From Acidobacteriota bacterium (GTDB lineage Bacteria > Acidobacteriota > Terriglobia > Terriglobales > Acidobacteriaceae): 62,354 nt of DNA. This document shows positions 1 to 62,354 of this stretch, piece by piece. The stretch covers positions 1 through 62,354 of the forward strand of contig JAJYUB010000019.1 of the NCBI GenBank assembly GCA_021792795.1, in the 5' to 3' direction. The position numbers and the translations under genes were made by a program. The notes under the pieces are model-generated. The model searched no databases. It was not told where the DNA came from and saw nothing but the letters and a program-made list of their open reading frames with translations. How positions within the stretch are numbered: the first letter of the stretch is position 1; each line of letters starts with the position of its first letter.

Positions 1-53
1 GGGGGAAACAGCAGCGTCTGGTTGACCGTGTCAGCAATGAAGTTCTGGCCCAT
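1..53 (-). CDS. IS1182-like transposase, N-terminal fragment cut by window edge
   Basis: Reading leftwards from an ATG at 53 gives MGQNFIADTVNQTLLFPP before the window ends. The pattern MxQNF followed by a short polar stretch and LLxPP resembles the start of IS1182-family DDE transposases, which normally begin this way and continue with a conserved WLPEDHL motif (not visible here). Only about 17 residues can be seen and no clear Shine-Dalgarno precedes the ATG, so the assignment is by recollection of the family N-terminus. Whether the transposase is complete cannot be told from this window. Confidence 0.45.
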   Translation of the reverse strand, partial: MGQNFIADTVNQTLLFP

Positions 54-271
54 GCTTCGAACTTAAAACAGAACCTGCTGCCCACGCTATACCCTCCGTC
101 GCAAATCTATGCCCGACACACACCTAGCAGCCAGTTGTTTTCTGGCGCAATTTTAGCCTTTCCTGCGCGCCATTCCACCGAAGCACCCCCAGAAAGGTCA
201 ACATGTATACGTTTTCGCCAAAAAAAGAACATCGCCTGTATTGTTTATAGCTAAAAACAACTATAAAAAGA

Positions 272-301
272 TTGACTACAGCGAAATAGATGACATATGA
301 T
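272..301 (+). promoter_or_regulatory. Probable sigma-70 type promoter of the TonB-dependent receptor gene
   Basis: TTGACT (272-277) and TATGAT (296-301) are separated by 18 bp and match the -35 and -10 consensus at five of six positions each. They lie about 65 bp ahead of the receptor start codon. Immediately upstream is a 7-bp inverted repeat, TTTATAG (244-250) and CTATAAA (261-267), which could be an operator. The remaining 54-364 sequence holds no recognisable gene. Confidence 0.5.
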
Positions 302-364
302 GCGCTTCGGAAGGCGAAAACATGAAGAGTCAGGCAATCTGAAAGTTTTCGGAGGGGGCAAGCA

Positions 365-3300
365 ATGAAAGCTGGACGCAGCACGCAACGAAGCCGCAAA
401 AAAAGTTTTTCCGAGAGAAGTTCTTCTAAGGGCCGCGCAACTCGAACCATCCTGCAAATTGCGATTCTGGCCATGATTTGTTTCGCGCTGCGCATGCCAG
501 TCTGGGCGCAATTCGACACTGGTACGATTGTGGGGTCGGTTACCGACCCATCCGGGGCCGTTGTCCCCAACGCCAGCGTAACGATAACCAATGTAGACAC
601 CGGAATCGAGACGGTTTTGCAGACTGGCAGCGGCGGGAGTTTCGTGGCGTCGGCCCTGCCCTTCGGACACTACGTGGTTGCGGCAACGGCGGGCGGTTTC
701 GGCAAGTCTACGACCGGCTCCTTAGTGCTGACGGTGAGCGCGACGATCCGCGTGAATCTGACCCTGAAGGTGGCGGCGAACAGCGAGACAGTCAAGGTCA
801 CAGGCACGCCCACGACAGTCGACACCTCTTCGAGCACTTCCGGCATGACGCTGAACACAACTCAGGTGGCCAACCTGCCTGTCAATGGCAGAGATGTGAG
901 CGATTTTCTCGAGATATCGCCCGGCTCCGTGGACTCGACGGCCTACTTTCAGGGCAGCGTCAACGGGCTGGATAACATCTTTACCGGACTGAACATTACA
1001 GTGGACGGGCAGGCAGCGAACCGCGGCGATGTGAACGGCTTCCTGGAAACCGAAGGTCAGGAGGGGGCCCGCATTACGCGCTCGAGCATAGACAGCATCC
1101 AAGAGATCGACTTCGCCAACAGCGGCTACAGCGCGGAGAACGGCTTCTCGCTGGGCCCGCAGATGAATATCATCACAAAATCAGGTACTGACTTCCTCCA
1201 CGGTACGGCGTATGAATACCTCCGCAACGACGCTCTGGACGCCAGGGATTATTTCAATAACACCGGCCCCATCCAGCCGCTGAAACTGAATCAGTTTGGT
1301 GGCAACCTCAGCGGCCCGATCGTCCGCAGCAAAGTCTTCTACTTCGTGAACTACGAGGGGGACCGCACGCACCTGACGAACATCGAGCCCACCTACGAGG
1401 TCCCCAGCGCCTATGTACGATCGCAGTTCGTGCCTTCCATGGCGCCCATTCTGGCAATGATGCCGCCGCTGCCCGCAGGCTGCGGTCTAGGTTCGACGAC
1501 GGCGACCTGCGCCTACGACACGCGCTATCCGGACAGCGGCACCTACGACCTGGTCTTCACGCCTGTCGATCTTCCCGATACGGTGCGCGAAGATACCGGC
1601 TCGGTCAGGCTCGACTATCACTTCAGCAACAGCGACCAGGCGATGTTCCGTTATAACATCAACAACTCTCTTACCACTGACACGTACGGCACCAATCAGG
1701 GGCAGGTTTCTCCTCAGGCGCTGACCACGCAACTGACCGTGTTCAATTGGACGCACACCTTCAGTCCGACGCTACTCAATGAATTCAGCTTGTCGGCGAA
1801 CCGCTTCCATTCCAATACGGCGTCGAACACGGGCACTCCCTATTTCGCGATTGCCGGCTTCTTTACCAATCTCGGCGCCTTGCCGGGAGCGCAGAGCTTC
1901 AACCAGACCAATGCGAATACCTTGCCTGAGTTGTTCGACAACGTGACGAAAACAGCGGGCGCCCATATGCTAAAGTTTGGCGCGCAAATCCGCTTGAACC
2001 GACTGAACACGTGGCTGAGGCCGATCGAGAGCTACGAGTACTACAGTTTTCCTAGCCTCGAAACCAACTTTCCTTTCGCGCTGGAGAAGGAGGGGACTCC
2101 TGGATCGATCGGCAACGATAGCTCGAACTGGGACCTCTATGTGCAGGACGACTGGAGAGTGAACAACAATCTTTCGGTCAATCTCGGCCTGCGTTACGAC
2201 TACAACACTACCTGGAATGTCGCCCACGGCGACCAGCGGCAATTCGACTATGCGACCCAGACTTTCGGCCCCGCAGGCGCAAACGCATACAGCGCTCCAA
2301 GAACTGACGTTGCGCCCCGCATCGGTTTCGCCTGGGACCCGACGGGCCAAGGAAAGACCGTGCTCCATGGCTACGGCGGCCTGTTTTATATGCCCATGCA
2401 ACCTTCTCCGAACACTTTGGCGGACAATATGCCGGCGAACGCGACCATCACCGACACCCTTTTCAACCTGACGCTGTTTGGCGGCACCGTTCCCTCGATC
2501 TCCTATCCCACTCCGAATCCGCCGCTGCTGCCGAGCAACCAAAACGTATTTATATTCCCGACGAACCCGAAAGATCCGTATTCGACCAACTGGCTGTTCG
2601 GGATTCAGCAGCAGCTCGCGCAGGGTACCGTCCTGACGATCAATTACGTCGGCAACAAAGTGCAGCACACGCAGGCTGGGGTGGCCTTTCAGGGAATCAA
2701 CCTTAACCCTTCAAATCCCAACTCCAATGTGAACCGGCGACTGGCGGCGCAGGGCGTGCCCTACCAGAACGAGAACTACATGCCCAACATTCTGTTCTCC
2801 AACTACAACGCATTACAGGTCCAACTGCAAAGAAACATTGGGCGGCTCGATCTCGAGGCAAATTACGTCTGGTCGCACGAAATCGATGACGAGGTGAACG
2901 TTTTTGCGGGTTTTTCAGACCCATTCAATATCAACCTCGACCGCAGCAGCGGAGATTGGGACACGCGGCACAACCTTACCGCCAGCGTGGTTTATAGCCT
3001 TCCCGACCCGAGAGGCACCAGTCGGCTGGTCCGCGAGGTCCTCGGCGGATGGCAGGCCTCCAGTATCCTGCAAACCCGCTCGGGGCTGGCACAAAATGTG
3101 GAGGTGACCTCGGGCTTCTTTGGGAACTACATGCGGCCTGATTCTGTCCCCGGCGTGCCTCTGAAGGCCGCCAACGCCAGTTGGCCAAGTTCGAGCTACA
3201 ACATCAGCGCGTTTACACTGGAGCCGGGTTTTGACGGAGTGTGGGGAGATCCCACGACTATCGGCAATATCGGCCGTAACTCTCTTCGTGGCCCGGCGTT

Positions 3301-3607
3301 TTTCCAGTGGGATTTGTCCGGGATGAAGAATTTCGTCCTTACTCAAAAACTCAATATGCAGTTTCGGGCGGACACCTTCAACATCCTGAATCATCCCAAC
3401 TTCTCGAACATCGACACGGGGATTTGCAGCGCTGTTGCCTATCCCAGCGCAACGTCGGGGGTTTGTACGCCCAATACTCGCACACTCTCAAACGGCGTCT
3501 GGTCGGGATTCGGGACCTCCAGCGCGACCATTGCCGGCGCCGACACGAACCAAATCGGCAATGGGACCGCACGCCAAATACAACTCTCAGTCAAGTTCAT
3601 CTTTTAA
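365..3607 (+). CDS. TonB-dependent receptor, Oar-like, with carboxypeptidase regulatory-like N-terminal domain
   Basis: A 1080-residue outer-membrane protein. A basic N-terminus (residues 1-30) precedes a hydrophobic signal segment ending VWAQ, after which an Ig-like carboxypeptidase regulatory domain starts (GTIVGSVTDPSGAVVPNASV). A plug region follows, then a long beta-barrel rich in aromatic and Asn/Gly residues, including the NIITKSGTDFLHGTAYEY stretch typical of Oar-type receptors. The protein ends in Phe (VKFIF), the usual BAM signal. The start is fixed by GGAGGGGG 9 bp upstream. Such receptors import oligosaccharides or other large substrates in Acidobacteriota and Bacteroidota; the substrate is not readable here. 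A hairpin and then a secreted propeller gene follow on the same strand, so they may be co-expressed. Confidence 0.92.
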   Translation: MKAGRSTQRSRKKSFSERSSSKGRATRTILQIAILAMICFALRMPVWAQFDTGTIVGSVTDPSGAVVPNASVTITNVDTGIETVLQTGSGGSFVASALPFGHYVVAATAGGFGKSTTGSLVLTVSATIRVNLTLKVAANSETVKVTGTPTTVDTSSSTSGMTLNTTQVANLPVNGRDVSDFLEISPGSVDSTAYFQGSVNGLDNIFTGLNITVDGQAANRGDVNGFLETEGQEGARITRSSIDSIQEIDFANSGYSAENGFSLGPQMNIITKSGTDFLHGTAYEYLRNDALDARDYFNNTGPIQPLKLNQFGGNLSGPIVRSKVFYFVNYEGDRTHLTNIEPTYEVPSAYVRSQFVPSMAPILAMMPPLPAGCGLGSTTATCAYDTRYPDSGTYDLVFTPVDLPDTVREDTGSVRLDYHFSNSDQAMFRYNINNSLTTDTYGTNQGQVSPQALTTQLTVFNWTHTFSPTLLNEFSLSANRFHSNTASNTGTPYFAIAGFFTNLGALPGAQSFNQTNANTLPELFDNVTKTAGAHMLKFGAQIRLNRLNTWLRPIESYEYYSFPSLETNFPFALEKEGTPGSIGNDSSNWDLYVQDDWRVNNNLSVNLGLRYDYNTTWNVAHGDQRQFDYATQTFGPAGANAYSAPRTDVAPRIGFAWDPTGQGKTVLHGYGGLFYMPMQPSPNTLADNMPANATITDTLFNLTLFGGTVPSISYPTPNPPLLPSNQNVFIFPTNPKDPYSTNWLFGIQQQLAQGTVLTINYVGNKVQHTQAGVAFQGINLNPSNPNSNVNRRLAAQGVPYQNENYMPNILFSNYNALQVQLQRNIGRLDLEANYVWSHEIDDEVNVFAGFSDPFNINLDRSSGDWDTRHNLTASVVYSLPDPRGTSRLVREVLGGWQASSILQTRSGLAQNVEVTSGFFGNYMRPDSVPGVPLKAANASWPSSSYNISAFTLEPGFDGVWGDPTTIGNIGRNSLRGPAFFQWDLSGMKNFVLTQKLNMQFRADTFNILNHPNFSNIDTGICSAVAYPSATSGVCTPNTRTLSNGVWSGFGTSSATIAGADTNQIGNGTARQIQLSVKFIF

Positions 3608-3625
3608 AGCACAACGAACCCGCGG

Positions 3626-3648
3626 GGGCTGACGGTGATCGTCAGCCC
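3626..3648 (+). terminator. Strong hairpin between receptor and propeller genes
   Basis: GGGCTGACG (3626-3634) pairs perfectly with CGTCAGCCC (3640-3648) around a 5-nt loop. It starts 19 bp after the receptor stop codon. There is no U-run behind it (gttgcaaaac follows), so it may be a partial terminator or an mRNA-stabilising stem rather than a full intrinsic terminator. Confidence 0.5.
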
Positions 3649-3680
3649 GTTGCAAAACAAGTAGAAGGGGGCCTGGTTTA

Positions 3681-4799
3681 GTGCGAACACTCCGCTCCGT
3701 TGTTCTGCCGATGCTGCTTGCCGGCAGCTTTTCCACACTCTGCCTTGCCGCAACCTGCACGCCTCAATTCAAGTTGGAACAGAACAATTCGCTGGGATGG
3801 CAGGGGGCGGATGCCGCCTATTCCATTCCATTGCCCGGCGGCCGCGATATTTGGATCTTCGGCGACACGCTCTATGGAAAGAACCGTTTTGTCGCTGGCA
3901 GCGCGCCGCGGATGGTGCATAACAGCCTGGGCATCTCCACCTGCGACACCCAGGGCAATTTTCACCTGCAGTATGTGATTCGACGCGGGCCGCAGGACCA
4001 AGCCGAGAGTTTCTTTTCGCCCCAAAATCCGGAGCACTGGTACTGGGCAATGGACGGCTTCGTGGACAAAGGCGATTTGTGGATCACGCTGCTCTGTATC
4101 GAGCATGCGAAACAGGCCAGCCCGTGGGCGATGGACTTCGCCACCTGCGGTTCCGACCTGGCCCGCATCAGCCATCTCGATCGCGACCCTCAGCACTGGA
4201 CTGTCCAATATTTTCCTCTGGTCCCCGATGGGGTCAAGGCCTATCCCTCCGCTACAACCGTGGTGGACGGAAAGTATGTCAACCTGTTCGCACTTTATGA
4301 GTCCGGCAGTCGACCGCTATTGATCACCCGCATTCCGCTGAAAGGACTCAACAACCCGAAGAAGCATCTTGAGTATCTGACGGCGGACGGCCAATGGAAA
4401 CCAGGATTTGTTCCGGCCAACGCTAAGCAGGTGATGAAGACGGGAAGTACGGAGCTGTCCATCCGTTACCATCCTGCGCTGAAGAAGTGGCTTGCGGTGA
4501 TGCTCGACCCATACGGCTTCTCCGATAAAGTGGTTCTGCGATCAGCCCCCACCCTCACTGGCCCGTGGAGCGAGCCGCAAGCGATTTATCGCATTCCGGA
4601 AATGCTGCCGGGAGCCAAGCGCGACAAAGACACATTTTGTTACGCAGGCAAGGAACATCCGGAATTCGAATCGCCGGACGAGCTGGACTTCACCTACGTC
4701 TGTAACACGATGGATGTGCCCAAACTCGCCACAAATTACAGCATTTACTATCCACACTTCATTCAGGTCCCCATGCCGATACCGAAATTGGAACCGTAA
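3681..4799 (+). CDS. Secreted DUF4185/DUF5005-like beta-propeller protein
   Basis: A 372-residue protein starting at GTG with an AGAAGGGGG ribosome site ahead of it. It has a typical signal peptide (hydrophobic stretch, cleavage near CLA-ATC). The mature part contains GRDIWIFGDTLYG, the hallmark of five-bladed propeller proteins of the DUF4185/DUF5005 group, which resemble glycoside hydrolases of the GH43/32/68 fold. Later blades show SIRYHPALKKWLAVMLDP and APTLTGPWSEP, the latter a common blade motif. The substrate is unknown; the position behind a TonB receptor suggests glycan handling in the periplasm or outside the cell. A catalytic role is not proven. Confidence 0.7.
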   Translation: MRTLRSVVLPMLLAGSFSTLCLAATCTPQFKLEQNNSLGWQGADAAYSIPLPGGRDIWIFGDTLYGKNRFVAGSAPRMVHNSLGISTCDTQGNFHLQYVIRRGPQDQAESFFSPQNPEHWYWAMDGFVDKGDLWITLLCIEHAKQASPWAMDFATCGSDLARISHLDRDPQHWTVQYFPLVPDGVKAYPSATTVVDGKYVNLFALYESGSRPLLITRIPLKGLNNPKKHLEYLTADGQWKPGFVPANAKQVMKTGSTELSIRYHPALKKWLAVMLDPYGFSDKVVLRSAPTLTGPWSEPQAIYRIPEMLPGAKRDKDTFCYAGKEHPEFESPDELDFTYVCNTMDVPKLATNYSIYYPHFIQVPMPIPKLEP

Positions 4800-4957
4800 C
4801 GGACCGTTGCGGCGCACTGTCCTGTGGCGCTGCTGCCAAACGGCTGCCTGTGGCGCATTCGAATATGCGGAGGCCGAGGCCGCCGGATGGTCGCTGCCCG
4901 GCATTGTGAACGAATGGCCCGGAACCTCAGACAGCACGTTTTCGGAATACTAGCTAT

Positions 4958-5203
4958 CTATTTGACGCCACCGGGCCCAACCGGTTGTGGTTTGACAAGT
5001 TTTGCAAACGGAATTGGCTTAATCTGAACGGCTTGTTGTGCCAATCGATAGAACAGCTTGCCGCGTGAAGCCGATGTGCGGCGGTTAAAACGGAAGGTGA
5101 ACTCGTTCAGATAGTCGTCCAGGTACGCATTGCCAATGGCTCCTTGGTGCGTTCCCAACATCCAGCGCTTCAGCAACCCAATTACGAGGTGGACGCGCGG
5201 CAA
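4958..5203 (-). pseudogene. IS1595 (ISXO2-like) transposase, C-terminal relic
   Basis: The reading frame gives LPRVHLVIGLLKRWMLGTHQ, then YLNEFTFRFNRR and RGKLFYRLAQQAVQ. These are the characteristic end of ISXO2-like DDE transposases (LKRWLLGTHQGAV, YLDEFTFRFNRR). The catalytic N-terminal two thirds cannot be found in frame upstream; the sequence up to about 5600 is scrambled over several frames. The relic stops just downstream of the DeoR-type gene. It marks past transposition into this sugar region. No terminal inverted repeats were identified. Confidence 0.75.
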
Positions 5204-5608
5204 TACGTGCTCCGCCTCTGGCTGTTCGGCTTGAACTTGGCGTTGGTGCGCCGACATCGTTCTGCCCACTACCGATGGCCGCGAGATCCGGCTGCGGCGG
5301 ATCACCGAGCCAACAGCCGAGCAGAAGTCTTTGCTCCGGCAGCTCGGAATCAGCCTGCCCGAACATCTTCGATTGCAACACAAATGTAGTGCAGACTCGG
5401 CAGTAGCCTGAACTGATTCTGAACCACTTAGCCCATCTGCGGCCTCTTTCGTGACGAACTTCGGCTAGACCATTCCGGGGCCCCCTGGGGGAAGGTGCAG
5501 GCGCGTGCGGCGAAACTTGGCAACAATGCCGCGCTGCTGGGGGGCCATCCCGCTGCTGACCGGAAGAGGAGCCGATAGACGTCCAGGCGAAGCAGATCAT
5601 TTTCGAAG

Positions 5609-6451
5609 TCACACCTGGATCACTTCAATGCCAAGGCGGCGGAAAGGGGCAACCATCTCTTCGGTGGCGCCCGTGTCGGTGATGAGAATGTGCAGGTCTT
5701 TGATCTGGCAGATGCGCCATCCAGCCACCACGCCGATCTTGCTATGGTCGGCGACGACAATGCGGCGCCGGGCGATTCTCACCATGGCTGCGATCACATT
5801 GGCCTCTTCATGGCTCAGAGAACTCATTCCCATTTCCATGTCGATCCCATCGACTCCGATGAACATGGTGTGGGCAAGCATGCGCTCAAGGCTTTGAGTC
5901 GCTGCGGGTCCCACCAACGAAAACCAGTCTCCATGCAGGTGACCGCCGGTCACGAAAACATTCAGGTCCTTACGCTTGGAGAGTTCCATCGCGATATTGA
6001 CGGTGTTGGTGATCACCGTAATGTTCCGGTTCAATGGCAGTCCACGGATGACCTCCATGGTAGTGGTGCCAGGAGAAAGGGCAATGGTTTCCCCGGTCTG
6101 GATCAGCGCAGCCGCTGCACGCCCGATGCGCCGTTTTTCGTCGGCAAATCTTTCGAGCTGTGCCTGGAAGGAGCGATCGTTCTTGAATGGCTCGTAAAAA
6201 AGCGGCTCAATCGACACGGCGCCCCCGTGGGTGCGCTGCAACAGTCCATCCGAAGCCAACTGATCCAGGTCCCGCCGGACAGTCACCGGGGAAACGGTCA
6301 GATCTTCGCTGAGTGAGTCGACCGTGACTGTGCCCGTTTGCTGAAGTTTTGTCAGGATCGCTGTGAGACGCGACTGCTGTTTGTTCGACGGCTTTCCTGA
6401 AGTCCCGTTTGCGTCCGAAGGAGCACTCCCTGGTTGCGTCCGCTCTCTCAC
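5609..6451 (-). CDS. DeoR-family transcriptional regulator
   Basis: About 280 residues. The N-terminal winged helix contains LTAILTKLQQTGTVTVDSLS and VSPVTVRRDLDQLASDGLLQ with RTHGGA, the DeoR signature. A C-terminal sugar-phosphate sensor domain of ISOCOT fold has LSPGTTTMEV and FIGVDGID. DeoR proteins usually repress sugar catabolic genes and release DNA on binding a phosphorylated sugar. The GTG start at 6451 is chosen because GGAGG lies 7 bp ahead; an in-frame ATG at 6499 would add 16 residues but has no such site. It is the last intact minus-strand gene after the isomerase (gap 167 bp), so it likely controls the neighbouring sugar genes. Confidence 0.9.
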   Translation of the reverse strand: MRERTQPGSAPSDANGTSGKPSNKQQSRLTAILTKLQQTGTVTVDSLSEDLTVSPVTVRRDLDQLASDGLLQRTHGGAVSIEPLFYEPFKNDRSFQAQLERFADEKRRIGRAAAALIQTGETIALSPGTTTMEVIRGLPLNRNITVITNTVNIAMELSKRKDLNVFVTGGHLHGDWFSLVGPAATQSLERMLAHTMFIGVDGIDMEMGMSSLSHEEANVIAAMVRIARRRIVVADHSKIGVVAGWRICQIKDLHILITDTGATEEMVAPFRRLGIEVIQV

Positions 6452-6618
6452 TTCACCGCCTCCATCCGAATGCAATCTCCCAATGACTTGGCTGTCCATT
6501 CGGAGACCACTCTGGCCTGCACGTCATCATGAAATGCAATGGCAAGCCGTGTGTCTCAGAATTGTCTCCGGCACACGTCTGCGACGATTGTATTTGAAGC
6601 CAGGTCCGATACGTGGGT

Positions 6619-8376
6619 TCACCTCTGCGGACGGACAAAAGCCTTGATGGTCGCGCACTGCGTCCCTTCGGCAAAGCCGCATGGACGGATGGTATACGGG
6701 CCCACCTGGGCCGGGACGATGAACGTCTCCGCATAATTGACCACAAACGGTTGAAATGCACCCATGGGGCTTTCGACCACGGCTTGCCGGCCCTCCACCA
6801 GGTTCAGGACATTCACGGTGCCGCAAGTGTCATGGGGCACGGCGCCAGTGAACCAGTGGCGACGCGTCTCAATAAATTCAAACTCGTGCAGCCCTGTCCG
6901 CTCCTCATGCCAGTCGTCGCCGCTCGAGAGCGGCTCGATACGATTTATAAGAGAGCGGCGCACCCACTCCGTCGTGCGGTCCCACTGAATGTTCGCCGCG
7001 CCGCGCTCCAGGTGAATGGGCCGGGGCCGACCATCCAATCCCACGCGGCCCCAGTCCCATAGCTTGAACGTAAAAATATAAGGAGTCGCGCTGATCTCGA
7101 GCACCATGCTGTCGCGGCCGGAGCAATGCACCGTCCCGGCCGGGATCAAGAAATGATCGTGCATCTTCGCCGGCCATTGATTCACGTACAGGTCCGCGTT
7201 GAAGTTGCCGCCAACCCGTTGCGCGGCCTTCAGGTCGCAGAGCATGGCTGCGGGGTCGATATTTTCTTTCGTTCCCAGATAGACGCAAGCGCTGTCTTTG
7301 GCGTCCAGCAGGTAATAGCTCTCGTCCTGGGTATAAAACAGGCCAAATCTCTCTTGCACATACTGGGTGAGCGGATGAACCTGCAAAGAGAGGTTGCCGC
7401 CGCCGACCGTGTCGAGTAAATCGAACCGAATCGGAAACTCGGCCCCGAAGTGTTCATAAATATTGTCCCCGAGCAACTCCCGGGGCTGGGTGTAGACGAG
7501 ATTGAGCGATGGAATCTCCACTCGCGCATCGCCGAATCCGAGCAACAGGCTGTTTTCTTCCGGAACACAATCGAAGCACCACGCATAGTTGGGAACATCC
7601 CGTGGCAGATCGAAAACCTCCTCCATCCAATGGCCGCCCCAAGGACCTGGATCGAAGAACGGGACTACCCGAAAAGGGCCTCGCACGGCCATCCGCAGCC
7701 CCCCGCGCATCGCTTCACCGGAGATCATCTTTGGAAGCCGAGGATCGTTCGTGTCTAAAACGAAATCGATCTCTGCCAATAATGTCTGCTTGAGCCGGTC
7801 GGCGGCGCGCCAATCCAGAAAAAATGCGCGCTTGTATTTGAGCGACGGCAATTCATCGACATTGCCCGCGCCCAGGTTGCCGATTTCGCCGCGCCGCTGC
7901 CGCCGTTGAATCTCCCAGCGCGCAAGGTCCGCGTAAATCAGCAGATCAGGCCGTGGCACCACCAGAGCCGCGCCGACACCGATCACCAAAACGATTCCAT
8001 TTCGGGACTCCTCGACTTCGCGCTCGGCAGCCTCCAGTTTTTCCAGATCGAAGTAGTCTTTGATTTCGATGGTGTTCATCACGCCGAAGACCGGATCGTC
8101 GGTCAGCAGCGGTTCCATCCGCCGGTTCAGTTCCGCAGTAGACAAGAACAGACGCTCGGTCGAAATTACCCGCGTCGGCTGCAAGATGACTTCGAGCCGC
8201 CCCCGCGCCTCCTGGATCGCTACCCCGGGATAGCACTCGACGCACACAGTTTGCGGTCCGCCCGCCGCCAAACGCCCCGCGACTGCCGCATGCAAGGCCA
8301 GCCCGATGCGTTCCCACCCGGAGTAGCAGTCGCGGGCGGAAGAAGATACGGCGATATAGGGTGCTTTATCGTACAT
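6619..8376 (-). CDS. Large class I mannose-6-phosphate isomerase-like protein with kinase-like N-terminal region
   Basis: 585 residues, against about 390 for ordinary ManA. The C-terminal half has the cupin metal site of type I phosphomannose isomerase: GGNLSLQVHP (Gln and His), DESYYLLDA (Glu) and IPAGTVHCSG (His). The N-terminal 240 residues end with GIVLVIGVGAALV and DLLIYADLARWEIQRRQ, which look like the second half of a uridine-kinase-type P-loop domain, yet no Walker A GxxxxGK is visible. This two-part architecture exists in other bacteria annotated as mannose-6-phosphate isomerase; its true substrate is uncertain. The start at 8376 has GGAAAGAGA ahead; an upstream ATG at 8457 would run into the permease relic. 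Confidence 0.75.
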   Translation of the reverse strand: MYDKAPYIAVSSSARDCYSGWERIGLALHAAVAGRLAAGGPQTVCVECYPGVAIQEARGRLEVILQPTRVISTERLFLSTAELNRRMEPLLTDDPVFGVMNTIEIKDYFDLEKLEAAEREVEESRNGIVLVIGVGAALVVPRPDLLIYADLARWEIQRRQRRGEIGNLGAGNVDELPSLKYKRAFFLDWRAADRLKQTLLAEIDFVLDTNDPRLPKMISGEAMRGGLRMAVRGPFRVVPFFDPGPWGGHWMEEVFDLPRDVPNYAWCFDCVPEENSLLLGFGDARVEIPSLNLVYTQPRELLGDNIYEHFGAEFPIRFDLLDTVGGGNLSLQVHPLTQYVQERFGLFYTQDESYYLLDAKDSACVYLGTKENIDPAAMLCDLKAAQRVGGNFNADLYVNQWPAKMHDHFLIPAGTVHCSGRDSMVLEISATPYIFTFKLWDWGRVGLDGRPRPIHLERGAANIQWDRTTEWVRRSLINRIEPLSSGDDWHEERTGLHEFEFIETRRHWFTGAVPHDTCGTVNVLNLVEGRQAVVESPMGAFQPFVVNYAETFIVPAQVGPYTIRPCGFAEGTQCATIKAFVRPQR

Positions 8377-8425
8377 TGTTAGATTCTCTTTCCATCTCAT
8401 CCGCAAAATAGCTCCGGTATTTCTC

Positions 8426-8790
8426 CTATGCCGGTTGGCGCGCGCGGGACAGGACAACCACCGCGATCACCAGGATGGCCACCCCGACGAGTTGAATACG
8501 CCACAGCATTTTCCCGGTGTTTTTCCACTCGCCCGTCATGGGCCCCAGAACACTGGCCACGAGCACGACCATGGACATAAAGACTGGCCATCCGAGGATC
8601 GCCCGAGTCCGCCCAGTTTTTCGCTGGCTGCGCCGTAGAGCAAGGGGCTGCCGAACCACAAACATGCCATGAGCACAGCCAAACCCTAATAGGCGCGGGT
8701 GCCGGAGCGGGAGAAGTTCTCCAGTGTCCTTTTCTTTCGCATGAGAAGCAGGCAATAGAGAAGGTTCGGATTTCCGGGTGAATTTCATAG
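8426..8790 (-). pseudogene. RhaT-type L-rhamnose/proton symporter, C-terminal relic
   Basis: Three pieces join into a RhaT-like C-terminus. Reading leftwards, one frame gives NLLYCLLLMRKKRTLENFS, then GTRAY, a TAG stop, and GLAVLMACLWFGSPLLYGAA followed by SEKLGGLG. A frame change near 8600 leads to AILGWPVFMSMVVLVASVL, then TGEWKNTGKMLWRIQLVGVA and a final hydrophobic stretch. GWxxFMS and TGEWK are family hallmarks. The stop replaces a Trp that is usual in the family. The N-terminal 60 percent is absent. So this is a permease killed by at least one stop, one frameshift and a truncation. It sits 50 bp upstream of the isomerase gene, as expected for a former sugar operon. Confidence 0.8.
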
Positions 8791-8912
8791 GCAGGGTAAA
8801 ACTCGCGTTCATTGTTCCGGCCGGAGCCAGCGATGCAACGCTTGACGCGGTACTCTCTGCCATTAGAATTCCTCGACCTTGCGGACACAGTTGCGACGGC
8901 AACGGCCAAACC

Positions 8913-8947
8913 ATATTTGATTGAAATACACTGAAAGAATCAAATAT
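8913..8947. repeat. Perfect 10-bp inverted repeat in an AT-rich patch
   Basis: ATATTTGATT (8913-8922) and AATCAAATAT (8938-8947) flank a 15-bp spacer inside a clearly AT-rich stretch (about 8910-9010) of an otherwise GC-rich window. It lies between the permease relic and the glycosidase gene, where a promoter and operator of the former operon would be expected. The 8791-9122 sequence holds no gene I can recognise. Confidence 0.45.
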
Positions 8948-9122
8948 AATTTACCATATAAATAAAACAACCAATAACTTCTTCTATTATGGAACATAGA
9001 TAATATTGCCAATCTCCGCTGTAGAAAATTCCTTGGTTCCATGCGCCCGGTAAGCTCCATGTAACCCGGTACTATTGCCTGCCGTATGAAAGACTCCGCC
9101 TGACAATCCGAAATCACAGAAA

Positions 9123-11393
9123 TCAGATTGGCTGGGCCCCATTCCCAGAGATCGAAAAGTTCTTTCCCTGATAGAGCAGGTTCACCAGTCGCGCCTGTGG
9201 GTCAAAGTGTTCCAACCGGGATGTCACCTGGATTCCATCGTGCAGCGTAAGGTCGGCCCCAAAAATGGAGTCGATCACCATGTCTATGAAGCTGCCCGCT
9301 GCAATGCAGCACCAGTCGTTCAGGTACGGCGCATCGTCGGGAGACTTGCGCGCCCCTCCCTGCACAGATGTAAACACCGGTTCGATGAAGTGCGCCTGGC
9401 CGAAGGGTCCCTGGTTTCCCGCCTTTCCCAGTTGCTTGATCCAGGATGCGAGCTGGGATGCCATCTCGGGCGAGGAGTCGATGCGCAGCAGTCCTTTCGC
9501 GGTCATGGGAGGCCAGGAAGGATAGGCGCCGATCGAGCTATGATCGGGCCGGATGTTCCAGGTCGCGTCCGCATCGCCGGCGGAAAGGGCCCGCATCCAC
9601 ACCGGATTGTGCAGCTCAGTCCAGAAGAAACGGCCCATCTCGCGCTTTTGCTTATCGCTCAGGTCCTGGTCCATGTTGTCGAAGACCGACAAAAGATCGT
9701 AGCAGTGCCGGACTTCGTTATAGCTGCCATCCGGCTGTCCGCACCGCCAGTATCCCTTGCCCTGCACATAGAGCAAGCGGTTAATGCGTCCGGCCAGATC
9801 GTCGGCTTCCGCACGCAACTGTCGGGCGCGCGAGGAGTCGCCCGCTCGTTCGACCAGAGTGGCCACAAAGCGCATCCCGCTCACATTGCCGGCATTCATC
9901 CCCGCTACTTCATGCAGATAGGTGCTGACGACTTCAAGAAGATTTTCAATCTTGCCGTAATCCGCCAGACCATGCCCGTAGCGGTCGAGTTTTTTCCAAT
10001 AGAGCGCGTGGTCAACCAGGCGCTCCAGTACCTGCTTTCCATTGACCGTGCGATGCAGCCATGCGAAGTCCCCGGTGACGCGCAGATAATTCTGCGCGCA
10101 ACGCAGAATCGCCATATCGTTGACGGCATACCAGGGACCAACCGCCTGCCCGGAGATGTAGTCGGTCGCCAGATGCTGGTGCATGTCCTGGACCATCCAA
10201 TTTTCGATCAGCCGCCGTAATGGCCCCGGATCAAGCATCGCGAGGCCAAGGGAAGCGAGCGACGTGTCCCATGGAAAGCTGAGGGTCGGGAGCACACGAC
10301 CGCCCAGCGTCAGATACGTGGTGCCGTAGGCGGAATCCGGAGAGGCCCTTCGTCCGAACAGAAGGTTCGTAAACCCACGATAGTAGAGATCCCAGAGAGA
10401 TTCATCCTCGGTGAAGAGCTGCGGAAGGTGACCGGAAAACTCCGAATTGCCCGGAGTGAATGCGGCCTTCACCAGCCCCGCAAACACATCTTCATTCTGT
10501 TGCAGCAGTGCGGAAAAGTTGGCCTGAAGGCGGCCATAATAGCCGATCGCTTCCGTTTTCTCGGCCGCTATGGCATTCGCATAACGAAATTCGCGCAATT
10601 CTCCAGGCCCCAATACTGCCTCAAAAATTAGAAGGCGCGTGTTCTCCATCCGGTCGGGTTTGGGGAGAAATCCCTGCACGGACACAGCCTTGCTTTGCTG
10701 TGCCTCAAAAATAAGGCAGCCGCGCGCCGCGTCCCAGGTGATGCGGTTATCGGACTCGCCGGGAGAATTGACAAACCAGGCCCCGGATTTTCTCGTGACC
10801 GCTGCGCGAAGATCGAACCCCAGTGTAAATGTCCTTCTGCGGCCGCTCAGGTTCTTCACCACGATGGATTGAAGCAGAGACCGCTGCTTTGAAGGCATGA
10901 AGGTGGTGGTCGTGATCGAGAGGCCCTCCGCCTGCGCCTGCCGTACCATGCGATGCGGGTACCAGACATAACTGGTTTCGCCGCCCGAAGCGGCCGACAC
11001 ATTGAGAAGTTCTCCATTCAGATAGAGTTCGCAGGTCGCCAGATAGCCGGGACTCCATGCCGTCTCCGGAATGCCACAGCAGGCGTAGGGGGGAAAGGAA
11101 AGGGCCGTGATTCCGGCGACGGACTTCGCCGCTTTGACGTATCCCCATTCGTTCTGTATGGCTGGCGGACTATAGAGATCGCGGAAACGATTGAGGATGC
11201 GGTCGCTGGCCAGGTCCCTCAGCCCGGGGACCGGAGGGAGGGTGTGTGCAGTGGAGTCCGCAATAGCGTTGGACGCATTGGACGCGCCCAGCATGCTCCA
11301 GACCGTGGAGGCCACTGTGCCTTTCAAAAAAAAGCGCCGGTTAAACGGGCCGAGCCAATCAAGCCCAGAAAAGCCTGTTGTTTTTTTCGACAT
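9123..11393 (-). CDS. Tat-exported six-hairpin (alpha/alpha toroid) glycosidase
   Basis: 756 residues. The start at 11393 is preceded by GGGAG at good spacing and places a twin-arginine motif, NRRFFLKG, at residues 18-25, followed by a short hydrophobic segment ending ASNAIA; an upstream ATG lies in a 15-bp tandem repeat and is unlikely. A beta-sandwich-like N-terminal part is followed from about residue 330 by a helical toroid domain: FPWDTSLASLGLAMLDP, GPWYAVNDMAILRCAQNYL, YGHGLADYGKIENLLE and GAYPSWPPMTAKGL. Acidic residues in these loops (WDT, VND, ADYG) are candidates for general acid and base. The fold resembles GH63/GH78/GH37-type enzymes, but I cannot assign a family. It probably hydrolyses a glycan in the periplasm for the receptor at the start of the window. 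Confidence 0.72.
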   Translation of the reverse strand: MSKKTTGFSGLDWLGPFNRRFFLKGTVASTVWSMLGASNASNAIADSTAHTLPPVPGLRDLASDRILNRFRDLYSPPAIQNEWGYVKAAKSVAGITALSFPPYACCGIPETAWSPGYLATCELYLNGELLNVSAASGGETSYVWYPHRMVRQAQAEGLSITTTTFMPSKQRSLLQSIVVKNLSGRRRTFTLGFDLRAAVTRKSGAWFVNSPGESDNRITWDAARGCLIFEAQQSKAVSVQGFLPKPDRMENTRLLIFEAVLGPGELREFRYANAIAAEKTEAIGYYGRLQANFSALLQQNEDVFAGLVKAAFTPGNSEFSGHLPQLFTEDESLWDLYYRGFTNLLFGRRASPDSAYGTTYLTLGGRVLPTLSFPWDTSLASLGLAMLDPGPLRRLIENWMVQDMHQHLATDYISGQAVGPWYAVNDMAILRCAQNYLRVTGDFAWLHRTVNGKQVLERLVDHALYWKKLDRYGHGLADYGKIENLLEVVSTYLHEVAGMNAGNVSGMRFVATLVERAGDSSRARQLRAEADDLAGRINRLLYVQGKGYWRCGQPDGSYNEVRHCYDLLSVFDNMDQDLSDKQKREMGRFFWTELHNPVWMRALSAGDADATWNIRPDHSSIGAYPSWPPMTAKGLLRIDSSPEMASQLASWIKQLGKAGNQGPFGQAHFIEPVFTSVQGGARKSPDDAPYLNDWCCIAAGSFIDMVIDSIFGADLTLHDGIQVTSRLEHFDPQARLVNLLYQGKNFSISGNGAQPI

Positions 11394-11445
11394 TCGCAAA
11401 TCTCCCGCAAATCTCTTTAGATATGCCCATCGCCCGTTCCGCAAG

Positions 11446-11475
11446 CGCCAATCATCCACTCGCCAATCATCCACT
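11446..11475. repeat. Tandem duplication of a 15-bp unit
   Basis: CGCCAATCATCCACT occurs at 11446-11460 and again, identical, at 11461-11475. The second copy covers the stop codon of the dehydrogenase relic. A small replication-slippage duplication at the edge of degraded sequence. Confidence 0.85.
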
Positions 11476-11530
11476 TACAGACCAGCCGCCGTCGATACGA
11501 ATCGCCTGACCGGTAATCGCCTAGGCGGCG
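11467..11530 (-). pseudogene. Short-chain dehydrogenase (SDR), last residues only
   Basis: Reading leftwards gives AITGQAIRIDGGWSVSG and a stop at 11467. ITGQxIxIDGGWS is the conserved end of classical SDR oxidoreductases. An in-frame TAG directly precedes it at about 11522, and no SDR nucleotide-binding motif is present in the following 200 bp. Only the terminal piece of a lost sugar or acyl dehydrogenase remains. Confidence 0.65.
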
Positions 11531-11768
11531 GCGATAGCCGGTGTGGAACTGGCCGAACCGGACCTGACGACGATGACATCCAGATCCTCTTCCGGGATGA
11601 AACCAGCGCTGGAGGAAAAGCCATCCATAGAAAATTCCCAATCTTCCTTGAAAATCAATTCCTCACGACGTCGTCAATATGCTCCGATAAATGATCTTTC
11701 AATCAAAACTCGTACTTCGCAAGTTCCGGTCATGCAATAATCAATCATTTTACGCGGGAGAGGTATTT

Positions 11769-12125
11769 GTGACCGCGGATGCCGCCACTATGTATTTTTA
11801 CCTGGCCATGGAACGCTTCCAAAAGCTCAAAGAAACTCAGTTGGAGCCTATACGGCAGGCGGCCCGGCTGTGCGTCGAAAAAAACATCCGAAAAAGATGG
11901 CTTGGTTTTCCCGTTCTGTCGCGGGCATTCACGCTTTTTTGTGCGAGGAGATGGCCCCGCTACAGGGATGTTTTGCTGGCTTGGTTCCGTTGGCCCGTGT
12001 GGCGCTCTCCACCTATACCGATGTCGTTGGGCCGAATGGTTTGCGCCCGGCGTTGACCCTGGAAAAGTTTGAAGGATTTGAAGGATACGCGGAACGGATT
12101 TTGCAGGGGATACACCGGATGAACG
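11769..12125 (+). pseudogene. SIS-domain phosphosugar isomerase-like gene, frameshifted and truncated
   Basis: From a GTG with GGGAGAGG ahead, one frame reads MYFYLAMERFQKLKETQLEP then IRQAARLCVEKNIR. After a shift near 11880 another frame gives MAWFSRSVAGIHAFLCEEM, PLARVALSTYTDVVGPNGLR and LEKFEGFEGYAERIL. In intact sugar isomerase (SIS) domain proteins the matching order is an N-terminal helix, an FGSGHS phosphosugar loop, EEM, a glycine-rich strand, VVGANGxRQA and LE. Here the phosphosugar loop is damaged (SRSVAGIHA). The homology ends near 12120, where an IS1380-like relic begins. Confidence 0.6.
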
Positions 12126-12131
12126 ATCGAC

Positions 12132-12300
12132 ATGCTGCGGAATTTCATCCACCTGCCCGAACATAGGTCGCGCTTGATCTTCGATCTTGACAGCGCTGTG
12201 GTCACAGTCTTTGGGCATCGGGAGCATGCGGCGGAGGTCAACGCCATCCTGCTCGACGAAGGCCACCTACCTTTGCTCAATACGCAGCCTGCACCGCATC
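12132..12300 (+). pseudogene. IS1380-like transposase relic
   Basis: The frame reads LIFDLDSAVVTVFGHREHA. DLDSxVxTVFGxQEGA is the first catalytic aspartate region of IS1380-family transposases. The following GYNP motif and the rest are degraded (AEVNAILLDEGHLPLLN may be its remains), and no further transposase motif was found up to 12900. It abuts the end of the SIS-domain relic, so insertion or a linked deletion probably truncated that gene. Confidence 0.5.
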
Positions 12301-12905
12301 CTGGCGGAAAATGCGGAGATGAAGGAACGCCGCAACCAACTCCGTGCGCGAACCTCCCTTCAAGGCAGGCCGAGCCAGCGATCGCAGGCTCGGAATCGAG
12401 CCGGATTTCCGCAGCGATGGGTCGGACAGATTGCACCTTCTCCTGGTCATGGACGCCATGGGTTTCGGCTACACAGGAGAGTGGCCCTCATGTCCGCGTA
12501 TTTCCACGGAGCCTACATGGAAGGCTGCACCCTGCGTTTCCGGTTTGTTGAACAACGCGCCCCTCCGCCGTGACCCTCAAGATGCAAGCTGCGTCCGTGG
12601 AACTCTACGTGACCCGTTTAAGATCTATAGTTTCCATGTCAACCCATGTGTACGCGGGTATCGCCAAAAAGCCATCGAGACTTGCAAGAGCGTCTTTTCC
12701 AATCAATACATTGCAACTACACTGACGCAAAGCGAATATGGGGCAACCTGGGGGCATCAATCAAAGTCTTTCTTCCGATTGACACCTATTGCCAACAGGT
12801 TAGGCACCATATTCAATTCCCTCCCTGGCCACCACATTTCAAAGGACTTGCACGGCCCGCTCTGCAAAACGCTACCCACACTCAACCCACATTCGCCGAA
12901 TACAT
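12301..12905. other. Gene-free stretch of degraded sequence
   Basis: About 600 bp without a recognisable product on either strand. Open frames here show no known motif, no ribosome site and no conserved composition. It is probably decayed insertion-element and operon sequence between the relics and the citramalate-synthase-like gene. Confidence 0.6.
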
Positions 12906-14555
12906 TCACGAAGCCGCCCATTCGGCGGGATTTTTCAGCAACCAATAGTGGAAGCCATCGACGATGGCCATCAGCGCCGCCTGGTTCAAATCGCTGCTCA
13001 CGCCCGCTGTGGTCCATGGCTCATGGCCGTCGGCTTGAAAGCTGACCGTGACGCGGACGTGGGCCGCTGTGTCGTGGGCGGAGATGTCGATGGCCGTCAC
13101 GCTGAACGTCTCCAAGCGCATTTGTTGGATGACCGGATACCAATGTTCGAGTTCCTGCCGCATCGCTTTGCTCAACGCATCGACTGGACCCGCGCCCTCC
13201 GCCGCAGTTTCCGTCACGGTGGAGTCGCCCAGCAACAACGACATGGAGGCGCGCACGAATCGATTCCCAGACTCGTCCGATTCGTCGACAACTTTCCAGC
13301 TTTTCACGCTAAAGCCGTTGCGCAGCGTTTTCAGCACCCGGATGCAGGCCAGGCGGAACGAAACTTCGCTGGCCGTGAAGCCGCCGCCGTCGATCATCGA
13401 CTGGTTCGCGTCCATGAACGTCTGCGCCTGTTTTGAATCCAAAGGAACGCCCAGCGATTCAGACAGGAGCATGATGTTGGCTTTTCCCGATTGACTGTTG
13501 ACCCCAATCACAGGGCTGGCCCCGACTTTGGCGGGATCGCACCAAAGGTAAGCGCCTGGGTTTTTGCGTTCGCTGCTGCCGTGCATCCCGGCCCACGTGC
13601 CAAAGGCGCCTGGGCCGACAATCGCAGCGCCGTGGGGCACCTCAATTCCGAACGATGCGTAGGCCGAATGCGCCAGGCTGGTAAGCCCGGTGAGCGATTC
13701 GGGAGTGACAAACGTTGCCTCATCCCTCAACTGCATACTGCCGATGACTGTGGTCAGGTTCACATTGCCGCAGCGCTCCCCCGTTCCCACAAGAGTGCCT
13801 TGAATCTGGACAGCGCCGGCGAAAATGGCGGCCCGTGTATTGGCCACTCCAAGACCGCGGTCTGTGTGGCCATGAAATCCGAATTTAACATTGGGATAGG
13901 CCCAGGTAAGGCAGCTCATCGTCTGGGTCACTTCTTCCGGGCCAGCGCCGCCCGTGGTGTCGCAAACAATCAACCGGCTTACATTCTGGTGGACGCATTG
14001 CGCGACCATCTGGTTAAAGTAATCCAAGCTGCGTTTGCTAAAATCCGCATCGCAGGGGTTGCCGCTTTCCCGCCGGCCGCATGCCGCGTCCATGGCGTGT
14101 TCCAGGTCTACGATCACTTCCAGACCGTGGTCCTGCAGGCATGCAATGGTTTCGTAGGCCATGCGCAGATTTTCTTCCGGTGTCGTTTCCAACGACCTGG
14201 CGACATCGAGCAGTCTGGACTTCACCACAACGACTGCCACAGGAACGCGCTGTTTGTGGCGGACCATGAACTGCACATCCGGCCATTCCCGCACCTTGGT
14301 GTCGCGACCCCGCGTTCTGCCGAACAAAGCGAGCTTCATGGCTCCCGTGTCGACCGAAACAAGAGCGCCGGTCAAATCTCCCACAAACTGGTTTGCGCCC
14401 GCGAAACCGACTTCCGCGTAATGGACGCCAAAGGCACCCATGCGCTGCAGCAGACTGACAGCGTGCTGTACGGAAATTTCGAGGTTTGGCTGTTGCATCC
14501 CGTCCCGAAGACTGGTGTCGAACAACTCTACTTTTCTGCTGCTGGTTTCCGTCAT
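12906..14555 (-). CDS. cimA: Citramalate synthase / isopropylmalate synthase family (DRE-TIM) protein
   Basis: 549 residues, close to the usual CimA length. The N-terminal TIM barrel starts with VELFDTSLRDGMQQP, the metal and substrate motif (usually DTTLRDGxQ). GFHGHTDRGLGVANT occupies the place of the HxHND metal motif, and GTGERCGNVNL matches GxGERxGN. The C-terminal LeuA dimer-type regulatory region runs from about residue 400. The expected reaction is acetyl-CoA plus pyruvate to citramalate, feeding isoleucine synthesis. The Thr in place of the Asn of HND is unusual, so another 2-oxoacid may be used. It is a single gene, convergent with no close partner, and divergent from the phosphodiesterase to its right. 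Confidence 0.75.
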   Translation of the reverse strand: MTETSSRKVELFDTSLRDGMQQPNLEISVQHAVSLLQRMGAFGVHYAEVGFAGANQFVGDLTGALVSVDTGAMKLALFGRTRGRDTKVREWPDVQFMVRHKQRVPVAVVVVKSRLLDVARSLETTPEENLRMAYETIACLQDHGLEVIVDLEHAMDAACGRRESGNPCDADFSKRSLDYFNQMVAQCVHQNVSRLIVCDTTGGAGPEEVTQTMSCLTWAYPNVKFGFHGHTDRGLGVANTRAAIFAGAVQIQGTLVGTGERCGNVNLTTVIGSMQLRDEATFVTPESLTGLTSLAHSAYASFGIEVPHGAAIVGPGAFGTWAGMHGSSERKNPGAYLWCDPAKVGASPVIGVNSQSGKANIMLLSESLGVPLDSKQAQTFMDANQSMIDGGGFTASEVSFRLACIRVLKTLRNGFSVKSWKVVDESDESGNRFVRASMSLLLGDSTVTETAAEGAGPVDALSKAMRQELEHWYPVIQQMRLETFSVTAIDISAHDTAAHVRVTVSFQADGHEPWTTAGVSSDLNQAALMAIVDGFHYWLLKNPAEWAAS

Positions 14556-14715
14556 CTGTTCCCGTTCTCAAGTTGGCAAAAGCGTTCTTTGTAGATTTTA
14601 CTGTGCTTTGCGGACTCCCTTCCGAATCGTCAACGATATCCTGGAGTTGGCTGTTTTCCTGATCGCTGCCTGTCTTGCTACCATGGTGTTAGTCGCATCA
14701 CGCGATCCACATGCT

Positions 14716-16572
14716 ATGTTCAAACGTCTATGGATCTCCCTCTTCGCTCTCCTGCTTCCGATTTCATCTTGCATCCCATGCGCGGCCAGCGCGTACGATG
14801 CCCATCCCAAGTTGGTCGTCATCCTGGTGATCGACCAGTTTCGCGAGGATTACCTGGAGCGATACCGCAGCGACTTTAAAGGGAACGGGTTCAACATGTT
14901 CCTCGACCACGGCGCGTATTTTCCGGACTGCTATTACGATTACGCGAACCTGGTCACAGCGGCCGGACATTCCGCGATTGCAACTGGCGCCTACACGGAC
15001 GGCAACGGCATCGCCAGCAATGAATGGTGGGACCTGGCGCGGAACACCCAGCGACCCATCACTTCTGTCGAAGATCCGCGCTATAGCATTGTCGGTCTGC
15101 CCGCCACGGGCCAGAATCCAGCGCGAGAAGGCGCTTCCCCGCGCAATCTGCTGGCAACGACCATCGGAGATGAAGTCCGCCTGGCCACCAAAGGGGAGTC
15201 CAAGCTGTTTGGAATTTCATTGAAAGATCGTGCCGCAATTCTCACCGCCGGCCATACCGCCAATGGCGCCTTCTGGATCGATCCGCAAACCGGCGCTTTT
15301 GTTTCGTCCACCTACTACATGCCCTCTCTTCCGGATTGGGCGACCACGTTCAACCAGAGCGATCGCGCTGCCCAGGCCCGAACGGCAGCAGGCGTTTCCG
15401 CCAGCGCATCTTTTTTCTCAACCGTCGGCCCCACCGACGCTGCCATCCAATATGAGCTTGACTTCGCCCAGGCGTTGATCCAAGGGGAAAATCTGGGCGG
15501 GGGAAACGTGACCGATGTGCTGACCATCAGCATCTCCTCAACAGACATTCTCGGTCATCGGGTCGGCCCCGACTCGCCAGATCAACAGCAACTGGTCGAC
15601 CAGCTCGACGGCAATCTGGACCAGTTTTTTACCTGGCTCGATCACAATGTTCCCGGCGGCCTCCAGAACGTGTGGCTGGTGTTGACTGCGGACCACGGAG
15701 TCGCGCCTGTGCCCGCGACCGCGCAACAACTCGGAATTCCTGCGGCGACGATTCCGATGAAACCTCTCATTGCCGCGCTGAACAAGAACATGAACGACCG
15801 CTTTTCTCCTGGCCAGGACTTGGAGTATTTGCTGCCGGACCAGGACCTGCCGTACATCGCCCTCAATGTTCCAACCTTTGAGCGTGCCGGCATCAACGAG
15901 CTTGAAGGGGAACGCGCGATTCAGAATTCCATTCCAGCCGCCATTGCCAGTCTCGATCCTTCCGCCAACGTACCGGACGACTCAGTCCAACCCAGCGCGA
16001 AACGTGTGGCTCCAACGCCGCGTGTCTTCCGGACTTTTACTCGACTGCAGTTGGCATCGTTACAACCAGGATTGCCGCCGACTGAATTTGGCCGTCTGAT
16101 GGCCCACAGCTATTCGGCCAATGGCGGCTGGTATGTCATGCTGGTTCCAGACGCCTACCAGGTGCCAGGCTCAGGCAAAGGCGCGACACATTTTTCTCCC
16201 TACTCTTACGACCGGCACGTACCACTGGGCTTCTATGGGTCCGTGTTCACTGCGGAAACGTTTCGTGGGCGGGTGCAACCGGTCGATATCGCGGCAACAC
16301 TGGCCGCGCTGCTAGGCGTGAATCAACCCTCTGCCAGCATCGGCCACATTTTGACGCAGGCGATTCATCCGGAGGTGGAGGTGAAACCCAGGAGCGAGTC
16401 GCTGCGACGAAAGAAACACGAGGATACATCGCGACCGCGACGAGCGGCAACGCCTGCGACCAAGACCGCACCCCCGGCAACATCGCGACCATCGAGAAAA
16501 ACTTCAGCTCCTGCCGCAGCAACCCCCTCGGCGACACAGAGTGCGCCAGCAAGCCCCGGTCAGCGACCATGA
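14716..16572 (+). CDS. Exported alkaline phosphatase superfamily phosphodiesterase (PafA-like)
   Basis: About 618 residues from the ATG at 14716, which directly precedes a signal peptide (MFKRLWISLFALLLPISSC); an ATG at 14683 is also possible. ISSC could be a lipobox, or cleavage may be at CAASA. The catalytic core shows VILVIDQFREDYLERY (metal Asp), NLVTAAGHSAIATG (Thr nucleophile), LTADHGVAPVP (metal Asp-His) and SPYSYDRHVPLGFYG (His), the layout of type I phosphodiesterase and nucleotide pyrophosphatase proteins such as PafA. The last 65 residues are a Pro/Ala/Thr/Arg-rich tail without fold. The stop overlaps the pyrD start by 4 bp, so both are translated together although functionally unrelated. 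Confidence 0.85.
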   Translation: MFKRLWISLFALLLPISSCIPCAASAYDAHPKLVVILVIDQFREDYLERYRSDFKGNGFNMFLDHGAYFPDCYYDYANLVTAAGHSAIATGAYTDGNGIASNEWWDLARNTQRPITSVEDPRYSIVGLPATGQNPAREGASPRNLLATTIGDEVRLATKGESKLFGISLKDRAAILTAGHTANGAFWIDPQTGAFVSSTYYMPSLPDWATTFNQSDRAAQARTAAGVSASASFFSTVGPTDAAIQYELDFAQALIQGENLGGGNVTDVLTISISSTDILGHRVGPDSPDQQQLVDQLDGNLDQFFTWLDHNVPGGLQNVWLVLTADHGVAPVPATAQQLGIPAATIPMKPLIAALNKNMNDRFSPGQDLEYLLPDQDLPYIALNVPTFERAGINELEGERAIQNSIPAAIASLDPSANVPDDSVQPSAKRVAPTPRVFRTFTRLQLASLQPGLPPTEFGRLMAHSYSANGGWYVMLVPDAYQVPGSGKGATHFSPYSYDRHVPLGFYGSVFTAETFRGRVQPVDIAATLAALLGVNQPSASIGHILTQAIHPEVEVKPRSESLRRKKHEDTSRPRRAATPATKTAPPATSRPSRKTSAPAAATPSATQSAPASPGQRP

Positions 16573-17513
16573 CCTCCAGCGCAAAGCCGGATTTGCGAGT
16601 GAGGTTCTGCGGCATCGAGCTGCGGAACCCCGTCATCGCCGCCAGCGGCACCTTTGGCTATGGCGTGGAATTTGAAGACATCGTGGCGCTAAATGCCATT
16701 GGCGCGTTTGTGACGAAAGGCCTTTCCAGAGAGCCGATGCCGGGCAATCCACCGCCGCGAATCGTTGAGACGGCAGCCGGCATGCTGAACGCCATTGGAT
16801 TGCAAAACATGGGTGTCGCAGCGTTTATTGCGCAGAAGCTGCCAGCAGTTCAGAAACTTCCCTGCCCCGCAATCGCGAATGTCTTCGGGGACTGCGTTGA
16901 GGATTATTGTGCGGTCATGGAGGCGCTCAATGCGGTCGAAGGCATCGTCGCCTATGAGATGAACGCATCCTGTCCGAATACAGAGCGGGGAGGCATGGTC
17001 TTCGGCACCGACGCGGCGGCGCTGTACGAGTTGGTGCTACGCGCCAAGCCGCTGGCTCGCAGGCCGCTCATCGTCAAGCTCTCGCCAAACGTGACCAGCA
17101 TAGCGGACATGGCACGCGCGGCGGCCGATGCTGGTGCCGATGCGCTTTCCCTGGTCAACACGTTTCTTGGAATCTCCATCGACGCCAAGACGCAGCGCCC
17201 TCGCCTGGCCAATATTACCGGTGGGCTCTCAGGGCCAGCCATCAAACCCTTGGCCCTGCGCATGGTCTATCAGGCCTCGCGCGCGGTTTCGATTCCGGTG
17301 CTGGGCATGGGCGGGATAACGACAACGGAAGACGCGATTGAATTTATGCTGGCAGGAGCCACTGCGGTCCAGGTTGGAACCGCCAGTTATGCGGACCCGC
17401 GCGCCGTGGAACGCATCGCCAGCGGGTTGCGGGACTGGTGTCAGCGCCACCGCGTCGACAAGCTTGCCAGCCTAACCGGCGCTATGGACCTCACGCCTGG
17501 TTTGATTTCCTAG
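16569..17513 (+). CDS. pyrD: Dihydroorotate dehydrogenase, class 1
   Basis: 314 residues. The flavin TIM barrel begins LRVRFCGIELRNPVIAASGTF; MNASCPNT carries the catalytic Cys of class 1 enzymes (class 2 uses Ser); VKLSPNV and GMGGITTTEDAIEFMLAGAT with VQVGTA form the FMN phosphate site. It oxidises dihydroorotate to orotate in pyrimidine synthesis. Class 1B enzymes need the PyrK iron-sulfur partner, which is not in the window, so 1B versus 1A is left open, 1B being more likely from length and sequence. Start ATGA overlaps the preceding stop. Confidence 0.95.
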   Translation: MTSSAKPDLRVRFCGIELRNPVIAASGTFGYGVEFEDIVALNAIGAFVTKGLSREPMPGNPPPRIVETAAGMLNAIGLQNMGVAAFIAQKLPAVQKLPCPAIANVFGDCVEDYCAVMEALNAVEGIVAYEMNASCPNTERGGMVFGTDAAALYELVLRAKPLARRPLIVKLSPNVTSIADMARAAADAGADALSLVNTFLGISIDAKTQRPRLANITGGLSGPAIKPLALRMVYQASRAVSIPVLGMGGITTTEDAIEFMLAGATAVQVGTASYADPRAVERIASGLRDWCQRHRVDKLASLTGAMDLTPGLIS

Positions 17514-17623
17514 GTCGGCTTTCGCGTTGGCGTACCAGAAAGCGATGCACAATGGCGCTACTTTTCAGTCATGCGAATCCGCACTGAGTTACGCCCAGTG
17601 GTTGTAACAAGCGGAAATCAACT

Positions 17624-18010
17624 CTAATCGACCACATGCACTGCAAGGCGCATTTTTCCGTGGCCGAGGCCGCAAAACTTTCCGCACTTCCCCTTGAAGT
17701 TGCCGACCTTTGTCGGAGTGACCTCTACCTCTGTCACTTTGCTTTTCTTCATGACGCTGTTGATGCCAAGCCCGGGGACCTCCAGGCTATGCTCGACATC
17801 GTCCGACGTCAGTTCCAGCTTCACGGTCTGGTCTTTTTGTAGCGTTATTTCGGCCGGGATAAACTTGTACTTTTTCGCCTGGATGACGATTGTGCGCACC
17901 GGTCGCGCCGTGGACGGCGAGGCAGGAGAAGTATTTTCTTGCGCAATCAAGGGCCATCCCACCAATGCCGCCATGAAGACGACGACAAGCTTCATTCCAG
18001 CGAACTTCAT
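17624..18010 (-). CDS. Exported cupredoxin with CuA-like copper site
   Basis: 128 residues with a signal peptide (KLVVVFMAALVGWPLIAQ). The mature domain is a single cupredoxin: VEHSLEV gives one His, and GKCGKFCGLGHGKM gives Cys-x3-Cys-x3-His-x2-Met, the binuclear CuA pattern of cytochrome c oxidase subunit II. No transmembrane helices of subunit II are present, so it is a free periplasmic CuA-type domain, perhaps an electron carrier or nitrous-oxide-reductase-like accessory. The ATG at 18010 is preferred over a GTG 6 bp upstream because GGGGAG sits 9 bp ahead. It is a monocistronic gene next to the end of the ATP synthase operon. Confidence 0.8.
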   Translation of the reverse strand: MKFAGMKLVVVFMAALVGWPLIAQENTSPASPSTARPVRTIVIQAKKYKFIPAEITLQKDQTVKLELTSDDVEHSLEVPGLGINSVMKKSKVTEVEVTPTKVGNFKGKCGKFCGLGHGKMRLAVHVVD

Positions 18011-18224
18011 TCGCACTCACTCCCCCCATCCAATGCATTGGACTCGATGGGCCTTTGTTCTTGCGGCGACATGAGCTCAGGTCTCAGATGCAACTGGCCG
18101 CGCGATTTCGCGCGTTCTCATGTTGTTACTTACAACGACGCAGCCCAGTGCCGCAATGCGGAACCGACCGCTTTCTTCGCGATCCACATGGTTCGACGTT
18201 AGGAAAGACAATCTGTACTCAATT

Positions 18225-18253
18225 GAAAAAACCCGCACGAAAGGGATTCGTGC
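18225..18253 (-). terminator. Intrinsic terminator of the ATP synthase operon
   Basis: On the minus strand GCACGAA (18253-18247) pairs with TTCGTGC (18241-18235), followed by GGG and six T. It starts 27 bp after the atpC stop codon. A textbook rho-independent terminator. Confidence 0.85.
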
Positions 18254-18279
18254 ATATCTCAGTGAAATACTCCACAAAA

Positions 18280-18708
18280 TCAGCCTGACTTCCCGGCCCG
18301 TTCGGCGGCTGCGATGCGTTCTTCCGCTTCGCGAATGACTCGATTGGCTTCGTCGTAGCGCCGGGCTTCGTCGCCTGCGTCATTCCACATCTTCTTGCCG
18401 CGTTCCAACTTATGGCGCGCTTCAGCGACATCGATTTCGCCCGGTGGAAGCGCGCTTTCGGCAAGGATGGTGACGCGGTCCGGCAACACTTCAACAAAAC
18501 CCTGCGCGACAAATAGCTGTCGATCGCCAACGTCGCCGCCATGCATTGTCACTTCGCCTGGACCAAGTTCGGCCAGCAGCGGCGCGTGCGCATACAGCAC
18601 CTCCAGGTAGCCGGAGGCTGAAGGCAAGGACACGGAGTCCGCCGTCCCGTCGATGAATATCTTCTCCGGCGTTACCAGCCGGACACGAATTGAATTATTT
18701 TCCGCCAT
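18280..18708 (-). CDS. atpC: ATP synthase F1 epsilon subunit
   Basis: About 142 residues, typical length. IRVRLVTPEKIFIDGTADSV opens the N-terminal beta sandwich; LEVLYAHAPLLAELGPGEV and FVAQGFVEVLPDRVTILAE are conserved. The C-terminal helical hairpin (EARHKLERGKKMWNDAGD onward) is the part that can inhibit ATP hydrolysis. The ATG at 18708 is chosen; an in-frame TTG 9 bp upstream is an alternative. It follows atpD by 15 bp and is the last gene before the terminator. Confidence 0.95.
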   Translation of the reverse strand: MAENNSIRVRLVTPEKIFIDGTADSVSLPSASGYLEVLYAHAPLLAELGPGEVTMHGGDVGDRQLFVAQGFVEVLPDRVTILAESALPPGEIDVAEARHKLERGKKMWNDAGDEARRYDEANRVIREAEERIAAAERAGKSG

Positions 18709-18723
18709 CGATTCCAAGCGCCT

Positions 18724-20172
<1,449 letters not shown>

Positions 20173-20231
20173 TTATCCAAATCCTTTGCGCCTGCTTGTA
20201 AATTCCGTTGGTCCTGCAAAAGTAACTCTGC

Positions 20232-21299
20232 CTAAATCGCGGCCGCGCCGCTGACAATTTCGATGATCTCTTTGGTAATTGCAGCCTGGCGCAGCCGGTT
20301 CATGGTCAGGGTGTACGCGTCGATCATGTCGGAAGCATTGTTCGTGGCCGCATCCATGGCCGTCATGCGGGCCGCGTGTTCGGCAGCGACCGACTCCAGC
20401 ATTGCGTGAAATAGTTGCGTGGCAATATAGCGCGGCAACAACGCCCCCATCAACTCGCTGGGCTGCTGCTCGTAGATGTAATCCACCTGCGCGGTGCCAA
20501 ATTTACTGGCTTCCTCGTCGGCTTGCCGGGTGTCCTCCGCCTTCAGGCTGACACCGGCGCTTTGCGCGGCCCTTGCGATCTCCTCGCGCTGTTCCCGCTC
20601 CAACTCGACAGCGCCCGCGATGTCCGGCTTGCCGACTTCAACAATCGGCAGAATCCGTTCCACGACGATGCGCTGAGAAATCACAGACTGAAATTCGTTG
20701 AAAACCAGATAGACCGCGTCCGTTTCCTGGGAAGAGTACCGTTCAACCAAAATATCGGCGAGGCACGCTGCCTTTTCAAAGGTCAGGTTGTCGAGCATTC
20801 CCGCATGTTCCCCGGTAATCTCCACGCGCGCCCCGCGATTGCGCGGCTGCGGGCCTTGCGTAAACCGCCCGTCAGCGGCAAGGGACGCCGGCGCATAACT
20901 GCGCCGTAAAACACCGATCCCTTTGCGTCCCACAATTTCCAAATCGACGTCCACATCGGTCCGCTCGTCGATAAAGCGATGTGTCGCTTTCAGCACATTC
21001 GCGTTGAAAGCCCCGGCAAATCCCTTATCGCCCGTCACCATCACCACGGTGACGCGCTTTTCCAGGCGCGCCTCCAACAAAGGATGCTTTGCCTCGCCGG
21101 TGTCTGGATCGTAGATATCGATGCGGCGCACCAGCGATGCCAGCACGCTGGCGATCATCCTGGCATACGGACGTGCCTCAAACGCGCGCTCCTGCGAGCG
21201 GCGCAGCTTTGCCGCCGCCACCATCTTCATGGCCTTGGTGATCTGCCGCGTATTTTTTACGCTGCGGATGCGGCGTCGTAGATCGAGAACATTCGCCAT
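20232..21299 (-). CDS. atpG: ATP synthase F1 gamma subunit, enlarged
   Basis: 355 residues against about 290 in E. coli. Conserved ends form the rotating coiled coil: LDLRRRIRSVKNTRQITKAM at the start and ARMTAMDAATNNASDMI with LTMNRLRQAAITKEIIEIV at the end. VMVTGDKGFAGAFNANV is the core strand. The extra length lies in the middle: a stretch around SLAADGRFTQGPQPRNRGAR and a Glu/Asp/Arg-rich segment (LEREQREEIARAAQSAG and KAEDTRQADEEASKF). These insertions fall in the globular head domain facing the stator and could affect regulation. It is 3 bp after atpA. Confidence 0.95.
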   Translation of the reverse strand: MANVLDLRRRIRSVKNTRQITKAMKMVAAAKLRRSQERAFEARPYARMIASVLASLVRRIDIYDPDTGEAKHPLLEARLEKRVTVVMVTGDKGFAGAFNANVLKATHRFIDERTDVDVDLEIVGRKGIGVLRRSYAPASLAADGRFTQGPQPRNRGARVEITGEHAGMLDNLTFEKAACLADILVERYSSQETDAVYLVFNEFQSVISQRIVVERILPIVEVGKPDIAGAVELEREQREEIARAAQSAGVSLKAEDTRQADEEASKFGTAQVDYIYEQQPSELMGALLPRYIATQLFHAMLESVAAEHAARMTAMDAATNNASDMIDAYTLTMNRLRQAAITKEIIEIVSGAAAI

Positions 21300-21302
21300 C
21301 GA

Positions 21303-22928
<1,626 letters not shown>

Positions 22929-22955
22929 TCAGGTCCTAAATTATTGGTTGGTTGG

Positions 22956-23498
22956 TTACTCTGCCATCAACTTTTCGCGCAGATCTTCCAGCCTGCCGCG
23001 AACGGAGCCATCATAAACAGTATCGCCGATGCGCAAGACCACGCCCCCCAGCAGAGATGCATCCTGCCTGTAGATAGGGCGAATCTCAAGCCCGGCCAAG
23101 ACCGCTGCTTTGGCTTCAATCTTCGATTTTTCTTCGGAATTCAGTTCGCGAACGCTGGTGATTTCCGCTTCGCTGATATGCAGCCGCCGATTGACTTCAT
23201 TTCGGTAGTCCGTGGAGATCGACTCTACCGCATGGATGCGACCGTTCTGCAGCAGCAACGCCACAAAGTTTCGCACCTGCTTCAGCATGCCGATCCGTGG
23301 CACCATCGCATCCAGAACTTTCAGCTTCGTCTCCAGTTGGATGGAAGGGTTCTGAAAGACTTCCCGCAGTTGCCGGCTGTCGGTCCAGGTTGCCTGAAAA
23401 TCCCGGAGCTGCCGGTCGATTTCCTTGGCGTCCAGTTTGTCGGCCAGAACAACATCGGCCAGGGCGTGGGCATATTGCAGAGAAAATGCGTCCATCAA
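22956..23498 (-). CDS. atpH: ATP synthase F1 delta subunit (OSCP)
   Basis: 180 residues. SLQYAHALADVVLADKLDAK starts the helical N-terminal domain; the C-terminal half has NRRLHISEAEITSVRELNSE and RIGDTVYDGSVRGRLEDLR, the standard OSCP end (GGxxxxIGDxxxDxSVRxRL). It connects F1 to the b-type stalk. It overlaps the upstream b gene by 4 bp, so the two are translationally coupled. Confidence 0.95.
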   Translation of the reverse strand: MMDAFSLQYAHALADVVLADKLDAKEIDRQLRDFQATWTDSRQLREVFQNPSIQLETKLKVLDAMVPRIGMLKQVRNFVALLLQNGRIHAVESISTDYRNEVNRRLHISEAEITSVRELNSEEKSKIEAKAAVLAGLEIRPIYRQDASLLGGVVLRIGDTVYDGSVRGRLEDLREKLMAE

Positions 23499-24301
23499 TT
23501 CACCCCGCCGCTTCGACGTTCCCGATCCAGGTCCACCAGAAAGCTTTCCACCAGCGAACGGTCCGCTTCCGCCGTCAGCGCAATTTTATGTTTGGCGCGT
23601 TCAATCGCCAGCTCCGCGGTCAAACGCTTGAGATGACTCTGCGCCTTGCTGCTGGCTGCCTCGATTTCCTGGGCAGACGCGTCCAGAATCGACTGCTTCT
23701 CCTGCTCCAGCGAGGCACGAAGCTGGCCCTCTCTCGCCAATGCTTCCTGTTGTGACTGCGTTTTGATGGCGTCAATTTCAATGTCCAAACGCGCCAGCCG
23801 TTCTTCCACGCCTGCCAGGCGCCGGTTCGCGTCCTCCGTCACCGTACGCGCTTGCTGCAACTGGTTCTGAATCCGTTGTGTGCGGCCGCGCAATGTTTTG
23901 GGCAAAAGCCGCGCCAGAAACCAGACGATGAAGCCCATCACGATCAGGAAGTTGAGGATTTCAAACGAACGCGAAGTCGCTTCGACGGATAGGCCGAACA
24001 TGCGCGCCAGCGTTTGCACCATCGGTGAATGCCGATAGACATTCACCCCGTCCTCGGCTTCGGAGTCGTCGATCTTTTTCCGCTGAATCTCTTTGTTGCG
24101 CTGTGGCCGATGCTTGACTTGCGCCGTTGTCATCGAACCTTGCGCGGGAGCGGCGCTTTGCGCAGCCGAGCCTGCAAAGGCGGCATGGGCACGAGGCGCG
24201 GCGAACGACAGCAGAAACAATCCGCAGAAGGCGAGTACAAAAGCGTGCAGCCCAGGTAATTGCAGAACGCGTGAGCGCAACGTCGCAAGAGAAGGAATCA
24301 T
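23495..24301 (-). CDS. atpF: ATP synthase Fo b-type subunit with signal peptide and periplasmic extension
   Basis: 268 residues, longer than the usual 160. Residues 1-40 look like a signal peptide (FVLAFCGLFLLSFAAPRAHA), then about 65 residues of Ala/Gln/Lys-rich sequence expected outside the membrane, then one helix (FEILNFLIVMGFIVWFLARL) and a long coiled coil (LARLDIEIDAIKTQSQQEAL, LDASAQEIEAASSKAQSHL) ending at the delta-binding end. It is the second of two b-like genes and dimerises presumably with the first. The N-terminal extension is odd for a stator subunit. Confidence 0.88.
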   Translation of the reverse strand: MIPSLATLRSRVLQLPGLHAFVLAFCGLFLLSFAAPRAHAAFAGSAAQSAAPAQGSMTTAQVKHRPQRNKEIQRKKIDDSEAEDGVNVYRHSPMVQTLARMFGLSVEATSRSFEILNFLIVMGFIVWFLARLLPKTLRGRTQRIQNQLQQARTVTEDANRRLAGVEERLARLDIEIDAIKTQSQQEALAREGQLRASLEQEKQSILDASAQEIEAASSKAQSHLKRLTAELAIERAKHKIALTAEADRSLVESFLVDLDRERRSGGVN

Positions 24302-24783
24302 CCGGCTTGCTCCTGCGATGTTGGCCCCTGGGAGGCTGCTGTTCCAGCAGGCAAAATGCGTTTCAAAATTTCCGCGGAAAGCTCGCCAATCAATCCGTCC
24401 AGTTCCCGTCTCGCCACCAGCATACTGTCTTCAATGGCGGTCCTGGCTGTCGCAGTGCGTTCCTGTGCGGCTGCTCGCGCCTGGGCCAGCGCAAGCTCCG
24501 ATTCCACATGAATCTTCTCCAAATGTTCGTGAAGTTCGCGGAAGATTTCCGCTCGCGCCGCCTGCAAACGCTCTTCGTACTCCATCGTCTTCCGTTCGGC
24601 GGCGGCAACGGCAGCTGCTGCACTCTCGATGGCCCCCTGCGTCTTTGTGTAACGTTCCCGCAGGACCTTCGTCAAAGGAGTGTGGACCAGAACACGGTAC
24701 GCTGCCAGTGTGACCAAAAACAGGACCATGGTCGGCACGGCGCCGAGCACAAGTCCTCCAAGCTGTTGTAACAGGTCACTCAT
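24298..24783 (-). CDS. atpF: ATP synthase Fo b-type subunit (b or b')
   Basis: 161 residues. One N-terminal helix (LGGLVLGAVPTMVLFLVTLA) is followed by VLVHTPLTKVLRERYTKTQG and an alanine-rich coiled coil (ESAAAAVAAAERKTMEYEE and on). This is the peripheral stalk that holds F1 to the membrane. First gene of the operon; overlap of 4 bp with the second b gene. Genes for subunits a and c are not in the window. Confidence 0.88.
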   Translation of the reverse strand: MSDLLQQLGGLVLGAVPTMVLFLVTLAAYRVLVHTPLTKVLRERYTKTQGAIESAAAAVAAAERKTMEYEERLQAARAEIFRELHEHLEKIHVESELALAQARAAAQERTATARTAIEDSMLVARRELDGLIGELSAEILKRILPAGTAASQGPTSQEQAG

Positions 24784-24877
24784 TGTAATTGTAGAACGTG
24801 GTTTCAGATTCGCCAGCAGTGGAACGACGCGGGAACCTTATGGATTCATTGTTGGTTGATTGTTGATGGAACACTCA

Positions 24878-24907
24878 GTTGTAACAAAGGGCTCGCCGGG
24901 GTGTCAA
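24878..24907 (-). promoter_or_regulatory. Probable promoter of the ATP synthase operon
   Basis: On the minus strand TTGACA (24907-24902) is a perfect -35 box, followed after 18 bp by TACAAC (24883-24878), four of six to the -10 consensus. The site is about 95 bp upstream of the first b gene. From 24908 to 25180 nothing else is recognisable. Confidence 0.5.
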
Positions 24908-25180
24908 ACCGGCGAATAGGAAAGTCCTGTCGCATTTCGCGCGCCAGGATCATTCTTTCATGTGAATCTCGCGGGCGGGATTCATTTTCTATCGGACCTT
25001 CAGTTCTGCCGCCAATTTATATGTCTAGATTTCGCCCCAGCAAGCTTTCAATCGAGATTTCGCCCCTGAAACAAAATTTCTTCCCATTTCAAACGAGGAA
25101 TTTCCACTGGCAGGGAGAAATTCGAGAAACTGGCGGTTGACTTCCTGGGCTGGAGGCCTACACTGGAGGGTAACAGCCTT

Positions 25181-25244
25181 GGACCTAGTCCTAGGTCCGG
25201 CAAGCCGGGCACCCAGAATAGTAGCCCAACATTCGGGTGCCCGG
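25181..25244. repeat. Pair of palindromes (REP-like), downstream of hflX
   Basis: GGACCTAG (25181-25188) pairs with CTAGGTCC (25191-25198) across 2 nt. A second repeat, CCGGGCACCC (25205-25214) and GGGTGCCCGG (25235-25244), has a 20-nt loop. They start about 50 bp after the hflX stop and could end its transcript, but there is no T-run. GGGTGCCC-type palindromes are often dispersed in such genomes. Confidence 0.55.
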
Positions 25245-25293
25245 TCTGCTCATTTCACTTTCCATCCCACTCGAACAAATGAACAGGCCCGAA

Positions 25294-26721
25294 TCAAGCG
25301 CGCCAATATTTACGATATTTTCCCAGCAGCGAGGCCGGCCCTTGGACATGCAGGCGCGCGGTATCGCCTTGAAATGTTCTGTTTGAGATAATTCCTCCGG
25401 CATCGAGCGCCGCCAGCACTCGGCCTTCGCTCTGTGGGACCGTCATGTCTCGATCTTCCAGCGGATCGGACTCCAACGCTTTATCCAGCGCAGCCAGCAG
25501 CACATCCATCCCTGTTTTGGCGCGGGCAGAGACAGCGATCGCGTCGTTGCTCTTCACCCTTTCCTCTTCCGGCAGCAGATCGATTTTGTTCATCACCTCA
25601 ATACGAGGTTTCTTGTCGACTTCCAGTTCGCGCAAGATTTTTTCCACTTCCTGGCGATGCACAACCACCGATGGGCTGGAAGCGTCCATCACATGGATCA
25701 GTACTTCGGCGGTCTGCACCTCTTCCAGCGTGGCGCGAAACGCCTTCACCAGGGTCGGCGGCAGTGCGCGAATGAATCCCACGGTATCAGATAGCAAAAT
25801 CCGTCGCCGCGATGGCAATGTAATCAGGTGCAGCTTCGGGTCCAGCGTCGCAAACAGTCGCGAAGACTCCAACTGTCCAGCCTGCGTCAAGGCATTGAAC
25901 AGCGTACTTTTCCCCGCATTCGTGTAGCCCACCAGCGCCACTGTCGGCACCGGGACAGAGGTGCGTCGTTGCCGCTGCTGGCGACGAATGTTGCGGACCG
26001 CTTCCAGTCGGGTACGAATTACCTGAATCTTGCGGCCAATTTTTCGCCGGTCGGTTTCTATCTGCGTTTCACCCGGTCCGCGCGTCCCTATGCCGCCGCC
26101 CAATTGAGACATGGACCGGCCGCGGCCGGCCAGGCGCGGAAGCATGTATTCCAGTTGCGCCAGCTCCACCTGCAACTGCCCTTCCCGCGTCCTTGCATGG
26201 GACGCAAAAATATCCAGGATCAATTGCGTGCGATCGATCACGCGGCAAGGAAGCGCTTGCTCCAGTTCGCGCAGTTGGGAGGGCGATAGGTCCTGCTCGA
26301 ATACAATCAGGTTGGTTCGACTGGCCTTGGCCAGCGCGCCGATCTCTTCCAGTTTGCCTTTGCCGACGAGCGTTGCTGGATCCGGATGATCGCGCCGCTG
26401 CACGATCACATCCAGGACGTTCGCTCCCGCGCTTACCGCCAGATCACGACACTCAGCGGCTTCTGCAGAGATTTGCGGCGTGGAAAATTCATGGCCTTGA
26501 GCTTCGGCGGCGTCGGGATTTGGCCGCAGGACAGCGTTGCTCTCAGTCTCTTCCTGCTCTAGAATCGCACGCACAGCGCTTCTCGCCTGACGCGCAGACG
26601 GAGTGAGTCGCTGTCGATATTTTTTCCCGGTAAACTCGCATACGACGATCAGCGTCCGTTCCCGCCGGTCTTGTCCGGGGGCCGTATCCCTGCTTCGCTG
26701 CGAGTCAAACGATTCGATCAT
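25294..26721 (-). CDS. hflX: Ribosome-associated GTPase HflX
   Basis: 475 residues. The N-terminal HflX domain contains [16 protein letters not shown] and [17 protein letters not shown]; the glycine-rich linker is [20 protein letters not shown]. The G domain has [14 protein letters not shown] (G1), [18 protein letters not shown] (G3) and MNKIDLLP (G4). HflX splits stalled 70S ribosomes. It lies 61 bp downstream of hfq, the same neighbour as in many bacteria, and both are on the minus strand. Confidence 0.95.
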
Positions 26722-26782
26722 GCGATCGTCTTGCCAGCGTCACCATGCGCGGGCGTGCGGACCCGCAACTGGGCAAATGGTG

Positions 26783-27145
26783 TCACGAAGCCGTGATGCT
26801 CGACGGCGTCAGCACTGAAGCGCTGGCCACTGACGACCCAGTCGATGCGGGACCGTGGCCCGCCCCGGCCGCGGCAGGCCCCACTCCGGCGGCTTGCGTT
26901 CCGACCGGCCCATGGCGATGTTCGGCCATCAGGACCGGCTTGCCACTGACGACCGTGGAAATGGCGTGCTTGAAGATGAGCTGCTCCTGATTGTTGTTTT
27001 CCAGCAGAACGGAATATTTATCAAATGACCGGATGCGTCCCGTCAATTTCACGCCGCTCACCAGATAAACGGTGATCTGGGATTTATCTTTGCGGACCGT
27101 GTTCAAAAATGTGTCCTGAATATTTTGTGCTGTCTTGCTTTCCAT
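26783..27145 (-). CDS. hfq: RNA chaperone Hfq
   Basis: 120 residues. The Sm1 motif is seen in [20 protein letters not shown] with [12 protein letters not shown], and Sm2 in FKHAISTVV (usually YKHAIST). Residues 75-120 are an Ala/Gly/Ser-rich tail without charged clusters, different in composition from the acidic E. coli tail. It forms a hexamer that pairs small RNAs with mRNAs. The ATG has GGAGATGACAA ahead. First gene of the hfq-hflX pair. Confidence 0.95.
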
Positions 27146-27324
27146 TTGTCATCTCCTTGCCGTACTAAACGAGTGGTTCAAAGCATGTTGCTCAAAGCGG
27201 GCGAACAGACACCCAACTGCAAGTTCTACAGCCATACCGGTCCATTCTGCCCACTGGCGGGCACAAAATACACCGTGCGAGTATTGTCTATGAAATTTAC
27301 CAATATCGCCAGAAAACATCGAAA

Positions 27325-27366
27325 TACCGCACAAAATTCGGCTTGTACCGTGCAAAATATGGCTTG
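27325..27366. repeat. Two tandem 21-bp imperfect direct repeats
   Basis: Units at 27325-27345 and 27346-27366 share 17 of 21 positions (TACCG, two variable bases, CAAAAT, two variable bases, GGCTTG). They lie between the divergent hfq and DegT-type genes, 180 bp upstream of hfq. A related GCACAAAATACACCGTGC sequence lies near 27260. The period of two helical turns fits a regulatory protein site. The rest of 27146-27556 shows no gene. Confidence 0.45.
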
Positions 27367-27556
27367 CAATTTGGATGCAGGGACAGGCGCCGGCGTTTCA
27401 CGGACTTGCCTGGTCTTACGCTTTTCATTCGACGGCCGGCGACGGGATTCGATATCCGCAGCGGAACTATTGTTCAGTCTGCCTGATATACAACCCCTGA
27501 AAATAGCATCATGACCCTCGCGTTCGAGCAAACTCCGGACGGTGCTAGCATGAAAT

Positions 27557-28741
27557 GTGCCGTCCAGTCCGATCCCCGCCATCACTTCCCCCGCCAAGGT
27601 GCCGATGCTGGACTTTTCTCGGCAATATCAGCCGATCCGCGCGGAAATCATAGCTGCCATCGAGCAGGTTTGTGACAGCCAGCACTTCATTCTAGGCGAA
27701 GAAGTCCGCCGGTTTGAGACTGCTGCCGCCTCCCTGTGTGACGTAGCGCATGGCATTGGATGCGCTTCCGGCACGGACGCCTTGTGGCTGGCGATGGCCG
27801 CCGCTGCAATCGACCCCGGCGACGCAGTCCTGACCACCCCATTTACTTTTTTCTCGACCGTCAGCTCGATTCTGCGCGTCGGGGCGCAGCCGTTATTGGC
27901 CGACATCGACCCCAGGACCTACAATCTGGATCCGGTGTCTGTCGCGACGGCGCTGCAGGACCGGGCGAAATCCACCCGGGTTCGCGCCATTCTGCCGGTC
28001 CATTTGTATGGGCAATGTGCCGACTGGGACAAATTCACGCAACTCAAACAGAAGTTTGACCTTTTGCTGATCGAAGACGCTGCTCAGGCCTTTGGTGCGA
28101 AGTGGAACGGACGACCGGCTGGCAGTCTCGGGGATTTGGCGGCCTTCAGCTTCTATCCCACAAAAAACCTGAGCGCCTACGGCGATGCTGGCTTGCTGAC
28201 CACTGGAAACGACCGTTTCGCGGATCGCGCCCGAATCCTCCGCGTGCACGGGATGCGCGAACGCTATTTTCACGAAGTGGTCGGCTGGAACAGTCGCCTC
28301 GATACAATCCAGGCTGCCGTGCTGCTGGTCAAATTGCGCTACATTGAAGGTTGGAACCGGCAGCGGCAAGAGCGGGCTAAAGTCTACGCCGATCTATTCA
28401 GCGGGCAAGGTTTGGCGGAACCGGGCCCGTATCCAGATCGCGGCGTCGTCCTGCCGTATGTCGATCCGCGCGGAACTCACGTCTTTCACCAATATGTGAT
28501 CCGCGCCCCACGCCGTGATGCCCTGCGAACATTCCTCGTCGAGCGTGGTATCGGCTCCGAAATCTACTATCCGATGCCGCTCCATCTGCAACAATGCTTC
28601 GCCGGTTTGGGCTATGCCGAAGGCTCATTTCCAGAGAGCGAACGCGCCGCCAAAGAAGTGTTAGCGTTGCCCATGTTTCCTGAGTTAACGGATGAAGAGC
28701 AACAGCGCGTCGTCGCCGCCATCGCGGAATTCCTAAGCTGA
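27557..28741 (+). CDS. DegT/DnrJ/EryC1/StrS family PLP aminotransferase
   Basis: 394 residues. Begins VPMLDFSRQYQPIRAEI, followed by HFILGEEVRRFETAAASL and GCASGTDALWLAMAA, the cofactor phosphate loop. IEDAAQAFGA carries the conserved Asp, and FSFYPTKNLSAYGDAG the PLP lysine. HVFHQYVIRAP and IYYPMPLHLQ are conserved near the end. Family members aminate 3- or 4-keto nucleotide sugars for glycan or antibiotic sugars. The GTG at 27557 gives this length, but the ATG at 27605 is also possible; neither has a clear ribosome site. No other nucleotide-sugar genes adjoin. Confidence 0.88.
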   Translation: MPSSPIPAITSPAKVPMLDFSRQYQPIRAEIIAAIEQVCDSQHFILGEEVRRFETAAASLCDVAHGIGCASGTDALWLAMAAAAIDPGDAVLTTPFTFFSTVSSILRVGAQPLLADIDPRTYNLDPVSVATALQDRAKSTRVRAILPVHLYGQCADWDKFTQLKQKFDLLLIEDAAQAFGAKWNGRPAGSLGDLAAFSFYPTKNLSAYGDAGLLTTGNDRFADRARILRVHGMRERYFHEVVGWNSRLDTIQAAVLLVKLRYIEGWNRQRQERAKVYADLFSGQGLAEPGPYPDRGVVLPYVDPRGTHVFHQYVIRAPRRDALRTFLVERGIGSEIYYPMPLHLQQCFAGLGYAEGSFPESERAAKEVLALPMFPELTDEEQQRVVAAIAEFLS

Positions 28742-28754
28742 TTGGCCTCGACAT

Positions 28755-29137
28755 ATGAAAAGACTCAAAACTCAACTTTTATTTGGCTTTCTTGTAGGCG
28801 CACTCGTTCCGGTGTTCTGGGGAATGCTGTCGTTCGTACTGTTCAATGTTTCAGAGGGCTGGATCAGTCGAGTCTATTGGAGGGCGGTTTATGTAACGTG
28901 CCCTTTTTGGCAGATAACTGGAGAAAAAGCAATGAGTTAGGTATCTGCTTGACTCAGGTGACCGCAACATATGGGACAAAGATTCAGGCTGTGCGGGCCC
29001 GAGACAACAATCTATTGGGGCTACCTGAGTCAAGCAGATACCTAACAGCAATGATATTAATGCCGCTACTGAACGGATGCCTTTATGCCGTCATCACTCT
29101 TGTAGTTGCCAAAGCTTGGGGATTTGTGAGCGCGTAG
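28755..29137 (+). pseudogene. Small two-helix membrane protein gene split by a MITE-like insertion
   Basis: The present frame encodes a 61-residue protein (MKRLKTQLLFGFLVGALVPV and on, one helix) and stops inside the inserted element at 28938. Removing the element (28936-29046) and one copy of the 8-bp duplication gives a continuous 87-residue frame: after GEKAM it goes on as ILMPLLNGCLYAVITLVVAK and ends AWGFVSA at 29137. That adds a second membrane helix. The family is not recognised. The gene begins 14 bp after the aminotransferase stop. Because the frame is restored without further damage, the insertion is probably recent. Confidence 0.8.
28936..29046. mobile_element. 111-bp MITE-like element with 24-bp perfect terminal inverted repeats
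   Basis: The left end (28936-28959) starts GTTAGGTATCTGC and the right end (29023-29046) is its exact reverse complement over 24 bp. The flanks carry an identical 8-bp target duplication, AGCAATGA, at 28928-28935 and 29047-29054. The 63-bp centre has no coding capacity. Such an element must be mobilised by a transposase elsewhere. No second copy of the ends was seen in this window. Confidence 0.9.
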
Positions 29138-29237
29138 GAGTGACTTCCCCTGGACCCCACTTTTTACAGATGAGGGCCAACGAGAAATGATCAATATCAA
29201 TGATCACTGCGGAGGAAGCCGACAACTCGAGCAGTAG

Positions 29238-30236
29238 CTACGCGTCTCTGTGATTGCTGAATTTCAGATCCAGAGCCAGCTTGTTGCCGACGGCCATGCG
29301 TCCGGAAAATTTTTCCATCTGTCCCGCGGACATAGCGGAGAACGTTCTGCCGAAAGCGGCGTTCCGGCGAATCATGTCGAGCGTCGGCATGCCCACCACC
29401 GCCGCGGCAACCGGCAGACTCAACGTGTACCGCAGCAGATTGGCCGCATCGCTCTTGCTGGGGCCGCTGCCCAGCAGGCCCTCCTGCCCCATCACCTTCA
29501 TCGCCAGAATGCCCATGTTTTTCTTGCGAGCTGTGGGCAAAGCCGTCAATTGGAAGCTCGAGCTCATGGATGGATTCAAGTCCATTCCGTGCGATCCGCT
29601 CGTCATGCCTTGCATGGCGGCGTTCAGCGCCATCTGGACGCAATCGAAATCGTGACGCTCAATGGCCGTTTGCAACACCGCCGGATTGTAATGGCTGGTG
29701 ATGCCAATGAAGCGGGTGACCTTTTGCTCGCGCAGCTTGTAGAGCGCATTCAGTACCCCATCCTTGGCCTCGACCTTCGCCAGGTCGTCCGCATTGTGCA
29801 ACGCATGAACGTGAATCAAATCGATCTGGTCGGTCTGCAGCCGCTTCAAGCTGCCTTCGAGAATCCGCATCGCCGCGTCGCCGTCGCGAGGCTCAATCTT
29901 GGTCGCCAGAAAAAATTCTTTGCGCCGCGTCTTGGCGACTTGGCCGACCCATGTCTCACTCTGTCCCTGCCCGTAACCGTACGCGGTGTCGAGATAGCTG
30001 ATACCGGAATCAAGCGCTAAATTGATCGCAGCGACGGCCGCAGATTCTCCACCGTACATTGAGAGACGGCTGCCGCAGCCAAACGCAACAATGGAAACGC
30101 GCGCGCCGGTTTTGCCGAGTATTCGCGTCTGCATGGCCCCGGATGCTTCCGCGGCGTGGCTACCCAACACTGCGGCTGCCGCGCCAGCGACCGCCGACTT
30201 TTCCAGAAATTCTCGTCTCGAAATTTTGTCTGTCAT
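29238..30236 (-). CDS. Tat-exported aldo/keto reductase
   Basis: 332 residues. A twin-arginine signal (SRREFLEKSAVAGAAAAVLG) ends near AEASG. The aldo/keto reductase barrel shows SYLDTAYGYG (Asp and Tyr of the catalytic tetrad), FLATKIE (Lys) and IHVHAL (His), then RFIGITSHYN and a cofactor region GILAMKVMGQ. Tat export of a folded NAD(P)H-type enzyme is unusual in general but is seen for this group in Acidobacteriota and Planctomycetes. GGAGGTTGCC precedes the ATG. The NIPSNAP gene lies just upstream on the same strand and is also Tat-exported. Confidence 0.9.
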   Translation of the reverse strand: MTDKISRREFLEKSAVAGAAAAVLGSHAAEASGAMQTRILGKTGARVSIVAFGCGSRLSMYGGESAAVAAINLALDSGISYLDTAYGYGQGQSETWVGQVAKTRRKEFFLATKIEPRDGDAAMRILEGSLKRLQTDQIDLIHVHALHNADDLAKVEAKDGVLNALYKLREQKVTRFIGITSHYNPAVLQTAIERHDFDCVQMALNAAMQGMTSGSHGMDLNPSMSSSFQLTALPTARKKNMGILAMKVMGQEGLLGSGPSKSDAANLLRYTLSLPVAAAVVGMPTLDMIRRNAAFGRTFSAMSAGQMEKFSGRMAVGNKLALDLKFSNHRDA

Positions 30237-30359
30237 GGCAACCTCCGTGGACCCTTTTGCTGGCGCTATTATCAGCGCAAATCCAGCGCATAGTAAAGGG
30301 CTGAAATGGAGCGAGCGCTTTGCCCTTCTGCCCGTTCGACCTGCCGGAGATCGCAGCCC

Positions 30360-31160
30360 CTATATCTGAGAATATGAGGTGGGCGTAAGCACCAGGTTGG
30401 TAATGTTGCTGACAATTTCCTCAAAATTGAACCGCGGCGAGCTGGTCAGTTTCTTCCACTCCGGATCGGCCCCAAACGCGGCCCATTTCGCATTCATCTC
30501 TCCCAGGTCCGGATAGCTCAACATGTACGTCAGCTTCGGCAAGCGCGGCCCCACCAGCACATCGCCGTAAAATACCGGCCAGAATCCCGCTCGCTGGAAG
30601 ACATTGAACTCGCCGCTATGAAACATTTCTACCTTGCGGACATGCGCCTGGTCGCTGGGGCTCTCGTAGATGCGCAATTGAAAGATGCGCTTGCCGTGCT
30701 GCGCCGTTACGGGTGGAACCACCAGCTTGGGCCAGCCCTCAAAGGCGATCATCAGCGAGCTTTCCATCCGTACAAATGCCGGTGCGCTGGCGGGCGCGTC
30801 CCAGAAAGGCGCCGCCGCCTGCATGAAGGTCGGGTCCTGCGTCAGCCGCAATTGCGCGGTCGCCAGCGTCTCCAGTTTTGGACAGGGAAGCAGGACATAT
30901 AAGGTCGGCGTCTCCGGACCCAGCGTCAAGGTAAAGGCCCCCACGGGAGAAATCCCCAGCCGATTCAGCGCCGGTATCAACGCATTCGATATATACGCAT
31001 CTGTCAGCTTCGTTTGCGGCCCCGTCTGCATGTGGTACGCGCGCAGTTCGTAGTATTCGCGCGGCAACACGGCGGAAGCTGACTGCGCTTCGGATGTCTT
31101 CCCAGCCAACGCGAGGGCGGATGCGGCAACGGAGGAAGTCAAAAATTGGCGTCTTTTCAC
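30360..31160 (-). CDS. Tat-exported NIPSNAP family protein
   Basis: 266 residues. The start is GTG with GGGAGA ahead. A twin-arginine signal, KRRQFLTSSVAASALALAG, leads to two NIPSNAP-type alpha/beta-barrel repeats: YYELRAYHMQTGPQ in the first and KRIFQLRIYESPSDQAHVRK then VEMFHSGEFNVFQRAGFWPV in the second, with the final LTYMLSYPDLGEMNAKWAAF. Biochemical function of NIPSNAP proteins is not established. It is 123 bp upstream of the aldo/keto reductase. Confidence 0.85.
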   Translation of the reverse strand: MKRRQFLTSSVAASALALAGKTSEAQSASAVLPREYYELRAYHMQTGPQTKLTDAYISNALIPALNRLGISPVGAFTLTLGPETPTLYVLLPCPKLETLATAQLRLTQDPTFMQAAAPFWDAPASAPAFVRMESSLMIAFEGWPKLVVPPVTAQHGKRIFQLRIYESPSDQAHVRKVEMFHSGEFNVFQRAGFWPVFYGDVLVGPRLPKLTYMLSYPDLGEMNAKWAAFGADPEWKKLTSSPRFNFEEIVSNITNLVLTPTSYSQI

Positions 31161-31226
31161 GTCGGTCTCCCATCTCTACAACTCATGTCCAATCGAAAAA
31201 TCCTCGCTACGCAACAACACATTCGG

Positions 31227-32423
31227 CTAGCGGCGCCGATGGCGACGACCCATGTGCGTCGCTGCGGAGCGCATCACTCCATTCCCGGACGACGCAGGCT
31301 TGGCCCCTTGCGGAAGCACTGGCCGGACCAGGTTCCCTTCCATCCGGTACGTGACGGTCTTCAACGCTGCCGCACGCGGCATACCTGTCTCCGGATCGAG
31401 GCTGACGTTGTCGCCCACTGCCACCTGAAAGCTGAATGTCGGCTCCGGACCGTCAGGATTTTTTGCATCTCCGAGGGCCACCTTCACCGGAAAAAAGCCG
31501 ACAATGTCATGCTCGCGAAATGCTGTTCCGTATCGATGGCGGCGCGTGTCCCAGGTAAACACCCGCACTTGGTCGAAGTCGAACGGCAGACCCTGTTTGT
31601 AAGGCGTCAGCACCGTTAAATACTCCGGCACTTGCCCGTTCGGCTTGCCGGAATCCGGGTCATCGACTGTGCGCAGAACGTATGCCCCCACCATGCGTTC
31701 GCTCTCTGCATACTGGGCCACGTCCTCCGGCACATCCACCTGGAAATCGCGCGCCAGCATCCACCCTGTGTGTCCGGCGTTGTCGCGTGCCAGCCACCAG
31801 TCTTCCATGGGAACGGCAGGTGCAAATCGCGAGTCAAAGCTTTCCTTGTGGACTTTCTCGTGGCGTGCGGGCGGCGCACTTGCTGCGGCAGTGGGCAGCC
31901 CCAGCACGTTGCTCGCGGCATATCGAGGTTCGGAGGCGCGCTCCAGCATCGCAACCTTCGTGTTCGGAGCCAGCAGTGTAAAGCGCGGCGTGGCGCGACC
32001 GGGCGTCAGGTGCATATACAGTTCGTTGTACAACACTGCGGTTGCTACAGGCGTTTGGCTGGCATGTTGTTTTGACAGATTCTTAAATGCGTCATATTCA
32101 CCCTGGTCGATGACAGCATGTTCCTCAATCCATCCCACCGCTCCATGGGGCGTTTTCACTTTCAAGAAACGTGGAATGTGTTGCAGCACCGTGAGCCGCT
32201 CGCCGTTTTTCACCTCCGCGACTCGATTGGCCACCACGGCAACCCGGTCCCGCAGATAGATCTGCTTCACCGCCACATAGGCATACTCTGACGAGGAAGA
32301 GGGCCGAAGATGGCCGCACCCAGACGGCAATGCCGCCATGGCGAAGAGCAACGCGGTCGAGATGGACACGCGCCATCTTCGCGGATGCAGTCGAGGCGCA
32401 ATTTGTTGAAGGGAATTCAACAT
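31227..32423 (-). CDS. Lipoprotein with bacterial SH3-like domain
   Basis: 398 residues from the ATG at 32423, which places a lipoprotein signal (LLFAMAALPSGC) near residues 26-37. The open frame extends upstream, but this overlaps the end of the preceding propeller gene. After the Cys comes a SH3-like module (VKQIYLRDRVAVVANRVAEV, LKVKTPHGAVGWIEEH), then a 200-residue region with TGWMLARDFQVDVPED that may be a second SH3-like fold, and a C-terminal domain of unknown type. A cell-wall-associated role is likely. No enzymatic motif was seen. Confidence 0.7.
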   Translation of the reverse strand: MLNSLQQIAPRLHPRRWRVSISTALLFAMAALPSGCGHLRPSSSSEYAYVAVKQIYLRDRVAVVANRVAEVKNGERLTVLQHIPRFLKVKTPHGAVGWIEEHAVIDQGEYDAFKNLSKQHASQTPVATAVLYNELYMHLTPGRATPRFTLLAPNTKVAMLERASEPRYAASNVLGLPTAAASAPPARHEKVHKESFDSRFAPAVPMEDWWLARDNAGHTGWMLARDFQVDVPEDVAQYAESERMVGAYVLRTVDDPDSGKPNGQVPEYLTVLTPYKQGLPFDFDQVRVFTWDTRRHRYGTAFREHDIVGFFPVKVALGDAKNPDGPEPTFSFQVAVGDNVSLDPETGMPRAAALKTVTYRMEGNLVRPVLPQGAKPASSGNGVMRSAATHMGRRHRRR

Positions 32424-32496
32424 AAATTCGGGGGACAGAAATCTCAGTTTACGCGCATTGGGCCAATCCGAGCGGCCATGCTCCCCGAGCGTGCCA

Positions 32497-33690
32497 TTAC
32501 GGGACGACTGAGAGCGCGACGGCGCCCGCGGGATCGGTTCCGGTTGCGACAGAAGTGACGGGATCCAGCTTGCCCGCAGTCGTCGCATCGAAGCTGAAGA
32601 CCTGCATGTCCGGCGACCCACCGGAGTTCACCACAAACAGATACTTGCCGGTGGAATCCAGCGACATCGCAATCGGCAAAAAACCTGTGGTAAACGGCGA
32701 ACTGCTCAGCGGAGTCAGCGTGCCGCCGGTCCCCAGCGTGTACCCGGTGATGACGTCGGCGGTTTTATTGGCCACGTACACGTAAGTGTTGGTGGGGTCG
32801 ACCACGATGGATTGCGGCCCAAGCTGTAAGGCAAACGGCGAACCCGCGATCTCCTTCAGCGCGCCACCCGTTCCAATCGTCAACACGCGAATGCCCTGCC
32901 CCGCTTCGCCAACAAATAAATAAGCGGATTTGTTGTCGGATGCGATCGTGTTATCGGAGGCCGCGCCGCGCGTTGCCAGGTGGAGCTGGTTGCTGACCAC
33001 GCCGTTGGAACTATTGAACGTAAATCCATCCGTGCCGCCGAGCCCCAGGCCGATATACACATACTGATCGTTGGGCGTGACGTACACCTGGGTGGGATTG
33101 CCGGCATCCAGCGCAATCGTACCCTGGCCGGTCTGCGTGAGGGTGCCGGTGGAAGTGTCGATTTGAAAGATCAACAATTGGTTTGAGCTGTTCGACACCA
33201 GAAACAACCAGTTTCCGCTAGGATCCACGGTCATCCAGGTCGGAACCAGCGTTGACGTGACTTGAGAACCATTGTTGCCAAGAGTTAAAGTCCCGTTGGC
33301 GCCAATCGTATACACAAAAACCGGGCCCGCAAGCGTCGCCAGGTACAGAAAGGTCCCTTTCGGTGTGGCGGCCAGAGCGCTCGGTGTTGTGCCAAGGGTA
33401 TAGCTTGAACCCGTCAACGTTGTGAATGTCGCTGTCGGAATCGGAAAGCCTGCCAACGTTCCCAAGGTTGCATTGGCTACATACGCGTAGGAGCTATAGG
33501 TTCCACTGCCACTGCCGCCACCACCACTACCACCACCACTACTGCAAGTGTTGTATTCCTGACAGAGAGGAACAAAAAAACTGCTGCACCCCATCGTTGC
33601 CGTCAGAACGATTGCTGCAAAAAACGCGCTGACCACCCAAGCGCGACCGGATTGGACGATTGATCGAGCCCGTTGTCTCGGTGAAGCCAT
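32497..33690 (-). CDS. Beta-propeller lipoprotein (lactonase/YncE-like), paralogue A
   Basis: 397 residues. A lipobox (TATMGC) ends the signal, followed by FFVPLCQEYNTC and then a Gly/Ser-only linker (GGGSGGGGSGSG). The rest is a seven-bladed propeller with repeated YAYVANATLGTLAGF, FLYLATLAGPVFVYTIG and YVYVANKTADVITGYTLG units of about 45 residues, as in 6-phosphogluconolactonase-like proteins. Lactonase activity cannot be inferred. The next gene upstream encodes a clear paralogue with the same FFVPLCQEYNTC segment. Confidence 0.82.
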   Translation of the reverse strand: MASPRQRARSIVQSGRAWVVSAFFAAIVLTATMGCSSFFVPLCQEYNTCSSGGGSGGGGSGSGTYSSYAYVANATLGTLAGFPIPTATFTTLTGSSYTLGTTPSALAATPKGTFLYLATLAGPVFVYTIGANGTLTLGNNGSQVTSTLVPTWMTVDPSGNWLFLVSNSSNQLLIFQIDTSTGTLTQTGQGTIALDAGNPTQVYVTPNDQYVYIGLGLGGTDGFTFNSSNGVVSNQLHLATRGAASDNTIASDNKSAYLFVGEAGQGIRVLTIGTGGALKEIAGSPFALQLGPQSIVVDPTNTYVYVANKTADVITGYTLGTGGTLTPLSSSPFTTGFLPIAMSLDSTGKYLFVVNSGGSPDMQVFSFDATTAGKLDPVTSVATGTDPAGAVALSVVP

Positions 33691-33787
33691 ACCTCATTTT
33701 ACTCGTGAGCCTGGCTTTGCGGACGCACCGGCGCGCCGTCACGCAACAGCATCCTTGCGACCCTCGATGTGGACACCTGACGTGTCA

Positions 33788-34918
33788 CTATTGCGATGCT
33801 AGATTTGGGACCGCGCTCTTGGAAGTGGAAACGACAAATTTGCCGCTTTTGTCCTGCATCAGCGCCGCGGGCGAGCTGTCGGTCGAGGAGGACTTCCTGG
33901 AAATGAACGCGAGCGCGCCATCGGCGGCAATCGAATACTCAGTGATTGTATTGGAATCGGAACTTGCGACGAACAGATTGCCGCTCGATCGATCGACGGC
34001 CAGCGACGTTGGGACCTTTTGAGCGAGACCAAAGGGCGACCCGGAGATTTCCTGCAAGATCGCGCCAGCGCCGATTGTAAAGACCCGAATGCCTGCGTTC
34101 GCTTCCGCTACATATAGATTTCTGGATGCGGTGTCGGTCGTCAGCGCATCGTCCGCGGAAAGCCCGGCATGCAAGGGCGCGATGTGCTGCCGCGTTCCCA
34201 GCGTCCCGGTCGCCGCGTCAAACGGAAATGCATCCACGCCGCCTTTGCCAAGCGCTACGAACATCTCATGATTGTCCGGCGTCAGGTACGCTTCGGTCGG
34301 CCTTCCAGGATCGAGCGCAGGCCCTTGTGAGACAGAATGTAGCGCGCCTGTTTTGGCGTCGATTTGAAATTCCCGCATGTCCTTTGCAATCGAAGAAGCC
34401 ACGAATAACCAGTTTCCCGTCCGGTCCATCGACATCCATGTCGGCTGTACCACGGTTGCAACCGGGCTTCCGCTGTTCCCGGCCTCCAGATTTCCGGCGT
34501 TTGCAATCGTATTCAGATATATCGCGCCATCGCTGGTGGCGAGATACAAAAATTTCCCGTTTGGCGTGCCGGCAATCGCAGTCGGCAGCGCAGGCGTGGT
34601 CACCGTCGAACTGGGGATGGTGGCGAGTTTTCCGGAAGCAATTGCGAAGGCGCCGATAGTGCTATTGTTGGCATTCGCCACGTAGACGTAGGAGCTGTTC
34701 AAACCGCTGGGAGTGATTGGACCCCCTGTCGACGCAATGGCAGCTGTGGTTGCCGTGGTCCCGGTAGTCCCCGTGGTCGTCGTGCTGGTGCAGGTGTTGT
34801 ATTCCTGACACAGAGGGACGAAGAAACCGCTGCATCCCGTCATCCCAAGAAAAATTGCCGCAGCACAAACTGAAACGATCCTGGGCCGCGCGCCAGCGAA
34901 CGATATTCGTAGCCTCAT
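33788..34918 (-). CDS. Beta-propeller lipoprotein (lactonase/YncE-like), paralogue B
   Basis: 376 residues from the ATG at 34918, giving a lipoprotein signal (AAAIFLGMTGC) and then FFVPLCQEYNTC exactly as in paralogue A. The linker here is Thr/Gly/Ala (TTTTGTTGTTATTAA) instead of Gly/Ser. The propeller blades have SSYVYVANANNSTIGAFAI and FLYLATSDGAIYLNTI. The open frame reaches further upstream but would overlap the AhpD gene. The two paralogues arose by tandem duplication; the linker has diverged faster than the propeller. Confidence 0.8.
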   Translation of the reverse strand: MRLRISFAGARPRIVSVCAAAIFLGMTGCSGFFVPLCQEYNTCTSTTTTGTTGTTATTAAIASTGGPITPSGLNSSYVYVANANNSTIGAFAIASGKLATIPSSTVTTPALPTAIAGTPNGKFLYLATSDGAIYLNTIANAGNLEAGNSGSPVATVVQPTWMSMDRTGNWLFVASSIAKDMREFQIDAKTGALHSVSQGPALDPGRPTEAYLTPDNHEMFVALGKGGVDAFPFDAATGTLGTRQHIAPLHAGLSADDALTTDTASRNLYVAEANAGIRVFTIGAGAILQEISGSPFGLAQKVPTSLAVDRSSGNLFVASSDSNTITEYSIAADGALAFISRKSSSTDSSPAALMQDKSGKFVVSTSKSAVPNLASQ

Positions 34919-34982
34919 ACGACGATAGTGTACCGCTCCTCTGCTCATTTTGTACGCAACTGCGACGCCCATGCGGCCTGCG

Positions 34983-35537
34983 TTACGCCTGAAACACCGG
35001 CTCCTCGACGAAACTGCGCTCGACATCCAACACCGTGCCAATTGCATGGACGATGGAGGCGATACGGACTGCGGCAATCATGATTTCTTCCGTGATTCCC
35101 TTTTGCCGCAATACGTTCTCATGCGCGTCGATACACTTGCCGCAACCGTTTACCGCGGAAGCGGCCAGACACCATAATTCAAAGTCCACCGGGTCGGCCT
35201 TGTGCGCGCGAATTCCATTCATCCGCAGACGCGCAGGCATCGTGGCGTACTTTTCATTCTTGGTTAGGTGATGGAAACGATAGAAAATGTTGTTCATTCC
35301 CATCAGCGCCCCTGCCGTCTTCACCGCGTCCACCTGTTCCGGTGTCAGTTGCTCGGCCGCTGCCTGCAGTGCGGCCCCTGTCAAGGCCGGCTGCCGCGTG
35401 GCAATCGCGCTCACCAGCAACGTTCCCCACGCCTGCGTCCTGGTGAGTTCCGTGTTCTGGCGAACCAGTGAAGAATAATTCAGCTTCAGGTCCTTCGCGT
35501 ATTCCGGGAGGCCATCGATCAGTTCATCGAGAGACAT
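34983..35537 (-). CDS. ahpD: Alkyl hydroperoxide reductase-partner AhpD
   Basis: 184 residues from the ATG at 35537, which has GGAAAGG ahead. The catalytic motif NGCGKCIDAHE gives Cys132, Cys135 and His139 in this numbering, and DFELW gives Glu120. The spacing is the same as Glu118, Cys130, Cys133 and His137 of Mycobacterium AhpD, offset by two. AhpD reduces AhpC with electrons from a dihydrolipoamide system. The ahpC gene is 23 bp upstream on the same strand, so the two form an operon. Confidence 0.93.
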   Translation of the reverse strand: MSLDELIDGLPEYAKDLKLNYSSLVRQNTELTRTQAWGTLLVSAIATRQPALTGAALQAAAEQLTPEQVDAVKTAGALMGMNNIFYRFHHLTKNEKYATMPARLRMNGIRAHKADPVDFELWCLAASAVNGCGKCIDAHENVLRQKGITEEIMIAAVRIASIVHAIGTVLDVERSFVEEPVFQA

Positions 35538-35560
35538 GCATCGCCCTTTCCGTTCGGAAA

Positions 35561-36103
35561 TCAGACCTGCAGCGTTGCCTCTCCCTTTTGCCAGTTGCAG
35601 GGGCACAACTCATCCGTCTGCAACGCATCCAGGACGCGCAACACTTCCTGCGGATTGCGGCCGACAGAAAGGTCTGTCACATAAATGAAGCGGATAATGT
35701 TGTCCGGATCGACCAGGAACGTGGCCCGCTGCGCAACGCCCGCCTTCTCATCCAGAATGCCAAGCTCGCCGGAGAGGTCGCGCTTGATGTCGGAGAGCAT
35801 GGGGAAGGGCAAATCTTTCAGATCGGCATGATGAGTACGCCACGCAGCGTGGACGTATTCATTGTCCGTGCTGGCGCCCAGCACCTGGCAGTCGCGGTCC
35901 GCAAACTCGCGATTCAACTTGCCGAAGGCCGCAATCTCCGTCGGACAGACAAAGGTAAAGTCTTTGGGCCAGAAGAAAAAGAGCTTCCACTTGCCTGCGT
36001 AGGAATCCTGAGTGACAGTAGTGAAAGCTTTTGCCTCATCCTTGTCGGTTGAAATGGTGGCAGTCAAAGAAAAGTCGGGGAATTTTTCGCCAATTTGCAG
36101 CAT
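35561..36103 (-). CDS. ahpC: Peroxiredoxin AhpC, three-cysteine type
   Basis: 180 residues. The peroxidatic Cys53 is in DFTFVCPTE. Near the end LCPCNWQKGE supplies Cys167 and Cys169. A second C-terminal Cys in CxCNW is the mark of Mycobacterium-type AhpC that is reduced by AhpD rather than AhpF; the E. coli enzyme has only one. It detoxifies hydrogen and organic peroxides in the cytoplasm. GAGGG precedes the ATG. Head of the ahpC-ahpD pair. Confidence 0.95.
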   Translation of the reverse strand: MLQIGEKFPDFSLTATISTDKDEAKAFTTVTQDSYAGKWKLFFFWPKDFTFVCPTEIAAFGKLNREFADRDCQVLGASTDNEYVHAAWRTHHADLKDLPFPMLSDIKRDLSGELGILDEKAGVAQRATFLVDPDNIIRFIYVTDLSVGRNPQEVLRVLDALQTDELCPCNWQKGEATLQV

Positions 36104-36209
36104 GTTTGTCGCCCTCTTTCGGTTGGTGATAGGTGGAAATCTGTTCGGCGCTCAAGACGCGTCCTGATCGAAAATCAGGTATCGGTATAAGGATATCAAA
36201 CAGCGACAA

Positions 36210-36243
36210 GCAAAAACAAAGACGCGACCAATTGAAAAGTCGC
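36210..36243 (-). terminator. Possible terminator after the ferredoxin gene
   Basis: On the minus strand GCGAC (36243-36239) pairs with GTCGC (36228-36224) over a 10-nt loop, followed by GTCTTTGTTTTTG. The stem is short, so support is modest. It lies 80 bp after the ferredoxin stop and before ahpC. A separate hairpin, CCTGAT and ATCAGG with a CGAAA loop, lies at 36165-36181. Confidence 0.3.
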
Positions 36244-36324
36244 AGTTTACAGCAATCTGAAATGATTGAATCACTCAGCGTGCAGCAACTCCGGCAAACC
36301 AGATGACGATACGGGCCGTCCCAT

Positions 36325-36690
36325 TTAGGCATACGGAGCCGGCAGCCCCTTTGCCATGCGATAGGCCCGCATCGTCCATTCCTGATGGGTGCGAATGCGC
36401 ACATCGCTGCGCGGCATGGCGCGACACAGCAGAACGTAGCCCTCGATTTTGTCTTCAGCAAAATACACATCCGGATGGTCGTGCTCGACGGTCCCTTCCA
36501 GCAGCAGGCCCGCGCAGGTGAGGCAACGGCCCTGGTGACAGATGGCGGGCAGCGTCGCTCCGTTGGCTTCCGCCGCATTCCAGATATGTTCCTGTTCGTC
36601 GCAAGCAAAAGAACGGAGACCTTCGGGGGTTTCCAGCACCACCCGAAAGCCCCGGTCTTTCGTTCTGTCATTTTCTTTGAAGTTTGCCAC
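36325..36690 (-). CDS. Plant-type 2Fe-2S ferredoxin
   Basis: 121 residues. ICHQGRCLTCAG gives three cluster cysteines (C-x4-C-x2-C) and YVLLCRAMP the fourth, the pattern of plant and cyanobacterial ferredoxins. The leading FRVVLETPEGLRSFACDEQE is a normal beta-grasp start. It carries single electrons in the cytoplasm. The GTG start overlaps the ferritin stop (TAGTG), so translation is coupled; this suggests the ferredoxin donates electrons to the ferritin for iron release. That coupling is an inference. Confidence 0.88.
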   Translation of the reverse strand: MANFKENDRTKDRGFRVVLETPEGLRSFACDEQEHIWNAAEANGATLPAICHQGRCLTCAGLLLEGTVEHDHPDVYFAEDKIEGYVLLCRAMPRSDVRIRTHQEWTMRAYRMAKGLPAPYA

Positions 36691-37301
36691 TAAGGATTAT
36701 AGAAACCCCGGTTCTTGCTGTACGGCGCTTCGCCCGGCACGCCGCGGCGGAAATGGCCGGAAGGTATCGACTTTCCATCGCGCTCGTGGGCCAGCAGTTC
36801 AATGAACCAAGCCTCGTGCTCAATTTCCTCATTCAATATCCGCGCCGCCATGTCGTAGGTGCGCGGGTCTTTGCCGAAGGTCATATCGCAGACGACGCTC
36901 CAGCTTCTGATGGCGCAACGCTCCGACTCCAACAGCAAAGTAAGGATGTTGACGGCTGTGGGTGGGTCCGGCAGCTTGGCTGCGGCACAGCCGGCCTGGT
37001 CATGAAACGCCTTCAGATCGTTGGGAAGATGGCCGCCCAGTTCATAGATGCGCGGGACGATCAGTTCCCAGTGGGCCCGGTCTTCCAGCCTGGCATCCTC
37101 GCATATTTCCTTGTAGTCCTCATGGCCGGCGAGGTTCATGCGGAGAATCGTGTAGTAGTAATACGTGCTGGCAAACTCGGCCGCCGCGTTGGCGACGAGT
37201 ACTTTGATGAGCTTCTCGACATCTACACCCCGAGCGCGGATGACTTCAACTCCGACGCGTTTCGTTACATCGCCCGGTTTTACTGTGTCCTTTTCTGGCA
37301 T
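36690..37301 (-). CDS. Ferritin-like protein, DPSL (Dps-like) type
   Basis: 203 residues from the ATG at 37301 (AAAGGA ahead). A four-helix bundle with di-iron residues spread over [40 protein letters not shown] and [15 protein letters not shown]. The Cys pair in [13 protein letters not shown] is like the cysteine motif seen near the ferroxidase centre of archaeal and bacterial DPSL proteins (thioferritins). These oxidise Fe(II) with hydrogen peroxide and store iron in dodecamers. The position between a ferredoxin and a Fur/PerR regulator fits peroxide-linked iron storage. Confidence 0.82.
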
Positions 37302-37389
37302 TGGATTGTCCTTTCTTCGAGATGGGTCCTGGTTTTCTATCGTTTGTGACTTCTGGAGCCAATGAAACACGTTCTCCACTGCAAAAACA

Positions 37390-37833
37390 TCATTTCATAG
37401 GCACTCTTGACGTTTTCTTGCATGCCGGGCACAATCCAACAACCTCGATGGAATAGCGCTCGACCTGAAACGCAGGTGAAACATGGTCACGTTCCATTTT
37501 CAGCTTGAAACTCTTTTCATCCAGATCTGTGATCGACCTGCAACCGCGGCACACCAGATGATGATGCGTCTCCCGGTTCGTTTCCACGCGCAATGAGCCG
37601 TGATGCAGGCTGACTTCTCCCACAATCCCGCTGCGGATAAACAGGTGCAGGTTCTTATAGACCGTCGCCAGGGAAATGGAGGGAATGCGGCGGCGCACGC
37701 GAGCATAGATTTCTTCCGGAGATGGATGGCCCTCCATCTCCTGCACCACTTCAAACAGAACCTGGCGCTGATGCGTGGCCGCCAGACCGTGTTTGGCGCA
37801 GAATGCCCGAAAGACTCGCGAAGTTATTATCAT
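37390..37833 (-). CDS. Fur-family regulator, probably PerR-like
   Basis: 147 residues. The winged helix is [20 protein letters not shown] with [28 protein letters not shown] and VGLCPACKK supply metal and structural zinc ligands. The regulator senses iron or peroxide and represses stress genes. PerR rather than Fur is suggested by the AhpC, AhpD and ferritin neighbours; the sequence alone cannot decide. It sits 88 bp upstream of the ferritin gene on the same strand. Confidence 0.85.
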
Positions 37834-37847
37834 CTGATAGATACAAT

Positions 37848-37866
37848 TGATAAATAATAGTTATCA
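37848..37866. promoter_or_regulatory. Fur/PerR-type operator upstream of its own gene
   Basis: TGATAAATAATAGTTATCA is a near-perfect 19-bp palindrome (TGATAA and TTATCA arms, 7-bp spacer), the geometry of classical Fur-family boxes. It lies 15 bp upstream of the regulator's start codon. A second short palindrome, TATCATCTGATA, spans that start codon. Autoregulation is likely. Confidence 0.6.
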
Positions 37867-37979
37867 TCCGTCAAGAGCACGTTTTCCACAGGGCGCGGAC
37901 GGTTCTGGATGCAGATCTCCCGTCCAGAAAACACGTTTCCAATATGTTTGAGCGATTTTTGGAGTTTCCGCAGCCTGGG

Positions 37980-38414
37980 TCAGTTCGGCTTTTGCTTTTG
38001 CGAGCGGCGAAAGCGCTCATCGACTGCCTGGCGGCCGCTGAAGCCAGATTCCATCGTGTGCCAATGACGGATTTCCTTCTCGCCCATCTTCCAGCACAAC
38101 AGGACAATCTCTTCGCCCAGTCGGCACGGGAAATCCAGCAGCCCGGAGTCCAGGTCCTTTACCTGTACACCGATCGAGTCGATCTCCGCCAGCGTGTCTT
38201 TTACCTGCTGCACGGTCTTGTCCTGCAGGGCGCGCCGTTGCGCCACAGCGGCAATATGGACCAGCGTCCCGCCGTTCAAAAATATCCGCTGCGACAGCGC
38301 CTGCAATTCCTGGGCGATGGTTTCTGCCGTCTTCTTGGCCTCCATCGCATTCTTCATCAGCGATTCCAATACCGGAACCAGCGTCTGCGCTTCCTCCAGA
38401 GAAAAAGTCTTCAT
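37980..38414 (-). CDS. DUF2203 family protein
   Basis: 144 residues. Starts KTFSLEEAQTLVPVLESL, then a coiled-coil helix (MEAKKTAETIAQELQALSQR) and a conserved second half: EIDSIGVQVKDLDSGLLDFP and LLCWKMGEKEIRHWHTMESG, the DUF2203 hallmarks. Function is unknown. It is 3 bp after nadA on the same strand, and GGAGG precedes the ATG, so co-translation with nadA is expected. Confidence 0.85.
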   Translation of the reverse strand: MKTFSLEEAQTLVPVLESLMKNAMEAKKTAETIAQELQALSQRIFLNGGTLVHIAAVAQRRALQDKTVQQVKDTLAEIDSIGVQVKDLDSGLLDFPCRLGEEIVLLCWKMGEKEIRHWHTMESGFSGRQAVDERFRRSQKQKPN

Positions 38415-38417
38415 CGG

Positions 38418-39569
38418 CTACCTCCGTATCTCCAGCATACGGCCTAGCGCCACCCCCGCCCAATATTTGACGTCTTCACTCACCCGGATACGGTTCACCA
38501 CCCTGCCTTCCACCATGTTTTCCAGCGCCCAGGCCAGGTGTTGCGGTGAAATCCTAAACATGGTCGTGCATAGACACCCGGACTCGTCGAGCGTGATCAC
38601 TTTCTTTCCCAGCGGAGCAAACCGCTTGCCCAGCCGGTTCACCAGATGGATCTCCGTGCCCACGGCAAACATCGATCCTGTAGGGGCATCTTCGATCATC
38701 TTAATCAGCCCCTCCGTCGAACCGATTCCATCTGCCTTCTGGCAAAGCTCCAGCCGGCATTCCGGATGAACGATCACCTGGATGCCAGGATAGGCGGCAC
38801 GAACCTTGTCGGCATGTTCCGGCAAAAAACGCTGATGCACGGAACAATGCCCTTTCCACAAAATCACCTTCGCCGCGCGCAAGCGGTCCGGCGTCAGACC
38901 GCCGTTGATCTGGTACGGGTCCCATACCACGGTCTCGGACAGAGGAATCCCCATTGCGTAAGCCGTGTTGCGTCCAAGGTGTTGGTCGGGAAGAAACAGT
39001 ATGCGGCTGCCACGCGCAAACGCCCAGGCAAAGGCAGCTTTGGCATTCGAGGAAGTGCATACCAGCCCGCCGCGCTCCCCACAAAACGCCTTGATGGCCG
39101 CCGTCGAGTTCATATACGTCAGCGGAACCAGACCGCCAGCGGCTGGTCCATCCAACCCGAAGGCGTGCAGTCTGTTCCAGCATTCTTCCACCTGGGAAAT
39201 GTCCGCCATGTCGGCCATGGAGCAGCCTGCATTCAGGTCCGGCAGCACCGTTTGCTGCCATGGCTGGGCCAGGATATCGGCACTCTCCGCCATGAAATGC
39301 ACGCCGCAGAAGAGGATGTAGCGGCTGTCGGATTGCGACGCAATCCTGGACAGTTTGTAAGAGTCGCCGGTGTGATCGGCGAACCGAATCACTTCATCCC
39401 GCTGGTAGTGATGCCCCAGGATGATTGCCTGTTGGCCAAGGCGCGCGCGGGCCGCGGCAATGCGACCATCCATTGTGTGGTCTGGCATGGCCAGATAGTT
39501 GTCCAGCGAACACACGTCTTGCGTGGATTCAACCGGCATAGTTGCCACGGGTTCGACAAATGTAGCCAC
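38418..39569 (-). CDS. nadA: Quinolinate synthase A
   Basis: About 383 residues from a GTG at 39569 with AAGGCGG ahead; the open frame runs 47 codons further upstream but that part has no NadA similarity. Motifs: AIILGHHYQRDEV, the cluster cysteines in RYILFCGVHFMAESADIL, GLVCTSSNAKAAFAWA and DESGCLCTTMFRISP, plus IVHPECRLELCQ. It condenses iminoaspartate with dihydroxyacetone phosphate to quinolinate in NAD synthesis, using a 4Fe-4S cluster. nadB is 4.4 kb to the right. Confidence 0.95.
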   Translation of the reverse strand: MATFVEPVATMPVESTQDVCSLDNYLAMPDHTMDGRIAAARARLGQQAIILGHHYQRDEVIRFADHTGDSYKLSRIASQSDSRYILFCGVHFMAESADILAQPWQQTVLPDLNAGCSMADMADISQVEECWNRLHAFGLDGPAAGGLVPLTYMNSTAAIKAFCGERGGLVCTSSNAKAAFAWAFARGSRILFLPDQHLGRNTAYAMGIPLSETVVWDPYQINGGLTPDRLRAAKVILWKGHCSVHQRFLPEHADKVRAAYPGIQVIVHPECRLELCQKADGIGSTEGLIKMIEDAPTGSMFAVGTEIHLVNRLGKRFAPLGKKVITLDESGCLCTTMFRISPQHLAWALENMVEGRVVNRIRVSEDVKYWAGVALGRMLEIRR

Positions 39570-40031
39570 GTTATTTCCGCCTTCAGTTCCATGCCTTACT
39601 GGCCGTGGAACGGGGATGTTGAAAGCATTTCTTTGTCCTGTTGCAGTGGACTCACTGTGACCTTTGGGCCGTCTGTCCGCCAAGTCACCCAATCCACGGG
39701 GTTGTTGCAACAGTTATTGGACGTTTTCATTCGGGCACCGGATGCAACCCAATGAAAAATTCCTGTAACCAGATTGTAATACGCCTAGCCCCTGGATTCC
39801 CCGCCAATCCCGGTTGCCGAATTGATTACCAGAGTGACCACCCAAAACCGCCGATCGTGAGACAGACCGTTTTTCACCCCCTGAAAAGCCCCTTCGCCCG
39901 CTCGAACCTGTGCTCGCGCGACCTTTAGGCATATAGTGGCTACGGACGCATTTCTGTTCCGCGATGGCACCCGCCAACCGGCACGGAACAGGCGCACCGG
40001 CAATTGACAGCCATGGTTCAGGAGGGGTCAG
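39570..40031. other. Intergenic region between divergent nadA and CBS gene
   Basis: About 460 bp with no recognisable gene. A perfect palindrome, TGTTGCAACA, at 39703-39712 could be a regulator site for nadA. AGGAGGGG at 40020-40027 is the ribosome site of the CBS gene. No clear promoter was found. Confidence 0.45.
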
Positions 40032-40484
40032 ATGAAGATTTCCGACACGGTTGGATTGGTGCTAAGGAACAAAGGTCAACGAACCGTTCTCTCGATTGCA
40101 CCGGAGCAGTCGGTCTACGAGGCGGTAGAAAAGATGGCGGAGAACGACATCGGCGCCTTGCTGGTGCTGTCCGACAACAAGCTGGTCGGCATGCTCTCGG
40201 AGCGCGACTACGCGCGCAAAGTCGCCCTGATGGGCCACTCTTCCAGGGAGACCCAGGTCCGCGAAATCATGACCAGTCCGGTGTTCTTCGTCAGCCCGCA
40301 ACACACCGTGGACGAATGCATGGTCCTGATGACGCAGCATCATTTCCGCCACCTTCCCGTCTGTCAGGAGGACCGCGTGGTGGGAGTTATCTCCATCGGC
40401 GACCTGGTGAAGTGGGTGATTTCCGGCCAGGCGCACGCCATTGAGCAGTTGGAGGGCTACATCACGGGGGCCTATCCCGGCTAG
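40032..40484 (+). CDS. CBS-domain pair protein
   Basis: 150 residues holding two CBS domains and nothing else. Domain 1 has [19 protein letters not shown] and [13 protein letters not shown]; domain 2 has [20 protein letters not shown] and [15 protein letters not shown]. Such stand-alone CBS pairs (Bateman modules) bind adenosine nucleotides or NAD as sensors. The partner cannot be read from the context. Start ATG has an excellent AGGAGGGG site. It is a single gene ahead of the Tat genes. Confidence 0.92.
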
Positions 40485-40591
40485 GTTTCGGAATCGGCGT
40501 TCTCGGACAAATCACATCCAATTTGAACGTGCATCCGTTCCACCTGGGTAGGTTTGTTCGGCCGTGTGCCACTTCAGTATGATGGAACTCG

Positions 40592-41263
40592 ATGAGTCTG
40601 CCCGATACAGTCTTTATCTTCGTGTTGGCCCTGATCATTTTCGGGCCCAAGAAATTGCCTGAGATTGGGCGGCAACTTGGCAAATTGGTAGGAGAATTTC
40701 GACGCGCCAGCAACGAATTCAAGTTTCAAATTGAAGAAGAGCTGCGCCAGGCCGAATTGACGGACCGCCAGACGATTGCCCCGCCCAGCAAAGAACTGGA
40801 ATCGTCCAGTTCGACCTCATCCTCTGCCGTGCCGCTAACCGATGTAGCGGATTCCGCTTCGCCCGCTCTTCCCTACCCGGAAGAGACGCTTCCCGTCGGG
40901 CAGTATCCGAACATTGACACTCTGGACGCTTACGAACTGAACGCTCAAAATCGCAAACTGGCCGAGCCAGAAGCCATTGATGACATCCAGCACGAAGAGG
41001 TTGCAGCGGACAACACAACCGCCTCGCCATCGATCACACCCGCTGTAGGCGCGGAGCCGCGCACTACGCCTCCGTATGCAACCTCGGACTTCGGCGCGAT
41101 CACTCCGGCAGCAGCAACGGATCCGTCCGGACACCGCACGAGCGCCGGACCATCCTCCAACTTAGTCGATGCGAGTACTTCTACAACGGCGACGTCAATT
41201 CCCACACACGAACCTGCCGGTCCCTATGCTGCACCCGCGGTAGCGGATGTCACCCATGGTTGA
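40592..41263 (+). CDS. tatA: Sec-independent translocase TatA/TatB with long tail
   Basis: 223 residues, where TatA is usually 60-90. Residues 1-20 form the short N-terminal helix (LPDTVFIFVLALIIFGPKKL) with the FGPKKLPEIG hinge; an amphipathic helix follows (RQLGKLVGEFRRASNEFKFQ). The remaining 150 residues are Ser/Thr/Ala/Pro-rich, with no fold. It cannot be told from sequence whether it is TatA or TatB, and no other tatA-like gene is in the window. The stop overlaps tatC by 17 bp, so the two are translated together. They serve the several twin-arginine substrates seen here. Confidence 0.85.
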   Translation: MSLPDTVFIFVLALIIFGPKKLPEIGRQLGKLVGEFRRASNEFKFQIEEELRQAELTDRQTIAPPSKELESSSSTSSSAVPLTDVADSASPALPYPEETLPVGQYPNIDTLDAYELNAQNRKLAEPEAIDDIQHEEVAADNTTASPSITPAVGAEPRTTPPYATSDFGAITPAAATDPSGHRTSAGPSSNLVDASTSTTATSIPTHEPAGPYAAPAVADVTHG

Positions 41264-42062
41264 TCTGCTGGACCGGGCCCGCACCGCTGTGGGCGACCGG
41301 GCCGACCTGCCCGGCATGAGCTTGCTGGAGCATCTGCAGGAGCTACGAAAGCGCCTTGTCTATTCTCTGCTCTCCATCGGCGTTGGCTTTTTCATCGCGT
41401 ATGGTTTTCACCAGCGCATTGCCGCGTTCATGATTGAGCCCATCACCAAGGCCCTGAACGCGCATCATCTGAACACGCAGCTCGTCTATCTCAATCCGAT
41501 GGACCCCTTCAATTTCTTCCTGAAAATTGGACTGTTTGGCGGCATCATTGTCGCCTCGCCGTTCATTCTGTACCAGGTATGGCTGTTCATCGCTCCAGGC
41601 CTGTATCAAAACGAAAAGCGCTACTTGGTTCCGTTCATGTCGGCGACCGTCGGCCTGTTTTTGCTGGGTGCATTTTTCGGCTATCGATATGTCTACCCCG
41701 GCGCGCTCGAGTTTTTAATCGGCTATGGGTCGCAATTCAAACCCATGGTGACCATCGGCGAATATACGGAACTGTTTCTCACTGTCATCCTCGGCCTGGG
41801 CATCGTGTTTGAACTGCCGATTCTCGTCTTCTTCCTGGCGCTGTTCGGCATAGTCAATTCTCGTTGGCTATGGAAGAACATCCGCTACGCCATTCTCATC
41901 ATCTTCATTATTGCCGGCATCATTACTCCCACGCCTGACCCACTCAGCATGTGCCTGTTTGCGACGCCAATGCTGGGACTTTATTTGATCAGCATTGGAG
42001 TGGCCCACCTGGTGCATCCCGACGCCCGCAATAAGCGGAAGAAAGCAAAACTGGAGGTTTGA
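41247..42062 (+). CDS. tatC: Sec-independent translocase TatC
   Basis: 271 residues with six membrane helices. MSLLEHLQELRKRLVYSLLS is the conserved N-terminus (HLxELRxR), followed by FFLKIGLFGGIIVASPFILY and YQVWLFIAPGLYQNEKRYL, the twin-arginine binding region. GIVFELPILVFFLALFGIV and TPTPDPLSMCLFATPMLGL close it. It forms the receptor for folded proteins with twin-arginine signals. A second ATG at 41256 is possible. It overlaps tatA and abuts the peptidase gene. Confidence 0.95.
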   Translation: MSPMVDLLDRARTAVGDRADLPGMSLLEHLQELRKRLVYSLLSIGVGFFIAYGFHQRIAAFMIEPITKALNAHHLNTQLVYLNPMDPFNFFLKIGLFGGIIVASPFILYQVWLFIAPGLYQNEKRYLVPFMSATVGLFLLGAFFGYRYVYPGALEFLIGYGSQFKPMVTIGEYTELFLTVILGLGIVFELPILVFFLALFGIVNSRWLWKNIRYAILIIFIIAGIITPTPDPLSMCLFATPMLGLYLISIGVAHLVHPDARNKRKKAKLEV

Positions 42063-43012
42063 TGTTGCGGCATGTGACCTTGCCGGCAAGTCTGACGGTC
42101 CTGGTAGCGGTTTGCGGCCTTGCAATTTCCTCCATGACGTTAGGAGAGGCGCACCAGCAAGCACGCACGGCTGCGCGAATTCAGTTCAATGGAAGCCGTG
42201 CCTACCAATATGCGCAGGACATTGTGGACTGCGGACCGCGCTGGATTGGGAGCCAAGGCCATGTATGCGCGGAGAATTTTCTGAAGAAGCAATTCGCCAA
42301 AGATAAACTCGAAGAGGACGCGTTCACCGCCAATACGCCCGCCGGCGCGATGACGATGCATAACTTCATCGTCAAATTTTCCGGGAAAAGGCCGGGCATT
42401 ATTGTCCTCGCTTCGCATTATGAGACCAATTACCCGCTGCGCGATATAAATTATGTCGGCGCCAACGACGGTGCTTCCACCAGCGGCCTGCTCATTGAAA
42501 TGGCAAACGACTTGCGCGGACGCATGCTCGATGGCGATAGCGTCTGGCTGGTCTTCTTCGACGGCGAAGAAGCGATCCAGCAGTGGTCATCTGCCGATTC
42601 CCTGTATGGCAGCCGTCATCTGGCCGCCAAGTGGGACCGCGATGGAACGTTAAAACGCATCAAGGCATTTCTACTGGTCGATATGATCGGCGACAAAAAT
42701 CTCGATATCGTCCGCGATCAGAATTCAACTCCCTGGCTGCTGGACCTGGTGGACCAGGCCGCGAAACAAGAGGGCGACTCATCCTATTTTTTCGCAACAA
42801 CCAATGCCATTGAAGACGACCACCTGCCCTTCGTCCAGCGCGGCGTTGCCTGTGCCGACCTGATCGATTACGATTACGGCCCGCACAGTTTTATGCTTCC
42901 GGACGGCTACCACCACACTGCCCAGGACACCATGGACAAAATCAGCGCGCATAGTTTGACTGTGGTCGGACAGACTGTTCTTGAAACCATCCATTTGTTG
43001 AATCAGAAATAG
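42062..43012 (+). CDS. M28-family zinc peptidase, glutaminyl-cyclotransferase-like
   Basis: 316 residues. An N-terminal signal helix (LPASLTVLVAVCGLAISSM) precedes the catalytic domain: IIVLASHYETNYPL (His), NYVGANDGASTSGLLIEMA (bridging Asp), VWLVFFDGEEAI (Glu-Glu), LLVDMIGDKN (Asp) and YGPHSFMLPDGYHHTAQD (His). These match the single- or two-zinc site of M28 peptidases and glutaminyl-peptide cyclotransferases. A periplasmic exopeptidase or pyroglutamate-forming enzyme is likely. ATG with GGAGG ahead; start and TatC stop share one base. Confidence 0.88.
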   Translation: MLRHVTLPASLTVLVAVCGLAISSMTLGEAHQQARTAARIQFNGSRAYQYAQDIVDCGPRWIGSQGHVCAENFLKKQFAKDKLEEDAFTANTPAGAMTMHNFIVKFSGKRPGIIVLASHYETNYPLRDINYVGANDGASTSGLLIEMANDLRGRMLDGDSVWLVFFDGEEAIQQWSSADSLYGSRHLAAKWDRDGTLKRIKAFLLVDMIGDKNLDIVRDQNSTPWLLDLVDQAAKQEGDSSYFFATTNAIEDDHLPFVQRGVACADLIDYDYGPHSFMLPDGYHHTAQDTMDKISAHSLTVVGQTVLETIHLLNQK

Positions 43013-43021
43013 ACCCCGCCC

Positions 43022-44014
43022 ATGCCCCTCGGCACCAACTTTATGAACGCTCGAATGTTCGGCGGAGCGCCGCTCTGGCTCTGGCTGGTCTTCCACGCCC
43101 TCGTGTTTGGCCTGCTGGGCGTCGATTGTGCCGTCACCCGAACAACGCGCGAAGAGCGCGTGCTGGTTCGACGCGCGAATTGGCTCACGGGAGTTTGGAT
43201 TACGGCAGCCTTGTTATTCGCGCTCGTAGTCTACCGGGCGCTTTCGCAGCGATATGCACTGGAATACCTGGCGGGATATGGCATCGAAGAATCCTTGAGT
43301 ATCGACAATCTTTTTGTCTTTCTTGTCCTGTTTCAAGCTTTCGGCCTGCAACTGGTGCAGCGGCGGCGAGTGCTTTTCTTCGGCGTGCTGGGCGCAATCG
43401 TATTGCGCGGCGTCATGATTTTCGCGGGCATTCAATTGTTGAAGACATTTTCCTGGATGAACTACATCTTCGGCGCAATCCTGCTCTACACCGCCTGGCA
43501 TCTGCTGCGAAAATCCCTTCAATCCCAACCCGACCGTCCTCCCATCTGGATGGACTGGCTGACTCGTCACCCGCCTATGGCGCGGCTGCCCTACCCGCAA
43601 CGCTTCCTGGTCTGGGAAGACCGGCGCATGCGTTTCACTCCTCTCTTCATCGCGTTGATTGCCATTGAGGCAACGGACCTGATCTTTGCTACCGATTCGA
43701 TTCCCGCCGTGCTGGCCGTGTCCCATCATCCCTTTATCGTGTACTCTTCGAACATTTTTGCTGTGCTTGGACTGCGTTCTCTTTACTTCGCGCTGGCAAC
43801 AGTTCTTGAGCGGCTGAACAAATTGCGCTATGGTTTGGTGGCGATTCTGGTCTATGTCGGCGGCAAGATGATGCTCAGCAATTTCATCACCGTCCCGATT
43901 TTGATTTCGCTCGCCGTGCTCGCTTCTGCGGTCGGGACCACTGTGGTTTGGTCGCTGCTTTCAAAGCCGGCCCCGCAGAACAAAGAAGCGCACTCTGGCA
44001 GCCCTTCTACGTAA
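43022..44014 (+). CDS. TerC-family membrane protein (Alx-like)
   Basis: 330 residues with about nine helices. Family motifs: GYGIEESLSIDNLFVFLVLF (acidic residues of the ion path) and ALIAIEATDLIFATDSIPAV, plus the C-terminal VGGKMMLSNF. TerC/Alx proteins are linked to manganese export and pH or tellurite stress. There is no upstream Mn riboswitch because only 9 bp separate it from the peptidase gene. The 3' end overlaps the convergent nadB by 8 bp. Confidence 0.9.
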   Translation: MPLGTNFMNARMFGGAPLWLWLVFHALVFGLLGVDCAVTRTTREERVLVRRANWLTGVWITAALLFALVVYRALSQRYALEYLAGYGIEESLSIDNLFVFLVLFQAFGLQLVQRRRVLFFGVLGAIVLRGVMIFAGIQLLKTFSWMNYIFGAILLYTAWHLLRKSLQSQPDRPPIWMDWLTRHPPMARLPYPQRFLVWEDRRMRFTPLFIALIAIEATDLIFATDSIPAVLAVSHHPFIVYSSNIFAVLGLRSLYFALATVLERLNKLRYGLVAILVYVGGKMMLSNFITVPILISLAVLASAVGTTVVWSLLSKPAPQNKEAHSGSPST

Positions 44015-45608
44015 AATCGATAAAGTCGACATGCCCCTGCGCCATCCGCGAATGCTTGGCCTGGCCTGGATTGTGCTGCGGAAAATCTGTGCGCGCGTGG
44101 GCGCCTCGAGATTCTTTCCGCGCCAGCGCAGACGCAACGATCAGCTCCGCCACCGTATGCAGGTTGCACATCTCGGCATTCTCGCGGGTCGTGTCGGCAG
44201 GCAGTTCGTGGCGCATCGCATTCAGTTCAGACCTGATAGTGGACAGCCCCGCTTGATCGCGCAGCAGACCCGCATGGAGCCACATCAGGCCGCGCAGCCG
44301 TTCCCGCAACGCGGAAACTCTATTGGCGTCCAATTCCGCGGACGCGGACCCTCGAACAGCAGCCGCATCTTTTTCGGCAGCGATGGGTGTCTCCGCACGC
44401 AGGCCGTCCTGCAGCATGGCCTCCGCGGCGCGCACACCGAAAACCAGCCCTTCCAGCAAGGAATTGCTGGCCAGCCGATTCGCGCCATGCACACCCGTAC
44501 ATGCAACCTCACCCGCAGCGAAAAGGCCGGGCACGTTAGTACGTCCATGCAAGTCGGTCCGTACGCCGCCCATCAGGTAGTGCGCCGCAGGACGAATTGG
44601 GATCAGGTCCTTCGACAGATCGAAACCATATTCGGATAATCGCGCTGAGATGCCGGGAAACCTGGCGTGCAGATCTTTGCCGGTGATGTGCCGCATATCC
44701 AGATAGACGGGCAGCGTTTCTCCAAGCCGTTCTCCTATGCCTTCGCGCATGATCGCGCGGGCCACAATATCCCGCGGCGCGAGTTCAGCCAGCGGATGAT
44801 AGCGTTCCATGAATCGCTCCCCACGATGGTTGCGCAGCCATGCGCCCTCGCCGCGCAACGCTTCCGACAACAGGAAACGCGGCGCGCCGGGCACGCTGAG
44901 CGCGGTCGGGTGGAATTGATAAAACTCCATATCGGAGACTTCCGCGCCCACCCGGTAGGCCATCGCGATGCCATCGCCCGTGGCAACCCCTGGATTGGTC
45001 GTGTCGCTGTAGACCTGACCCGCGCCGCCGCTGGCCAGCAACACTCCACTGCCGGCAAACGTCAGCGGTCCGTTCGCTGCATCGAGCGCGTGGACGCCAA
45101 TGACTCGTCCATCGCTGACAACCAGCTCGCGAGTCGTGACTCGCTCATGCAGATGAATGCGCGGCTCATGCTTCACGCGCTCCAGCAGGGCACGGCCAAT
45201 TTCTCTGCCGGTGGCGTCGCCGTTGGCGTGAAGGATGCGCGGCAAACTGTGCGCCCCTTCGCGGGTTCGCATCAGGTCCCCTTCTCCATTTCTTTCACGA
45301 TCGAAGTTCGTGCCCCAGGCCAGCAGTTCTTCGATGCGAGCCGGCCCCTCTTCCACCAACAGGCGCGCAGCCCGTTCAAAAACCAGGCCATCGCCCGCCT
45401 GGATCGTATCCTGGCCATGGAGTTCGACATCCTCCGCGCCGCCCATGGCGACGGCGATTCCGCCCTGCGCGTAGTGCGTATTCGATTCCGACGCGCCTTC
45501 TTTGGTGACCAGCGTGACATCCGCGACCTTCGCCAACGCAAGCGCTGCGCGCAGCCCCGTGATTCCCCCGCCAACGACAGTCCAACCCCGCAAAAAAAAC
45601 GACTCCAC
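44007..45608 (-). CDS. nadB: L-aspartate oxidase
   Basis: About 533 residues from GTG at 45608; the frame is open up to 45662 and a TTG there would add 18 residues. The FAD motif is WTVVGGGITGLRAALALA. Then NTHYAQGGIAVAM, GREIGRALLE, TTNPGVATGDGIAMAYRVGA, FYQFHPTAL and CTGVHGANRLASNSLLEGL complete the succinate-dehydrogenase-like flavoprotein. The C-terminal helical domain is short. It oxidises aspartate to iminoaspartate for NadA. It ends convergent with terC, and its start is 95 bp from the divergent aroB. Confidence 0.95.
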   Translation of the reverse strand: MESFFLRGWTVVGGGITGLRAALALAKVADVTLVTKEGASESNTHYAQGGIAVAMGGAEDVELHGQDTIQAGDGLVFERAARLLVEEGPARIEELLAWGTNFDRERNGEGDLMRTREGAHSLPRILHANGDATGREIGRALLERVKHEPRIHLHERVTTRELVVSDGRVIGVHALDAANGPLTFAGSGVLLASGGAGQVYSDTTNPGVATGDGIAMAYRVGAEVSDMEFYQFHPTALSVPGAPRFLLSEALRGEGAWLRNHRGERFMERYHPLAELAPRDIVARAIMREGIGERLGETLPVYLDMRHITGKDLHARFPGISARLSEYGFDLSKDLIPIRPAAHYLMGGVRTDLHGRTNVPGLFAAGEVACTGVHGANRLASNSLLEGLVFGVRAAEAMLQDGLRAETPIAAEKDAAAVRGSASAELDANRVSALRERLRGLMWLHAGLLRDQAGLSTIRSELNAMRHELPADTTRENAEMCNLHTVAELIVASALARKESRGAHARTDFPQHNPGQAKHSRMAQGHVDFIDFT

Positions 45609-45703
45609 GATTGTGAGAATAGCACGCAGACACCTGTATTTCTCGTCGCCTCCGCGGCTCAATTCGAAGCAGCGCCGTCTTGCGATACGATTAGAAAATC
45701 AGC

Positions 45704-46810
45704 GTGTCGACAATTCCGGTCAAAACCGCAACGGCGAATTATCCCGTACAAGTGCAGCCTCGGCTGCTGGAAACGCTTGCGCCTCACTTGCGCAAGGTGG
45801 CCGGTGAGCAGCGCTCCATCTTCGTCGTCACCTCTCCGGAAATATGGTCCCGCTGGGGCCAATCGTTTCTCGCCTCCTTCTCTGCCCGCAAAATCGACAT
45901 TCTGCCTCTGTTCGTGCCCGCTGGCGAACGATATAAGCAGTTGAAGACGGTCGAACATCTGGCCGAAAAAATGATCGTTGCCGGCGCCAAGCGCGACGCC
46001 CTTCTGGTTGCGTTCGGCGGAGGGGTCATCGGAGACATGACGGGCTTTCTTGCGGCCATATATATGCGCGGCATTCGCTATGTCCAGGTACCGACCACGT
46101 ATCTGTCGCAGATCGACTCTTCCATCGGCGGCAAGACCGGAGTCAATCTTCGCGTCGGCAAAAACCTCTTAGGCAGTTTTCATCACCCGGTCGCCGTCTT
46201 TATCGATCCGACAGTCTTGACCACCTTACCGCCAAAAGAATTGCGATCGGGCGCCGTGGAAAGTGTGAAGGCTGCCGTCCTCGGCGATGCTCGCTTCTTT
46301 GCCTGGCTCGAATCCAATTTGGGGGACTTGCTGGCGGGCGACCAGGAAATTGTTACCCGCGCGATTGAAATTTCCGTCCGCATCAAGGCGGAAATTGTCA
46401 GCGCGGACGAGCATGAATCCGGCCAGCGAATGCTGTTGAACCTCGGCCACACCGTCGGCCATGCCATCGAGGCAGCCACTCGCTATCGCACCCTGCTGCA
46501 CGGCGAAGCCATCGCCTGGGGAATGATCGCGGCATTGCATCTGGCGGTTGCGCGATCCGCGTTGCCGCCCGCCGAGGCCAAGCGCGTCGAGGAGCTCACA
46601 TTTCGCCTGGGCCCCTTTCCGCGCTTTCACGCCACCGCCAAGGTCTTGCTGGATCGCACTGCTGGCGACAAAAAGCATTTGCAGTCCGCGCAGCGATTTG
46701 TTCTGCCCGTGGCCATCGGCAAGGCCATTGTCGTACAAGATGTCACGCAACAGGAGTTGCTGGCGGCCATCCAATCCATGTTGCGCACCATGAAAGAACA
46801 CGGCGTATGA
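45704..46810 (+). CDS. aroB: 3-dehydroquinate synthase
   Basis: 368 residues. Starts at GTG. Motifs: KTVEHLAEKMIVAGAKRD, AFGGGVIGDMTGFLAAIYMR (NAD loop), VPTTYLSQIDSSIGGKTGVN, and the zinc ligands in RSGAVESVK (Glu) and NLGHTVGHAIEAATRY (two His). It converts DAHP to 3-dehydroquinate in aromatic synthesis. The stop overlaps ubiE by 4 bp. aroC is 7 kb to the right. Confidence 0.96.
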   Translation: MSTIPVKTATANYPVQVQPRLLETLAPHLRKVAGEQRSIFVVTSPEIWSRWGQSFLASFSARKIDILPLFVPAGERYKQLKTVEHLAEKMIVAGAKRDALLVAFGGGVIGDMTGFLAAIYMRGIRYVQVPTTYLSQIDSSIGGKTGVNLRVGKNLLGSFHHPVAVFIDPTVLTTLPPKELRSGAVESVKAAVLGDARFFAWLESNLGDLLAGDQEIVTRAIEISVRIKAEIVSADEHESGQRMLLNLGHTVGHAIEAATRYRTLLHGEAIAWGMIAALHLAVARSALPPAEAKRVEELTFRLGPFPRFHATAKVLLDRTAGDKKHLQSAQRFVLPVAIGKAIVVQDVTQQELLAAIQSMLRTMKEHGV

Positions 46811-47589
46811 CGCGCTTCGCCACTGGCGCGGAACCCAGCGGGGCCGCAGCCGAGCGCGGGGCCGGCCATGATGAGCAAAGCGTCAGCCAGGCCGTGCAAT
46901 CCATGTTCGACGGCATTGCTCCCCGCTACGACGTCCTGAATCACGTGTTGTCCGTCAATGTGGACAGTATCTGGTGGCGCAGAACCGCTCGACTCTTTGC
47001 GCCCGTCTTGCAAAACCCAGAGGCCGCCGTTTTGGACATGTGTTGCGGCACCGGCGACATGACTTTGGCCCTGCTGCGGCATCGTCCGTTGAACGCGCGG
47101 CCAGTGGTTGCGCTCGACTTCTCGCATGCCATGCTGGAACGCGCAAAAGGAAAATTTTCTTCTCCGGAATTTTGCCCCCACGGTGTCGTCACCATGGAGG
47201 CCGATGCCCTCCACATGCCCCTATCCGACAACTCCATCGACCTGATCACCGCTGCGTTTGGCTTCCGCAACCTGGCCAATTACGAAGCCGGTCTGCGCGA
47301 GATGGCCCGCGTGCTGCGCCCCGGCGCTCCGCTCGGCATTCTGGATTTCAATGAGCCCGGCGGCCTGTTCGGCAAGGTCTACAATCTCTACTTCCGTCAT
47401 GTTCTGCCTCGGCTCGGCAAGGCCCTATCCGGCTCATCCGCGCCCTACGCGTATTTACCGCACTCCGTGCATCGCTTTCCCAAGCCGGAGGAAATGCTGG
47501 CGATGATGCGGTCCTGCGGGTTTGTACAGGCAACGTGGACACCCTACACGTTTGGCATTGCGGGCCTGTACCGCGCTGTGAAAGCATGA
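46807..47589 (+). CDS. ubiE: Demethylmenaquinone/ubiquinone methyltransferase UbiE/MenG
   Basis: 260 residues. MFDGIAPRYDVLNHVLSVN with VDSIWWRRTARL and AVLDMCCGTGDMTLALL are the UbiE hallmarks; the SAM motif is followed by VTMEADALHMPLSDNSIDL and GFRNLANYEAGLREMARVLRP. FMxxHVLP appears as FRHVLPRLG. It methylates the quinone ring. In an Acidobacteriota the quinone is expected to be menaquinone. It is translationally coupled to aroB. Confidence 0.95.
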   Translation: MTRFATGAEPSGAAAERGAGHDEQSVSQAVQSMFDGIAPRYDVLNHVLSVNVDSIWWRRTARLFAPVLQNPEAAVLDMCCGTGDMTLALLRHRPLNARPVVALDFSHAMLERAKGKFSSPEFCPHGVVTMEADALHMPLSDNSIDLITAAFGFRNLANYEAGLREMARVLRPGAPLGILDFNEPGGLFGKVYNLYFRHVLPRLGKALSGSSAPYAYLPHSVHRFPKPEEMLAMMRSCGFVQATWTPYTFGIAGLYRAVKA

Positions 47590-47642
47590 ATCTTCCTACG
47601 CTGACGGTATTTTTTTGCCACAGCCGAGGATGACAGGTCAAA

Positions 47643-49076
47643 ATGGCGCGTTTCGTTTTCTTCTCAAACCTCAGGACCTTTGACGCTTCGATCAAACGAC
47701 GCACCGCGACCATCTCGGTCACGGCCGCCGCCATTATGACGTTTCTTAAGGTATGGACCGGAGTCCAAAGCGGCAGTATCGGCATGTTGTCGGAGGCCGC
47801 GCATTCCGGCCTCGACATGGTCGCCTCCCTCATCATCCTCGGGTCCGTCACCATCTCCGACCGTCCCGCCGATGAGGCCCATGCCTACGGGCACGGCAAG
47901 ATGGAAAATTTGGCCGCGTTTACCGAAACGCTGCTCATGGTCGCCTCTGTCCTGTGGATCCTTGGCGAAGCTCTCGAAAGAATTCTGGGCCATGCGCCGC
48001 CGCTGAATCTCTCCATCTGGCCGTTCGCCGTCCTGATGCTCTCGATGGGAGTGGACTTTGTCCGCTCGCGCGCCCTGGGCCGTGTGGCCCGGCAAACGAA
48101 AAGCCAGGCCCTGGAGGCCGATGCGCTGCACTTCAGCATGGACATCTGGTCGAGCCTTGCTGTCATTGGCGGGCTGCTGGCCGGCGCCGCATCGCAACAT
48201 TGGCATCTGAATTGGCTGCGCTTTGGCGATCCGCTCGCCGCTGTCGTCGTGTCGATTATTATCCTGAAAGTCTGCTGGCGTCTGGCGCGGCAGACCGTCG
48301 ATATCCTCACCGATGCCGCTCCCCTGGCCACCCGTCGCCGCGTGGCAGACTCCTTGCGTCAACTGCCAGACAGTATCGAAATTGAACGGCTCCGCCTGCG
48401 TCTGGCTGGAAATCATTACTTTGCGGACCTCACTGTCGGGATGCCGCGGAACTTCAGCTTTCAGCGAACGGAACAGATGAAGGAGCAGGTCGCCGATTCG
48501 GTCCGACGCATCCTTCCGGAAGCGGATGTCGTTGTCAACGTGGTCCCACGGGTAGGCCGTTCGGAGAGCATCTTTGACCGCGTTCGCGCGGTCGCCGCAC
48601 GCAATAACCTGTCTGTCCACGATCTCAGCGTCCAATATTACGATGGAAAACTGCACCTGGAGCAGCACCTGGAGGTACCCGAGACCCTCAGCCTGCGCGA
48701 TGCGCATACACTGGTCACCCGCATTGAAAGCGAAACCCGGGCCGACGTCCCCGAGATAAATTCCATCCTGACCCATATCGAAAGCGAACGCGGCACCATT
48801 GAGATTGAAGCTCGCCGCAGCGAAGACGCTGCTCTGGAAGTCGACCTGCGACGCCTGGCCGGCGAGTTTCCGGATATTCTGGACGTACACGCCGTCGTGG
48901 TATCGAAGGCCGGCGAACGGATGCAAATTTCCTGCCACTGCACCTTGCCCGACGACCGCAGCATGGCCGATGTTCATGCGTTGATCACCACGTTGGAAGA
49001 TCGAGTCAAATCGGAGATGCCGCAGATTGCCCGCGTCTTTATTCATCCCGAACCAGCAACCGACAATCAGCGCTGA
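47643..49076 (+). CDS. Cation diffusion facilitator with extended, repeated C-terminus
   Basis: 477 residues, about 180 more than usual CDF transporters. The membrane part (residues 15-210) has the two metal sites AAHSGLDM and DALHFSMD (HxxxD in both helices, the zinc/cobalt/iron type) and HAYGHGKMEN. The cytoplasmic part seems to hold three related modules: the standard ZT-dimer domain (about 218-305, IEIERLRLRLAGNHYFADL), a second (about 306-390, SVHDLSVQYYDGKLHLEQHL) and a third (about 395-470, LDVHAVVVSKAGERMQISCH). Each ends in a similar pattern with a helix and a V-x-I-H strand. Exports divalent metals. The osmC gene follows 34 bp later. Confidence 0.88.
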   Translation: MARFVFFSNLRTFDASIKRRTATISVTAAAIMTFLKVWTGVQSGSIGMLSEAAHSGLDMVASLIILGSVTISDRPADEAHAYGHGKMENLAAFTETLLMVASVLWILGEALERILGHAPPLNLSIWPFAVLMLSMGVDFVRSRALGRVARQTKSQALEADALHFSMDIWSSLAVIGGLLAGAASQHWHLNWLRFGDPLAAVVVSIIILKVCWRLARQTVDILTDAAPLATRRRVADSLRQLPDSIEIERLRLRLAGNHYFADLTVGMPRNFSFQRTEQMKEQVADSVRRILPEADVVVNVVPRVGRSESIFDRVRAVAARNNLSVHDLSVQYYDGKLHLEQHLEVPETLSLRDAHTLVTRIESETRADVPEINSILTHIESERGTIEIEARRSEDAALEVDLRRLAGEFPDILDVHAVVVSKAGERMQISCHCTLPDDRSMADVHALITTLEDRVKSEMPQIARVFIHPEPATDNQR

Positions 49077-49110
49077 TTGCTGAACACTTTACGCCTAAGG
49101 AGCAAGCAGA

Positions 49111-49512
49111 ATGCAAGCCAATGCAATATGGAAACAAGAAATGACTTTCGATGCGCTTTCCCAAAGCGGCCATGCAATTGTATTCGACGGCGATCCGGCC
49201 CACACGCAAGGTGCCAGCCCCATGGAAGCGGTGTTGATGGGACTATGCGGCTGCACTGCCATTGACGTCATCTCAATTTTGAAAAAAAAGCGGGAGCCAT
49301 GTACAGGGCTAACCGTTTCCGCCGTTGCCGAACAAGCGGCCGAGCCGCCGAAAGTTTTTACGCGCGTGAAATTGACTTATCGCGTCAGCGGCGCTGTCTC
49401 CCGCAAGGCGATGGAAGATGCCGTGCATCTTTCGGAAACAAAATACTGTTCGGTCGCAGGAATGGTGGAGAAGACCGCCAAGATAGAATTTGCGATTGAA
49501 TACGCGGGCTGA
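49111..49512 (+). CDS. OsmC-family peroxidase-like protein
   Basis: 133 residues. The two reactive cysteines are in MGLCGCTAIDVISIL and ETKYCSVAGMV; ASPMEAVLMG is a conserved OsmC helix. OsmC proteins reduce organic hydroperoxides using a Cys pair. Distinguishing Ohr from OsmC or YhfA-type is not possible here; the short N-terminus points to the YhfA-like group. AAGGAG precedes the ATG. It likely forms an operon with the metal transporter. Confidence 0.88.
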   Translation: MQANAIWKQEMTFDALSQSGHAIVFDGDPAHTQGASPMEAVLMGLCGCTAIDVISILKKKREPCTGLTVSAVAEQAAEPPKVFTRVKLTYRVSGAVSRKAMEDAVHLSETKYCSVAGMVEKTAKIEFAIEYAG

Positions 49513-49562
49513 AGAAACAGTAAAGCGGATTGATCGTTTGTACAATTGGATATTAAAAGGGA

Positions 49563-49671
49563 GTCATTCTGAACGAAGGTTGCCGCTGCAACCGAAGTGA
49601 AGAATCCTGAGAATTCACGCCTCGTAAGCGCCACTAACGCCCTCTGGCTTCTTCGCTGCGCTCAGAATGAC
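49563..49671. repeat. Dispersed-type inverted repeat element
   Basis: GTCATTCTGAACG (49563-49575) and a mirrored CGCTCAGAATGAC (49659-49671) end the element; inside them TGAAGAA (49599-49605) mirrors TTCTTCG (49649-49655). GTCATTCTGAGCGxAGCGAAGAAT palindromes are widely dispersed as REP-like repeats in soil bacteria such as Acidobacteriota. The left arm carries an 18-bp insertion relative to the right. It lies between osmC and the PASTA gene. Confidence 0.7.
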
Positions 49672-49723
49672 GAACTCTTTTTTTCAACCAAAGTATCTAT
49701 GAATCCGCTATAGGCGGCCCTCT

Positions 49724-50527
49724 ATGCTGCAAGTCTTTCGCGCTTTCTCCGCAGTGCTGTTGCTGGTGACCATCGCGCTGGTCTCGGCGTTGATCACCAT
49801 GCGGCTGGCAATCCACGGTACTGAAGTGCATGTTCCATCGCTGCAAGGCCGCACTGTATCGCAGGCCGTGGCGGAACTGCGAGCGAAGGGCCTACAGGCC
49901 GGCATCGACGGGCATTTCTACAGTGCCACGCAACCTGCGGGAGATGTGCTGACACAAAGTCCAGCCCCGGGTACCTTGGTCCGCAAATCCTGGCGAGTAC
50001 GGGTCAGCGTCAGCCTGGGGCTGCAAAAGGTTGCGATTCCGGCGCTGGTTGATATGAACGAGACCATGGCAACCATCACGATTCGCCGTACTGGCTTACA
50101 GGTAGGAAATGTGGTCGCGATGCCCTACGGATACGCGCCGGAACATACTGTGATTGCCCAGACTCCCACGGCACGCGCCACCGATGTGCAAGGTCCGCGA
50201 GTCAGCATCCTGACAGCCCAACCCGCTCCGCCAGCAGAGGATGCCAGCGTAATGCCGGACTTGACCGGCGAGAGCTTCACCCAGGCGGCATTGGCGATTA
50301 TCCATGCTGGATTCCAACTTGCGCCCTTGCAGAATGCGCCCACCGCTCCGGCTCCCGTGAAGTCACCTGGCCAGATCCCGGCGTCGATAGCGGCCGCCGC
50401 GCCCGCGACGCAAACTTCGCAGATACCCGCGGCATCGTTTCCCCCTGGCGCAGTCATCGCGCAGATCCCAGCCGCTGGAAATCGCATTGCAGCGGGCTCG
50501 ACCATTCAGCTCACGGTCCAGCCATGA
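49724..50527 (+). CDS. Membrane-anchored PASTA-domain protein
   Basis: 267 residues. One N-terminal helix (FSAVLLLVTIALVSALITMR), then three PASTA domains: VHVPSLQGRTVSQAVAELRA, VAIPALVDMNETMATITIRR and VMPDLTGESFTQAALAIIHA; each ends with the typical V(I/L)xQ(S/T/I)P. The last contains a Pro/Ala-rich insertion (residues 210-245). PASTA domains bind peptidoglycan stem peptides; most sit on serine/threonine kinases or PBPs, but here no kinase domain is present. It is convergent with rsmB, with 22 bp between the stops. Confidence 0.85.
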   Translation: MLQVFRAFSAVLLLVTIALVSALITMRLAIHGTEVHVPSLQGRTVSQAVAELRAKGLQAGIDGHFYSATQPAGDVLTQSPAPGTLVRKSWRVRVSVSLGLQKVAIPALVDMNETMATITIRRTGLQVGNVVAMPYGYAPEHTVIAQTPTARATDVQGPRVSILTAQPAPPAEDASVMPDLTGESFTQAALAIIHAGFQLAPLQNAPTAPAPVKSPGQIPASIAAAAPATQTSQIPAASFPPGAVIAQIPAAGNRIAAGSTIQLTVQP

Positions 50528-50549
50528 TTGGTCAAAGGAGACGAGCGTT

Positions 50550-51953
50550 TTAGCAACGCTCCATCAGCGCCGCAAAAAATCCGTCACACGGATGGGGCCC
50601 AGGCAAGGTCCGCAGGTAGCCATCATGAAACCCGGTGGCGCGTAGTTCCTCGACCGCATTACCTTGGACGATTCCTTCTCGTTCGAGCCGATCGAATTCC
50701 TCACTCAGATCGAGCAGCCTCCATGGATGCGTCCGATTCTCTGCCGAACTCAGGCAAGCTTGTATGACCGCTTCGTTCTCCTCGGGCTCCAGAGAACAAG
50801 TGGAATAGAGCAGTCGGCCACCGGGCGCCAGCAAGCGAAGCGCCGCAGACAAAATTTCTTGCTGGCGCTTCGCTTGTCGGGCCAAGTCCCCAGGCTGCAA
50901 GCGAGATCGAATCTCCGGATTTCGTGCCAGCGTCCCCGTTCCCGCACATGGAACATCGCACAAAATTCTGTCGAACGGGCCGACGCCGGTCAGGGTAGCT
51001 GCATCTGTGACGCGATATTCGACGCGAGCATGGTCTATCGTCAGAGTGAGGCGCCGTTGCATCGTTGTCAGGCGCGTGGGATGAATGTCGCACGCCAGCA
51101 ATTCCGCCTCAGGATTGTTCTGCAACAGCACCGCCGTTTTGCCGCCCGGCGCGGCGCAGGCATCCAGAATCCGCGTCCCTCTGCCGAGCAGTTCCGCCAC
51201 CAATTGCGAGCCTTCGTCCTGAAGCTGTGCGTGCGCTTGATTCTCGAACAATGTGGTTCGATTGGCTGCTTCGCCAGCGATTTCGTTGGCATCGCCTGCC
51301 TGGGCAATGGCTGAGGACTTCTCTTCTCCGATGGTAAGTCTGCGCGCTTTCGCCAAAAATGCTCCAGGGCGCAGTACGATTCCTTGCAAGCGCAGTTTCT
51401 CCTCTGCATTCGGTGTCAGCAGTCGTACAGCAATCTGCGGTCCTGTCTGTCCCTGTTCGCAAATGCGCTTGCAGGCGTCCACGCCATAGAATTTCTTCCA
51501 GCGCGCGACCATCCATTCCGGGTATGCCAGCTCTGCCGCAAAACCCCGCGTCTTGGGCAACGCCGCCACTTTGCGCAACACGGCATTCACCAACCCCGCC
51601 TGCCGCGCGCCCTCAGATTGCTTGCACCATTCCACCGATTCGAAAATGGCGGCATGAGCGGGAATGCGGTCGAGAAAAAGAAGTTGATATGCGCCGACAC
51701 GCATTGCCAACCGCGCGTCACCCTGCAAAGTCAAATCCGGGCGCGCCAGAAATCGTCGGCATTCGGCATCCAGACCTAGCTGCCAACGCAGCGTTCCCAG
51801 CACCAAAGTTGTACAAAGATTTCGGTCCTGGCGCGAAAGCAGGTTCACCTGAAGCGAGTGCAGCAGCGTCTCACTGTTGCCACGGTCCCTGCCGATTTTT
51901 CTGAGGATGTCGAAGGCAGCCCGGCGCACGGGCGCGATAGGTGTCGGTATCAT
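50550..51953 (-). CDS. rsmB: 16S rRNA cytosine-967 C5-methyltransferase
   Basis: 467 residues from ATG at 51953, which overlaps the fmt stop by 4 bp. The open frame extends far upstream but overlaps fmt. The N-terminal NusB-like domain has RRAAFDILRKIGRDRGNSE and AHAAIFESVEWCKQSEGARQ. The C-terminal SAM domain has ILDACAAPGGKTAVLLQN, RILCDVPCAGTGTLARNPEI (Cys) and LLYSTCSLEPEENEAVI (catalytic Cys). Methylates C967 of 16S rRNA. Third gene in def-fmt-rsmB. Confidence 0.93.
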   Translation of the reverse strand: MIPTPIAPVRRAAFDILRKIGRDRGNSETLLHSLQVNLLSRQDRNLCTTLVLGTLRWQLGLDAECRRFLARPDLTLQGDARLAMRVGAYQLLFLDRIPAHAAIFESVEWCKQSEGARQAGLVNAVLRKVAALPKTRGFAAELAYPEWMVARWKKFYGVDACKRICEQGQTGPQIAVRLLTPNAEEKLRLQGIVLRPGAFLAKARRLTIGEEKSSAIAQAGDANEIAGEAANRTTLFENQAHAQLQDEGSQLVAELLGRGTRILDACAAPGGKTAVLLQNNPEAELLACDIHPTRLTTMQRRLTLTIDHARVEYRVTDAATLTGVGPFDRILCDVPCAGTGTLARNPEIRSRLQPGDLARQAKRQQEILSAALRLLAPGGRLLYSTCSLEPEENEAVIQACLSSAENRTHPWRLLDLSEEFDRLEREGIVQGNAVEELRATGFHDGYLRTLPGPHPCDGFFAALMERC

Positions 51954-52912
51954 CCCTGGTCCAACCGCTCGCCAGCGGCCAATGAGAAGCCATTCAGAAA
52001 TGCTTCCACGGGTACGCGACGCTTCCCTTCCATCTGCAATTCCAGCAGGTCGAGCCAGGTGTCTTCGCCGCAAGCGACCAGTAGGCGACTCCCTTTTCGC
52101 AACAGCGTCCCTGATGGGGCGCCCGCTGGCAGCGATGCAGCTTCCGCGGCAACCCGCATGGCGTGAAGGACCCATTTCTTTCCGTGAAAACCTGTGAACG
52201 TCCCCGGCCATGGCTGAAATCCGCGCCATCGGTCGAAGATTTGCTGCGCTGTGCGGTCCCAATCGATCCGGCCATCTTCGCGCTGCAGGAGCGGCGCGAG
52301 CGTCGCCAGGCTATGGTTCTGCTGCACCGCTTGGACTGTCCCTTGCTCCAAACCCGCCAGCGTGCGCACCATCAGCTCCGCACCCACCTCAGCAAGGACC
52401 GGAGAAAGCTCCACTGCGGTCTGCCGCGGCGAAATCGGCACCCGTTGCTGCAACAGAACATCGCCGGTATCGAGCCCCTCATCAATCCGCATCGTGGTCA
52501 CGCCTGTTTCAGTTTCCCCGTTGGCCACTGCCCATTGGATGGGCGCGGCCCCGCGATATTTTGGCAACAGCGACGCGTGAACATTCAAATTGCCATACCG
52601 TGGCAGCGTCAACATCCAGGGCGGAATTAGGCGGCCATAGGCCACGATGACGATCGCGTCCGGCGCCAGCTCTCCAAGCCGTGTTTGTAGGTCTGGATTG
52701 TTGCGAATCTTCTCCGGCTGCGCCAGCGCAAGGCCATGCTGTTCGGCAAATTTCTTGACGGGGGAAATCTGGATTTCCAGCCCGCGTCCGCTCGCGCGGT
52801 CCGGCTGCGACAGCACCAGCTCCACGCGATGACCCGCCTGCAACAATGCTTCCAGTGTGGGAACTGCGAATTGCGGGGTCCCGCAAAAGACAAGGCGCAT
52901 GGGTTCGGGCAC
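51950..52912 (-). CDS. fmt: Methionyl-tRNA formyltransferase
   Basis: 320 residues. MRLVFCGTPQFAVPTLEALL starts the transferase fold; NVHASLLPKYRGAAPIQWAV holds the catalytic Asn/His and the substrate loop, and VTTMRIDEGLDTGDVLLQ the Asp. The C-terminal OB domain begins about residue 210. Start at GTG 52912 or ATG 52900; an AGGAG lies 3 or 15 bp ahead. It formylates initiator tRNA. It is 46 bp after def. Confidence 0.95.
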   Translation of the reverse strand: MPEPMRLVFCGTPQFAVPTLEALLQAGHRVELVLSQPDRASGRGLEIQISPVKKFAEQHGLALAQPEKIRNNPDLQTRLGELAPDAIVIVAYGRLIPPWMLTLPRYGNLNVHASLLPKYRGAAPIQWAVANGETETGVTTMRIDEGLDTGDVLLQQRVPISPRQTAVELSPVLAEVGAELMVRTLAGLEQGTVQAVQQNHSLATLAPLLQREDGRIDWDRTAQQIFDRWRGFQPWPGTFTGFHGKKWVLHAMRVAAEAASLPAGAPSGTLLRKGSRLLVACGEDTWLDLLELQMEGKRRVPVEAFLNGFSLAAGERLDQG

Positions 52913-52958
52913 GGCTCCTACGAACGTTGGGGAAAAGATGGCAACTGCGAGCCAGGCC

Positions 52959-53468
52959 CTACCACTCGCCCGCTTTCTGCAGTTTGCGGATCTTCCGCAG
53001 TTGCAGATCGCGCTTCAGCCGGCTCAGGCGGAAGATGAAAAGAATTCCGTCCAGATGGTCAATCTCATGTTGAATGGCGCGCGCCAGCAGCTCCGTGCCT
53101 TCCACTTCAATCGGCTTGCCATCGGCATCCTGGGCGCGCACTTTTACCTCTGCGGCGCGCACCACGCGGTCACGGATTTCCGGCAAACTCAGGCAGCCTT
53201 CTTCTTCCACCTGCTTGCCTTTGATCTCCACCACTTCAGGGTTAATCAGGACAATCTTGCCTTCCGGCTTTTTTTGAAAGCTGAGGTCGATCACCGTCAG
53301 CCGCTTTGAAACGCCTATTTGAGGAGCAGCCAAGCCAATGCCCTGCGCGTCGTACATGGACGTAAACATGTCATCGACCAATTTGCGCAACTCCGCGTCG
53401 AACACCGTTACCGGCACCGCAGGCTGCTGCAAGATAGGGTCGGGAAACTTCACAATCGGATAAATCAT
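52959..53468 (-). CDS. def: Peptide deformylase
   Basis: 169 residues. Three motifs of the metalloenzyme are present: GIGLAAPQIGVS, EEGCLSLPEIRD (Cys ligand) and IQHEIDHLDGILF (HExxH). It removes the formyl group from new proteins. First gene of the def-fmt-rsmB cluster; aroC lies upstream with 33 bp between. Confidence 0.96.
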   Translation of the reverse strand: MIYPIVKFPDPILQQPAVPVTVFDAELRKLVDDMFTSMYDAQGIGLAAPQIGVSKRLTVIDLSFQKKPEGKIVLINPEVVEIKGKQVEEEGCLSLPEIRDRVVRAAEVKVRAQDADGKPIEVEGTELLARAIQHEIDHLDGILFIFRLSRLKRDLQLRKIRKLQKAGEW

Positions 53469-53501
53469 GAGGAAGGTCTTATCTTTCCAATATCTCGCGG
53501 A

Positions 53502-54683
53502 TCAGAATTTGCGAATCTGATCGCAGTACCCTTGATAGTTTCTCACCATTTCGCGCAGAGAGTCGCCGCCGAACTTTTCGATGGCCAATTTCGCCAGCGT
53601 CAGCGCCACCATGGCCTCCGCCGCAACTCCGGCTGCCGGAACGACGCACACATCCGAGCGCTCGTAGGCCGCCTTCACGTCTTTCCGCGTCTCAAAACTG
53701 ACGGAGCCCAACGGCCGCCGCAGCGTTGAAATCGGCTTCAAATAGCCGCGTACGATGACATCTTCACCGTTGGAAATACCACCTTCGATCCCGCCGGCGT
53801 TGTTCCGATCGCGCACAAAACGCGTATGTCTGTCCGTTTCCTTCTCCGGCGAGTAATGAATTGCATCGTGCACCATGGAGCCAAACGCCGCCGCAGCCGT
53901 GATGCCGCGGCCAATCTCGACCGCCTTCACCGCCTGCAACGACATCACCGCCGCAGCCAACAATCCATCCAGCCGCTCATCCCAGTTGGCGTAGGTTCCC
54001 AGCCCCGGAGGCATGCCGTGCGCGACCACCTCAAACACGCCGCCCACAGAGTCGCCGGTGCGCAGCGCCTGGTCGACAACCGCCTTCATGCGCTGCTCCG
54101 AAGCTTCATCCACACAGCCCAGGAGGACTTCCTCGCGCGACTGCAATGCCAGAATTTCCGGCCAGGCCGTGTCCCGGTCCAGTTCCGCTTCGCCGACGCG
54201 GACCACATGGCTGGCAATTACGATGCCTAGCTCCTGCAGCAATTGTTTGACAATTGCCCCGGCTGCCACCCGTGCCGCGGATTCCCGCGCCGACGCGCGT
54301 TCCAGCACATACCGCGCATCTGGAAAATCGTATTTCAAGGCCCCTGCCAGGTCTGCGTGCCCAGGTCGGGGAGAAGCGACGGCCTTGTGTTTCGCTGGAT
54401 CGCCCGCCGCCACCGGCAAAATCTCTGTCCAGTTTTTCCAGTCGCTATTTTCAATTCGAATAGAAATCGGCGAACCAATCGTTTTCGCATGACGGACGCC
54501 GGAGAGAACCTGCCCCTTGTCGCGTTCAATCTTCATGCGGCCGCCGCGCCCGTACCCTTGCTGTCGCCGCCACAATTCATGGTTTATTTTGGCTTCATCG
54601 ATGGGCACGCCAGCGGGCATGCCTGAGACCATGGCGATTAAACATTCCCCGTGAGATTCCCCTGAGGTTGCGAAACGAAACAT
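53502..54683 (-). CDS. aroC: Chorismate synthase
   Basis: 393 residues. FRFATSGESHGECLIAMVSGM is the N-terminal signature; RQQGYGRGGRMKIERDKGQVL, RPGHADLAGALKYDFPDARY, RASARESAARVAAGAIVKQL and NNAGGIEGGISNGEDVIVRG follow. It uses reduced FMN to make chorismate from EPSP. The next downstream gene is def. Confidence 0.96.
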   Translation of the reverse strand: MFRFATSGESHGECLIAMVSGMPAGVPIDEAKINHELWRRQQGYGRGGRMKIERDKGQVLSGVRHAKTIGSPISIRIENSDWKNWTEILPVAAGDPAKHKAVASPRPGHADLAGALKYDFPDARYVLERASARESAARVAAGAIVKQLLQELGIVIASHVVRVGEAELDRDTAWPEILALQSREEVLLGCVDEASEQRMKAVVDQALRTGDSVGGVFEVVAHGMPPGLGTYANWDERLDGLLAAAVMSLQAVKAVEIGRGITAAAAFGSMVHDAIHYSPEKETDRHTRFVRDRNNAGGIEGGISNGEDVIVRGYLKPISTLRRPLGSVSFETRKDVKAAYERSDVCVVPAAGVAAEAMVALTLAKLAIEKFGGDSLREMVRNYQGYCDQIRKF

Positions 54684-54746
54684 GCGGTAAACCTTTAAGT
54701 CTTCTATTTGATCGATTGCAAATACATCAATTCACAGCGAAGACAA

Positions 54747-55124
54747 TCAAGCCTTCGTCAGCCATTTGTATTGCTCGTCCGTCAATGGAACGACCGACAG
54801 CCTGCCCTGCCGCACCAACGCCGAATCGCGAAATAGCGGCTCTTCTTTCACGGCATCCAGCGTCTTCGGTGAAATAGTTTTCCCGAATCGAATGCGAACA
54901 ACTGGTACTTTGGGATCTTTGGCGTCGATGCTGACGACTGTTGCCGTGCCAACCGCGGCGCGCTCGTCGCCCGTGTGATAGATGACAAGTCGATCCTTGG
55001 GGTGCATCTCTCGCAGATTCTTTACCGCCGCAGGATTGGTCACTCCATCCCAAACCGTCTCGCCATCGCGCTTCAAGTCACCGATCGAGTACGCACTCGG
55101 TTCCGTTTTCAGTAGATAGTTCAT
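54747..55124 (-). CDS. EVE-domain protein
   Basis: 125 residues from ATG at 55124, whose ATGA overlaps the exoribonuclease stop. MNYLLKTEPSAYSIGDLKRD with ETVWDGVTNPAAVKNLREM and DRLVIYHTGDERAAVGTATV is the EVE (PUA-like) domain that reads modified cytosine or adenine in nucleic acids; Trp21 lies in the base-binding pocket. Translational coupling with a YhaM-type exoribonuclease suggests an RNA-modification role, an inference. Confidence 0.93.
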   Translation of the reverse strand: MNYLLKTEPSAYSIGDLKRDGETVWDGVTNPAAVKNLREMHPKDRLVIYHTGDERAAVGTATVVSIDAKDPKVPVVRIRFGKTISPKTLDAVKEEPLFRDSALVRQGRLSVVPLTDEQYKWLTKA

Positions 55125-56122
55125 CGCGGCAATTCCTTTATCTCCGCCTGCGCGAGAAATGCCCGCGTGTTCACCATCTGGCGTTCCAGCGCGCGCACGC
55201 GATCGATATAGACTGGCGCAGCGGCGCCTTCCAGCGACGGTTGGCAAGCCTCTTGAATGGCCAGCATCTTGGCCTCCGCGTCGTCCAGGTAATGCAGCAG
55301 CACCGCTTCGGGAATCATCGGCAGCCTGGGCGAACCGAACTCGAAAGCTCCATGATGGCTCAAAATCATATGTTCCACCAGCATGTGGACCGGCTTCGGG
55401 AAATCCGGCAGGCGCTTCACCTTTTCATCCAGCAGCCGCGTCGCAATCGAGATATGCCCGATCAGTTGGCCTTCCAGCGTGTACTCGAAACCGCGTTCCC
55501 AACTCAGTTCGTAAATTTTCCCGATGTCGTGCAGCACCGCTCCTGTCAGCAGCAGATCGCGATGAACCAGCGGAAAATGCCCGGCTGCCAGATTGCAGAA
55601 ACGGATCAGATCGACGACGTGTTCCAGCAAGCCGCCAATCCACGCATGATGCATAAACTTCGCTGCAGGCGCTGCGCGGTAGCGCCGTGCAATTTCCGGG
55701 TCATCGAGGAATGCAAATACGAGGCGCTTCAAATCCACATCGGCAAAGCTGTTTACCCAGTCGCGAAGCTCCGTCCATAACGCTTCAATGTCACGCGTAG
55801 TGGTGCGTTGAAAATCGCCCAGATCGATCTCCGCCGGATCGAGCCGCGTAATCTCCAGCACCTTCAGCTGCAGCTTCCCATTAAACTCATCCACGCTGGC
55901 GCGCACGTCGACAAAATCGTTTTGCTCGAACTTCGCTGCCCACATCTCCGCGTTGTCCCACAGGCGGCCATCCAGGCGCCCGGTGCGATCGCACAATGTC
56001 AGGGAAAGATATTTGGCGTTGCCGTCGTTTCGGTCGCGCAACTGTTTCTGCGCGACCAGAAAGTGAGAGCGGATATTGCGGCCCCGATGCTTGGCGGCGT
56101 CGGCAAGGAAGAAATCTTTCAT
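55121..56122 (-). CDS. YhaM-type 3'-5' exoribonuclease (OB plus HD domain)
   Basis: 333 residues from ATG at 56122 (GAGGAG ahead). The N-terminal OB fold has KYLSLTLCDRTGRLDGRLWD and ASVDEFNGKLQLKVLEI. The HD domain has HHAWIGGLLEHVVDLIRFC, LLLTGAVLHDIGKIYEL (HD) and VEHMILSHHGAFEFG. Length and order match B. subtilis YhaM, a 3'-5' exoribonuclease. Catalysis is expected from the HD site. Confidence 0.92.
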   Translation of the reverse strand: MKDFFLADAAKHRGRNIRSHFLVAQKQLRDRNDGNAKYLSLTLCDRTGRLDGRLWDNAEMWAAKFEQNDFVDVRASVDEFNGKLQLKVLEITRLDPAEIDLGDFQRTTTRDIEALWTELRDWVNSFADVDLKRLVFAFLDDPEIARRYRAAPAAKFMHHAWIGGLLEHVVDLIRFCNLAAGHFPLVHRDLLLTGAVLHDIGKIYELSWERGFEYTLEGQLIGHISIATRLLDEKVKRLPDFPKPVHMLVEHMILSHHGAFEFGSPRLPMIPEAVLLHYLDDAEAKMLAIQEACQPSLEGAAAPVYIDRVRALERQMVNTRAFLAQAEIKELPR

Positions 56123-56218
56123 ACGCTCCTCTTCCGGAATCCGGCTAGCATACCGCAACTCCACGTTCGGACCGCGCGTGGACTACCAGCCTGTAGCAAC
56201 ACCGCACCGCCACCATGG

Positions 56219-58150
56219 CTAAGACTGATTGGTTGGGGAAGAAGAGGCAGCCGACGACGAAGTGGAAGGAGCGGAGGTTCCGCCAGGGCCACTGGCGGCC
56301 GATGACGATGGAGTTGTTGGGGCCCCTTGGTTGTGGCTCTTCTTCTTCCGTTCACTCTTTTTCTGGTCGCTCAGGCGCGTTTTTTCGCCCGGGTTGACTG
56401 GCGCTGTCTTCTTCTTTTTCTTTTTTGCCGCAGTCGCGCCATTCAAACCTAGCGGAGCGGACTGGACCTGACGAGTTGCTGTTTCCGTCGGCGTCAACGA
56501 AGCCGGCTTGGCATTGTCGCGCTTGACCTTCTTCGTCTTTCGGGAAGTCTTGGGATGCTTTCTCGACACCATTTCCGATTTATTGCGGGCCTGGTCGCTG
56601 AACCGGGTCTTCCCTACTTTCGGCTGCGTGATCAACGGCACGTGTTCCAGGTCCGGTCCCAACGGCTGAACGTCGCTGCCCGGGGCGTTGTCTGCCGTGC
56701 TTGTCGGATTTTCCGGGGATGGCGGCGGCGGCGCATTTACCGATGTTGCTACCTGCTCGGCAGACACGGGTGCCGCAGGTGCGTGACCAAAACGGAATTT
56801 TTCTCGCTTGGCCTCATGCTTCTTCGGAGACACGGTTTTTCTCTTTGCAGAAGAAGAGCCGGCTGCAGCAGGGGAAGATGCTTCCGGCGCCGATGCGGAT
56901 GCCACTAGGACGGGCGTCTTCGCGCGAGGCGTGCCGCGGCCATAACGACCCATCTGACCGTCATACCGCGCCTTCTGCTTTTTCTTCTTTTTCGGCTGTG
57001 GCGGCGTGTAGGCAGCGAACGTCGGTTTGGTTTCGTTCGGGCTCGCAGCGGAATCGGTGTATCCAGGCCGGATGTCGATGTAGGCCTCGTCGCGCAGGCG
57101 TGTCAGATATTGCCGCACCGCAGGCCCGATCTTTTCCATGTAAATTGCCTGCTCAATTTGAGGTTCCACTTTTTGCATGGGAGATGTCCCGCCTGGAATG
57201 TGCTCCGTGACTTGCAGGATAATGTAGCCCTGCCGGGTGCGAATCGGTGCCGTATAGCCGCCAACGGGCAGATCGAAGGTCTGGTCTTCCAATACTTTGG
57301 CGAGCGCGCCTCGACGAAAGTCGCCCAGGTCTCCTCCCTGCTGGGCGGTGGGGCCCTTGGAGTATTTCTTGGCCAGATCAGTGAAGCTCGCACCGGATTT
57401 CAGCTTGGCTTCCAACTTCTTGGCTTCAGCATCGGCTGCCGACAGTTCGGCGCCGGTGGCATTCTCGCTGGTCGGAATCAATATCTCATTCAGATGGACA
57501 GATTCCTCATGCGTGAAATCAGCCTGGTGATCGTTGTAATAGGCCCGAATCTCAGCTTCGGAAATTTGCATCTTGCTGCCGACCTCATCGCGCACTACCT
57601 GCTGCGTAATGATGCTGTTGCGGATGTTGGCCTTGAAATCCTCATACGAAATGCCCTGCTGCTCGACTGCCTTTTCCAGGTCGTCCAGAGTATCGAGATG
57701 GTTTTCTTTGCGGATCTCGTCCAGCCGCTTGATCAGCTCCGTGTCGCCGGTAATGCCAAGCTGTTTGCCCTTCGAGATTAAAAGCTGCTGATCGACCAAG
57801 TCCCGCAGCAAGTTCGCTTGGCCCTGGTTGATTTGCTCGAGGGTCCAGTTATTCTGGCGAGCTTCCTGATCCAGTTGCGTCTGCGCGCGTGCCACATCGG
57901 AATTGGTGATCACCTGATCGTTGACTCGGGCAATAATCTGCTCCACCGGGGTTCCGTACAGGCTGGTCAGGGCGTTGGAATTCGCAGTCAGGTCCGTGCT
58001 GGCACCGAGCGTTGAAGCACCCTGCACAGGAACGGGGGCATCAGGGGCCGTTTGTGCCATGCCGTGAAGACACAGACTGGCAGCAACCGCCAGAGGAAGA
58101 ACAACGCGCACAACTGCTCGTAACATCATTTGTCGGTTGGTACCATCCAT
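56219..58150 (-). CDS. SurA/PrsA-like periplasmic chaperone with PpiC rotamase domain and long basic tail
   Basis: 643 residues. A signal peptide (RVVLPLAVAASLCLHGMAQ) is followed by a SurA N-terminal helical domain (VEQIIARVNDQVITNSDVAR) to about residue 210, and a parvulin domain (HLNEILIPTSENATG, FTDLAKKYSKGPTAQQGGDL, YTAPIRTRQGYIILQVTEH). Residues 380-643 are a Lys/Pro/Ser/Ala-rich tail with KKKKKQK, KKKKKK and the recurring KTRFSDQ / KTRLSDQ. SurA helps outer-membrane protein folding. The tail is about 260 residues longer than in usual SurA. Confidence 0.85.
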   Translation of the reverse strand: MDGTNRQMMLRAVVRVVLPLAVAASLCLHGMAQTAPDAPVPVQGASTLGASTDLTANSNALTSLYGTPVEQIIARVNDQVITNSDVARAQTQLDQEARQNNWTLEQINQGQANLLRDLVDQQLLISKGKQLGITGDTELIKRLDEIRKENHLDTLDDLEKAVEQQGISYEDFKANIRNSIITQQVVRDEVGSKMQISEAEIRAYYNDHQADFTHEESVHLNEILIPTSENATGAELSAADAEAKKLEAKLKSGASFTDLAKKYSKGPTAQQGGDLGDFRRGALAKVLEDQTFDLPVGGYTAPIRTRQGYIILQVTEHIPGGTSPMQKVEPQIEQAIYMEKIGPAVRQYLTRLRDEAYIDIRPGYTDSAASPNETKPTFAAYTPPQPKKKKKQKARYDGQMGRYGRGTPRAKTPVLVASASAPEASSPAAAGSSSAKRKTVSPKKHEAKREKFRFGHAPAAPVSAEQVATSVNAPPPPSPENPTSTADNAPGSDVQPLGPDLEHVPLITQPKVGKTRFSDQARNKSEMVSRKHPKTSRKTKKVKRDNAKPASLTPTETATRQVQSAPLGLNGATAAKKKKKKTAPVNPGEKTRLSDQKKSERKKKSHNQGAPTTPSSSAASGPGGTSAPSTSSSAASSSPTNQS

Positions 58151-58332
58151 GCCTGCCGGTCGCCATGACGATCTCGAATCCGATGGCTTCCAGTTGAAGA
58201 TCGATGCCGGTGCGGATACAGCATCTCGATGCAGGTCGATTCCGTTGCTTTCATTCTAACCGCATCCGGGCCCGCTTTCCCAACCCATCCAATTTCTATG
58301 TTTTCAACTCATCGGCGCTTTACCCTGAAACA

Positions 58333-58361
58333 TCGATAGGCACGCGCGGCAATGTTACACT
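58333..58361 (+). promoter_or_regulatory. Possible promoter of the S41 peptidase gene
   Basis: TCGATA (58333-58338) and TACACT (58356-58361) are 17 bp apart, four or more matches to each consensus, about 80 bp before the start codon. Support is modest. The rest of 58151-58441 holds no gene. Confidence 0.3.
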
Positions 58362-58441
58362 GAGCAGTAGTTTATGCAGTTTTCCTTGCTACCCAACCGC
58401 ACCGTGATTTCCATCCACGGCGCAAAAGGAACCCACGGTTC

Positions 58442-60085
58442 ATGACTTTCCGTACTTGCCGTTCGCTGTTGTTCGTCGTTGTCTTTCTGGTCGTCTGCGG
58501 AGCCGCGGGCGCATTCCTTGATCGAAACGTTGGAGCGCAGTCCTCCAGCGACCAATCCACATTGCGGGACAGCCTGAGGCAGTTCACCAACGTCTATAGC
58601 GTCGTTGAACAGAACTACGCCGAACCGATGACCAAGGACCTAGTCGACACCGCCATCTACGACGGCGCGATCCCCGACATGTTGCACGTTTTGGATCCCC
58701 ATTCCAATTTTTACGATCCCAAAGCGTTTGCCCAAATGCGCGAAGAAGAGAGCGGCAAGTACTACGGAATCGGCATGGAAATCATGCAGCAAAACGACAA
58801 GATTGTCGTGGTCAACCCTTTTGAAGGCACTCCTTCGTACAAGGCGGGAATTCGCCCCGGAGATGTGATCCTTGCCGTCAACGGCAAGCCGATCAATGGC
58901 GTCGGCCCTGACGGCAAGTCGATCAAGAAGGCAACCACGCTCGACGTTGCCAACATGCTGAAAGGCCCCAAAGGAACTCCCGTAGACGTCACAATTGCGC
59001 GCGAAGGAAGGCCCGAACCGATCGTGTTTCACCTGCTTCGCGCGGAGATTCCCCGCGCCAGCGTCGACCTTGCATACGACATCCAGCCCGGTATCGGCTA
59101 CATGCACATCAAAGACTTTGCCGAAGAAGAAACCGGCCACGAAGTTCTGAACGCTCTGCAACAGATGGGTCCGATCCATGGCCTGGTGATCGATTTGCGG
59201 GGCAATCCAGGCGGCCTGCTCAGCGAGGCGGTTTCGGTTTCCGGAGACTTTCTTGAGAAGGGTCAGGTCATCGTTTCTCAACGCGGACGCGCTTTCCCGC
59301 CCATCACCTATCGAGCTACACGCGGCGAGCAGAACAGGACCTATCCAATCGTAGTGCTGGTGAATCGCGGCACCGCGTCCGCGGCGGAGATTGTCAGCGG
59401 CGCGCTGCAAGACCACGACAGGGCCCTGGTCGCAGGAGAAACTACCTTCGGCAAAGGCCTGGTGCAGACCGTCTATCCGCTGTCCGACAGCACGGCGCTG
59501 GCGCTGACCACCTATCACTATTACACCCCCAGCGGCCGTTTGATTCAGCGCAACTACACCGGCGTCTCCATGTACGACTATTTCTATAACCCTGCCGATC
59601 GCCCCCAGAGCGACGCCAATCGCGAGGTCAAATTGACCGACTCCGGGCGGGCTGTCTACGGCGGCGGCGGCATCACTCCCGACGTCAAAATCGACACGCC
59701 GAAGTCGAACAATTTTCAGGACATTCTGATGGAGCAGTTCGTATTTTTCAACTTTGCCAATCACTATCTTGTCAACCACACGGTCGACAAAAACTTCCAG
59801 GTCGACGACAACGTCATTCACGAATTCGAGACGTATTTGACCAGTAAACAGATTCCCTGGACGGCCCAGGACATCGGCGGCGTCCGCGACTGGATCGACA
59901 TGAGCATCAAAAGCGAGCTCTTCACCTCTGTCTTTGGCCAACAGGAAGGACTGAAAGTTCGCGCCGCATGGGACCCCATGATCGACAAGGCAATCTCGCT
60001 GCTTCCCCAGGCCGAGACCCTGAAAACAACGGCCCAGAAGACCATCGCCATGAAGACCAGTGCAGCTTCCAATGCAGTTCACTAG
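58442..60085 (+). CDS. ctpA: C-terminal processing peptidase, S41 family
   Basis: 547 residues. A signal peptide or anchor (SLLFVVVFLVVCGAAGAFL) leads to the N-terminal helical domain, a PDZ domain (about 95-190; VVVNPFEGTPSYKAGIRPGD, VILAVNGKPINGV) and the S41 core: VIDLRGNPGGLLSEAVSVS, VNRGTASAAEIVSGALQD (catalytic Ser313) and ETTFGKGLVQTVYPL (Lys338). It cleaves C-terminal tails in the periplasm. AAAGGA precedes the ATG. Confidence 0.95.
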   Translation: MTFRTCRSLLFVVVFLVVCGAAGAFLDRNVGAQSSSDQSTLRDSLRQFTNVYSVVEQNYAEPMTKDLVDTAIYDGAIPDMLHVLDPHSNFYDPKAFAQMREEESGKYYGIGMEIMQQNDKIVVVNPFEGTPSYKAGIRPGDVILAVNGKPINGVGPDGKSIKKATTLDVANMLKGPKGTPVDVTIAREGRPEPIVFHLLRAEIPRASVDLAYDIQPGIGYMHIKDFAEEETGHEVLNALQQMGPIHGLVIDLRGNPGGLLSEAVSVSGDFLEKGQVIVSQRGRAFPPITYRATRGEQNRTYPIVVLVNRGTASAAEIVSGALQDHDRALVAGETTFGKGLVQTVYPLSDSTALALTTYHYYTPSGRLIQRNYTGVSMYDYFYNPADRPQSDANREVKLTDSGRAVYGGGGITPDVKIDTPKSNNFQDILMEQFVFFNFANHYLVNHTVDKNFQVDDNVIHEFETYLTSKQIPWTAQDIGGVRDWIDMSIKSELFTSVFGQQEGLKVRAAWDPMIDKAISLLPQAETLKTTAQKTIAMKTSAASNAVH

Positions 60086-60404
60086 GGCTGCTTCCGCAGC
60101 GGAAAGCGAAGATGCACCGATTTGGAGCTTCCTGCAACAATACAATATCCATCGAATTTCTTGCGTGCTTTGAAATCCGTGCAGGCCATCCTCCGACGAG
60201 CATCCAATTTGAGTGTGTATGTTTTTTTCGACGCGAATGGACACATGTTGGCAAATTCCATTAATCTTGCAACCAACTCGCCGATCAACGTGGGACTTTT
60301 GTGTGCGAAGCGCTAAACCGTTGCGTCCCAATCCCCGGGCGCGCATTTCGCTACCCAATCGGGTCATATGCCGTCTATCGGAAAATCTATTGAGGAGGGC
60401 TGGT
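60086..60404. other. Intergenic region before the polytopic membrane protein gene
   Basis: 319 bp. GCTGC and GCAGC at 60093-60106 may form a short stem just after ctpA, with no T-run. A 60-codon open frame on the minus strand in this stretch has no recognisable motif and no ribosome site. GAGGAGGG at 60392-60399 serves the next gene. Confidence 0.4.
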
Positions 60405-62021
60405 TTGCCAGTCTTAACCGTCCAAGCCGAAGCGCCAGCCCCACAACTCCTCGCCCCCTCGCTCCCAGGTCCGGCGAGGGGGGGGCGCCTCTTGCGTTTC
60501 CTCCAACATCCCGCCGTGTTTATTTCCGGTCTCACGCTTCTGGCCCTGCTGATTCAGGGCTACCACCCGTTTGTCGACGATGCAGCCATCTATGTCGCGG
60601 GGATTGAAAGGATCATTCATCCCTCGCTATTCCCGAGGCACGCGGAGTACGTCCTGCCGCATCTGAAACATTCGCTGTTTTCCTTCGCGCTCGGCTGGCT
60701 GGTTCGCGGACTGCACATTCCTTTTCGCTATGCTTTGTTTACAAGCTATCTCGCATCGCTCTGGCTGATGGTGTACGCCTGCTGGCGGCTGACGTGTCTA
60801 TTATTCTCCACGCCCCGCGGCCGATGGGGAGCGATGCTGCTGATTACCGCCACGCTCACGCTGCCGGTCGCAGGCTCGGCCATCTACGTCCTCGATCCCT
60901 ATCTGACGGCGCGCTCCTTCTCTACCCCGCTCACACTGTTGGCAATTGCGTACGCGCTGGAACGTAGGATGCTGGCCGCCACGCTCTGCCTGCTCGGCGC
61001 GTGCATTCTGCATCCGCTGATGGCAGCCTACGCCATCGGTTATGTCATCACGCTAGTCCTCGTGCGCGGCCGCCGCTGGGGATGGTTGGCAGCCGTTGCA
61101 GTGGGAGTCATGGTCGGCGGGCTTGCTGCATCCCACGCCGGATCTCTGCTGGGGGCATCGCCAGCCTATCGCGTCGCGACCGTCAGCCGCTTGTATTTCT
61201 TCCTGAGCCAGTGGCGATGGTTTGAAATCTTCGGTCTGTTCCCTCCGCTGATCGCAGCCGGGATTTTCTTGCTCCGCAGCAAACTCCACCTGCGTTCCCA
61301 CTACGGCCTCATCGCTGCTGTCTCTCTGTATGTCGGAGTGCTGGCCATGGTATTCGCGCTCTGCTTCAGTCGCACAGAAAACTCATTCTTGCTGGCGAGA
61401 CTGCAAGTGCTTCGCAGTTTTCAGATCATCTACATTCTGTTTTTTCTGCTGCTCGGCAATCTTCTCGGCCAATATGTCCTCGGCCGGCGCCGGTGGGCGT
61501 GGATCGGCTGCTTCGCCTCTGTCGCTGCCTTGATGTTCGCCGTGCAGCTCGCGATCTATCCAGCGCTCAAGCATGTGGAATGGCCGTGGGCACGCAGTCA
61601 CAATCCCTGGGCCCGGGCGTTTCTGTGGATTCGACACAACACTCCTCAAGACGCATATTTTGCCATCGATCCGTATTATCAGCAGTCGCCGCAGGAAGAT
61701 ACCCTCGGCTTCCGCGCCATGACGGAGCGAAGTGTTTTACCGGACTGGAGCAAGGACGGCGGCATTGCCGCGATCGACCCAGCATTGGCGCAACAATGGC
61801 GAGACCAAGTCACAGAGACGAAGAATTTTTCTCAATGGACCGACGCACAACGCATTCAGATTCTGGCCCCCTACGGCGTCAACTGGATCGTGCTGCCCAC
61901 CAGCGTGCCCACGGAATTCTCGTGCCCTTATCGGAACTCCGCCGTGCGTGTCTGCCATTTGCCCGCCGACATCGCGTCCCTGCCACAACCTTCCACACCC
62001 TCCTTATCCGCCCAGCCGTAA
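60405..62021 (+). CDS. Polytopic membrane protein of unknown function
   Basis: About 538 residues from TTG at 60405, placed by GAGGAGGG 5 bp ahead; the open frame goes further upstream but without such a site. Ten or more helices are predicted by eye, e.g. HPAVFISGLTLLALLIQGY, SFALGWLVRGLHIPFRYAL, WGAMLLITATLTLPVAGSAI and LQVLRSFQIIYILFFLLLG. The C-terminal soluble domain (residues 425-538) ends in a Pro-rich tail. The first periplasmic loop, FVDDAAIYVAGIERI, with Asp-Asp, resembles GT-C glycosyltransferase-like proteins, but no motif is decisive. Not assigned to a family. Confidence 0.55.
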   Translation: MPVLTVQAEAPAPQLLAPSLPGPARGGRLLRFLQHPAVFISGLTLLALLIQGYHPFVDDAAIYVAGIERIIHPSLFPRHAEYVLPHLKHSLFSFALGWLVRGLHIPFRYALFTSYLASLWLMVYACWRLTCLLFSTPRGRWGAMLLITATLTLPVAGSAIYVLDPYLTARSFSTPLTLLAIAYALERRMLAATLCLLGACILHPLMAAYAIGYVITLVLVRGRRWGWLAAVAVGVMVGGLAASHAGSLLGASPAYRVATVSRLYFFLSQWRWFEIFGLFPPLIAAGIFLLRSKLHLRSHYGLIAAVSLYVGVLAMVFALCFSRTENSFLLARLQVLRSFQIIYILFFLLLGNLLGQYVLGRRRWAWIGCFASVAALMFAVQLAIYPALKHVEWPWARSHNPWARAFLWIRHNTPQDAYFAIDPYYQQSPQEDTLGFRAMTERSVLPDWSKDGGIAAIDPALAQQWRDQVTETKNFSQWTDAQRIQILAPYGVNWIVLPTSVPTEFSCPYRNSAVRVCHLPADIASLPQPSTPSLSAQP

Positions 62022-62259
62022 GATCGATTTGGTTTTGTAGACACCCTCGGCGACAACAATTCACTTCCGAGAGAGAAAGCAGTCACGAGGGACTGTCCCT
62101 GCTTATCACAGCCCCACCTTGAGCATTTCCTTCATATTGCAAAAAAAATCCGGCGCAGTAGATAATTCAAGCCTCTCTGCATGTCAACCGCAAGTACGAC
62201 GAAGTGCGAGCCACTCCCGGGCAACCTCTTATTGTTCTCTGCATAAATAATGCAATAAT

Positions 62260-62282
62260 AGGTATTGAGGAGCAAAATACCT
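62260..62282 (+). promoter_or_regulatory. Hairpin presenting the ribosome site of the last gene
   Basis: AGGTATT (62260-62266) pairs with AATACCT (62276-62282), directly before the ATG at 62283, leaving GAGGAGCAA in the loop. The whole Shine-Dalgarno sequence is thus in a hairpin loop whose base touches the start codon. Another palindrome, TGCAT and ATGCA, lies at 62240-62254. Confidence 0.5.
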
Positions 62283-62354
62283 ATGCCGAGATTGAAGGGG
62301 AGCGCCGATCTTCTGGAGGACCGGCGCAGACGAGCTTTGGTGTTGCTGGATGCA
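62283..62354 (+). CDS. IS630-like helix-turn-helix protein, N-terminal fragment cut by window edge
   Basis: 24 residues are visible: MPRLKGSADLLEDRRRRALV then LLDA. This fits the opening of the helix-turn-helix domain of IS630-type transposases and their orphan relatives (MPRPKGS, ExRRRxALxLL). GAGGAG precedes the ATG by 10 bp. Completeness cannot be judged because the window ends here. Confidence 0.55.
   Translation, partial: MPRLKGSADLLEDRRRRALVLLDA

Follow-up and report, generated by a model that had tools for sequence, protein, structure and literature searches.

The genome of an acidobacterium contains two short reading frames that lie on either side of a 111-bp palindromic stretch and read as one small gene once this stretch is taken out, which raises the questions of what the stretch is, how it came to lie there and whether it broke a real gene. 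We analysed the locus within a window of 62,354 nucleotides (contig JAJYUB010000019.1 of assembly GCA_021792795.1), which is part of a draft genome (G000) of 4.04 Mb in 133 contigs. The features of the locus are compiled in Table 1. We hold with high confidence that the stretch is a miniature derivative of the IS1595 family of insertion sequences (IS), presumably transposed in trans, and that its insertion broke a small membrane-protein gene probably acquired by this lineage.

Table 1. Features of the locus, in positions of the window (TIR, terminal inverted repeat; TSD, target site duplication)
Feature	Position	Strand	Remarks
DegT/DnrJ/EryC1/StrS aminotransferase gene, upstream neighbour	27557..28741	+	synteny
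Truncated 5' part of the putative membrane-protein gene	28755..28940	+	60 native codons, one hybrid codon and an element-derived stop
TSD, left copy, AGCAATGA, 8 bp	28928..28935	+	exact; offset as in related elements
Miniature non-autonomous element with IS1595-family ends	28936..29046	.	111 bp; anatomy and end comparisons
Left TIR, 24 bp	28936..28959	+	sequence comparison
Element centre, 63 bp, non-coding	28960..29022	.	anatomy
Right TIR, 24 bp	29023..29046	-	sequence comparison
TSD, right copy, AGCAATGA	29047..29054	+	exact 8-bp match to left copy
3' remainder of the putative membrane-protein gene, with second hydrophobic stretch	29055..29137	+	in frame once the element and one duplication copy are removed
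Aldo/keto reductase gene, downstream neighbour	29238..30236	-	synteny

Anatomy and copy number of the element

The first 24 bases of the element are the perfect reverse complement of its last 24, and the inverted repeat extends imperfectly to 37 bp at 86%. By our own arithmetic, about 4e-8 perfect 24-bp inverted repeats with a spacer of up to 200 are expected in a window of this length, a figure that leaves the flanking 8-bp direct repeat uncounted. A preliminary description, made from the letters alone, had delimited a 111-bp element with 24-bp perfect TIRs and an 8-bp duplication, and this turned out to be correct to the base. Its view that the 63-bp centre codes for nothing was likewise borne out; the length is insufficient to encode a transposase.

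The element is short, non-coding, bounded by TIRs and flanked by a target duplication, all of which are characteristics of a MITE. MITEs are also expected in several copies per genome, and here the draft genome holds one full copy. Since the element is single-copy in its own genome, we use 'MITE' for a miniature non-autonomous IS1595 derivative; the name given in the preliminary description stands in this sense, and does not stand as that of a high-copy family in this draft genome.

In addition to the full copy, a partial match was detected on contig C86, about 250 bases from the contig end. A pattern search for the TIRs with at most 3 mismatches added one end on contig C58; the backwards control also matched once. 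Compared over 18 bases, these assembled ends show 2 and 3 differences. Support for the C58 end comes from what lies next to it, the beginning of an IS1595-type transposase frame, which is cut by the contig end. An intact IS1595-type transposase gene was not found in the draft genome, only pieces of such genes: fragments on C82 and C18, the cut start on C58, a weak match on C52 and a fragment on C59 that lies inside another frame. As contigs break at IS copies, it would be unsafe to claim that an intact copy is absent. The match on C59 to PF12762, which is below the cut-off, was also considered as an intact transposase and rejected; the fragment ends a 337-aa frame (L045:424-1437), the front part of which resembles, by its motif, what we take to be a nucleoside-kinase-type protein.

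The window itself contains a second trace of the family. At 4961-5245, the minus strand carries a decayed remnant of an IS1595-family transposase, its 3' part (PF12762, 34.2 bits against a cut-off of 27), with an apparent degraded right end next to it at about 4960. This region looks like an old IS1595-family IS on the same contig as the element.

Matching ends on full IS1595-family elements

A search of 61 genomes with the 111 bp matched five at E ≤0.01, namely the own genome, the congeners G005, G006 and G009, and G012 from another genus. A separate stretch of 111 bp, at 29130-29240, is not repeated among the 10 genomes of the genus. The 20-base end GGTATCTGCTTGACTCAGGT is identical in G005 and G006. 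In the congeners, the copies that carry the ends are either degraded or truncated where a contig stops: the copy in G005 measures 0.86 kb and has a broken frame, and those in G006 are truncated. When the contigs of GTDB genomes were searched for exact GGTATCTGCTTGACTCAGGT, a search that may leave out records of the window's own genome, 22 stretches were obtained, of which 21 come from records named as acidobacterial MAGs and one from a record whose title says only 'bacterium'.

Two full elements carry these ends together with intact duplications. L051 is an IS of 1026 bp with 20/20 bases identical at both ends, and L062 one of 1023 bp with one end exact and a single mismatch in the other. Their exact 8-bp duplications, TCCGGCAA and TGTTTTGA, start 4 nt outside GGTATC; in the window element GTTA precedes GGTATC, and the geometry of the duplication is the same as in L051 and L062. 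The transposases of both elements are intact (318-319 aa) and match PF12762 with 101-105 bits (cut-off 27) and PF12760 with 48-49 bits (cut-off 25.4). The transposase of L038, an element of about 1.04 kb in G012, also matches PF12762 and PF12760 well above the cut-offs; its duplication CAGAGTTA is found at an offset of 5 nt, not 4 nt. No duplication was seen at L055, L025 and L031 (two-ended, 0.86-1.03 kb), which make up three of the six distinct full elements compared. The preliminary description had proposed to look for the same ends elsewhere and for a full IS that has them together with 8-bp duplications. Such an IS does exist, in L051 and L062, the ends being compared over 20 bases. The ends themselves recur in congeners and in other acidobacteria; of the whole element, the own draft genome holds one full copy only.

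Members of the IS1595 family are described as usually producing 8-bp duplications and having a single transposase gene, with an N-terminal zinc finger outside the IS1016 group (PMC8101967). The groups given for the family are IS1016, ISPna2, ISH4, IS1595, ISSod11, ISNwi and ISNha5, and they are presented as relatives of eukaryotic Merlin (PMC8101967). Like this family, the window element has an 8-bp TSD, and its TIRs are those of full elements with a Zn-ribbon and DDE_Tnp_IS1595; unlike a full IS1595-family IS, it is without a transposase gene and 111 bp long instead of about 1.02 kb. Thus, the 8-bp TSD and the TIRs common to transposase-encoding elements place it in the family as a non-autonomous derivative, whereas the DDE_Tnp_IS1595 transposase that an autonomous IS would encode itself is lacking. 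Because the centre is too short for a transposase, the element is only an IS1595 derivative and not an IS.

Inside the ends, the two halves of the element behave differently. The right 45 bp are 87-89% like the right end of the IS copies in G005 and G006. Against five sets of IS-copy ends, the right inner 25 bases gave z values of 4.1 to 5.8, and against the two own-genome ends values of 3.2 and 3.4. For the left inner 25 bases, the comparison with full IS ends stayed near chance (z -0.7 to 2.9), and the own-genome ends gave z 3.8 (C86) and 2.3 (C58).

The congener G009 has ten copies of the left end of a related IS (L012, L015, L018, L020, L021, L023, L024 and L026-L028). The flanks of all ten differ, and every copy lies some 80-120 bases from where its contig stops. 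Such a pattern may reflect a recent burst by which the assembly was broken up.

Short relatives in other genera

When the 111 bp were searched against 398 genomes of the family, at least 13 genomes, the own included, matched at E ≤1e-5, a number that is a lower bound since no more than two candidates were scored in each genome. When both ends were required strictly, with a gap of 44-74 bp between them, 3 of the 398 genomes matched, again with the own included, and there were zero control matches. Eight short candidates were compared. An exact 8-bp duplication at the 4-nt offset flanks five of them (the window element, L118, L119, L126 and L127), which measure 101-111 bp; no duplication was seen at L112, L064 and L060. 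The inner parts of L118, L119, L126 and L127 are weakly like that of the window element (z 3.3 to 5.6, taken as the better of two orientations against single-base shuffles). Short elements that are homologous to the window element or have the same ends exist in other genera. L064:7266-7532, in the Acidobacteria MAG DBS2-1.bin87, is a GC-rich element of 267 bp with exactly the same 20-bp ends; this MAG carries the full 1026-bp IS L051 too.

The closest of the short relatives bears on the origin of the element. It could be the product of a one-off internal deletion in one local IS copy and not a member of a lasting miniature lineage, and both the similarity of its right 45 bp to the IS right end in G005 and G006 and the single copy in the own genome would fit such an event. 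L112 in G631, a genome of another genus, is however 82% identical to the window element over 103 bp, with the centre included; between the 20-bp ends 50 of 64 aligned positions are identical, and none of 300 shuffles was as good. Moreover, the left inner part has no clear match among the left ends of the full IS compared. We therefore consider a one-off deletion unlikely. The idea that a low-copy miniature IS1595 lineage persisted, moved as a unit between genera within one acidobacterial family and silenced a just-acquired membrane-protein gene is put forward tentatively, as a possibility that falls short of an even chance; movement as a unit is suggested by the inner part, and not the ends alone, being common to the element in G631.

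A MITE derived from IS1595 is described for Haloquadratum walsbyi; it is 165 bp long and present in 7 copies, has an IR of 25 and a DR of 8, and its putative partner is ISHwa6 (PMC3852290). In the representative MITEs aligned in that paper, the borders alone resemble the full IS (PMC3852290). Going by this description and not by sequence, the window element is like the Haloquadratum walsbyi MITE in being short and without a transposase gene, with an IR of 24-25 bp and 8-bp duplications. Unlike the archaeal, multi-copy MITE, it is acidobacterial, single-copy in its genome and 111 bp long. IS1595-derived MITEs are thus already on record, and the window element is a new one, in an acidobacterium. 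The literature on IS1595, Merlin, MITEs and Acidobacteria, represented mostly by titles and the beginnings of abstracts, does not name the element there.

Target sites

To describe target choice, 64 distinct ends were collected that differ from the 20-mer at no more than 4 bases, duplicates being dropped by the outer 20 bases and the offset being fixed at 4 nt; the sample may include chance matches. Position 1 of the 8-bp target was T in 48 and position 8 was A in 54 of the 64 ends, and the second base outside the target was A in 46. The target in the window, AGCAATGA, agrees with the commonest base at position 8 and departs from it at position 1. Altogether, the IS1595 group studied here displays a near-symmetric target preference, with T at position 1, A at position 8 and A/T just outside.

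The interrupted gene and the history of its locus

The present frame, read from the ATG at 28755, runs into a stop inside the element after 61 residues. When 28755-28935 is joined to 29055-29137, an open frame of 87 codons results that ends in a stop, and the earlier claim that removal of the element and one duplication copy restores such a frame was confirmed. The second membrane helix that had been postulated after the junction corresponds to a second hydrophobic stretch located in the 3' remainder.

A search with the joined protein in the own genome and in 60 relatives yielded only the window's own two halves, and the protein belongs to no Pfam family. Among 399 genomes of the class, three besides the own gave a match: G347 (62%, residues 2-83), G291 (40%) and G406 (33%). 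The homologue in G347, from another genus, is unbroken, and its alignment with the joined frame passes through the junction gap-free (GEKAMILMPLLNG against GQKAMFLMPILNG) at 61-62% identity, with 41/60 identical residues before the junction and 11/23 after it; dN was 0.26 and dS, which is saturated, 2.6. A second unbroken homologue, in G656 (46/92 aligned columns), is also gap-free at the junction. A profile built from homologues matched 22 of the 398 genomes of the family, the own genome among them; G347, G291 and G406 had themselves gone into the profile, and many of the remaining matches are weak. In a search of plasmids the joined protein matched one record, from Niveispirillum (41% over residues 1-72). 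It had no match at E 0.01 among phage records, and in viral contigs seven stretches fitted a pattern derived from the homologue alignment, none of which was confirmed.

In G347 (L108/L129, about L108:1483-2459, minus strand), the homologue shows an ATGA overlap with the stop of the preceding ORF. This ORF presumably has an RHS-like stretch, judged by motif, and its tip weakly resembles phospholipase A2 (PF00068, 25.2 bits against a cut-off of 32.1, thus below it). A role as immunity protein was considered and dropped as a general function, as a link to such an ORF was seen by eye in one of 21 relatives' loci.

The DegT gene is present in all 10 genomes of the genus that were searched. Behind it, the small gene was found in none of the nine congeners within a downstream stretch of about 1.5 kb each, the best chance matches reaching E 0.2-0.3. 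Nor was it found elsewhere in the nine congener assemblies at the search thresholds, G001 and G007 being only 72-73% complete. An intact orthologue behind a DegT gene, as anticipated in the preliminary description, thus exists only in part: G347 has an unbroken homologue, but not behind DegT.

Two congeners, G006 and G007, keep the aldo/keto reductase gene downstream, and their gaps between DegT and reductase genes are 30 and 33 bp, compared to 496 in the window. Of the extra 463-466 bp, 119 bp are accounted for by the element and the duplication, so that the gained gene and the sequence around it would make up about 345 bp. Local GC, with the element included, is 47-52% versus mostly 55-64% in the flanking genes. 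Low GC gives weak support for a gain, because a second low-GC stretch (45%) lies immediately upstream of the DegT gene too. The absence of the gene from nine of nine congeners and the 30-33-bp gaps in G006 and G007 indicate that the lineage probably gained the gene and later lost it to the element. The broken gene is therefore probably a late arrival in the lineage, between the DegT and the aldo/keto reductase genes, and by parsimony the gain would have preceded the break.

The same observations could be taken to mean that the 87-codon frame is a chance ORF and the insertion intergenic, given that the protein lacks a Pfam family, the nine congeners lack the gene at the locus and the local GC is low. 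A chance ORF is hardly compatible with unbroken homologues that span the junction in G347 and G656, with more distant ones elsewhere, and with a substitution pattern typical of proteins (at saturated dS), and we regard it as highly improbable. The unbroken homologues and the substitution pattern argue that the joined 87-codon frame very probably was a real gene.

Folding of the palindrome

As a single strand, the element with its duplications (127 nt) folds with -60.7 kcal/mol, compared to a mean of -31.95 (sd 3.46) for shuffled sequences; the z value is -8.3, and none of 200 shuffles folded equally well. Rfam gave no match up to E 1 in 28500-29500, and no tRNA or tmRNA was detected in the window. 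No promoter-like site was found within the element, the single one in 28600-29300 being located outside of it. A terminator-like site overlaps the element; it is the sole such site and at chance level (one found in the region, 0.6 expected). A stationary RNA or DNA hairpin (a terminator, REP-like or regulatory structure) that arose or was kept for its structure would go with the very stable fold and the single copy in the own genome, but the exactness and fixed offset of the 8-bp duplication, the ends common to transposase-bearing elements, the short relatives at unrelated sites with different duplications, the blank Rfam search and the chance-level terminator make this the least credible of the explanations, with next to no likelihood.

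Discussion

Related bacteria were found to have both the IS family and the protein in unbroken form, and the insertion event is accordingly real, though of an ordinary kind. In the mechanism that we propose for an IS1595-family derivative, 28936-29046 is a transposase-less miniature form of an IS with a Zn-ribbon and DDE transposase (Pfam 'ISXO2-like'). A family transposase that a full IS provides in trans would recognise the inverted repeats, cut and join the element there and thereby insert it into an 8-bp target at codons 58-61 of the 87-codon gene, the target being duplicated in the process. The product of the target gene would be a small membrane protein in which two stretches are hydrophobic. 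Insertion would end translation after residue 61 and remove the second hydrophobic stretch, which makes the broken gene, as predicted from its reading frame, a probable loss-of-function allele. That the transposase acted in trans we infer, and the insertion would be recent, with the intact repeats and frames as sole grounds.

The general view of bacterial transposition is unchanged by this locus. It provides a clean and checkable case in which a non-autonomous IS breaks a gene in an acidobacterium, and, by common ends and duplication geometry, an element without genes is linked here with a named transposase family. Beyond that, it suggests a history of gain and subsequent break for one small gene at one locus.
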